A stretch of DNA of 33,703 nucleotides, from contig NZ_JAEHJZ010000017.1 in assembly GCF_016469035.1 (NCBI RefSeq), positions 34,210 to 67,912 on the forward strand, given 5' to 3'. Positions 1 through 33,703 of this stretch are shown piece by piece. A program made the translations under genes and the position numbers. The stretch is from Gelidibacter salicanalis. GTDB lineage: Bacteria > Bacteroidota > Bacteroidia > Flavobacteriales > Flavobacteriaceae. Positions within the stretch are counted from its first letter, which is position 1, and every line of letters begins with the position of its first letter. The notes beneath the pieces are model-generated. The model was not told where the DNA came from. It saw only the letters and a list, made by a program, of their open reading frames with translations, and ran no database searches.

Positions 1-1
1 A

Positions 2-67
2 GAGCGTCGGGGAGTAAAACCCAAGGATCCCGCTAAAAATCGGGATTGTTATAACTATCTGTTTTAA
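2..67 (+). CDS. 3' end of an unidentified upstream gene (partial)
   Basis: One frame is open from the first base of the window to a TAA at 65-67, giving 21 residues that end in DCYNYLF. The other two plus frames stop early (TAA at 15-17 and at 34-36). The segment is rich in charged residues and could be the tail of a protein encoded upstream in the same direction as the PorV/PorQ-like gene, whose start is 77 bases further on. I do not recognise the family. The fragment is too short to separate a real gene end from chance. Confidence 0.3.
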   Translation, partial: ERRGVKPKDPAKNRDCYNYLF

Positions 68-121
68 AAAGTTGCCGCGTAGTGTTTCTAAAAACAGAGT
101 TTCACTACCAAAAATATTATG

Positions 122-133
122 CATCTTTGTAAA
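122..133 (+). promoter_or_regulatory. possible Bacteroidota -7 box before the PorV/PorQ-like gene
   Basis: CATCTTTG followed by TAAA resembles the Bacteroidota -7 consensus TAnnTTTG, with one mismatch at the first base. The core TTTGTAAA also stands just before lnt (1381-1388). A TTTC at 100-103 lies 18 bases upstream and could be a poor -33 element. If used, the transcript would be almost leaderless. This is motif matching by eye only. Confidence 0.3.
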
Positions 134-144
134 AATTTTCGCTA

Positions 145-1215
145 TTGAAAACACCTGCCTTCGTTGCATTTTTTCTATTGACTCTTCTTGTTTCCGGACA
201 GACCGCTCGTAAATATTCCAATGAATTCATGAACATTGGTGTGGATGCTGCTGCCTTAGGCATGAGCAATGCTGTGGTATCACAATCTGCTGATGTCAAT
301 TCGGGATATTGGAATCCCGCCGGATTGACTCATCTTGAGGATAACCAGATAGCATTGATGCACTCCAGCTATTTTGCAAATATTGCCAATTATAATTATT
401 TAGCCTTTGCCATGCCGCTAGACGATAAAAGCGCGCTGGGCATATCTTTGATCAGGTTTGGTGTGGACGACATTTTAGATACCACACAATTAATTGACGA
501 TCAGGGCAATATCAATTACGACCGGATCAGCCTATTTTCGACCGCCGATTATGGTTTGACCTTTTCCTATGCCCGCAAAATTCCTTTGGACGGGTTTAGT
601 TATGGCGTGAATGCAAAAGTGATCCGAAGGATTATTGGTGATTTTGCATCTTCTTGGGGTTTTGGACTCGATTTGGGGCTTCAATTCGAATCACAAAACG
701 ATTGGAAATTCGGGGTCATGGTAAGAGACATTACGACCACCTTTAACGCTTGGTCCTTTAACAAAGAGAAGCTTGCCACTATAAAAGATGCCGTAGAAGG
801 ACAAAACCAGGACGTGCCGGAAGCTACGGAGGTGACCATCCCAAAACTGCAAGTGGGCATGTCTAAAAAATTCGTGTTTCACTATGATTATTCACTAGTT
901 ACCGCTTTAGACCTGAATGTGCGTTTTGAGCAAAATAATGATGCCATCTCCACCTCCTTTGCCAGCGTTACCCCGTCTTTAGGATTTGAATTTGGTTATA
1001 CAGAACTGGTGTTTTTAAGAGTAGGCGTGGGCAATTTTCAGAATGAACTCCAATTGGATACTTCTGAAAATTTAACCTTTCAACCTAATTTTGGTGTAGG
1101 CTTTAAATACCGAGGCATTCAAATTGATTATGCGTTTACAGATATTGGCGATCAAAGTGCCGCTCTTTACTCCAACGTGTTTTCATTAAAATTGGATTTT
1201 AGCGTATTTAGATAA
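145..1215 (+). CDS. PorV/PorQ-family outer-membrane protein (type IX secretion-associated class)
   Basis: This is a 356-residue protein with an N-terminal signal peptide (hydrophobic stretch at residues 5-17, likely cleavage near SGQ at 17-19). Next comes the family hallmark: a region with ALGMSNA (37-43) and GYWNPAGL (54-61), as in PorV, PorQ and related FadL-like barrels. The rest alternates aromatic and polar residues in short strands, as expected for a beta-barrel, and ends in a short FSVFR. PorV and PorQ proteins act with the type IX secretion system, shuttling or displaying cargo at the outer membrane. This copy is not the canonical PorV sequence and is closer to the paralogues often called PorV2. 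The start is TTG at 145: an in-frame stop lies at 130-132 and there is no in-frame ATG nearby. No T9SS partner is visible. Confidence in the family is good, in the exact role low. Confidence 0.75.
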   Translation: MKTPAFVAFFLLTLLVSGQTARKYSNEFMNIGVDAAALGMSNAVVSQSADVNSGYWNPAGLTHLEDNQIALMHSSYFANIANYNYLAFAMPLDDKSALGISLIRFGVDDILDTTQLIDDQGNINYDRISLFSTADYGLTFSYARKIPLDGFSYGVNAKVIRRIIGDFASSWGFGLDLGLQFESQNDWKFGVMVRDITTTFNAWSFNKEKLATIKDAVEGQNQDVPEATEVTIPKLQVGMSKKFVFHYDYSLVTALDLNVRFEQNNDAISTSFASVTPSLGFEFGYTELVFLRVGVGNFQNELQLDTSENLTFQPNFGVGFKYRGIQIDYAFTDIGDQSAALYSNVFSLKLDFSVFR

Positions 1216-1223
1216 TTTTTTTT

Positions 1224-1349
1224 CAGGTTTCTTGTTTCAGGTTTCAGGTTTCTTGTTTCTCAATAGTTGTTTCTCGTCTCTTCATTCTTAATTCTTAATA
1301 CTTGTATCTTAATTCTTGTTCTATATTCTCTGTTCTCTTTTCTTTTTCC
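1224..1349. repeat. degenerate heptanucleotide array after the PorV/PorQ-like gene
   Basis: Starting eight bases after the stop codon, the sequence divides without gaps into about 18 seven-base units: CAGGTTT, CTTGTTT, CAGGTTT, CAGGTTT, CTTGTTT, CTCAATA, GTTGTTT, CTCGTCT, CTTCATT, CTTAATT and so on. Units differ, but most follow a pattern of C/T at position 1 and a T-rich end, and the phase holds throughout. The plus strand is pyrimidine-rich. No start codon with a plausible ORF lies in it. It fills most of the gap before lnt. Confidence 0.75.
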
Positions 1350-1376
1350 CATTCCTCCCTATTTCATTCTAACCAA

Positions 1377-1388
1377 TTAGTTTGTAAA
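1377..1388 (+). promoter_or_regulatory. possible Bacteroidota -7 box before lnt
   Basis: TTAGTTTG followed by TAAA lies eight bases before the ATG of lnt. It matches TAnnTTTG except at the second base, and shares TTTGTAAA with the element before the PorV/PorQ-like gene. No convincing -33 TTTG stands at the right distance, because that stretch is pyrimidine-rich repeat-like DNA. Low confidence. Confidence 0.3.
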
Positions 1389-1396
1389 TTTACGCA

Positions 1397-2986
1397 ATGA
1401 AAAACTTTCTTTTAGTTATACTTTCAGGATTACTTTTAGCATTTGGCTGGCCCACTTACGGCTTTCCCCTCTTATTATTTATAGGATTTGTTCCACTTTT
1501 ATTGATGGAACATCAGGTGCGAGGATCTCAGATTCGCTGGAAAAAACTGACGGTGTTTGGATACAGTTATGTAGGATTGATCATCTGGAATTACATCACT
1601 ACCAATTGGCTACAATACGCGGACGTTTTTGGCGCCAGTTTCGCCATCTTAGTCAACTCTATGTTGATGGCGCTCATGATGGTCTTGTACCACAGCATCG
1701 CCAAACGGGCCACCACAAACATCAGTTTGCTATTTTTAATGTGTTTATGGATGGCTTTTGAAAAGCTGCATTTGGGATGGGATTTTTCTTGGCCCTGGTT
1801 GAATTTAGGTAACGGATTTTCAGAATATTTTACCTGGATCCAATGGTATGAATACACAGGGACCTTTGGGGGTACCTTATGGGTGTGGGTCGTGAATATT
1901 CTGATCTATAAAGGTGTTCTTAAATATCACGCTGAAAAATCGGTAAAGCCGCTAAAAAAAGATGGCATCATCATTTTAAGCACGATCGTGTTACCCATAC
2001 TCATCTCTTTAACCATCTACCACACCTACAAGATTGGAGAGCAAGATATAAACGTCATTGCCTTACAACCCAATATCGATCCGTATTCTGAAAAGTACAA
2101 TGTGCCCAATGAAGCCATTGCAGACTTGCTTTTAAAATTAACCGAAGAAAAGATCACACCACAAACAGATCTGGTGGTGGCTCCTGAAACGGTCTTTGCT
2201 GACCATGTAAAAATCAATCAATTGGAAGAGGCTTATTTTAAAAGAAAACTCGACCTGTACATTGCCGAGCATCCCAGCATCAATATCTTAAGTGGCATTT
2301 CTTTTATTAATTTCATTACAGATGAATCGCAAATCAAAGCACAATCCAATTATCACAGCAGCGGATTTTGGTATGACGATTATAATTCTGCAATGCTGCT
2401 CAATACAAGTGACAGTGTACAACTCTATCATAAATCGAAATTGGTGGTTGGCGTAGAGACCTTGCCTTATAAAGACATTATAAAACCAATAATCGGCGAT
2501 TTTATGATCGATTTAGGGGGTACCTTGGCCATGAAAACCACGCAGGAAGAGCGTGAAGTATTCACCACCACCAATCCAAAATTAGCTGCGGCGCCAATAA
2601 TTTGTTATGAATCTGTATATGGCGAATTTGTAACCGGTTATGTCCGAAACGGAGCCACAGTTTTAACGATCATCACTAATGATGCCTGGTGGGGTGAGAC
2701 GCAAGGTCATAAGCAACATTTAAGTTATGCGCGACTACGGGCCATAGAGACCCGTCGGGATATTGTCAGAAGTGCCAATACAGGAATCTCAGCGCTTATC
2801 AATGCTAAAGGAGAGATCACCAAATCACTGCCCTACGGTACCCAAGGCGCCTTATCCGGTGCTGTAACTGCTAATGAAAAGCTGACGTTTTACACCCGAG
2901 CAGGCGATTATATTGCACGGATTGCGATTTTTGTTGCGATGTTTGTGTTTCTCATTACCATGTTTAGAAAACCAAGAATGAGTTAG
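1397..2986 (+). CDS. lnt: apolipoprotein N-acyltransferase
   Basis: Lnt is an inner-membrane enzyme that adds the third acyl chain to the N-terminal cysteine of lipoproteins, using a phospholipid donor. The protein has 529 residues, the usual length. Hydrophobic segments fill residues 1-38, 52-100, 110-130, 155-175 and 190-212, followed by a nitrilase-type domain and a C-terminal membrane helix (505-522). The expected Glu-Lys-Cys triad is visible: E264 in VAPETVF, a lysine in HKSKL (346 or 348) followed by GVETLPY in place of the common PFGE stretch, and C403 in IICYES. The block NDAWWG (428-433) and RAIETRR (448-454) are also typical. The ATG follows a TTTGTAAA box. The gene converges on the polysaccharide cluster and is probably a housekeeping gene at its border. 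Confidence 0.93.
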   Translation: MKNFLLVILSGLLLAFGWPTYGFPLLLFIGFVPLLLMEHQVRGSQIRWKKLTVFGYSYVGLIIWNYITTNWLQYADVFGASFAILVNSMLMALMMVLYHSIAKRATTNISLLFLMCLWMAFEKLHLGWDFSWPWLNLGNGFSEYFTWIQWYEYTGTFGGTLWVWVVNILIYKGVLKYHAEKSVKPLKKDGIIILSTIVLPILISLTIYHTYKIGEQDINVIALQPNIDPYSEKYNVPNEAIADLLLKLTEEKITPQTDLVVAPETVFADHVKINQLEEAYFKRKLDLYIAEHPSINILSGISFINFITDESQIKAQSNYHSSGFWYDDYNSAMLLNTSDSVQLYHKSKLVVGVETLPYKDIIKPIIGDFMIDLGGTLAMKTTQEEREVFTTTNPKLAAAPIICYESVYGEFVTGYVRNGATVLTIITNDAWWGETQGHKQHLSYARLRAIETRRDIVRSANTGISALINAKGEITKSLPYGTQGALSGAVTANEKLTFYTRAGDYIARIAIFVAMFVFLITMFRKPRMS

Positions 2987-3016
2987 TTCGGTGGGGTTTG
3001 AGGTTAGTTTTAATTT

Positions 3017-3065
3017 GGAGTTCGGAGTTCGGAGTTCGGAGTTCTGAGTTTGGAGTTTGGAGTTT
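3017..3065. repeat. GGAGTTC heptanucleotide array
   Basis: Seven units of seven bases lie in perfect phase: four GGAGTTC, then TGAGTTT, GGAGTTT and GGAGTTT. The array sits about 30 bases after the lnt stop codon, in the gap between lnt and the convergent sugar transferase gene. The plus strand is purine/GT-rich here, unlike the pyrimidine-rich arrays elsewhere in the window. Confidence 0.85.
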
Positions 3066-3106
3066 TAAGTACACGGTGTTTAAATAGGTTATAATCTACT
3101 GCTTTC

Positions 3107-3338
3107 CACAAACTATCATAATTACTTATCCCTGCTTATAATCAGTACAAGATATTATGTTCAATTTCGACTTCAGTTTCAACTTCAATTTCAATTTCAT
3201 TTTTGTGTTCGGTGTTCGGAGTTTAGATAAGTAAATCTTATTACATTCACAAACCATCATAATTACTTATCCCTGTTTATAATCAATATAAGATATTATG
3301 TTCGACTTCAATTTCAACTTCAATTTCAATTTCATTTA
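3107..3338. repeat. two direct repeats of about 90 bases ending in hexamer tracts
   Basis: Copy A (3107 to about 3202) and copy B (3248 to 3338) are offset by 141 bases and nearly identical. Each begins CACAAACYATCAT, continues through TTATAATCA and GATATTATG, and ends in a tract of YTTCAA hexamers. Copy A has one extra six-base unit (AATTTC) right after GATATTATGTTC, so the tract length differs between the copies. Both carry an element TATCCCTGYTTATAATCA that recurs, slightly changed, in the larger repeats at 5027-5702. No gene is visible. Confidence 0.85.
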
Positions 3339-3358
3339 CCTTTTCATTTTCAACTTCA

Positions 3359-3435
3359 AAAATCAAAAATCGCAAATCAACAATCTTCAATCTTCAATCT
3401 TCAATCTTCAATCTTCAATCGTAACTCCCAACTCC
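3359..3435. repeat. TCAATCT heptanucleotide array ending at a stop codon
   Basis: Eleven in-phase seven-base units run from 3359 to 3435: AAAATCA, AAAATCG, CAAATCA, ACAATCT, four TCAATCT, TCAATCG, TAACTCC, CAACTCC. The next base is the first base of the reverse-strand stop codon of the sugar transferase gene (3436-3438). The array therefore touches the end of the coding sequence with no spacer. Unit sequence drifts at both ends while the phase is kept. Confidence 0.85.
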
Positions 3436-4827
3436 TCACTGTCCTCTATAATACAACACCGTACTCAAGGTCTTTACCATAATATTAAGGTCTAGAAAGA
3501 AGCCGCGATGTTTGATATAATAAAGATCATATTGGAGTTTTACGATGCTTTCTTCAACGGAGGCCCCGTATCTTGTTTTTACCTGTGCCCACCCCGTCAA
3601 GCCTGGTTTCACAATATGTCGGGTTTGATAGAACGGAACCGTACTGGCGAGTTCCTCAATAAAGAATGGGCGTTCTGGGCGGGGCCCGATGACACTCATC
3701 TCGCCTTTAATAATATTTATAAATTGGGGAATCTCATCAATCCGACTCCTGCGCAGAAACCTCCCAAAAGGAGTAACCCTCACATCATCCACTTGTGCCC
3801 ACCTGGCACCAGCAGTCTCCGCATTGATAATCATACTTCTCAGTTTAATGATTTTAAATACGCGCCCATTTTTACCAACACGGTCTTGTCTATAAACAAG
3901 TGGGCCACTATTCCCAAAAAAATTACCAATCAGGATAAATGGCAAAATGACTAAACCGCAAAGCAGACCAAAGAGTGAAAATAAAACATCAAAAACACGG
4001 TTAAAAAATAGGTATAATGTATTCTGATTACTTCTACTAAAGGGAAAGTAGGTGTAAAAATCTTTGCCCACAAACTGCACCGGCACGCGATGTGTGATTT
4101 CTTCATACACTTGAGTATATTCTCTAATGGTAAAACCGCGTTCTAAAAGCAGCATCAAATCTGCGTAAATTTCTGCGCTAATCATATCAGAACTATAGCT
4201 GGCCACCACGATTTCTGAAATATGTTCATCTTTAACAACCTGCAATAAGGCATCAGATGGGTATTCTTTAATTCCTAGAGATTGATCAGAACCTAATTCA
4301 AGCGTATTACAACGTATAAAACCGACAATCTTATAATTAGGATCGGATGAGATCAGTGCATTAACAAAGGCTTCCAAAAATGCTACTTCGCCCACCAACA
4401 CCACTTTTTTGTAAAATCTGGGAGAGGCCATCAAATTAACATACGCCACCCGCCAAACAAAGATAGCGACCACAATAGTCAGGTAAAAATAGACAATCTG
4501 AAGTCGTTTTTCTGGTAAAAACGGTGTAAGTATCGGGGTTAAAAAGTAAAACAAAACGGTTGTAGATACTGTAAAAACGAGAGTTTTAAAGGTTACGTCC
4601 AGCTGACTCGATTTCTGCAAATCGTACATTTCAAAGACGGTTCCAAACACGCTCAAATAAAACAGCAGTATAAGAATAGCAACCCTATTGTCCCAGGAAA
4701 TTTCGAGATATGCAGTATCAAAAAAGAGGCCGAGCCAATACAGACCAAAAACCACCATAAATACATCTACTCCTCTCAGTAAGAGTTTGCGCTCTGACAC
4801 TTGAAAATGGATGGCTTTTTGCGGCAT
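3436..4827 (-). CDS. polyprenyl-phosphate sugar-1-phosphate transferase (WcaJ/WbaP type)
   Basis: This 463-residue enzyme should transfer a sugar-1-phosphate to undecaprenyl phosphate on the inner membrane, the first step of glycan assembly. It has four N-terminal membrane helices (about 17-37, 48-66, 81-104, 110-131), a Rossmann-like CoA-binding-type domain (140-250), a fifth hydrophobic segment (278-304) and the bacterial sugar transferase domain. Diagnostic motifs are KLRSM (328-332), RIDEIPQF (362-369), IGPRPER (380-386) and PGLTGWAQV (408-416). Which sugar is used cannot be read from the sequence. It is the last gene of the cluster and is separated from the block upstream by 993 bases of repeats, so it may have its own promoter in 4828-4915. 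Its stop codon directly abuts a heptad array. Confidence 0.93.
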   Translation of the reverse strand: MPQKAIHFQVSERKLLLRGVDVFMVVFGLYWLGLFFDTAYLEISWDNRVAILILLFYLSVFGTVFEMYDLQKSSQLDVTFKTLVFTVSTTVLFYFLTPILTPFLPEKRLQIVYFYLTIVVAIFVWRVAYVNLMASPRFYKKVVLVGEVAFLEAFVNALISSDPNYKIVGFIRCNTLELGSDQSLGIKEYPSDALLQVVKDEHISEIVVASYSSDMISAEIYADLMLLLERGFTIREYTQVYEEITHRVPVQFVGKDFYTYFPFSRSNQNTLYLFFNRVFDVLFSLFGLLCGLVILPFILIGNFFGNSGPLVYRQDRVGKNGRVFKIIKLRSMIINAETAGARWAQVDDVRVTPFGRFLRRSRIDEIPQFINIIKGEMSVIGPRPERPFFIEELASTVPFYQTRHIVKPGLTGWAQVKTRYGASVEESIVKLQYDLYYIKHRGFFLDLNIMVKTLSTVLYYRGQ

Positions 4828-4915
4828 GGATGGGAAGGTCTTCAGGCGAAGATAATAAGTCTTCTCAATTATGCAACACTATATCGGATTTTATGAGATT
4901 TATGAGTCGGAATTC

Positions 4916-5027
4916 TTCTCTATTCTCTATTCTCTGTTCTCTATTCTCTGTTCTCTATTCTCTATTCTCTGTTCTCTATTCTCTGTTCTCTATTCTCTGT
5001 TCTCTATTCTCTGTTCTCTATTCTCTG
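4916..5027. repeat. TTCTCTR heptanucleotide array, 16 units
   Basis: Sixteen perfect units TTCTCTA or TTCTCTG lie head to tail. The last base of the units reads A A G A G A A G A G A G A G A G, so part of the array looks like an amplified 14-base dimer. It leads straight into the first copy of the twin-hairpin repeat. The small ORFs that cross it encode monotonous SLFSVLYSLF-like peptides and are not credible genes. The 88 bases between this array and the transferase start (4828-4915) are unique sequence and could hold that gene's promoter, but I see no clear motif. Confidence 0.9.
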
Positions 5028-5324
5028 TTCAACATTCGTTATTCTATCCTCCTTATAATCAAACCAAAACCACCTCGTCTTCCGCTTCTTTCCTGAAGCA
5101 GAATCCACTCCTCCTTCACCAGGAGGAGAATTTAAGATGATAGTTAAATATTAAAATAAAGCAAACAAAATAATCGTCCGTGACACCGTGCTTTACTATT
5201 AACTTTCATTATTCGTGATTTGATATTCCATATTCGTGATTCTATTTTTTCTCTACTCTCTATTCTCTGTTCTCTGTTCTCTGTTCTCTGTTCTCTGTTC
5301 TCTGTTCTCTGTTCTCTGTTCTCT
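5027..5324. repeat. twin-hairpin direct repeat, copy 1
   Basis: The repeat begins GTTCAACATT, carries TATCCTCCTTATAATCA (5045-5061), then two adjacent hairpins, then an AT-rich part with CGTCCGTGACACCGTGC, and ends in nine TTCTCTG units (5263-5325). Hairpin A is 5080-5103: a nine-pair stem TTCCGCTTC/GAAGCAGAA with a six-base loop. Hairpin B is 5108-5128: an eight-pair stem CTCCTCCT/AGGAGGAG with a five-base loop. Only four bases separate them. In hairpin A one C faces A on the plus strand, but the minus-strand RNA would form a U-G wobble there. The element lies in the transcribed gap between two minus-strand genes. Confidence 0.88.
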
Positions 5325-5580
5325 GTTCAACATTCGTTATTCTATCCTACTTATAATCAAACCAAAACCACCTCGTCTTCTGCTTCTTTTCTGAAGCAGA
5401 ATCCACTCCTCCTTCACGAGGAGGAGAATTTAAAATGGTAGTTAAATATTAAAATAAAGCAAACAAAATAATCGTCCATGACACCGTGCTTCACTATTAA
5501 CTTTCATTATTCGTGATTTGATATTCCATATTCGTGATTCTATTTTTTCTCTACTCTCTGTTCTCTGTTCTCTGTTCGCT
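5325..5580. repeat. twin-hairpin direct repeat, copy 2
   Basis: This is a near-identical second copy with a 256-base period to the next one. Hairpin A is at 5378-5401 (stem TTCTGCTTC/GAAGCAGAA, fully paired, loop TTTTCT) and hairpin B at 5406-5426 (stem CTCCTCCT/AGGAGGAG, loop TCACG). The tail holds only four heptads, 5554-5581 (CTCTCTG, two TTCTCTG, TTCGCTG). Most of the length difference from copy 1 (298 bases) comes from heptad number. Single-base differences from copy 1 are scattered through the rest. Confidence 0.88.
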
Positions 5581-5702
5581 GTTCAACATTCGTTATTCTA
5601 TCCTACTTATAATCAAACCAAAACCACCTCGTCTTCTGCTTCTCTCCGGAAGCAGAATCCACTCCTCCTTCACGAGGAGGAGAATTTAAGATGATAGTTA
5701 AA
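5581..5702. repeat. twin-hairpin direct repeat, copy 3 (truncated)
   Basis: The third copy starts with the same GTTCAACATT and keeps both hairpins: A at 5634-5657 (stem TTCTGCTTC/GAAGCAGAA, loop TCTCCG) and B at 5662-5682 (stem CTCCTCCT/AGGAGGAG, loop TCACG). It stops after TAGTTAAA, where copies 1 and 2 continue with TATTAAAATAAAG. Instead it passes directly into a heptad array that begins GTTCTCT. The junction suggests that the downstream half was lost or never copied. Confidence 0.85.
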
Positions 5703-5828
5703 GTTCTCTGTTCTATATTCATTATTCAACATTCGTTATTCATTATTCGTTATTCATTATTCATTATTGGATATTCGATATTTTTTCTCTCTCTACTCTC
5801 TACTCTCTACTCTCTACTCTCTACTCTC
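5703..5828. repeat. heptanucleotide array that changes its unit in phase
   Basis: Eighteen in-phase seven-base units run from 5703 to 5828: GTTCTCT, GTTCTAT, then ATTCATT/ATTCGTT-type units, then ATTGGAT, ATTCGAT, ATTTTTT, CTCTCTC and five TACTCTC. The unit changes at least twice but the seven-base register never slips. The last units overlap the reverse-strand stop codon (5821-5823) of the glycosyltransferase gene to the right. On the transcribed-sense strand the final units read GAGAGTA, which puts a TAG in every reading frame within 21 bases. Confidence 0.85.
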
Positions 5829-6837
5829 CATCCAACACCTCACTCCATTTCTCCTCCACCATTCCCCAATCAAACCGTTCTACTTTAAGTCTAGCTTTTA
5901 CGTCCATAGCCTCAAGTCGTGTCGATTCATCAAAGAGAGAACAAACAGCGTCAGCCATCGCAACTGGATCGTTTGGAGGCACCAACCTCCCATCAACCCC
6001 ATCTTCTATCAAATACGGCATCCCGCCAACATTTGTAGACACGACAGCAAGACCTAGGGCCATAGCTTCAATTACGCTCAATGGCGTATTGTCAAAATTA
6101 GTGGTATTGAGAAACACATTATACGCTTTGGAGAGCGCAATCCACGCGTCTTTTGAGAGTTTTCCGGTAAACCTGACCGTCAAATCCAAGGAGTCGGCCA
6201 AATTTTTTACTTTAATTAAACTCCCATCCGTATCCGGGCCTACCATGCACAACGTGGCATGATACCCACGATTTTTAAGTTCATATAGCACCTTAACCGC
6301 CAACTCAGGATTATAAATCCCGGAAAGGGAACGTACCCACAACAGTCTGGGCACATCAAAGATTTTTTTATGGAATGGATATTTTGCAAGGGTTATGGTG
6401 TTTGGAATATACACCACGTTTTGGAAGCCATACTGATAAAAATTTTCCTTTAAATACAACGAAGGAGAAACATTGAGATAAGCATTTCCAAAAAGTAGTT
6501 GGGACAATTTAGGACTGTTCTTTAAACGATGGGGCAAATTGCCACCATGAAGAATAGGAATATAGGGCAAATCCAGGAGCCGGCACAACTGACCCACCAT
6601 TACCGCATAATAAAAATTCTGGGTACTATAGGTGTCAATCAACACCAAATCGGTCGTTTTATAAGTGCTCAAAGTCGTCCATAGCATATCCATAAGCCGT
6701 AGGGCCTTATTGCCAATACGGGAGGTATAACGGATTTTATAACCGCTTTGCGCAAGCAAAGGTCCTAAAACAGCGCTGTAACTGGCGTTACGCTGGGAGC
6801 TTTGGAGATGGTTTCCGACGTAGAGGAGGTTTTTCAT
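5821..6837 (-). CDS. GT4-family glycosyltransferase
   Basis: This is a GT-B-fold retaining glycosyltransferase of 338 residues that should act in the cytoplasm on the lipid-linked glycan. The N-terminal half begins with LLYVGNHLQ and contains HGGNLPHR (97-104). The C-terminal half carries the usual EX7E-type donor site region DNTPLSVIEAMALG (249-262) followed by VGGMPYLIEDGVDG (270-283). I chose the ATG at 6837 because MKNLLYVGN matches the usual N-terminus of such enzymes; an ATG nine codons upstream (6864) is also open. With this start the gene still overlaps the end of the upstream ligase-like gene by 50 bases. The stop codon lies inside a TACTCTC heptad array. The sugar specificity is unknown. 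Confidence 0.87.
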   Translation of the reverse strand: MKNLLYVGNHLQSSQRNASYSAVLGPLLAQSGYKIRYTSRIGNKALRLMDMLWTTLSTYKTTDLVLIDTYSTQNFYYAVMVGQLCRLLDLPYIPILHGGNLPHRLKNSPKLSQLLFGNAYLNVSPSLYLKENFYQYGFQNVVYIPNTITLAKYPFHKKIFDVPRLLWVRSLSGIYNPELAVKVLYELKNRGYHATLCMVGPDTDGSLIKVKNLADSLDLTVRFTGKLSKDAWIALSKAYNVFLNTTNFDNTPLSVIEAMALGLAVVSTNVGGMPYLIEDGVDGRLVPPNDPVAMADAVCSLFDESTRLEAMDVKARLKVERFDWGMVEEKWSEVLDGE

Positions 6838-8179
6838 TTTTGACGTGTAAAAGCGATAATGCATATAAAAAAGCGGGTGCTGCTATGCGCATCGCTGAGT
6901 GATTAATTGTGGCGAACCAGAAGGCCAAAAAAGAATAGAAAAATATATTGTTGCGATGCCTACTCCTAAAATCTAGAGGTTTAAATATCAATATCACTAA
7001 AATTAAAACGCCCAACAGGCCGTGTTCAGAAAGCAAACGACTCACTTCATTATGAGAGGCTACAATATTACCATCTTCTTCAAGACGCTCCTGCTTCATG
7101 CCGCTGGCTCCAACGCCTAGGAAAGGGTGTTCTTGAAAACCCTCAAATTCATTAACGAATAAATCTACTCTACCAGTTGAAATATCGCCCTTTTCTCGTC
7201 CTAAGGCATCTTCATTAGCGTACCGATTTCCGACCAAACCACTTGATTGTGTTAAACTAACCGTCCAGATCAGCATGCTCACAATCACTAACAAAAAGAT
7301 GGAGACCATAATTTTCTGTTTCTGACGGAACTTAGCACCGCCATAAAAAATGACCAAAAAAACGGCAATCATTATCACCGCACCAAAAACGCCGCCCCTA
7401 CTTAAAGTGACCAATGCTCTAAAAGATATGGCTGCCAATAGCACTAAGTTGAAAATTTTAAGAAATAAACTCGGCGATTTCATAAAAAATCGTACGGTTA
7501 AAGCGAACATCCCCAAACCTAACAAAGTGGACACTTGATTGGGGCCAAAGCCTCCTGAAGTGGCAAAATTTGATCCTGTTGAGGTCAGAACCTCCTTGAC
7601 ACTGGGATTAAATAAGAATAAATGCGTAGTCATTGTAATCAAAGGGTAGCTCATAAAAGCCACAATTTGGAGCAACACGTCTCGACTTATTTTTTTATCA
7701 TAGCAGTACAAGGCTGAAATGCCAAGGCAGACGGGACCACTCAATACAAACGCCACACTCGTTCTAAAATTAAGATCATAACCTAAGGTGGTTGAAGCCA
7801 CAAGAACGGCAGGCACCAGTAATATCAAATATATAAAATACGGATAGCCTTTACCTGAAATGCCGTCATAAAACATGCCCATTCCCATTAATAGGATCAC
7901 AAAATATTTGGAAAATTCATAAAACAAACCGCCACCGGTCATTCGGAACAAGGATTCCGCCGCCACGAGGTAAGAGGCGCCAAACAAAACCCAGATGACC
8001 TTCTCATGTTTTGGGGTCACAATAATTTTAAAGATAAAAAATGCACAAACTACGCTGAAGTACAATTTTGAAAATTGCGGGATCATATTGATAAAAATCC
8101 CCATAAGGATATGAAGCACCACTAAGGCCACATAAGCATCATTGGTAAATCGATAACGATAAGTGGATTTGACTCTCAT
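6788..8179 (-). CDS. O-antigen ligase/polymerase family membrane protein (WaaL/Wzy type)
   Basis: The 463-residue protein is strongly hydrophobic, with roughly ten to twelve membrane segments spread over residues 15-310 and 388-450. It has a large loop (about 311-385) that holds the Wzy_C family signatures: TLSRGG (258-263) just before, STGRVDL (334-340), HPFLGVG (351-357) and SHNEVSRLLSEHGLLG (375-390). Members either ligate O-chains to lipid A-core or polymerise repeat units, in both cases using undecaprenyl-linked substrates at the periplasmic face. With an ABC exporter in the same cluster, a ligase role would fit, but sequence alone does not decide. The C-terminus is a basic, proline-rich tail (KPPLRRKPSPK). 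It lies 39 bases downstream of a GT4 gene. Confidence 0.82.
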   Translation of the reverse strand: MRVKSTYRYRFTNDAYVALVVLHILMGIFINMIPQFSKLYFSVVCAFFIFKIIVTPKHEKVIWVLFGASYLVAAESLFRMTGGGLFYEFSKYFVILLMGMGMFYDGISGKGYPYFIYLILLVPAVLVASTTLGYDLNFRTSVAFVLSGPVCLGISALYCYDKKISRDVLLQIVAFMSYPLITMTTHLFLFNPSVKEVLTSTGSNFATSGGFGPNQVSTLLGLGMFALTVRFFMKSPSLFLKIFNLVLLAAISFRALVTLSRGGVFGAVIMIAVFLVIFYGGAKFRQKQKIMVSIFLLVIVSMLIWTVSLTQSSGLVGNRYANEDALGREKGDISTGRVDLFVNEFEGFQEHPFLGVGASGMKQERLEEDGNIVASHNEVSRLLSEHGLLGVLILVILIFKPLDFRSRHRNNIFFYSFLAFWFATINHSAMRIAAPAFLYALSLLHVKNEKPPLRRKPSPKLPA

Positions 8180-8218
8180 AGAGCGATATGATCAAGAGCT
8201 TGCAAAATACAGTTTTTT

Positions 8219-9292
8219 TTAGAGTTGAGAATAATAGGCGATCAATTTATCTTTAACGGCGGTTGCAGAGAACCCTGATAAAACATGATGGTTGATAAGA
8301 TGACCAACGCTTTTTCGCTGTGAATGATCCCCGATTAAAGCACGTATTTGTGCTGCCAATAACTCGGGGTTTTGGGGCGGAACAAGATACTCCTGACAAG
8401 TTGTTGGGAGCACGCTGCTACAATCGCCTACATCGGTCGCTACCATAGGCAATTGCCCCAGGCCGTATTCTAACAGCGCCAAGGGCAGGCCCTCTGAAGC
8501 CGAGGATAAGACCCCAAGATCAGATTGCGCGATAATGGCAGTAGAATCAGGACAACTACCGTAGAAAAACACCTGCGATTCTAAGTGCAATTCTTCGACT
8601 AAATTAAAAACCGATTGGGAGTAGGCATCCTTAAAATCCTGCCCAACACAGTGCAGCGTCCATTCGGGGTAGTGGGCTTGAACTAATTTAAATGCATTCA
8701 TCAAGGTAAGATGGTCTTTTTGGGCTCTTAAGTTGGCCAAACACAGGATGCGCTTGCCTTGAAGGCCTTTTAGGAGGGTCACTGGTGCCCTTGTTGGTTC
8801 CGTAATGGCAAAATTGGCTACATACGCCACCTTATCACAATTTAAATGCGCTTTCGCCCAGGCCTCTAAAACATGATTTACACTCAAAATCAAGGAGAAA
8901 TACCCTGAGCAAAATCTAAGCACCTTATACTGGCGTGCCTCTAAATGACTACTGTTTCCATAATGATCGTGCCATACAATGTTTAAATTCGGAAGCATCC
9001 ATGTCATAAGCGTTGCCATAAAAAAAGAGGTAGAATGGGCGTGCACAATCGTAATTTGCTCTGTTTTAAGATAGCGGTATAAGGTCATAATGGCACGACG
9101 ATCAAGTTTGGCGCGTTTATTTAAAAATAGATAGTTAACTTTAGGATGCAAAGCCGCTTTTAACAAGCCTTCTTGGCGCGTTGCACACAGGTAGGAACCC
9201 TCAATACTTTCAGAAAGGGTATTGGCCAAATTAACCGCCATACGCTCCGCCCCACCAGCCTCCAAACTATCTATCAGTTGCAGTACCCGCAT
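8219..9292 (-). CDS. GT4-family glycosyltransferase
   Basis: A 357-residue GT-B enzyme. The N-terminal acceptor domain starts RVLQLIDSLEAGGAERMAVN (2-21), the classic GGAER opening of GT4 enzymes in polysaccharide clusters. HAHSTS (84-89) and WHDHYG (107-112) follow. The donor half includes LANLRAQKDH (185-194) and SSASEGLPLALLEYG (263-277) with glutamates E267 and E275 spaced as in the EX7E motif. It should add one sugar to the growing lipid-linked chain at the cytoplasmic membrane. It begins the block 9292-5821, and 279 bases with a heptad array separate it from the gene upstream, so a separate promoter in 9293-9457 is possible, though I found no convincing -7/-33 pair. Confidence 0.88.
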   Translation of the reverse strand: MRVLQLIDSLEAGGAERMAVNLANTLSESIEGSYLCATRQEGLLKAALHPKVNYLFLNKRAKLDRRAIMTLYRYLKTEQITIVHAHSTSFFMATLMTWMLPNLNIVWHDHYGNSSHLEARQYKVLRFCSGYFSLILSVNHVLEAWAKAHLNCDKVAYVANFAITEPTRAPVTLLKGLQGKRILCLANLRAQKDHLTLMNAFKLVQAHYPEWTLHCVGQDFKDAYSQSVFNLVEELHLESQVFFYGSCPDSTAIIAQSDLGVLSSASEGLPLALLEYGLGQLPMVATDVGDCSSVLPTTCQEYLVPPQNPELLAAQIRALIGDHSQRKSVGHLINHHVLSGFSATAVKDKLIAYYSQL

Positions 9293-9457
9293 CCATCTAT
9301 GCTTTGTAGTGATTATACATTATTTCTTCCTTTTTATATACTGTCGTTTAAAACCTAACAACATTGCTATCAATAGATTAACGTAGCCAATTCGCAAGAT
9401 ACAGTCTCATCATAACGAGGTTTCCATCAACATTACAAGATATCGTAGCTAAGCTAA

Positions 9458-9569
9458 CCCATAACCCTTAACCCACAACACACAACACACAACCCACAAC
9501 TCACAACCCATAACCCACAACCCACAACCCACAACCCATAACCCACAACACACAACCCACAACCCACAA
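9458..9569 (-). repeat. CCCAYAA heptanucleotide array with G-quadruplex spacing
   Basis: Sixteen in-phase units lie between 9458 and 9569, mostly CCCACAA with CCCATAA, CACACAA and single CCCTTAA and CTCACAA variants. On the minus strand, which is the sense strand of the flanking genes, this reads TTGTGGG repeats. From 9507 to 9544 six consecutive units keep CCC, giving six GGG runs with four-base loops, which meets the usual G3N1-7 quadruplex rule. A further CCC at 9570-9572 overlaps the stop codon of the upstream glycosyltransferase. The 165 bases to the left (9293-9457) are unique sequence without a gene. Confidence 0.88.
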
Positions 9570-9571
9570 CC

Positions 9572-10702
9572 CTAATACCTATAAGTACCCAACAATACCC
9601 GCTCAATATCAGCTTCCAACCGATCAAAAGTATAGCGTTGTGACCATACCAAGGCTGCATTAGCCATGGCCTCTAAATCGGCAGTATTTAAAGCGCTAAC
9701 AATCTGAGACACTGCCACCTCCAATTCTGGTGCTATCAAAATGCCGCGAGAGCCTTCTCCTAACATCCAATTGAGGCATGAGACATTGGTGGCAATTGGA
9801 ATACATCCAAAAAACATGCCTTCAGCCACAGCCTTTGGCCAGCCTTCACTTTTAGAGGGCAAGATATTAAAATGCGCGTTTATCAAAGCCGCTTTAACCA
9901 CACTTTTATCTTGATTACCATATAAAAACACGATCGATTCTAAGTGATTAGATTTAACGTACGCCTGCAATTCAGGCATTAATGGACCATCACCGTACAT
10001 GTGTAAAATTACGGGGAACCCTTTTTGATGTAAGCTTTCAATAATTTGGAGGGTCAATAAAGGGCGTTTCCCTACCACTAGTGCGCCTGCAAACACAAAA
10101 CTTAAGGTCTTTGTATACGTTTTAGGTTGAAATGCTACTTTTTCACTTTTTTTATAGGTGGCAGAGATGAACGGCTGAATATTCTTGGTTTCATTTGGCC
10201 ATTCCCCGTACACCAGCACCTGCATATTCCGGGTTAAAAACGTATTGCGCAAAATAGCTTGTTGCAATCGGTAGGTCCAGGGTTGATCACTATTGGGATC
10301 CCAATTGCCCGCGTATTTGGTCGATTTTTTTTTATGAGGAAAAAAGATTTGTGCAAAACAAGCTACCAAACTCACATTGGCAGGACATCTTAAATGGATA
10401 TGATCAGCCTGACGCATCACTTGCACGCATTTAAAAAAAACATAGGGTACTTTAAAAAGGGTTTTAAAAACATCTAAAATACCTAAAAGATTAAAATTGG
10501 GGACTGGTACAAATTTCAGATGCGTATGGTGATAAGCGGCATCTAATTCCTCAACCTTATGTGTTGATTTTTGAATACCAACCACCACCACTTCATCAAC
10601 ATAATTCCCCCAAAGATTCATTTCATTGACATACGGTGCGTACCCGTAATAACGGCCATCTTTAAAACTGTGTTGTACTAGAGTAAATATGGCGAGTTTC
10701 AT
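9572..10702 (-). CDS. GT4-family glycosyltransferase
   Basis: A 376-residue GT-B-fold enzyme. The donor-binding half is clear: FAGALVVGKRP (204-214), MYGDGPLMPEL (235-245) and LPSKSEGWPKAVAEGMFFG (281-299), the last with E286 and E294 in the EX7E arrangement. The N-terminal half is more divergent, with HLRCPANVSL at 103-112. It probably adds a sugar to the lipid-linked chain at the inner face of the membrane. The ATG overlaps the preceding gene's stop by four bases, so the two are likely coupled in translation. It is the last gene of the block 21400-9572, and its stop codon shares bases with the G-rich heptad array. Confidence 0.87.
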   Translation of the reverse strand: MKLAIFTLVQHSFKDGRYYGYAPYVNEMNLWGNYVDEVVVVGIQKSTHKVEELDAAYHHTHLKFVPVPNFNLLGILDVFKTLFKVPYVFFKCVQVMRQADHIHLRCPANVSLVACFAQIFFPHKKKSTKYAGNWDPNSDQPWTYRLQQAILRNTFLTRNMQVLVYGEWPNETKNIQPFISATYKKSEKVAFQPKTYTKTLSFVFAGALVVGKRPLLTLQIIESLHQKGFPVILHMYGDGPLMPELQAYVKSNHLESIVFLYGNQDKSVVKAALINAHFNILPSKSEGWPKAVAEGMFFGCIPIATNVSCLNWMLGEGSRGILIAPELEVAVSQIVSALNTADLEAMANAALVWSQRYTFDRLEADIERVLLGTYRY

Positions 10703-11694
10703 AATTGATGTTTTGGCTTATTAAAGATTAGACTAATCAAGCCTATTAAGCGTCCGAGACCTTCAGTAAAAACGGCAGTCTTTTTTTTATTGGTTAAGAC
10801 GCCTATAAAAGTGAGCTTCATCAACAAAAACGCGGTTAAATACCACTTAATCCTGGCTTTAGCATTAGGTTTTGGATACTTCACTTTCCAAATATACCAT
10901 CCATTTCTAATCACCATTTTTCCATAGTGGTATTTATTTGGACGCCCTTGAGGTTCATGATGATGTGACAATCTCGCCGCAGTATTCACGTATAAAGGGC
11001 CCAATTTAGCCAATCTCAAACAGAAATCAGTATCTTCATATAAACCATATCCTTCAAAATAGCTTGAAAATTGGATGGTTTTAAAAACGGAGGTTCTATA
11101 AGAGGAAACGCCACCCATAAATTGCTCCACCTGATAAACCTTTCCTGATGGCGGTAAAAAACTTACAGAACGCCCATGAGAAAACGTAGGCAAATAACAA
11201 GGCGGCGTGTCTGGAGCCAACCCTAAATAGGATCTCACCCTAAATCTTATCGGTTCTTTACGTATCCATCCATCGTAATAAAAATGGTTGGAGTCTGGAG
11301 ACGCCTCAGCTTTTTGCCATTCAACTTCATTAGTGATATAACCGCCTACACCCAATGCTTGTGGATATTGCACATAGGTATCTAATAAATTTTTAAAATA
11401 CTCAGGATCGAGAATGGTATCATCATCTAAAAAACAGATGACATCTGATGCTTGGTCAACTTTTGAAATGCCGAAGTTGCGTTGTTTAGTCAAACCTCTG
11501 TGTTGCTCGTCAACTTTAAAGTAGCTTAAATTATGAAACTTATAACTTTCAAAAAGACATTCAGTCACATTATCCAATGAGGCATCAATGATTAAAATCT
11601 CATCAGGATGGAGGACTTGCACTTTTACCGAATTCAAAAGATTTAGTAAAGCTTTTGGGCGCATATAAGTACAAATTATCAATGAAAACCTCAT
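10699..11694 (-). CDS. GT2-family glycosyltransferase
   Basis: A 331-residue GT-A-fold enzyme. The opening SLIICTYMRPKALLNLL (4-20) and DEILIIDASLD (31-41) form the nucleotide-sugar Rossmann part, HRGLTKQRNFG (65-75) the following conserved loop, and FLDDDT (88-93) the metal-binding DXD motif. The later GGVSSYRTSVF and EDTDFCLRLAKLG stretches fit the acceptor-side ED motif. It is an inverting transferase by family. A weakly hydrophobic helix near the C-terminus may attach it to the membrane. It starts one base after the stop of the two-part GT2 gene and overlaps the next gene by four bases, so it belongs to a coupled series. Confidence 0.88.
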   Translation of the reverse strand: MRFSLIICTYMRPKALLNLLNSVKVQVLHPDEILIIDASLDNVTECLFESYKFHNLSYFKVDEQHRGLTKQRNFGISKVDQASDVICFLDDDTILDPEYFKNLLDTYVQYPQALGVGGYITNEVEWQKAEASPDSNHFYYDGWIRKEPIRFRVRSYLGLAPDTPPCYLPTFSHGRSVSFLPPSGKVYQVEQFMGGVSSYRTSVFKTIQFSSYFEGYGLYEDTDFCLRLAKLGPLYVNTAARLSHHHEPQGRPNKYHYGKMVIRNGWYIWKVKYPKPNAKARIKWYLTAFLLMKLTFIGVLTNKKKTAVFTEGLGRLIGLISLIFNKPKHQL

Positions 11695-11695
11695 A

Positions 11696-13234
11696 TCAAT
11701 ATGTTCTTTTACCTAATGCCATTAATTTTTCTGCATAGAATACTGACTTTTGAAACTGTAATAATCGATATGGCATTTTTAAAAATTTAAAAGGAATTTC
11801 CCAAATGTTGCCTTTAAATAAAAATTGAGCGAAATACTTGTACTTATATTCTGTAAGCTGCTGTGATGTATAGTGCTTATGTATTTGATACATAATTGTT
11901 GGGCTCGGAACTGGTCGAATATGTTTTACGGGAACATCTAATTCCCAAGGTTGTGCTTTTCTTCTTTTTCCCATTATTTTAGCTTGCGAACCCCAGAAAC
12001 GATAACCTCCTAAAGCTGGTTTTAAATGTAAATTTGCAGAGTAGGGATTTTGTAAAATTGTCACGCCTATTTTTAATAGTGACAATCCGAAATCAGAATC
12101 TTCTCCATAGCCTCCATCATAATTAACATCATTGCCAATTATCTGATTCACACAAGTACGTTTTACACATGTATTTGCATTGTTAAAAGTAAGAGCTGCA
12201 CCAACTTTCTTTTGTAAATTGTTATAGGCTTTTAATTTATCATATAAATCAACTAATGTTTGCTCTTGATGATCCGCACGAACATCTAATCCATTACACG
12301 CATCAGCATCATAAGTTTGTAATAAACGGATATGATTTTTTATAAAATTAGGAGGAAGCCTAAGATCATCATCTCCAAAAATAATATAATCACCTTTACA
12401 GAGGTCAATAGCTTGGTTACGTGCTCTACAACTACCTTTGGTGGTTTGCCACACAAATTGAACTTCAAATGGAAAATTATTGGGGTTATAAAGAGATTCA
12501 TCTCTTACTGCAAAGGGAGTTGCGTCGACTACAATAACTTGTGAGGGTTGGTGCTCCTGATGCAATAAATCTTGAAGAAGTTGTACCGTAAAATTTTGGC
12601 GCATCATGGTTGGAATGATGTAACTTACTGTTGGATTTCCTGATATATCTTTTAATTCACGTGACTCAACATAAGGCAGAGAAGTTCGCTTTTTATAATT
12701 CTTTTTAGCATAGAGCAACCCTCCCCATTCACTTAATTTCCAAAATCCTTTTCTATAGAGCATAAAGATAGAATGCTCTATCTTGAAATTTTTCCTGTAA
12801 AAAATGTAACGATCTTTGGTGGATATGTTAATCGATTCTATGTCAATTGTTGTAAATAAGCCTTTTACATAATAAGGAATAGCCCCAGAATTCCGTAGTG
12901 CATTAAATCCAAAATCCAATGCTTGTAATTGTTTATTTTGATAATCGGAATCAAAGCCTCCAAGTTGTTCCCATACAGTTTTACGAATAGCAAAATGATT
13001 CGGATTAATACGCCAACTTACGCACTCATCTAAGTCATCAAAATCATTTATAAACCAAAAAAACACAACGGTTTGATAAACAATGTCCTGAAATGCATTT
13101 TTATAACCTTGATCAAAAGAACTGTGCCAAATATCTCCATCACCTAATGAAAGTTTATCAAGCAACTCTAAATCGGGTTGGCCAACATAAATGACAAACT
13201 CACCATTACTATTTTGATACTCCTTAAATGTCAT
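11696..13234 (-). CDS. two-part GT2-family glycosyltransferase with incomplete N-terminal half
   Basis: This 512-residue protein carries a complete GT2 domain in its second part: PTVSYIIPTMMRQNFTVQLL (201-220), VIVVDATP (233-240), KGSCRARNQAI (266-276), IFGDDDLRLP with the DXD motif (285-294), and a GYGEDSDFGLSLLKIG-type acceptor motif. The first 190 residues look like the back half of another GT2 domain: NHFAIRKTVWEQLGGFDSDY (79-98) and FGFNALRNSGAIPYYV (108-123). The nucleotide-binding opening and a DXD are missing, although GDGD (31-34) occurs. Only the second domain is expected to be catalytic; the first may bind acceptor or be a leftover of a tandem enzyme. It lies 18 bases after the FkbM-like gene in the same transcript. 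Confidence 0.83.
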   Translation of the reverse strand: MTFKEYQNSNGEFVIYVGQPDLELLDKLSLGDGDIWHSSFDQGYKNAFQDIVYQTVVFFWFINDFDDLDECVSWRINPNHFAIRKTVWEQLGGFDSDYQNKQLQALDFGFNALRNSGAIPYYVKGLFTTIDIESINISTKDRYIFYRKNFKIEHSIFMLYRKGFWKLSEWGGLLYAKKNYKKRTSLPYVESRELKDISGNPTVSYIIPTMMRQNFTVQLLQDLLHQEHQPSQVIVVDATPFAVRDESLYNPNNFPFEVQFVWQTTKGSCRARNQAIDLCKGDYIIFGDDDLRLPPNFIKNHIRLLQTYDADACNGLDVRADHQEQTLVDLYDKLKAYNNLQKKVGAALTFNNANTCVKRTCVNQIIGNDVNYDGGYGEDSDFGLSLLKIGVTILQNPYSANLHLKPALGGYRFWGSQAKIMGKRRKAQPWELDVPVKHIRPVPSPTIMYQIHKHYTSQQLTEYKYKYFAQFLFKGNIWEIPFKFLKMPYRLLQFQKSVFYAEKLMALGKRTY

Positions 13235-13252
13235 ATTATTAGTCCTTTCTTT

Positions 13253-13924
13253 TTATAATGAAGGGCCCGCTAAATTGATAATTTCATAGCAGCCAAACCT
13301 TTTAGTGATATATGGATAATTTAGTTGCCTAAAAAATTCTTCCAATTTTAAATAAGTGGGTTTGCCATCAACAAAATGATGGGAGGCAATTGCAAAGTTG
13401 GGTCTATACTTCTCAATAATAGCTCTACAGCCTTCAACAGAAGAGGCGACAGGACCTGCTTCCTGAAAACCTACCAAAGCCGCTTCACGCCACAGTAGTT
13501 CTTTATGCACACTGTAATTATCAAGATGGGTATTAAGGATAGAATTAGAGTTTAATTCGTCAACATTGTATCTATCGGGTTCAAAACAATAGACGAATCC
13601 ATTGTCTCCAACCTTCTTTGAGAATAACATACCTAAAATACCAACATTAGCGTCGCCATCAATGACAATATCTCCTTGCTTAACCTTGTAAAAATGCTGG
13701 TAGTGGTCCAAATCTGGAGTGATGGCATATAAGGGCTCATTAGTGAAAAAAGTTAAATCCTCATAGATGGTTTCATAGATAACGTTTAATCCTTCCTTCT
13801 GAAAGAATTTGTATTTTATTCGTCTATCAGCTAAAATATTATACCAAATTAACTTTAGATGTTCTTTAATCATACTCTTTGGCAAGCTTCTAATCGTCTT
13901 TTTTATTGATTTTTTTACGTTCAT
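13253..13924 (-). CDS. FkbM-like methyltransferase, probably internally deleted
   Basis: The 223-residue protein resembles FkbM-family SAM methyltransferases at both ends. Motif I is VIDGDANVGI (87-96) where the family usually has a DVGANIG-type glycine-rich loop. FEPDRYN (114-120) follows, then the family-like ELLWREAALVGFQEAG (142-157) and, near the end, IIEKYRPNFAIASHH (169-183). Between SSV (161-163) and EGC (164-166) the stretch that normally holds the KxDxEGAE motif is absent, a loss I estimate at 35-45 residues, and the frame is intact. The altered glycine loop and the lost motif make normal catalysis doubtful. The start overlaps the preceding GT4 gene by four bases (ATGA). Function as an O-methyltransferase is therefore uncertain. 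Confidence 0.72.
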   Translation of the reverse strand: MNVKKSIKKTIRSLPKSMIKEHLKLIWYNILADRRIKYKFFQKEGLNVIYETIYEDLTFFTNEPLYAITPDLDHYQHFYKVKQGDIVIDGDANVGILGMLFSKKVGDNGFVYCFEPDRYNVDELNSNSILNTHLDNYSVHKELLWREAALVGFQEAGPVASSVEGCRAIIEKYRPNFAIASHHFVDGKPTYLKLEEFFRQLNYPYITKRFGCYEIINLAGPSL

Positions 13925-15060
13925 TGTCTAATACATATATTGTAAAAATCGATATTGCGCTGCGTGATCACTTCTGCTGAAAATTTTTCAATCACATGCT
14001 GCCGTCCTGCTTTACCAAATCTATTGCATTTAGGTATATCATTCAACAACTCAATAATTTTTTCAGCATATAATAAGTGGTCTTTCGGATTTATAGCATA
14101 TCCAGTAACACCATCGACCATCATCTCATTAGCCCATCCCACGTTTGAGCTGACCAAGGCTTTTTCCATGGCCAAGGTTTCTAACCAGGTCATTGGAAAG
14201 GCCTCCGCAAAACTTGGTAATAAAACGATATGAGAACGTGCAATATATTCGTTTACGTTCGCATAAGGCACCTCATTCAAATAGCTAACTCTTTTTTTTG
14301 CTTCGGGAGACAATATCTTCTGAAAAAGTGATAGGGTTGAGGTTTTTTCAAAAATATCAAGTGCATCCTTTCCTATCAACAACAAACGACATTGTGGTTG
14401 GCTTTCAGCTACTTTATTAAATATTTCCGCCAACTCTAAAACACCTTTTTTTCTTATCAGGGTTCCAAAATACAACAATTGTCCTGGATTAACCTCAACA
14501 TCAAAAGGTTTAAAAATATCGGTATCAATCCCATTGTGTATCGTACGAATCACTGTTTTTAAACCAAAAATTTCTTTGGTAAGCCCTGCTGTGAAGGTGC
14601 TTACGGATACAACAGCATCCGCATTTTTGAGTGCAGTCCGCTCCAAAAGACGATGCTTCCATTTTTGAGGCCGACCATCCAAATGGCAAAAATAACCATC
14701 ACTGCCATGAAGACGGATAATAAGCGGTATGCTAAATGTCATATAAGCTGAAATCCCTGTCCAATCAGGTGCTTCTATGAGTTGAATGCCTTGTTTATCA
14801 ACATGATTTTGGATAATCTTTTGGTAGCGTTTACGCTCCAAGTACCAGTTAAATGCACGATGTTTCTTTTTCGCTATACAAATAAGCTGTATATCTTCTT
14901 CTTTTGACACTATATCATTTTGTTGCCCTACAACAAATACAGTCACTTTTAGACCCTGTGCAATCAAACCTTTAGCTAGGTTTTTAATGCTAGTCCCCAA
15001 GCCACCACTTCTTGTCAAGCCCTTGAAAGGATATTCTGATGTTAAAAAGGCTATATGCAT
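13921..15060 (-). CDS. GT4-family glycosyltransferase
   Basis: A 379-residue GT-B enzyme with a glycogen-synthase-like N-terminus: IAFLTSEYPFKG (3-14), then SGGLGTSIKNLAKGL (18-32), the acceptor-side glycine loop. The middle contains RLHGSDG (116-122), HNGIDTDIF (175-183) and YFGTLIRKKGV (197-207). The donor site is LPSFAEAFPMTWLETLAM (281-298) with E286 and E294, followed by NVGWANEMMVDGVTGY. It likely adds a hexose-type sugar in the cytoplasm. It starts four bases from the end of the upstream methyltransferase gene and its stop overlaps the FkbM-like gene, so the three genes are tightly packed. Confidence 0.88.
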   Translation of the reverse strand: MHIAFLTSEYPFKGLTRSGGLGTSIKNLAKGLIAQGLKVTVFVVGQQNDIVSKEEDIQLICIAKKKHRAFNWYLERKRYQKIIQNHVDKQGIQLIEAPDWTGISAYMTFSIPLIIRLHGSDGYFCHLDGRPQKWKHRLLERTALKNADAVVSVSTFTAGLTKEIFGLKTVIRTIHNGIDTDIFKPFDVEVNPGQLLYFGTLIRKKGVLELAEIFNKVAESQPQCRLLLIGKDALDIFEKTSTLSLFQKILSPEAKKRVSYLNEVPYANVNEYIARSHIVLLPSFAEAFPMTWLETLAMEKALVSSNVGWANEMMVDGVTGYAINPKDHLLYAEKIIELLNDIPKCNRFGKAGRQHVIEKFSAEVITQRNIDFYNICIRQ

Positions 15061-15063
15061 TTT

Positions 15064-16050
15064 TTAATTCTTAACCCAAACACACGCCAAATTGCGACCA
15101 TTCAGCTGGGATTCGCTAATATAATTATCTTCTAAAAGTTGAAAATCCTCTGGTAATTCACTTTTTAACACTCCAAAAAAACCATACGTTCTTCGACTCA
15201 CTAAATTAAAATTCTTGAGATGATTTGAGAGAAATTCAAAGGAAATTCCGTTCGTTTCTTTATTTAAATCACTTTCAATATGGATATCCGTTACACTCCA
15301 AATTTCATCTGCGCTCATCCTCTTCTTTATAATTTTTTTTCTTAATAACTCATCGTTAACCAAGTCAATGTAATCTTTTCTTCCCAGCCAAAGCTTTAAT
15401 TTTCTTTTTAAATGTTTGGTGATGATTTTAAATTTAGACTGCTTTGTTTTTACTCGATTAAAATGATTTTGAAGATCATTTAATCTATTCAAATAAATAG
15501 AGTTTTGCATATAATCATTATTTGGATCCTGTAAATGAATTAATATTCCATTTGGATTTAAGAATTTATTCACTGTACTTAAAAAAGCTTCTAAATCTGG
15601 GATATGGTGAAGGACGGAACATATTAAAATAACATCATATTTTACATCTGCAATCACTGACAAATCCCCTTCCAATAATTCGTGATTTTTGCCCCATGTT
15701 AATGCCTTTTTTTCTGCCTGTACTAACATTTGTTTTGAGGTATCCAACAAAGTGATCTCATCAATGAGCTCACCTAGTTTTGACCTCAATAAAAGTTGTG
15801 TGCTTAATCCTGTGCCGCACCCAACATCCAACAGTTTTAAATTATGGAATTTAATATTTTCATTGGTCTCCAAATCTTCAACCAATAAATCTATTTGTTG
15901 TTGCAAATTATCTCGCATATCAGTATGAAGGGTATCATAGTGTATAGATTCATAATTATGAAAAACAACATTCACAACTGATTGAAATTCTTTTGGAGAT
16001 AGGTTACAACCTACTTTAGACATCAATGGTTTCAACTTTTCGTATGACAT
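15064..16050 (-). CDS. class I SAM-dependent methyltransferase
   Basis: The 328-residue protein has a typical SAM-binding core: LLDVGCGTG (73-81) as motif I, an acidic residue in LLDTS (101-105) at the end of strand 2, then SVLHHIPDLEAFL (145-157) and PNGILIHLQDPN after it. This is the pattern of UbiE/Methyltransf_11-type enzymes that methylate small molecules or sugars. The C-terminal 140 residues are basic and have no motif I recognise; they may bind the glycan or a partner. The placement between GT4 genes suggests O-methylation of a sugar in the chain or of a precursor. The substrate is unknown. It follows the GT4 gene upstream with no spacer. Confidence 0.82.
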   Translation of the reverse strand: MSYEKLKPLMSKVGCNLSPKEFQSVVNVVFHNYESIHYDTLHTDMRDNLQQQIDLLVEDLETNENIKFHNLKLLDVGCGTGLSTQLLLRSKLGELIDEITLLDTSKQMLVQAEKKALTWGKNHELLEGDLSVIADVKYDVILICSVLHHIPDLEAFLSTVNKFLNPNGILIHLQDPNNDYMQNSIYLNRLNDLQNHFNRVKTKQSKFKIITKHLKRKLKLWLGRKDYIDLVNDELLRKKIIKKRMSADEIWSVTDIHIESDLNKETNGISFEFLSNHLKNFNLVSRRTYGFFGVLKSELPEDFQLLEDNYISESQLNGRNLACVWVKN

Positions 16051-17130
16051 TTAATTTAACAATTTAAAATGTTCTCCAACCATTCTTTCAATAGAAAAAT
16101 TTTCTTGTATATTTTGATGAACAGGTTTTACAATTGATTTTTTATCATTTAAAAGATCAGTTAGGATTACTTTCAATTCATTAATATCTCCCGCCTGAAA
16201 AATATAACCATTAATACCATCTTTGATAACCTCCATATTTCCACCCACCTGTGTTGTAATTACTGGAACATTTGCTGAAAGACTCTCTAAAATGGATAAA
16301 CTAAAACACTCCATATAGGTTGGTTGTATCATATAATTATAGTTACAGAAAATATTATGAAGTTCAGATGTACTACCTTTAAAGGCTACTATTTCATCAA
16401 GATTTAAAGAACTTGAAAGCATCTTTAATTCTTTCTCCATTGGTCCCTCTCCATAAATATCGACAATAATACTAGATTTAATTTCATTTGGAATTAAAGA
16501 TAATGCCCGCAATAAATCCTGTATTCCTTTTGATGATCGTAAATGACATGCCACAATAAATCTATTCGTATTCAAATGATTTCGTTTTTTGAACACAGTA
16601 GTGTCAATTCCATTATATACGACTATTACCTTTGAGGTAATAAAATTACCATAATCCATTAAGATATGTCGTTTGGTATATTTAGAAACTCCAACAAAAA
16701 CATCAATAAAACGACTATAAAGCAATCCTTTAAACCTCAATTTTAAACGTTTTTTCATTGAAAATCCTTCTAAAGGTCGCGGATTATGATCTATGGCTAT
16801 ACATTTAGCCTCCGTAATCAACTTCACCTTTTTATAAAAGGCTGAACACAATTCCGTAAAGTGTGTGATCACATGACTGTATTTGAAAGAGGCCTCACTT
16901 ATGTACTCTAAAAATAATGCCTCTACAGTGGTATTTCCCGCCAAATTAATATTCAAGTTGTCATAAAAACGAATTTTAGTGTTTCCTTTAAAAAACCATT
17001 GCACGGTATAACCTTCTTTTTTTACCTTCTCATCAAAAGCTATAAAAAATCGATCCATACCTCCTATACGATTTTCTTTTATTTCGTAGTTACATATTAT
17101 AGCAATAGATTTTAAAGTTATTAGAGACAT
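16051..17130 (-). CDS. GT4-family glycosyltransferase
   Basis: A 359-residue GT-B-fold enzyme with all GT4 landmarks: IGGMDRFFIAF (22-32) in the acceptor half, VFVGVSKYTKRHIL (144-157), YNGIDTTVF (172-180), HLRSSKGIQDLL (196-207), IYGEGPMEKEL (225-235), and PTYMECFSLSILESLSA (270-286) with E274 and E282. VGGN and DGINGYIF follow. It should extend the lipid-linked chain. The coding sequence is distinctly more AT-rich than that of neuC, as is its upstream neighbour, suggesting a later arrival in the cluster. Its ATG overlaps the end of the upstream gene by ten bases, and its stop is immediately followed by the next start. Confidence 0.88.
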   Translation of the reverse strand: MSLITLKSIAIICNYEIKENRIGGMDRFFIAFDEKVKKEGYTVQWFFKGNTKIRFYDNLNINLAGNTTVEALFLEYISEASFKYSHVITHFTELCSAFYKKVKLITEAKCIAIDHNPRPLEGFSMKKRLKLRFKGLLYSRFIDVFVGVSKYTKRHILMDYGNFITSKVIVVYNGIDTTVFKKRNHLNTNRFIVACHLRSSKGIQDLLRALSLIPNEIKSSIIVDIYGEGPMEKELKMLSSSLNLDEIVAFKGSTSELHNIFCNYNYMIQPTYMECFSLSILESLSANVPVITTQVGGNMEVIKDGINGYIFQAGDINELKVILTDLLNDKKSIVKPVHQNIQENFSIERMVGEHFKLLN

Positions 17131-18536
17131 GCTTTAATTGTTTTGGCAATACGTTCTGAAGTTCCCATTAATTGGCAGCTTACTTGAAGTTGCAATAATT
17201 CTTGCTGAGCTTCTATCCGAATTGTTGGCTCTGACAAAGCCTTATTAATCTCATCTATCAAGTCTTTTTCGTTTTTCACGATGGCTACTGCCCCACTCTC
17301 CACGACACGCTTATAATGAGCAAATTTCAAAAAACGTTGATCATTATACAACCCATTCTGTATATTTCCAAAAACAGGATTAATAACTGCCTTATTAAAA
17401 CACATAGCATCCAAACTCATGGTAGAGCACATATTAATAAATACATCACAATGCTCCAATATACCTCTTAAATCTATCATGTCTCCAACGGTGGGTACAC
17501 GTTGTGACCATATTTCTTGATGGCCTTCTCTACTTAATGGCCAGTCAGGATAATTCCATACTATAAAAGGAAATTCGTCTCTTAAATATTGAACTCTTTC
17601 TGCTGTTTCGGCAGGGGATGTACGGACTAAAAAGTTTGCTTTCTGATTTATTTTTTGAGATTGAATAGCCATTGCAATAGTCTCAATATACAGAGGATCG
17701 TTTTTACTAGTTGAAACATCACCACAACTAAAGCAGATTGTTTTCAGTTGCTTGTTTAAATGAAATTTATGAGAAAAGTCCTGTTTAGAGATTTTATAGC
17801 GGTCCAAAACATAAGGTTCAAATTGGGGCGTACCAACCACATGGATTCGATTTGGCAAAATTGTATTATAAAACTCCAAGAGCTCCATCTTCATTAATTG
17901 ACTCCATACAAAATAATGTTTAAAATTCCCCGCCATCCTTCCTTTTGAAGCTAAATTATCCCAGCTGAAAATGAATGTTCCGGTCGGAATATTTAATTTT
18001 TCTGCGGCATATATTAGAGGTGCAATGTATTGCGGTCTTTGATGCGTAAAGAACATAAAGTCTATTTGGTCTCTTGCGAAGATTTCTAAATAAGATTTTG
18101 TCGCTTTATGATTTTTAAAGCTCAGCTGTTGCCAATAATTAAATATTTGAATCCATTTTTCCGAATGTAAAATCTCAGTAATTGCATATATCAATCTAAC
18201 TGCAAAACCCCTTGGAGTATTGGTCGTGGATTTGTTCGCATCATAATTATAGGATATCCCGAAATTATCTTCCTTATGTAATCGTAAATGTGCTACTTCT
18301 TTTAGTTTCATGAAAAACCAGGTTCTAAACCTATCTGGAAATACATCCAATTCTATAACTTTGGTTTTTGATGAAAAACCTTCGAAGACTTCTTTCGGAA
18401 TACAAGAATAGATGATGACTTCTCCAAAATTACCCTCTATTTCCTGTAAGCAATTACTGAGTATAAAATTCCTAAACCCAACACCGTCAGTGATTACAAG
18501 TCCTATTTTTTTTTCGATTTTGGTTTTCAATTCCAA
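17121..18536 (-). CDS. GT-B-like protein with SWDN motif, probable glycosyl- or glycerophosphotransferase
   Basis: The 471-residue protein is not a standard GT4 enzyme. It has an N-terminal Rossmann-like start (KKIGLVITDGVGFRNFIL, 9-26), a middle block FFTHQRPQYIAPLIYAAEKL (162-181) and the motif SWDNLASKGRM (191-201). VVGTPQFEPY (233-242) and a C-terminal half rich in GT-B-like elements (CDVFINMCSTMSLDAMCFNK) follow. SWDN(L)xxK motifs occur in poorly characterised surface-carbohydrate proteins distantly like CDP-glycerol transferases, often found beside nonulosonic acid genes. Here it follows neuA by 16 bases, so it may add the nonulosonic acid or act on its acceptor. That assignment is inference from position. 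Confidence 0.6.
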   Translation of the reverse strand: MELKTKIEKKIGLVITDGVGFRNFILSNCLQEIEGNFGEVIIYSCIPKEVFEGFSSKTKVIELDVFPDRFRTWFFMKLKEVAHLRLHKEDNFGISYNYDANKSTTNTPRGFAVRLIYAITEILHSEKWIQIFNYWQQLSFKNHKATKSYLEIFARDQIDFMFFTHQRPQYIAPLIYAAEKLNIPTGTFIFSWDNLASKGRMAGNFKHYFVWSQLMKMELLEFYNTILPNRIHVVGTPQFEPYVLDRYKISKQDFSHKFHLNKQLKTICFSCGDVSTSKNDPLYIETIAMAIQSQKINQKANFLVRTSPAETAERVQYLRDEFPFIVWNYPDWPLSREGHQEIWSQRVPTVGDMIDLRGILEHCDVFINMCSTMSLDAMCFNKAVINPVFGNIQNGLYNDQRFLKFAHYKRVVESGAVAIVKNEKDLIDEINKALSEPTIRIEAQQELLQLQVSCQLMGTSERIAKTIKACL

Positions 18537-18552
18537 AGATTTTAATTTAATT

Positions 18553-19248
18553 TTAAACTTTTTTCATTAAAATAGCCTCTGCTTTATTCCAATCTTCGTA
18601 CGAATCAATATTCACACTATACTCCATTGGAGATTCAATATAGGCCAGCTTATTACCAAAGAGCGAATTTTCATTTAAGAGCACTGTAGTTTTAGTTATA
18701 TAGATAACTCCATCCCGATGATATGCAGTTGGTAAATCTTGACGTCGTGAAATAACTTTTTCTTCTTTTGTAACAAGCTTTAAATGATTATTTGAATCAG
18801 GTTCAAAGGCCCAATGTGGATTATAAACATCTGGAATTTTACTCACCGAAACTAACGAGTCACAATTTGCGCTTTTAAATTTTGTAATTGCGTCTCTAAT
18901 AAAACTTGTTGTTTTAAACGGACTTGTGACTTGCAGCAAACAAACGGCATCAAAATAAATATTTTGGGTTGAAAAATATTGTAATGCGTGCTGAATCACG
19001 ACTATTGTTGGCGTCTGATCCTGTCCTAGCTCTTTTGGCCTCTTAAATGGTACTTCAAGCCCCATTTTTTTTGCAACGCTTATAATATCATCATCATCAG
19101 AGCTCAAAATTAAACGTGTAATACCTTTTACTTGTTTAGCAACATCAAAGGTATACTGGATCAAAGGTTTTCCTCCCAGTAATTTAATATTCTTCCCAGG
19201 AACTGACTTCGATCCTCCTCTTGCCGGTATAAGTCCTAAAATTTTCAT
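18553..19248 (-). CDS. neuA: acylneuraminate cytidylyltransferase (CMP-nonulosonate synthetase)
   Basis: NeuA-family enzymes activate a nine-carbon sugar acid with CTP. The 231-residue length is right for the single-domain form. The CTP-binding loop is IPARGGSKSVPGKN (7-20), LLGGKPLIQYTFD (23-35) follows, SSDDD (49-53) marks the next conserved turn, and CLLQVTSPFK (103-112) is the LQPTSP-type motif. YHRDGVIYIT and a C-terminal IDSYEDW complete the fold. The substrate could be sialic, legionaminic or another nonulosonic acid; NeuB and NeuC just upstream make the pathway complete from a UDP-HexNAc precursor. The gene overlaps the neuC stop by one base (TAATG), so the trio is translationally coupled. 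Confidence 0.9.
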   Translation of the reverse strand: MKILGLIPARGGSKSVPGKNIKLLGGKPLIQYTFDVAKQVKGITRLILSSDDDDIISVAKKMGLEVPFKRPKELGQDQTPTIVVIQHALQYFSTQNIYFDAVCLLQVTSPFKTTSFIRDAITKFKSANCDSLVSVSKIPDVYNPHWAFEPDSNNHLKLVTKEEKVISRRQDLPTAYHRDGVIYITKTTVLLNENSLFGNKLAYIESPMEYSVNIDSYEDWNKAEAILMKKV

Positions 19249-20405
19249 TAATAACTTATTGTTTTATGAAAACGCAATTCCGTTGTAGCTAAAAGATCTG
19301 CTATTCTTTTACCGCTATCCCCATCACCATATATTGTACTACGTTTATTTTTAGGTTTTTTAAGTTGCTCTAAAATTGCTTGTTTAATTTGGGTCCCATC
19401 ATAAGTCACGTCAATAGTGTTCTGTCCGCGTTCCCTCCGATGTTGTCGAGTACCGATATTTACTACAGGAACCCCCAAAAAAGAACATTCCCGAATTCCC
19501 ACACTGCTATTCCCGATTAAACACTGGCTATGATGCAAGAGTTTTAAAAAATCAATAGCATCCATATTCTTAAAAAACCGAATATGTTTGGGGTTGAATT
19601 TCTCTCTAAAAGACCGAATCCCATTGGAGGTACCATCTGAACCCGCATCTACATTGGGCCAAAACCAAAAGGTCGGAATTTCTAATTTGTTAATAACGTT
19701 GAGGGTGGTTGTAATATCAGACTTCGCTTGATTGTATTCATTGGTGACTGGATGTTGCAACACCACAAAATAGTTTTCAGGCATCTCGGTCAAGCCGCCT
19801 ACACCACCATATTTTGAAATGGGATTAAAGTCAAGTTCCGACTGATTTATTAATTCATGGGCAATATCAATCGACGGACACCCCGTATTGAAAACAAAAT
19901 CAGCATCCTCTCCTAATTTTATCACACGTGCTTTGGCGTCTTCTGAAGCTACAAAATGAATGTCCGCCAACTTAGTATTGGCATGCCGCACTTTTTCATC
20001 GATATTACCAGTGACCTCACCACCTTGCAAATGAACCAGAGGAATATTTTGATAAGCCGCTGCAATTGAGGTGGCGATGGTTTCAAACCGATCAGCAATA
20101 GTGACAACTGCATCGGGTTTTAGATTGTAAAATACATTGGCAAGCTCCATAACCCCCAGTCCTGTGGTTTTGGCCATGGCGGTTTTATTCTCGCCTTCAA
20201 GTACCATAAAAACGCGTTCATCTATTTTAAAACCATCGCGCTCAATATAATCAGCGGCATTACCATAACGATCCAATAAGGCTGAACCTGCCACTACCAG
20301 TTGCAATTGTAGTTCAGGATGCTCATTGATTGCTCTTAATGCCGTTTTCACTCTGCTATAAGATGGGCGTGCAGTAATTACTACACATATTTTACGTTTT
20401 GTCAT
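19248..20405 (-). CDS. neuC: UDP-N-acetylglucosamine 2-epimerase, hydrolysing (NeuC type)
   Basis: The enzyme releases UDP while epimerising UDP-GlcNAc (or a 6-deoxy di-N-acetyl analogue) to the free ManNAc-type sugar used by NeuB. The 385-residue protein shows TARPSYSRVKTALRAI (11-26), HLQGGEVTGNIDEKVRHA (125-142) and NTGCPSIDIA. Later it carries IGNSSVGIRECSFLGVPVV and IGTRQHRRERGQN, all hallmarks of the hydrolysing branch rather than WecB. Whether the product leads to Neu5Ac or legionaminic acid cannot be settled without the upstream sugar genes, none of which is in the window. The ATG overlaps the end of neuB by four bases. Base composition is higher in GC than in the flanking glycosyltransferase genes. 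Confidence 0.9.
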   Translation of the reverse strand: MTKRKICVVITARPSYSRVKTALRAINEHPELQLQLVVAGSALLDRYGNAADYIERDGFKIDERVFMVLEGENKTAMAKTTGLGVMELANVFYNLKPDAVVTIADRFETIATSIAAAYQNIPLVHLQGGEVTGNIDEKVRHANTKLADIHFVASEDAKARVIKLGEDADFVFNTGCPSIDIAHELINQSELDFNPISKYGGVGGLTEMPENYFVVLQHPVTNEYNQAKSDITTTLNVINKLEIPTFWFWPNVDAGSDGTSNGIRSFREKFNPKHIRFFKNMDAIDFLKLLHHSQCLIGNSSVGIRECSFLGVPVVNIGTRQHRRERGQNTIDVTYDGTQIKQAILEQLKKPKNKRSTIYGDGDSGKRIADLLATTELRFHKTISY

Positions 20406-21400
20406 ACGATATCTTCACTGTTTAAAAATTCCCATTGGGCTTTGTCATGTTGTAATGTTTTTCCAATAACCTCCATAAATTTAGCGGCTGGAATTCCTTT
20501 TTCGGCAGGTTTCTTTGCTTCCAAATCATCAAAACCCAAAACATGTCCTTGGGATAAATCCTTATTAATAGCTAATGATTTTTCAAATATAAGTTTCAGA
20601 TCTTTAAAAACTAAATTATTGTCTTTATCTACGGGATTTACCATTGCCAAGTTGATATTTCTGACGGCCTCAACCAAGCACTTTGTTTCGGTTACAGTCA
20701 ATGATGCCGACACATCTGGCCCAAACATTTCTTTGTTAAACACCACATGGAACTCTAAAATTTCGGCGCCAAAAACTGTAGCGGCAATGCACGTTTCCAT
20801 TTTTGCAGAATGGTCAGAATAGCCTACCGTAACCTGATATCTTTGTTTTAACTCTTGTATCACATTTAATCCATATTGTTCAGGAAAAGTTGGATAGGCT
20901 GTAGTACATTGTAGAATTGACAATGGAACGCTACGTTTTTTTAAGTATGAAACCGCACTATCCAACTCTTTATAAGAACTCATCCCTGAAGATAAAATCA
21001 CAGGCTTTTTCGTTTGTGAAATTTTCTCAAGTAATAATAAATTAGTAAGCTCCCCAGAACCAATTTTATAACGCTCTACACCAATTGATTCTAATAAATC
21101 TACAGCTGCATTACTAAATGGCGAACTCATAAATTCAAGTCCAACAATGTCACAATGTGCTTTTAATTCTTTCCATTGTTCAAGAGTAAACTCCATGCGT
21201 TTCCAATAATCAAATCGGGATTTATCCTGCTTTGAAAATTTAATTCTAAAGGGTTCAAAACTGCTGCTCTCTGCATCAGCAATATGAGTTTGAAATTTAA
21301 TAGCATCAACTCCAGTTTTTGCCAAAGCATCTATATAGGCGTGCGCCATACCTAAACTTCCATCGTGAGCTTGTGCTATTTCTGCGATAATTAATGTCAT
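20402..21400 (-). CDS. neuB: N-acetylneuraminate synthase family protein
   Basis: NeuB condenses a ManNAc-type sugar with phosphoenolpyruvate to form the nonulosonic acid. The 332-residue protein has the TIM-barrel with AEIAQAHDGSLG (6-17), IKFQTH (34-39), SSPFSNAAVDLLE (92-104), YKIGSGELTN (111-120), VILSSGM (134-140) and VGYSDHS (192-198). A C-terminal SAF (antifreeze-like) domain spans about 265-320. Two features set it apart from textbook NeuB: AQAHDGS in place of the common GCNHNGS, and EFHVVF (216-221) in place of EKHFTL, so the lysine is lost while the metal-ligand histidine stays. It is probably a distinct subfamily with the same chemistry. As the first gene of its block it should have a promoter in the long gap upstream. 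Confidence 0.88.
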   Translation of the reverse strand: MTLIIAEIAQAHDGSLGMAHAYIDALAKTGVDAIKFQTHIADAESSSFEPFRIKFSKQDKSRFDYWKRMEFTLEQWKELKAHCDIVGLEFMSSPFSNAAVDLLESIGVERYKIGSGELTNLLLLEKISQTKKPVILSSGMSSYKELDSAVSYLKKRSVPLSILQCTTAYPTFPEQYGLNVIQELKQRYQVTVGYSDHSAKMETCIAATVFGAEILEFHVVFNKEMFGPDVSASLTVTETKCLVEAVRNINLAMVNPVDKDNNLVFKDLKLIFEKSLAINKDLSQGHVLGFDDLEAKKPAEKGIPAAKFMEVIGKTLQHDKAQWEFLNSEDIV

Positions 21401-21874
21401 ATAAAATAATTAAGCTTTTAAAGGTATAAAGTTAAATCTTTTAAAATTCAGTATTTCAACATTTTGGCACAGAGGATAACATAAAACATCAGGAAGAACT
21501 AAAAAAAACATTACCTCAAATATATAACAAGGACGAATCTGAATTCACCTTTTTAAATTGAATATAAATTAAAAAAAGTATTGCCATTGGATCTCCTTTA
21601 CTATCTTGTTTTAGGCTCTTGTAATAACACCCATGGTCTCAAAAGATTTGTAGGTAGTAATCTACGAATAAGCAAAGCACTAAATGTTAATCAACGTTTT
21701 CAATACTTTTAGCATCTACGCCTGCAAAATAACATTTATAAATTTATATGTCAATGCAGCTATGATAATACTATAGTGGCAATAGAAAAACACTTTCTGG
21801 TAATGCTCTATTCTGACTGGATAAACATTTAGATTTACCTCTATTTATCATGGCAACTTTATTTTTAGATTTAG
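21401..21874. other. 474-base gap with no intact gene, possible gene remnant
   Basis: No ORF of useful length and no heptad array lies here. On the minus strand, open fragments interrupted by stops can be read: VLCLFVDYYLQIF around 21643-21684, then after a stop YYKSLKQDSKGDPMAILFL around 21570-21630. They look more protein-like than random AT-rich DNA, but I could not assign them to a family. The promoter of the neuBCA block should lie in the last 100 bases before 21400, where I see no clear TAnnTTTG. Confidence 0.35.
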
Positions 21875-22660
21875 TCATTTTAACCTCATTTGTATTTTAC
21901 GCAAATATTTTGCAAATATTTGACGCGACTTAAACGTCTTATCTTTTAGAAGCACATATTCAAACGTAGTATTTTTTTGCACATCAGAAGGAGAAACTAA
22001 TGCATTTATTCTATCTGTGTGGTTTTTATTAACACCATATGACCTTGCGTACCAACTATGCACTAAAATTTTGGCATCATTAAAAAAGACCGCATTAGAA
22101 ATCTCATCATCTAACATTTCAGAATCTAGAAATAAAATATTTTTGTCATGCCGTCTTAACCACAAGAAAAAACAATAATAAGGCTCAAATAAACTATCGA
22201 TAGAATATTCAAATTTTAAATTTTTTAATTCATCCTCAAATTCATGAGGAATGATATATTGATTTCCTAACACGTCCTTTTCATTCCAAATAGATCGAAG
22301 GCTCTCAAAGTTTAAAATGCTAAAGAACGTATTAAATACAAAAGGATTATAAGTTCTATGGGATATGTCACCGCCATCTCTAACTCCAGCAGCGGTAATA
22401 TTATTTTTTTGCATATAATCAATCAAATCAAAAACGATAGATTCATCATAAAATATCACATCTTCATCAGCTAAAATCAACCATTTTATTGGCTCGGTTT
22501 TTAATTTTTTAAATATATATAATATACTATGAATACCATGCATGCCGTTTTTACCATCTATGACATATTTTCGAATACCTCTTGGAAATTTATTGCCAGT
22601 GATATTATATAGTTCGAAATTAGCTACAGTAGTAATAATTGCTACGTCCTTTTTAACCAT
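21875..22660 (-). CDS. GT-A-like glycosyltransferase, unclassified
   Basis: The 261-residue protein opens with a Rossmann-type strand (DVAIITTVANFELYN, 5-19) and has a convincing metal-binding motif in WLILADEDVIFYD (60-72), where DED plays the DXD role. GVRDGGDISHRTYNPFVFNT lies further on, and HSWYARSYG near residue 200 may bind the acceptor. No standard GT2 signature is complete, so it may belong to a small polysaccharide-specific family. It overlaps the methyltransferase gene upstream by eight bases and is the last gene of the block 26695-21875. It probably modifies the same glycan, but donor and acceptor are unknown. Confidence 0.6.
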   Translation of the reverse strand: MVKKDVAIITTVANFELYNITGNKFPRGIRKYVIDGKNGMHGIHSILYIFKKLKTEPIKWLILADEDVIFYDESIVFDLIDYMQKNNITAAGVRDGGDISHRTYNPFVFNTFFSILNFESLRSIWNEKDVLGNQYIIPHEFEDELKNLKFEYSIDSLFEPYYCFFLWLRRHDKNILFLDSEMLDDEISNAVFFNDAKILVHSWYARSYGVNKNHTDRINALVSPSDVQKNTTFEYVLLKDKTFKSRQIFAKYLRKIQMRLK

Positions 22661-23429
22661 TTCTTCGTTTATTATTTACCACAAAGTTTGACTTCTTATC
22701 ATTGATCCCTTTATAAATAAAAATCATGTTATGATAAAAATGCATAGAAACTATATGTTTATCATAATATGTTTTTTCATAATTATCAATTACAAATTCA
22801 ACATTATTCAAGGAGTCAATCAATGATTTAAAGTAATGATAAATTGTGCCTTGCTTATTTAAATTTTCTGAACTACCTCCATAGTCTTCCCAATATGAGG
22901 TTTGAGTATCTTCAATAACATATATACCCCCAATTCTTAATTTTGGAAACAAATACTGAAACGTAGCTATTACGTGTTCATTAATATGACTCCCATCATC
23001 AATTATCAAATCAAAACCACTCGCTTCCTGAGCGATTTTTTCCAACAATTGCTTGTCATCTTGGCTTCCTTTATAAATTTTTATCCTTCGTTCCTGTAAA
23101 AAGGATTTATCGTAAATATCGAGTGCATATATTTTAGCAAGAGGAAAAAACGTTTTCCACATTCTTAAAGAATTTGCACCCAAATAAGGGTCAGTATAAC
23201 CACCAACACCAATTTCCAATAGATTGATTCTTTTAAATCTATAACTATTAAAATGGTGTTGATAATGTTGAGCATAATGGTGTCCACCAGCTTTATCAGT
23301 TTTATGAATTTTTGCTATTTCATTTAAATTATTTAAATAAAAGCACGCTTTATAGTGTCGAAATCGATATTTCAACTTTAATCTTTTCTGATAAGATAAA
23401 GTTTTTTTTGCAATGGCTTTTATACTCAT
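22653..23429 (-). CDS. MycE-like metal-dependent sugar O-methyltransferase
   Basis: The 258-residue protein matches the catalytic part of the macrolide-sugar methyltransferase MycE family. TDKAGGHHYAQHY (44-56) is the substrate-side loop, LLEIGVGGY (70-78) the SAM loop, and ALDIYDKS (102-109) the acidic strand-2 end. IIDDGSHINEH (142-152) contains the expected catalytic histidine and metal-binding aspartates, and GGIYVIEDTQTSYW (167-180) gives the second acidic pair. MycE O-methylates a deoxysugar using magnesium; here the likely target is a sugar of the surface glycan or its donor. It is coupled by a four-base overlap to the GT2 gene upstream, hinting that it methylates the sugar added by that enzyme. 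Confidence 0.82.
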   Translation of the reverse strand: MSIKAIAKKTLSYQKRLKLKYRFRHYKACFYLNNLNEIAKIHKTDKAGGHHYAQHYQHHFNSYRFKRINLLEIGVGGYTDPYLGANSLRMWKTFFPLAKIYALDIYDKSFLQERRIKIYKGSQDDKQLLEKIAQEASGFDLIIDDGSHINEHVIATFQYLFPKLRIGGIYVIEDTQTSYWEDYGGSSENLNKQGTIYHYFKSLIDSLNNVEFVIDNYEKTYYDKHIVSMHFYHNMIFIYKGINDKKSNFVVNNKRRNG

Positions 23430-24340
23430 ATGTAATTATCATCTGGGTGCCAATATACAATGCCTTTCGGCAAAGTAACAAATTCAGTGTAGGTTTTATA
23501 GGATAACCTAACATTGCATTTAAATATGTTTGAAAGATTACGTAGTACATCAAAAAGGCCTTGAAAGATGGCCAAGGTCGCTAGCATATTCCCTTTAAAT
23601 GTTTTCCGTCTGATCTGACTTGATAAACTGGATAAAAATCTAATAAACATCACTCTCTTGGGATAGCAAATAAAATACAAATACCAACCTGAGCGCAATG
23701 AACGACGCTGTCGCAATAAAAAATCGTTATCTATTTTACGTGCTTTCATATTGACACGATGGTGCACCAATATTTCAGGTACATAATGTATTTGCCAATC
23801 GTTTTTAAACAATTGCATTGAGGCAAAACTTTCTTCCCCATAGAATTCAAACCATTCAGGATAATCAGGAATTAGCCTCCAAGCATCCATACGCCAGACA
23901 TGTCCACATCCCACAAAATCACTTACTTGATGTGCATGGTCTAATGTAACATGAGTTCTGGGTGGCTCCAAGCCCCAAAACACCCTAAAAGCTATTAATC
24001 CACAAGTTAAATTGTCATTAAAATATTCCTCTATAATTTCTAAAGTATTTGAAGATATAAAATGGGCATCATCATCTAAAGAAATGGCATAAAGTGCTGA
24101 TGTTCTATTTAACATATAATTTCTGTTATACAAAAGACCTTTGCTCAACTTATGACTGATGAGCTGTATTTTTGGATAATTCAGTGACACAAAGTCAGAA
24201 GTACCATCGTTTGACCCATCATCGCAAACCATACACTCCATTTCATACCTGTCAATTAGAGTCGCTATATTTTGAAGTGTTATTTTCAAATCATTTAATC
24301 TATTTTTGGTTGTAATCAGAATAGAAAACTTAGTTGACAT
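23426..24340 (-). CDS. GT2-family glycosyltransferase
   Basis: A 304-residue GT-A enzyme: FSILITTKNRLNDLK (5-19) starts the nucleotide-binding fold, CMVCDDGSNDGTSDF (36-50) is the second conserved block, KGLLYNRNYML (67-77) the third, and AISLDDDAHF (85-94) holds the DXD. FVGCGHVWRMDAW and FYGEESFASMQL further on match the acceptor-side motifs. It likely transfers one sugar to the lipid-linked chain. It overlaps the upstream gene by 11 bases and the MycE-like methyltransferase gene by four, so the three probably act in succession on the same sugar. Confidence 0.87.
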   Translation of the reverse strand: MSTKFSILITTKNRLNDLKITLQNIATLIDRYEMECMVCDDGSNDGTSDFVSLNYPKIQLISHKLSKGLLYNRNYMLNRTSALYAISLDDDAHFISSNTLEIIEEYFNDNLTCGLIAFRVFWGLEPPRTHVTLDHAHQVSDFVGCGHVWRMDAWRLIPDYPEWFEFYGEESFASMQLFKNDWQIHYVPEILVHHRVNMKARKIDNDFLLRQRRSLRSGWYLYFICYPKRVMFIRFLSSLSSQIRRKTFKGNMLATLAIFQGLFDVLRNLSNIFKCNVRLSYKTYTEFVTLPKGIVYWHPDDNYI

Positions 24341-25592
24341 TTCGGAAAATATTTTGAAACTGTGATTCTAAAAATTTAGCAGAGACAAAACCCTCTAAAT
24401 CTGGTCGGTCTAATTTAAGGTTTTCTTTATCAATCTTCCATTGATCATACAATTGTCCCAATAATAACGCAATACGCTCTATATCATCAACTTCAGACCA
24501 GTAAGGATAGTTTTCTCCCAGCAATCTTTTGCTTTCACTATAAAATGGCCCTAATACCAAAATCGGTTTATTAGCAAGCACACAATGTGGAAATTTACCT
24601 GGTAAAAACGGACTGATTTCTGATTTTGATTCCAAAATCACATTGATGCTCACATTGTTCTGCACAATGTATGCTTCATCATAAGGCACATTTCCCTGAC
24701 TATAATAGAGTTGTGAAATATTGGATGCATAGTCTAAAAGTAATTGTTCATGGTCAGGAGCTCCTCCAAGAAAGATTAACTGACTATTATCCAACGCTTC
24801 TGGATGTTTTTTCAAAAACAATAAAAAACCTTCAATGAGTCCATTTGGTGGGCGCTGTTTCATTAAATTACCGGCGTGTAAAATTGAGAAATGATTTCTT
24901 TTTAAGTAGCTCGGAAGTTTCTTGTCGCCTTCTGAATGTCCAAACAAATGTTGATGGGGTATTACAATTCCTGTTTTTATGAAATTTGGGAAGTAACTCC
25001 CCATCCAATCCCTAAGCATTAAACTCGGAAATACCGAATATTTTGCTTTTTCAGAAACATCTTTAAAAAAACGCTCTTTACTTCTATAGCCATCTTCTAT
25101 CCAATTGTAGGGTCTTGGATAAAAATGAAACGGATAAGGATCATGCACATAGGCCATCCATTTACTATGCAGATTTGGTAATCTCAAGAAAGCATGGTGC
25201 GTTCTGAAACTAGCCCCTTTACTTAGCGTAATTATTAATTCTTCATTAGAATAATGTCTTTTAACAGCCTTCGCAATACTATTTGAATCATTGTAAAAAG
25301 AGAATGAAAACCCAAATATAGCATCTACTTTTTTGAAAATATCTATTTTAAAATGTCGATTTATTAATCTTCTAACTCGACTTAAAACATATAAGACATT
25401 GAACTTCCTTTCTTTTATCGGAGTACAACCCAAACCTTCAATAGTTGCAAGTCTTCTTGTGTAGTGAAGCACGGAAACATTATAACCTATAGTAACTAAA
25501 TTTTTAATTAAAGCAACATTTGCTTTACTACCACTACTATCATTAACATCAATCGATTCTGCAACTATTAAAATACGTTGTTTGGCAGTCAT
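24330..25592 (-). CDS. GT4-like glycosyltransferase
   Basis: The 420-residue protein has a GT-B layout. The first half begins RILIVAESIDVNDSSGSKAN (5-24), a glycine/serine loop typical of GT4 acceptor domains. VHDPYPFHFYPRPYNW near residue 170 resembles the loop after the first half. The second half starts with FSILHAGNLMKQRPPNGLIE, the usual start of the donor domain. Instead of a clean EX7E it has LESKSEISPFLPGKFPHCVL, an aberrant but recognisable donor-site region (KFPHCVLANKPILVLG). It overlaps the wecB stop by four bases. It may use the UDP-ManNAc that WecB makes, but that link rests on position only. Confidence 0.75.
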   Translation of the reverse strand: MTAKQRILIVAESIDVNDSSGSKANVALIKNLVTIGYNVSVLHYTRRLATIEGLGCTPIKERKFNVLYVLSRVRRLINRHFKIDIFKKVDAIFGFSFSFYNDSNSIAKAVKRHYSNEELIITLSKGASFRTHHAFLRLPNLHSKWMAYVHDPYPFHFYPRPYNWIEDGYRSKERFFKDVSEKAKYSVFPSLMLRDWMGSYFPNFIKTGIVIPHQHLFGHSEGDKKLPSYLKRNHFSILHAGNLMKQRPPNGLIEGFLLFLKKHPEALDNSQLIFLGGAPDHEQLLLDYASNISQLYYSQGNVPYDEAYIVQNNVSINVILESKSEISPFLPGKFPHCVLANKPILVLGPFYSESKRLLGENYPYWSEVDDIERIALLLGQLYDQWKIDKENLKLDRPDLEGFVSAKFLESQFQNIFRNVN

Positions 25593-26695
25593 TTAAATAT
25601 CATTTTTATTTGTTGAGCAATCTGAATAGCAGCGGTTCCATCACCATACGGGTTTTCCAATATGTCTCTTTTTTTGGTGTCATCTAAAATAGAATTTGCG
25701 TATTTTGTTATTTTTTCAACCGATGACCCAACTAAAATAGAGCAACCTGATTCTAAACCTTCCGGTCGCTCTGTTACATCACGTGTAACCAATACAGGCA
25801 CACCAAAAGTAGGTGCTTCTTCTTGAATGCCTCCCGAATCAGATATCACCAAAGTGGTTTGGCCTAACAACCAGACCATACTAGCATAATCTAATGGCTC
25901 TATTAGCATGATATTAGGATGAGACCCTAATGCTGCAAAAGCAGGGTTACTTACTTTAGGATTTAAATGAACGGGAAACACAAGATAAACATCTTTCCGT
26001 TTTGCAATCTCTAAAAGTGCTTGACACATATTATCAAACTTGTTCCCAAAATTTTCTCGTCGGTGTCCTGTTATTAAAATAATCTTTTTATTAAAATCTA
26101 ATTTTTGCTTTAAAACATTTATAGTAGGCGTCATAAAACCACTATCGATCTTAAGTTTAGCAATATGCAAGGCATCAACAATGGTATTTCCAGTAAGATA
26201 TATTTGTGAGGACAAGATACGTTCATTTAATAAATTTTGCATAGCACTTGGTGTTGGAGCAAAATGAAAATCGGCAAGTCTCCCTGTTAACTGTCTATTT
26301 ATTTCTTCAGGAAAAGGAGCATATTTATTATGTGTCCGCAAACCAGCTTCAATATGCCCTACTTTGATGCCATTTTGAAATGCTGATAAAGCCACCATTG
26401 TCGATGTAGTGGTATCCCCATGTACCAAGACTAAGTCAAAATGTTCTTGTTTTAGAACAGCGTCAATTCCTAAAATAATCCGTGCACTAAGCTCATTCAA
26501 ACTTTGGTTATTTTGCATCAAGTCTAAATCAAAATCAGGTTTGATTTCAAAAAAATACAATACTTGATCCAGCATCTCACGATGTTGTGCCGTTACACAA
26601 ATTTTGAAATTTAGACCTTTCCTTTTTAGTGCATAGCATACTGGAGCCATTTTTATAGCTTCTGGACGAGTACCAAAACAGACGAGTATCTTCAA
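25589..26695 (-). CDS. wecB: UDP-N-acetylglucosamine 2-epimerase, non-hydrolysing
   Basis: WecB interconverts UDP-GlcNAc and UDP-ManNAc in the cytoplasm. The 368-residue protein carries every family mark: CFGTRPEAIKMAPV (6-19), CVTAQHREMLDQVL (33-46), VHGDTTTSTM (91-100), GHIEAGLRTHNKYAPFPEE (113-131), TGHRRENFG, and SDSGGIQEEAP with GVPVLVTRDVTERPE near the C-terminus. No UDP-ManNAc dehydrogenase (WecC) is in the window, so the product may be used as ManNAc itself or oxidised by an enzyme encoded elsewhere. It heads the block 26695-21875 after a very AT-rich 248-base gap that probably contains the promoter. Confidence 0.94.
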   Translation of the reverse strand: MKILVCFGTRPEAIKMAPVCYALKRKGLNFKICVTAQHREMLDQVLYFFEIKPDFDLDLMQNNQSLNELSARIILGIDAVLKQEHFDLVLVHGDTTTSTMVALSAFQNGIKVGHIEAGLRTHNKYAPFPEEINRQLTGRLADFHFAPTPSAMQNLLNERILSSQIYLTGNTIVDALHIAKLKIDSGFMTPTINVLKQKLDFNKKIILITGHRRENFGNKFDNMCQALLEIAKRKDVYLVFPVHLNPKVSNPAFAALGSHPNIMLIEPLDYASMVWLLGQTTLVISDSGGIQEEAPTFGVPVLVTRDVTERPEGLESGCSILVGSSVEKITKYANSILDDTKKRDILENPYGDGTAAIQIAQQIKMIFK

Positions 26696-26943
26696 AATAA
26701 TTTTATTCTAAAATCCTTATTTTTTTAATTTATAAAAATTTATAAATTTAAATTTAAGCACTAATTTATTAGTATAGAAAATAAATTTTCATTTTTTAAT
26801 CAACAAAAATTGCTCTCTAAATTCTCTAGACAACCGCTAATACACTCTTAATAAGACCATTTAACTTGTCAAGGTAATATCAATTACATGAAACTCAATC
26901 TTTTCTAAATCAATTAAAATTTCCATTTATTTATTTCAAGAAA
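26696..26943. other. AT-rich gap upstream of wecB
   Basis: No ORF and no heptad array. The half near wecB is extremely AT-rich and holds a 14-base perfect palindrome AAATTTATAAATTT (26736-26749). Several TAAATTTA-like strings resemble a -7 TAnnTTTG without the final G. It is the natural place for a promoter of the block 26695-21875, but none can be chosen by eye. Confidence 0.35.
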
Positions 26944-27792
26944 TTAAAAATACAATCTTTTTAGGCCTATGATTTTATATAAATTAGCTTGTAAAAAACC
27001 TTCTGTTATTTTATAAAACAAAAACGTACTATTTAAGATTCTTAACTTAAAAGCTCTACTTTCACTATGAACGTTACTAGAGCCTTGGCTTATATGGACT
27101 ATTCTTATATCTGGATTAATCATTTGGCGAGTATCTGGCAATTGTTTTTTAATTCTATAAGACAGCTCAACATCTTCGCCATACATAAAAAAACATTCAT
27201 CAAACCCGCCAACAGATTTGATGACATCAGATCTAACAAAAAAATCAGCTCCAGAAACATAATCCACTTCATAAGGGCTTTTAGAGGTTGTTGGGATTAT
27301 ATTATTATACATGTTTGAATAAAAAGATTTTTTATAAAAGTATTTCAGAAAGGATCCCTTGACGAATAACCTATAACTTGGAAAATTCCCTGCTGAAACA
27401 TTATAAGATAAATCAGTTTTAAGTAATTTAGCGCCTACAACAGACACTTTTTTATTAATTGGGTTTTCCATAAAATCAAACATTTGTTTTATGGCATTAT
27501 CAAGTAAGTACGTATCCGTATTGAGTAGCAAAAAATAAGCCCCATTAGCTATCTCCATGCCACTATTATTGGCTCTACCAAACCCAAGATTGTGATTATT
27601 TTCAATAATTATCACGTCTGGAAATTTAGCTCTAATAAATTCCACTGAATCATCTACTGAATTATTATCTACCATGATAATCTCAAAACTAATAGTCTTG
27701 GTAAATTCATAGACCGATGCAATAGCTTTGGTTGTGAGACCACAAGTATTATAGTTTACTAAGATTATACTAACATCCATCAATTTATTCAA
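26944..27792 (-). CDS. GT2-family glycosyltransferase, rhamnosyltransferase-like
   Basis: A 282-residue GT-A enzyme of the WbbL/rhamnosyltransferase-like branch: VSIILVNYNTCGLTTKAI (7-24), IIMVDNNSVDDS (38-49), NNHNLGFGRANNSGM (65-79), LLLNTDTYL (88-96) with NTD as the DXD-type motif, and VGGFDECFFMYGEDVELS (194-211) on the acceptor side. This branch usually transfers dTDP-L-rhamnose or similar deoxysugars, but the donor cannot be proven here and no rml genes are in the window. The ATG overlaps the upstream gene by eight bases; a second in-frame ATG four codons on (MDVSII) is an alternative start. Last gene of the block 33171-26944. Confidence 0.87.
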   Translation of the reverse strand: MNKLMDVSIILVNYNTCGLTTKAIASVYEFTKTISFEIIMVDNNSVDDSVEFIRAKFPDVIIIENNHNLGFGRANNSGMEIANGAYFLLLNTDTYLLDNAIKQMFDFMENPINKKVSVVGAKLLKTDLSYNVSAGNFPSYRLFVKGSFLKYFYKKSFYSNMYNNIIPTTSKSPYEVDYVSGADFFVRSDVIKSVGGFDECFFMYGEDVELSYRIKKQLPDTRQMINPDIRIVHISQGSSNVHSESRAFKLRILNSTFLFYKITEGFLQANLYKIIGLKRLYF

Positions 27793-28597
27793 TATCTATT
27801 TTATAAGACTTTAATTTACCTTCTTCTTTAAAATTTAACCATGAACTAGACTTATTTACTGTTTTGATATAGTAGTCCTGCTCTTCTGTTAAGTTGGAAG
27901 AGTCCATATACCAACCACCATGAATTGCAATGTAAGGATATTTGGTTCTTATAGCTTTGAAAAAATTCTGCCAGATAGGCTTAATACTTTTTGGCCTGTA
28001 CAAAGCAAACGTAGTGTCAATTCCTGCTACGTAATTTCCGTCCAAATTCTGATTTTTCCAAAATTTGGCTTCCCATTTTAATATTGATTCTTTTAAATTA
28101 TTTTCATTTGGTATGTCATCTATTTTTAAACTAAAGCCTACTTTATTAACCTCTGGATTATTATCTAATATAATTTTAAAGTAATTTAAAAAATCATGTG
28201 GGCATTCGCTTAAAGGAACTATGTCAGGATCTGTTACAACAAAATATCCCTTAGCATATCTGTTAAAAATTTCCTTTTGATTCCAAAAAACGCGATGTCC
28301 ATAGTTAGTTTCTAATCGATGTAAAGTAATATTACTATTTAAGGTGTTGAAGAATTTCAAAAGTGGTGGATATGTGGAGTTATTATCCAAAATCACAATA
28401 TTCGTATAACTACTTTTTGTCAAAAACTCTAATGACTGCTTTAAATAAAACAATTGATTAAAACTTATAATTATGATTGGTATGGTTTTATAATCTTTAC
28501 GTTGTGCTTTGACTGTAGGATTAAATAACTCATTGTAATAATAAGTAACTTCGAACCTAAATCTAAGCAAAAAATCTTTTATCCTCAATTGGTCCAA
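27785..28597 (-). CDS. GT2-like glycosyltransferase
   Basis: The 270-residue protein has a short N-terminal extension (1-37), then IPIIIISFNQLFYLKQSL (39-56), NIVILDNNST (66-75), HRLETNYGHRVFW (93-105) and FVVTDPDIVPLS (119-130), where DPD is the metal site. This is the order of a GT2 fold. AGIDTTFALYRP and HGGWYMDSSNLTEEQDYYI fit the acceptor half of a small GT2 subfamily seen in capsule clusters. It is one of the most AT-rich genes here. It follows the preceding GT2 gene by 26 bases and overlaps the next by eight. Confidence 0.8.
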   Translation of the reverse strand: MDQLRIKDFLLRFRFEVTYYYNELFNPTVKAQRKDYKTIPIIIISFNQLFYLKQSLEFLTKSSYTNIVILDNNSTYPPLLKFFNTLNSNITLHRLETNYGHRVFWNQKEIFNRYAKGYFVVTDPDIVPLSECPHDFLNYFKIILDNNPEVNKVGFSLKIDDIPNENNLKESILKWEAKFWKNQNLDGNYVAGIDTTFALYRPKSIKPIWQNFFKAIRTKYPYIAIHGGWYMDSSNLTEEQDYYIKTVNKSSSWLNFKEEGKLKSYKIDIE

Positions 28598-28623
28598 TAT
28601 GTATGCAATAGCTTTTTTGATAG

Positions 28624-29529
28624 TTATTTTCTTTTTATTAGGGCTTTAACAAATGTCATTAAAAATTTATAAAATGATTTTACGTTATAATTTCTTAAAT
28701 GCCAAATCCATAAAAAGCACCATTCTTTAAATGTAAATTGCCGTACGTTCAACGTTCGCTCCAAATAGCCTTTTACAATATCAAACCGTTGAAATTTTTC
28801 AAACCTATTTAACTTTTGATCAACCAAAAACTTGTAAAACATTGCAGATGCTGTTCGTTTTACATGAATATTATCTTGTTTACCAGAAATGCTGACATTA
28901 GAATCTCTTATGTAAACCACGCCTTCATTAATGGTATATATAGGCAAATCTTCTGAAAACTCTAACCAAGCCCTATCATCACTATGCCATGCCAAAGGGT
29001 AATCATAAAATTTATGAGTTGCCCAAGATTCTTTAAGAAAAATGTATTCTGATAGAGAGCTTCTCGTAGCAAATTTTAATTTTCTATGGTAGGAACATTC
29101 CGAATACTCCCACTCGGGGTGAATATATAACTTTGATATGGTTTGATTCTTCTCATATATCATTCGTGTTGCAAACCGAATGACATTTGAGTGTTTATTA
29201 AAAGTATTAAAATTCTGGTACCATAATTGGACCACATTGACATCTAAAACATCATCATCACCCAAAACCATTATCCATCTTTCGTCTGTTGTCATTTCTA
29301 TACAACGCTCCCATTGTTTTATTAATGAAATGCCACCAAGGTTATTTTCAAATCTTTTATACACTAATTCGATTTGTTTCTCATGCTCTTTTATCAGTCT
29401 CGTTGGATGATCGGGACTCGCATCATCTCCAATGTAAACTTTAAAACGCTTATCAGATTGGTTCGACAATGATTTCAATGTAGCTTCAAAAAACTTGAGT
29501 TTGTAATATGGGATAACAATAGCAAGCAT
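28624..29529 (-). CDS. GT2-family glycosyltransferase
   Basis: A 301-residue GT-A enzyme: LAIVIPYYKLKFFEATLKSL (2-21), FKVYIGDDASPDHP (29-42), NNLGGISLIKQWERCI (62-77) and WIMVLGDDDVLD (85-96) with the DXD at 91-93. The remaining 200 residues include a WHSDDRAWLEFS segment that may correspond to the catalytic-base region, and a strongly basic C-terminus (KALIKRK). The start codon follows the stop of the methyltransferase upstream without any spacer, so the two are likely coupled. Donor and acceptor are unknown. Confidence 0.87.
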   Translation of the reverse strand: MLAIVIPYYKLKFFEATLKSLSNQSDKRFKVYIGDDASPDHPTRLIKEHEKQIELVYKRFENNLGGISLIKQWERCIEMTTDERWIMVLGDDDVLDVNVVQLWYQNFNTFNKHSNVIRFATRMIYEKNQTISKLYIHPEWEYSECSYHRKLKFATRSSLSEYIFLKESWATHKFYDYPLAWHSDDRAWLEFSEDLPIYTINEGVVYIRDSNVSISGKQDNIHVKRTASAMFYKFLVDQKLNRFEKFQRFDIVKGYLERTLNVRQFTFKEWCFLWIWHLRNYNVKSFYKFLMTFVKALIKRK

Positions 29530-30357
29530 TTATTTTAACATTTTCTTGATAAAGCTGAAAGGTCTCAAAATAAAATTTCCTAATCTATAGGAATTTGAAT
29601 TATATACTTTATTAGATTCATTTTTAATTTGGTTCTTAATCTCTAATTTTAAAATTTGACTACCTTCAAAAATAGAGTCATTTTTTTCTTGAAATAAATC
29701 ATCGGAAGCTATCGCGATAAGATATAAAGGACAAGATTCAATTTGTTGAATTTGTGAATATTCCCCTGTATAAAATAATGTTTTATCTTGATTTTTATCT
29801 TCTAAAATTATTGAATTACCATTAAAATAATGTTGAGTAAATAATTGGTAGAATTTAAAATTATCAGATACTAATTCTACAAATTCGTTTTTATATAATT
29901 CCTTAATATGAAATTTATTTGAAAATTTTCTTTTATCAGAATAATATAGCTTATCAGGAGTTGAGATAATTAAAATTCCTTCACGCTTTAATACTCTTTT
30001 AATTTCAATCATCATTTCATGATGTTTATCATGATGCTCGATGGTTTCAAAGCTTATTACTACATCTATACTTGAATCATTTAAAGGAATTGCACTTGTA
30101 CTTCCTACTAAAAATTCTAGATTTTTATTTTTATATTTTTGTCTAGCCTCAGTTATTGTCATTTCATCTAGATCAACTCCATAAACAAATGAAGCTTTTT
30201 CACTCATTAAATTACTGCCATATCCTTCTCCGGATGCAATGTCTAAAATTATTTTGTTCTCAATAAAAGATGAGACAAGAGCATAACGGTGTATATGATC
30301 TATTGTATCTCTAGTATAAATAAATGTCTCTAACCTTTCTCCACTCCAATTTTTCAT
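29530..30357 (-). CDS. class I SAM-dependent methyltransferase
   Basis: The 275-residue enzyme has the Methyltransf_11 core: IILDIASGEGYGSNL (36-50) as motif I, VYGVDLDEMTITEARQKY (58-75) with the ribose-binding acidic residue, GSTSAIPLNDSSIDVVISFE (85-104) and TIEHHDKHHEMMIEIKRVLK (105-124), then EGILIISTPDK. HH at 108-109 matches the position often found in sugar and lipid methyltransferases. The C-terminal part (from 190) is a variable acceptor domain. Located between a GT2 gene and the CmcI-like gene, it may methylate a terminal sugar. Its substrate cannot be told from sequence. Confidence 0.83.
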   Translation of the reverse strand: MKNWSGERLETFIYTRDTIDHIHRYALVSSFIENKIILDIASGEGYGSNLMSEKASFVYGVDLDEMTITEARQKYKNKNLEFLVGSTSAIPLNDSSIDVVISFETIEHHDKHHEMMIEIKRVLKREGILIISTPDKLYYSDKRKFSNKFHIKELYKNEFVELVSDNFKFYQLFTQHYFNGNSIILEDKNQDKTLFYTGEYSQIQQIESCPLYLIAIASDDLFQEKNDSIFEGSQILKLEIKNQIKNESNKVYNSNSYRLGNFILRPFSFIKKMLK

Positions 30358-30367
30358 TCTTATAATT

Positions 30368-31006
30368 CTATATATTCTTTTTCAAATAACCATTTACATT
30401 AAATGTTCCATTCTTTCCAAACATATCACACCACTTTCTATCAACCGTATATTCAGGGTGAGTCGTTAAAAATTCACGAATAGCTTTAAGTGGTCCACCT
30501 TTAAATTCTTTTTCTAATCCAAGTTCATTAATAATTCCATCTTCAATAATAAAATATGAATCTTTAGACACAATATGGTGGAACTTGTTTAATATTCCTA
30601 TTGTATCAATATATTGATGTGAAGCATCTTCGATAATCAAAATCTTCTCAAAACCATTAGCTAAATTAATGTCATAAGCCTCCCAACCAACATCAAAATA
30701 TTTGATTCGATGGTGCTCTTTAATTTTTGGATCTATAATATTAACAATGTCTATTGTATGAAGCTCTCCTTTTCCAATAAGATCCAAAAGATCCGCAATA
30801 TAAAGCGCCCCTCCTCCTTTATTTGTACCAATTTCAATCACTAAATCTGGCTTAACCTCCCAAAGAATCATCTGGTACATTAAATAATCAAATGGGCATT
30901 TTACTGCCCTAATTCCCTTGTAAGTTACATTGTGATGACCTTTAACAATTGATTCTACAGTAACTTTTACTGCTTCATCTTTACTGATTTTATTAAATCT
31001 AATCAT
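30368..31006 (-). CDS. CmcI-family SAM-dependent O-methyltransferase/hydroxylase-like protein
   Basis: The 212-residue protein matches the CmcI family, named for a cephalosporin biosynthesis enzyme and including rhamnosyl O-methyltransferases: KCPFDYLMYQMILWEVKPD (36-54), VIEIGTNKGGGALYIADLL (56-74), HTIDI (83-87), IIEDASHQYID (124-134), YFIIEDGIINELG (151-163), then GGPLKAIREFL (170-180) and the very typical WCDMFGKNGTFNVNGYLKK (192-210). A sugar O-methyltransferase is the likeliest role given the neighbours. The start overlaps the end of the ABC ATPase gene by eight bases. In O-antigen systems with ABC export, methylation can cap the chain end, which is a possibility here. Confidence 0.83.
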   Translation of the reverse strand: MIRFNKISKDEAVKVTVESIVKGHHNVTYKGIRAVKCPFDYLMYQMILWEVKPDLVIEIGTNKGGGALYIADLLDLIGKGELHTIDIVNIIDPKIKEHHRIKYFDVGWEAYDINLANGFEKILIIEDASHQYIDTIGILNKFHHIVSKDSYFIIEDGIINELGLEKEFKGGPLKAIREFLTTHPEYTVDRKWCDMFGKNGTFNVNGYLKKNI

Positions 31007-32300
31007 TTTTCTTCATTTTATGAGATTCCCATTTTAAATTTGGCCGTATAACACCAGGAAGACTACCAACATAATCCCCCCTTGTTGGACTATTTTTCAA
31101 ATCTTCAACGACATTAAATGCAATTGCATCCCTTTCATGAAAATGTACCTTAAAAGGATCATGTGTCACTAAAGCAACTCCAACTACTATGACTCCTTCT
31201 GAGAAAATATTCTCATAAATCCATACTGTTGCTTCGTAAATCCCTGATTGCTTTTTCTCATGATATAGAATCGTATTGTTCTCATGAGAATCAAAAATGT
31301 TAACACCGCTAGAATTAAAAAAATTAAGTGCTGAATGAATTTTATGTCCGGAGTCTATTACTTCATAAGTAACAGTAACACCTATTTTTTGTGTGATTTT
31401 AAAATTATCAATCATTTCAAAGGCTTGATCATGTGCCTTTACAGATAATAATTTAACAATGTCATTACCATTTTTGTTTTTCCAAACTTTAGAAGAAGTT
31501 GCCCCGAACTCCGTACTCAAATAAGTATCTATGACATGAGAAACTTTTCCACTTTTAATAATATGTCCATTTTTCATTAATATAGCCCTAGTACATAGAC
31601 GCATAATTGAATCCATATTATGACTCACAAACAATACAGTTCGCCCTTCCCCTTTGCTAATATCCTGCATTTTGCCAATGGCTTTTTTCTGGAACTCCGC
31701 ATCGCCAACCGCCAACACCTCATCAATCACTAATATATCAGGTTCTAAATGAGCGGCTACCGCAAAAGCCAATCGTACGGTCATCCCAGAGGAATAGCGT
31801 TTTACAGGCGTATCAATATAGCGTTCACACCCAGAAAAGGAAATGATTTCGTCAATCTTAGAATGAATTTCATTTTTGGTCATTCCCAAAATAGCACCAT
31901 TCAGATATATATTTTCACGCCCAGTCATTTCGGGATGAAACCCAGTACCTACTTCCAATAGTGAAGCTATTCTTCCTTTCGTTTTGATTTCGCCAGTGGT
32001 AGGGCTAGTGACTCTTGAAAGAATTTTTAATAAGGTGGATTTACCCGCACCATTTTTACCGATAATACCCAATACCTCGCCACGCTTCACTTCAAAGTTG
32101 ATGTCTTGTAAGGCCCAAACGTAATCACTTTCCGCTTTGGTACTGCGGTCATTCACTTCTCCAATTTTTAAAAACGGATCCTCTTTACCGCGTACTTTAT
32201 GCCACCAACGGTTCAAATCATGACTGATCGTGCCCGTACCTACAGTACCCAAACGGTACTGCTTACTTATGTTTTCAGCCTTTAAAATAATATCAGTCAT
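30999..32300 (-). CDS. wzt: ABC-2 polysaccharide exporter ATPase with C-terminal chain-recognition domain (Wzt type)
   Basis: The ATPase energises export of a finished lipid-linked glycan across the inner membrane. Of 433 residues, about 1-250 are the nucleotide-binding domain: an N-terminal extension typical of Wzt/TagH (1-65), Walker A GKNGAGKST (81-89), signature YSSGM (169-173), Walker B ILVIDE (189-194), D-loop VGD (198-200) and H-loop H227. Residues 265-433 form a Wzt C-terminal beta-sandwich-like domain, which in known systems binds the chain end and decides which glycan is exported. The membrane partner Wzm is not in the window. The DNA changes composition sharply near the end of the ATPase part (see findings). 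It lies seven bases after the methyltransferase gene upstream. Confidence 0.92.
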   Translation of the reverse strand: MTDIILKAENISKQYRLGTVGTGTISHDLNRWWHKVRGKEDPFLKIGEVNDRSTKAESDYVWALQDINFEVKRGEVLGIIGKNGAGKSTLLKILSRVTSPTTGEIKTKGRIASLLEVGTGFHPEMTGRENIYLNGAILGMTKNEIHSKIDEIISFSGCERYIDTPVKRYSSGMTVRLAFAVAAHLEPDILVIDEVLAVGDAEFQKKAIGKMQDISKGEGRTVLFVSHNMDSIMRLCTRAILMKNGHIIKSGKVSHVIDTYLSTEFGATSSKVWKNKNGNDIVKLLSVKAHDQAFEMIDNFKITQKIGVTVTYEVIDSGHKIHSALNFFNSSGVNIFDSHENNTILYHEKKQSGIYEATVWIYENIFSEGVIVVGVALVTHDPFKVHFHERDAIAFNVVEDLKNSPTRGDYVGSLPGVIRPNLKWESHKMKKND

Positions 32301-32307
32301 TAAAATA

Positions 32308-33171
32308 TCATTTGGGGTTTCTATAAATTACAACTTGACTTCTGGCACCAAAACTACGAATTGTAAGAGGCACATAAGCCTCAAACTCTAAGGCTTTTCG
32401 TTTGAAATGCCCCATATTATTTTGATTTATTGGCAATAACCTATTAAAGCGTTCAAAAATTCCTAAAGGTGTTATTTGTACCGTTCTAAAAAACTTATGT
32501 CCTACTTTGCTGTAATGTGCTGAACTATTATCTCTTGGCGGATGTGGGTCTGATGCCTCCCACTGCTTGAAGGCTTTGGGTTGAAACCATTTTGAGGGCC
32601 TATCGTTCATGGGCGTAGCCCAGCGCAATTCATCTAAAACCTTACTATTCACTGCCGTTTCAAAAAAACGTGCTTCTCCACTCCGCTTCAACACATAGGC
32701 CACTTTTTTCAAAATCTCTTTTTCCAAATCTAAGGTTAAATGATGTAAAAAAGCTTTTCCTATCACAAAGTCAAATGTCTCAGCTGGCAAATCACTCGTT
32801 GTAAAATCACCACTAACAAATCTTATGGGATGCTTAAATGGATAGCTGTCATTTAAAACAGCTACAATAGCACAACTACGTTCTGAAATATCATTTGCGA
32901 CAACCCTCGCACCAAGTGCCGCTAGAATTGCAGCATTTCTACAATCACCACAACCTAATTCTAAAATGTCCATTCCTGCCACTTTACTTTGAAAATCACC
33001 CATATACATTCCAACCCAACTAATATGTGTAGATGTAACAGTTGCCATATAGGTCTCTAAATTATCTAATACTTTAAGTATAGAATCCACGTTTACATTT
33101 TGATAAAGTTTATCATAATGCAATCGATTTGAATCCATGTTTTGTTGACTACTCTTCTCCGCTTTCATCAC
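32308..33171 (-). CDS. class I SAM-dependent methyltransferase
   Basis: The 287-residue protein has MDILELGCGDCRN (67-79) as motif I, VVANDISERS (90-99) with the acidic strand-2 end, FDFVIGKAFLHHLTLD (133-148) and a C-terminal SGEARFFETAV block, the layout of a Methyltransf_11/25 enzyme. Placed directly before wzt, it is a reasonable candidate for a chain-terminating or polysaccharide-modifying methyltransferase, as in O-antigen systems where the capping enzyme is encoded beside the exporter. That role is inferred from position. Two N-terminal methionines (M1, M2) are both possible starts. It is the first polysaccharide gene seen from the right; the repeat-flanked four-helix-bundle gene lies beyond it. 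Confidence 0.82.
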   Translation of the reverse strand: MMKAEKSSQQNMDSNRLHYDKLYQNVNVDSILKVLDNLETYMATVTSTHISWVGMYMGDFQSKVAGMDILELGCGDCRNAAILAALGARVVANDISERSCAIVAVLNDSYPFKHPIRFVSGDFTTSDLPAETFDFVIGKAFLHHLTLDLEKEILKKVAYVLKRSGEARFFETAVNSKVLDELRWATPMNDRPSKWFQPKAFKQWEASDPHPPRDNSSAHYSKVGHKFFRTVQITPLGIFERFNRLLPINQNNMGHFKRKALEFEAYVPLTIRSFGARSQVVIYRNPK

Positions 33172-33231
33172 ACTTTTTGTTATTATATCTAAAATTTCTC
33201 CTTGAGCTTATCGAAATGTTTTAATTGTTAC

Positions 33232-33276
33232 TAGTGAGAGGTGAAGAGTGAAAAGTGAAGAGTGAGACGTGAGAAG
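33232..33276. repeat. RRGTGAR heptanucleotide array, left flank of the four-helix-bundle gene
   Basis: Six in-phase units (TAGTGAG, AGGTGAA, GAGTGAA, AAGTGAA, GAGTGAG, ACGTGAG) plus AAG lie five bases downstream of the stop codon of the four-helix-bundle gene. Read in reverse complement they are YTCACYY units like those on the other side of the gene. The 13 bases TAGTGAGAGGTGA (33232-33244) have an exact inverted match at 33670-33682. Left of the array, 33194-33217 holds ATTTC and GAAAT arms around TTGAGCTTATC, a possible short hairpin of a kind I recall as common in Bacteroidota intergenic DNA. Confidence 0.82.
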
Positions 33277-33281
33277 CTTGG

Positions 33282-33638
33282 TTATTTACTCTGAATGTAA
33301 TTTCTAAAACCAATTAATAACCGCTTTACTTCCAACAACACACCTTCAAATTCTTTATTTATATTACAATATTTTAATCGAACTGCTATCAAATAGTGCG
33401 TCTCCAGTTCTGCCAACGAACCCAATGCAATATGCAAAAATTGAATCAATTCTTTATCACCCTTTCTCCCTGCCCCTTCAGATATATTTGCAGGTATAGA
33501 AACAACTGCTCTCCGAATTTGATTTGTCAAACCAAATTTTTCATCACTAGGAAATTGTGAAGATAGCCGATAAACTAATTCCACCAAATCCATACTTTTT
33601 TTCCAAACGTCTAAATCCTTATGATCCATCCTATTCAT
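33282..33638 (-). CDS. four-helix-bundle protein (S23/IVP family, Avd-related fold)
   Basis: The 118-residue protein is a full-length member of the family first found inside intervening sequences of bacterial 23S rRNA. The signature is intact: HKDLDVWKKSMDLVELVY (6-23) for helix 1, FGLTNQIRRAVVSIPANISE (35-54) with the nearly invariant IPANIxEG, then FLHIALGSLAELETHYLIA (67-85) and KRLLIGFRNY (105-114). Its molecular function is unknown. The related protein Avd forms a pentamer that assists the reverse transcriptase of diversity-generating retroelements. An ATG three codons on (MDHKDL) may be the real start. The gene is not coupled to any neighbour and is flanked by inverted heptad arrays, as if it were a self-contained cassette inserted beside the polysaccharide genes. 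Confidence 0.9.
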   Translation of the reverse strand: MNRMDHKDLDVWKKSMDLVELVYRLSSQFPSDEKFGLTNQIRRAVVSIPANISEGAGRKGDKELIQFLHIALGSLAELETHYLIAVRLKYCNINKEFEGVLLEVKRLLIGFRNYIQSK

Positions 33639-33703
33639 TATTCACTATTAACTTTTCGCTCCTCACTACTCACCTCTCACTACTCACTTCTCACTTCTCA
33701 CTT
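33631..33703. repeat. YTCACYY heptanucleotide array, right flank of the four-helix-bundle gene
   Basis: In-phase units run from the start codon region to the end of the window: CTATTCA (containing the reverse-strand ATG at 33636-33638), TTATTCA, CTATTAA, CTTTTCG, CTCCTCA, CTACTCA, CCTCTCA, CTACTCA, CTTCTCA, CTTCTCA and CTT. The array is cut by the window edge, so its full length is unknown. It is the inverted counterpart of the array at 33232-33276. Confidence 0.82.

Follow-up and report, generated by a model that had tools for sequence, protein, structure and literature searches.

The gene of the S23/IVP four-helix-bundle family near the end of the analysed Gelidibacter salicanalis DNA (a stretch of 33,703 nucleotides, hereafter the window), together with the heptad arrays that face each other across it, may represent one copy of a widespread, DNA-level insertion unit, whose heptads would be recognised by the S23 protein in an arrangement resembling that of REPIN-RAYT systems; we hold this reading with about even confidence. 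The same layout occurs at many unrelated junctions in several phyla, mostly between adjacent genes of an operon, and is absent from tight orthologous junctions. The features of the window locus, including those of the adjoining genes on contigs C78 (the contig of the window) and C574, are as follows.

33282..33638, minus strand: S23/IVP four-helix-bundle gene, 118 aa (PF05635 and TIGR02436 profiles)
33233..33274, plus strand: left heptad array, the downstream arm of the gene, GTGARRR on the plus strand (tandem-repeat and inverted-arm analysis)
33651..33703, minus strand: right heptad array, the upstream arm, inverted; it exits at the end of contig C78, and its variant on C574 extends up to the permease stop codon
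33232..33244, plus strand: left half of an exact 13-base inverted pair (TAGTGAGAGGTGA)
33670..33682, minus strand: right half of this pair, the exact reverse complement of 33232-33244
32308..33171, minus strand: SAM-dependent methyltransferase, the next downstream gene, co-directional with S23 (profile search)
30999..32300, minus strand: ABC exporter ATPase of polysaccharide type, assigned to the same operon (profile search)
C574:153-1013: partner ABC permease, upstream (named on the basis of its sequence and of the ATPase with which it is paired)

The assignment of the gene to the S23/IVP family, made in the initial annotation of this DNA, is confirmed by matches above the curated cut-offs of both PF05635 (123 bits, cut-off 33.8) and TIGR02436 (117.4 bits, cut-off 24). 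An alternative start three codons inward would give a 115 aa product beginning with MDHKDLDVW. The exact 13-base inverted pair pointed out in the same annotation is reproduced by a direct reverse-complement match. Its further claim, that one heptad family stands in opposite orientation on either side of S23, is supported by the flank-to-flank inverted score of 38, which was reached by none of 300 dinucleotide-preserving shuffles (mean 17.5, sd 2.8, maximum 29); the 28 other genes called in the window have a mean score of 14.8 and a maximum of 22. Both arrays have tandem periods of 7/14, and the inverted arms of 45-46 nt show a complementarity of 74-76%, with the best short pair covering 16 nt at 94%. 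RRGTGAR alone is not enriched across the window (29 occurrences counted vs. 28.9 expected); the oddity of the locus consists in four exact contiguous RRGTGAR units on the left and four opposite-strand units, not all of them adjacent, on the right.

Contig C78 and the window end together, within the right array, and the right boundary therefore lies outside the window. The first 21 bases of contig C574 match window positions 33612-33632 exactly (the S23 start included) and are followed by an indel variant of the array running, with zero gap, to the stop codon of the ABC permease gene. The extension past 33703, from which the initial annotation had expected the right boundary, thus yields a variant of the array up to the permease, while the join of C78 to C574 itself is a probable one, based on the 21-base overlap and operon logic. 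As the C574 array ends at the permease stop, the order on the minus strand would be permease, array, S23, inverted array, methyltransferase, and ABC ATPase, which would place the unit within a permease/methyltransferase/ATPase operon. The two contig ends, C78 (33612-33703) and C574:1-150 (L030, L213), differ by indels in their arrays, pointing to strain variation or to a break in the assembly at this array. At this very junction, S23 is missing from seven congeners, in which GTGAG-like heptads of one orientation or other repeats are found; an eighth (G002; L118/L217) carries a different S23 with ACAGACA-type heptads at the same permease/ABC-ATPase junction. In several congeners without S23 (L218, L219, L221, L223, and L224), the permease/ATPase junction is filled by a palindromic repeat whose core resembles GCGTCATTGCGAGG.

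Inverted flanks recur around S23 genes far beyond the window. The Gelidibacter genome contains 16 PF05635 matches, and at 15 of their loci (L016, a fragment, was omitted) the inverted score of a gene's own flanks averages 31.9 vs. 18.1 for mismatched flanks. The corresponding means are 27.9 vs. 17.1 for the order (85 unique loci, left from 113 frames with a match after E-value, length, duplicate, and flank filters; 56 of the 85 exceed 95% of their mismatched pairs), 26.1 vs. 16.4 phylum-wide (30 loci, 16 above 95% of mismatched pairs), 37.1 vs. 20.9 for named Bacteroidota (48 loci, 20 above 95%), and 34.0 vs. 17.4 for other phyla (31 loci, 16 above 95%), which include Planctomycetes, Nitrospirae, Chloroflexi, cyanobacteria, and Gastranaerophilales. 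The last two sets come from 79 of 80 loci of named genomes (L262 has too little flank), split by record titles and including some near-duplicates, e.g., among Gastranaerophilales. In the case of cyanobacterial plasmids (13 of the 23 plasmid records with a match were used), the means for 13 loci are 32.7 vs. 18.4, with seven loci reaching a score of 24 and six below it. None of 20,000 permutations gave a value as high in any of these sets. The suspicion of the initial annotation that gene and inverted heptads form a cassette is supported, and the cassette recurs in the genome of origin, the order, the phylum, other phyla, and cyanobacterial plasmids. As to the survey of four-helix-bundle genes proposed there, own pairs score higher than mismatched ones in every set, but the wider set (148 loci, 133 with both neighbours called and 103 armed) includes loci without clear arms, namely, 40 of the 133, whose scores lie under 24. 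The layout is common around S23 genes, not universal. In the 85-locus set, flank similarity is elevated in the same direction as well (mean 22.5, median 18). The S23 gene of a Pseudanabaena plasmid (L347) departs from the inverted arrangement, as the GCTAAAA-type heptads on its two sides share one direction. S23/IVP genes as such occur in 90 of 118 sampled genomes of the phylum, in 87 of them above the family cut-off.

Autocorrelation in the intergenic flanks of S23 genes (33 upstream and 26 downstream flanks from 39 junction clusters) peaks at lags 7, 14, and 21, with values of 1.55, 1.45, and 1.25 upstream and 1.38, 1.27, and 1.18 downstream, compared with 1.03-1.04 in 132 control intergenics; in other phyla the values at lag 7 are 1.56 and 1.66 vs. 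1.27 in same-locus controls. Some arms appear by eye closer to period 8 (L001, L010, and L310). Within an armed unit, one 7-base word is present in opposite orientation in the two arms, and this word varies between S23 lineages: it is of GTGARRR type in the window and, as judged by eye, of TAGAGAA, ATCGAAT, AGGGAAC, AGGCAGT, GTGGTCA, or GCGAGCG type elsewhere. The idea of a short motif universal to all heptads, as in TRAP-like ring binding, was rejected, as no dinucleotide is universal: among 144 5' flanks, recurrence at lag 7 was found for AG in 73, GT in 70, GA in 66, and AA in 92. In 91 of the 103 armed loci, the G-richer heptad strand points into the gene when read 5' to 3'. The six armed loci with both neighbours on the opposite strand have this polarity too, which indicates that it belongs to the unit.

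The window and 400 kb of contig C325 together contain 24 merged heptad-type arrays (periods 7, 14, 21, and 28), three of which touch S23; at the four S23 genes of C325, the tandem-repeat finder detected an array in one case. A strong inverted partner lies within 700 bp of each of the three S23-adjacent arrays (scores 34, 34, and 38) and of none of the 21 others (14-22). Among the S23-free intergenics of C325, 3 of 155 reach an inverted score of 30, none of them heptad-like by eye. In the examined part of the genome, heptads are not confined to S23, whereas facing pairs are. Arrays unrelated to the gene, named in the initial annotation as the case that would speak against a cassette, do occur in single orientation, which indicates that arrays can arise or persist otherwise, but these 21 have no inverted partner. 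One stretch of the window (4916-5584) consists of near-identical copies of a 298-bp unit made up mostly of TTCTCTR heptads, in one orientation, without S23 and without a strong inverted partner. More heptad-type arrays of varied words, single orientation, and no S23 lie at 1221-1348, 3017-3064, 3368-3420, 5711-5828, and 9456-9572.

Filled and empty junctions from different species or genera were compared by eye at atpA/atpG, mraY/murD, and sdhA/sdhB (60 genomes searched, 30 loci listed per junction). Among the 30 listed loci, S23 is present in at least three, two, and four cases, respectively, and by coordinates G016 and G019 also have S23 beside atpG. Tight junctions with neither gene nor arrays amount to at least 2, 19, and 15 of the 30 listed in each case, and gene-less hairpins to at least nine (mostly in other genera), one, and two; the remaining listed loci have other gaps or other ORFs, or are not assignable. 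In one congener (L154), the mraY/murD hairpin still contains the two arms and roughly the final 20 codons of S23 (ANEILSIIVASIKT...); the gene was thus lost by internal deletion, with the arms staying in place. The remaining gene-less hairpins would likewise be remnants of units. Tight junctions without both gene and arrays, taken together with arm-only hairpins, argue for arm-gene-arm as an insertion unit. As to whether arrays and gene leave together in strains lacking the gene, a comparison proposed in the initial annotation, the answer is divided: the tight junctions have neither, while the arm-only hairpins, with L154 as a clear deletion derivative, keep the arms. At the sdhA/sdhB junction of two genera, small ORFs that are not S23 and look membrane-protein-like by eye were noted (L194, L206).

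S23 is under purifying selection, with a median dN/dS of 0.078 and a maximum of 0.372 among 46 orthologue pairs, many of which are not independent and all of which have a synonymous difference of 0.10-0.65. On the S23 tree there are 20 junction changes, with a minimum of 19 and a value of 56.2 for shuffled labels. S23 lineages thus keep to their junctions, which fits vertical inheritance or homing. The copy at an sdhA/sdhB junction, L201, clusters at 100/95 with thiolase-junction copies and has the arm motif GAGAAAATAGA in common with them, and it looks as if gene and arms moved together. The sole closely similar pair within one genome on the S23 tree is a tandem one, and recent dispersal is therefore not seen; this pair (L004 and L006, on C348 of the Gelidibacter genome) is made up of S23 genes that are almost the same in sequence and lie about 730 bp from each other, one of them stop-interrupted.

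An ordinary host gene could likewise be under purifying selection and keep to its site. S23 might, for instance, be a host regulator that, by binding its own heptads in DNA or RNA, modulates or insulates the surrounding operon, its mobility being incidental. The strength of selection and the presence of one lineage per junction speak for such a role, as do positions inside core operons and in cas or cmr operons on plasmids. In the Gelidibacter genome, the neighbours of S23 identified by family models are sufC, sdhA, sdhB, atpA, the ATP synthase gamma subunit gene, mraY, and murD (further neighbours were named by eye), with S23 located in the core operons at atpA/gamma subunit, sdhA/sdhB, and mraY/murD and downstream of sufC. 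On cyanobacterial plasmids, S23 was found within CRISPR operons, flanked either by cas6 and cas4 or by cas10 and a cmr3-type gene (L346, L347, and L349). However, among the 30 loci listed per junction, S23 is absent at 27 atpG, 28 murD (two undecided), and 26 sdhB (one undecided) loci, which indicates that these operons do not need S23. Moreover, the frame is interrupted in 2 of the 16 matches of this genome and in more of the matches listed in relatives, and arm-only derivatives persist. We therefore regard the regulator reading as unlikely.

The main rival to a DNA-level unit is an RNA element of the type of rRNA intervening sequences (IVSs), in which the co-transcribed unit would fold into a long stem formed by its arms, with a loop containing the S23 ORF, and would be processed by RNase III or a similar enzyme. 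The Coxiella IVS has just these parts, namely, an S23 ORF, terminal inverted repeats, and excision by RNase III (PMC4990558). For the RNA of the window unit, the predicted folding energy is -122.1 kcal/mol (z -3.3), with the arms paired in both the MFE and the centroid structure, and MFE folds of 38 loci have a median of 26.5 flank-to-flank pairs, with 12 or more pairs in 35 of 38 loci vs. 22 of 76 folds with swapped 3' flanks. In other phyla the contrast is weak (25/31 vs. 18/31). Co-directionality with the neighbours would also suit co-transcription. In the 85-locus set, where a simple ORF caller gave both neighbours for 73 loci, S23 is co-directional with both in 68 of 73 and antisense to both in none, compared with 152 and 24, respectively, of 266 control genes; the count for junction clusters is 31 of 35. 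The wider set gives 106 of 133 co-directional loci, to be compared with the same 152 of 266 control genes, and eight antisense to both; six of these eight are armed, which stands against the RNA reading. The sense orientation of S23 is thus a strong tendency, not a rule. An impression first gained from two loci, that loci not in sense orientation lack arms, was abandoned, because the presence of arms shows no association with co-directionality (Fisher p 0.81), which in turn argues against an arm function in RNA.

The mismatches of the arms bear most directly on this alternative. By a criterion of our own, that an RNA stem tolerates G-U over A-C, the 103 armed loci display no wobble preference (124 G-U-type vs. 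127 A-C-type mismatches), whereas G-U is favoured in tRNA (10 vs. 0 in six tRNAs) and in terminator-like stems (78 vs. 51), although these controls are small and noisy. Given that there is no G-U excess, we assign the arms a function in DNA, with about even confidence. The long imperfect stem with the ORF in its loop, envisaged in the initial annotation, can fold, but as a selected feature it was demoted from the best explanation by the wobble test, and the six armed copies antisense to both neighbours do not suit it. No rRNA was detected by Rfam in the 28 loci scanned (10 + 18), including the window unit (L002), where the neighbours are a permease and a methyltransferase, so the same annotation was correct in noting that there is no rRNA at this locus. 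Taken together, the IVS-like RNA element appears to us possible but doubtful.

If S23 recognises its own heptads at the DNA level, the word and the protein would be expected to change together. Between non-homologous junctions, heptad similarity rises with S23 identity, from 16.7 below 45% identity (pairs sampled at about 0.3) through 18.0 at 45-55% and 21.1 at 55-65% to 29.9 at 65% and above; shared descent of the unit instead of recognition could also account for this correlation. Covariation of orthologous arms is weak (own arms better than swapped in 37 comparisons and worse in 24, p 0.12), and strict compensatory covariation was rejected on these numbers. In the arms of the window lineage, own pairs score 30.0 vs. 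26.0 for swapped ones (35/20,000 permutations). The closest solved relatives of the window S23 by sequence are 2gsc (Xcc0516) and 2rld, with five chains each, and the title of the Xcc0516 structure paper, as given in the reference list of PMC10053308, names a five-bundle assembly. In the mechanism that we propose, a stably inherited and selected gene would be flanked by inverted intergenic repeats and would act on them, as in the REPIN-RAYT type: the S23 pentamer is predicted to bind its own heptads, the arms would serve as DNA-level terminal recognition sites, and rare relocation would take place via some enzyme or host recombination. The unit contains no transposase, integrase, or nuclease domain, PF05635 being the sole domain match of the gene.

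The arms could also be a neutral by-product, formed by slippage and quasi-palindrome template switching that expand heptads around any old insertion, with S23 as a passenger. Single-orientation arrays without S23, the lack of wobble preference, and the orthologous arms of L011/L120, whose changes look like heptad homogenisation instead of strict compensation, are in line with such an origin, which nevertheless seems improbable to us in view of the 341 other genes of C325, whose inverted flank score is not raised (mean 17.5), the restriction of inverted partners to the S23-adjacent arrays, the tracking of S23 identity by the heptad word across hosts, and a polarity that follows the gene.

The link to Avd drawn in the initial annotation is weak. 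The window S23 scores 23.6 bits with the Avd model NF033474, below its cut-off of 80, and no reverse transcriptase (RVT_1) was found in three relatives (G005, G015, and G016) with 8, 11, and 16 PF05635 matches, respectively, among the matches listed; the Gelidibacter genome has four RVT_1 matches, none of them on contig C78. A retro-element in which S23 cooperates with a reverse transcriptase in trans and moves through RNA would agree with the weak profile similarity and the mostly sense orientation in operons, but given these RVT_1 results we consider it highly improbable. It is largely refuted as a general requirement, while a past event of this kind is possible.

A wider reading of the DNA-level unit is that S23/IVP proteins are the partners of bacterial heptameric repeats. 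We put it forward tentatively, as something short of an even chance. The protein of each S23 lineage would be a pentamer without catalytic activity and would recognise a 7-base word specific to it, with which it co-evolves, in a REPIN-RAYT-like but transposase-free, pan-bacterial repeat-protein system. In this view, IVSs would be the form of the system residing in rRNA, and its arms, with or without the gene, would be what is known from Nostoc, Calothrix, and Xanthomonas as orphan heptameric repeats. The role of S23 and the function of heptameric repeats, so far two puzzles, would then merge into one question, that of S23 binding to its own heptads. If true, this would define a family of protein and DNA partners in which the 7-base word is specific to the lineage, as well as a new class of repeat-gene unit inside core and CRISPR operons, and would offer a possible source of rRNA intervening sequences. 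In the open-access literature, that is, outside most subscription journals and preprints, we found S23 genes with heptad or inverted flanks nowhere described except in rRNA. PMC5524665 lists, in a table on phage regions, guanylate kinase, a four helix bundle protein, and nicotinate nucleotide adenylyltransferase in succession, with no comment on this layout beside the entries.

As regards known systems, the window gene is a member of the S23/IVP family and is not a 23S rRNA IVS, a diversity-generating Avd (DGR Avd), or a RAYT. The DGR Avd family is related to it in two ways, by profile similarity and through a structural comparison to which PMC10053308 refers, but the window S23 remains under the Avd cut-off and a reverse transcriptase is not required. 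Unlike in DNA transposons and MITEs, the S23 arms vary from locus to locus, and there are no near-identical terminal repeats across the copies of the genome. The similarity to the 23S rRNA IVS of Coxiella, which is 428 nt long (PMC4990558), consists in an S23 ORF placed between pairable terminal inverted repeats within a few hundred bases. The same paper describes a patchy distribution of IVSs in other bacteria, as well as, in its abstract, a Coxiella IVS protein that is seemingly not made in vivo and whose ORF is decaying. The units studied here differ in their location outside rRNA, in arms that are heptad arrays, in showing no sign of selection for an RNA stem, and in the purifying selection on S23.

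The heptameric repeats of Xanthomonas and Nostoc, found also in Calothrix, are G-rich 7-base units that are mostly intergenic and lie near stop codons on the coding strand (PMC4692102, main text). In Xanthomonas they often form convergent pairs (70 in Xcc and 75 in Xac), while few are paired in the Nostoc strain studied there; their function is left open, and the term S23 is absent from the main text of that paper. The likeness to our units lies in several cyanobacterial S23 genes flanked by AGGGAAC-type heptads, and the solved S23 protein Xcc0516 (2gsc) comes from Xanthomonas campestris. In the tRNA-Leu intron of Nostoc, 7-base repeat motifs of the P6b region pair into a stem, and their origin is stated to be unknown in the relevant section of PMC4476775; as a lead only, these could be remnants of S23-type arms. 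We predict that the Xanthomonas and Nostoc heptameric repeats are likely the same arrays as the S23 arms.

REPIN-RAYT systems consist of a vertically inherited single gene with inverted intergenic repeats around it and gene-less paired repeats elsewhere, and the RAYT is an HUH tyrosine transposase. The S23 gene is similarly flanked by inverted copies of an intergenic repeat, but PF05635 alone matches it and there is no match to the HUH tyrosine transposase domain (Y1_Tnp). The S23 unit resembles the IVS in its anatomy and REPIN-RAYT in its inheritance.
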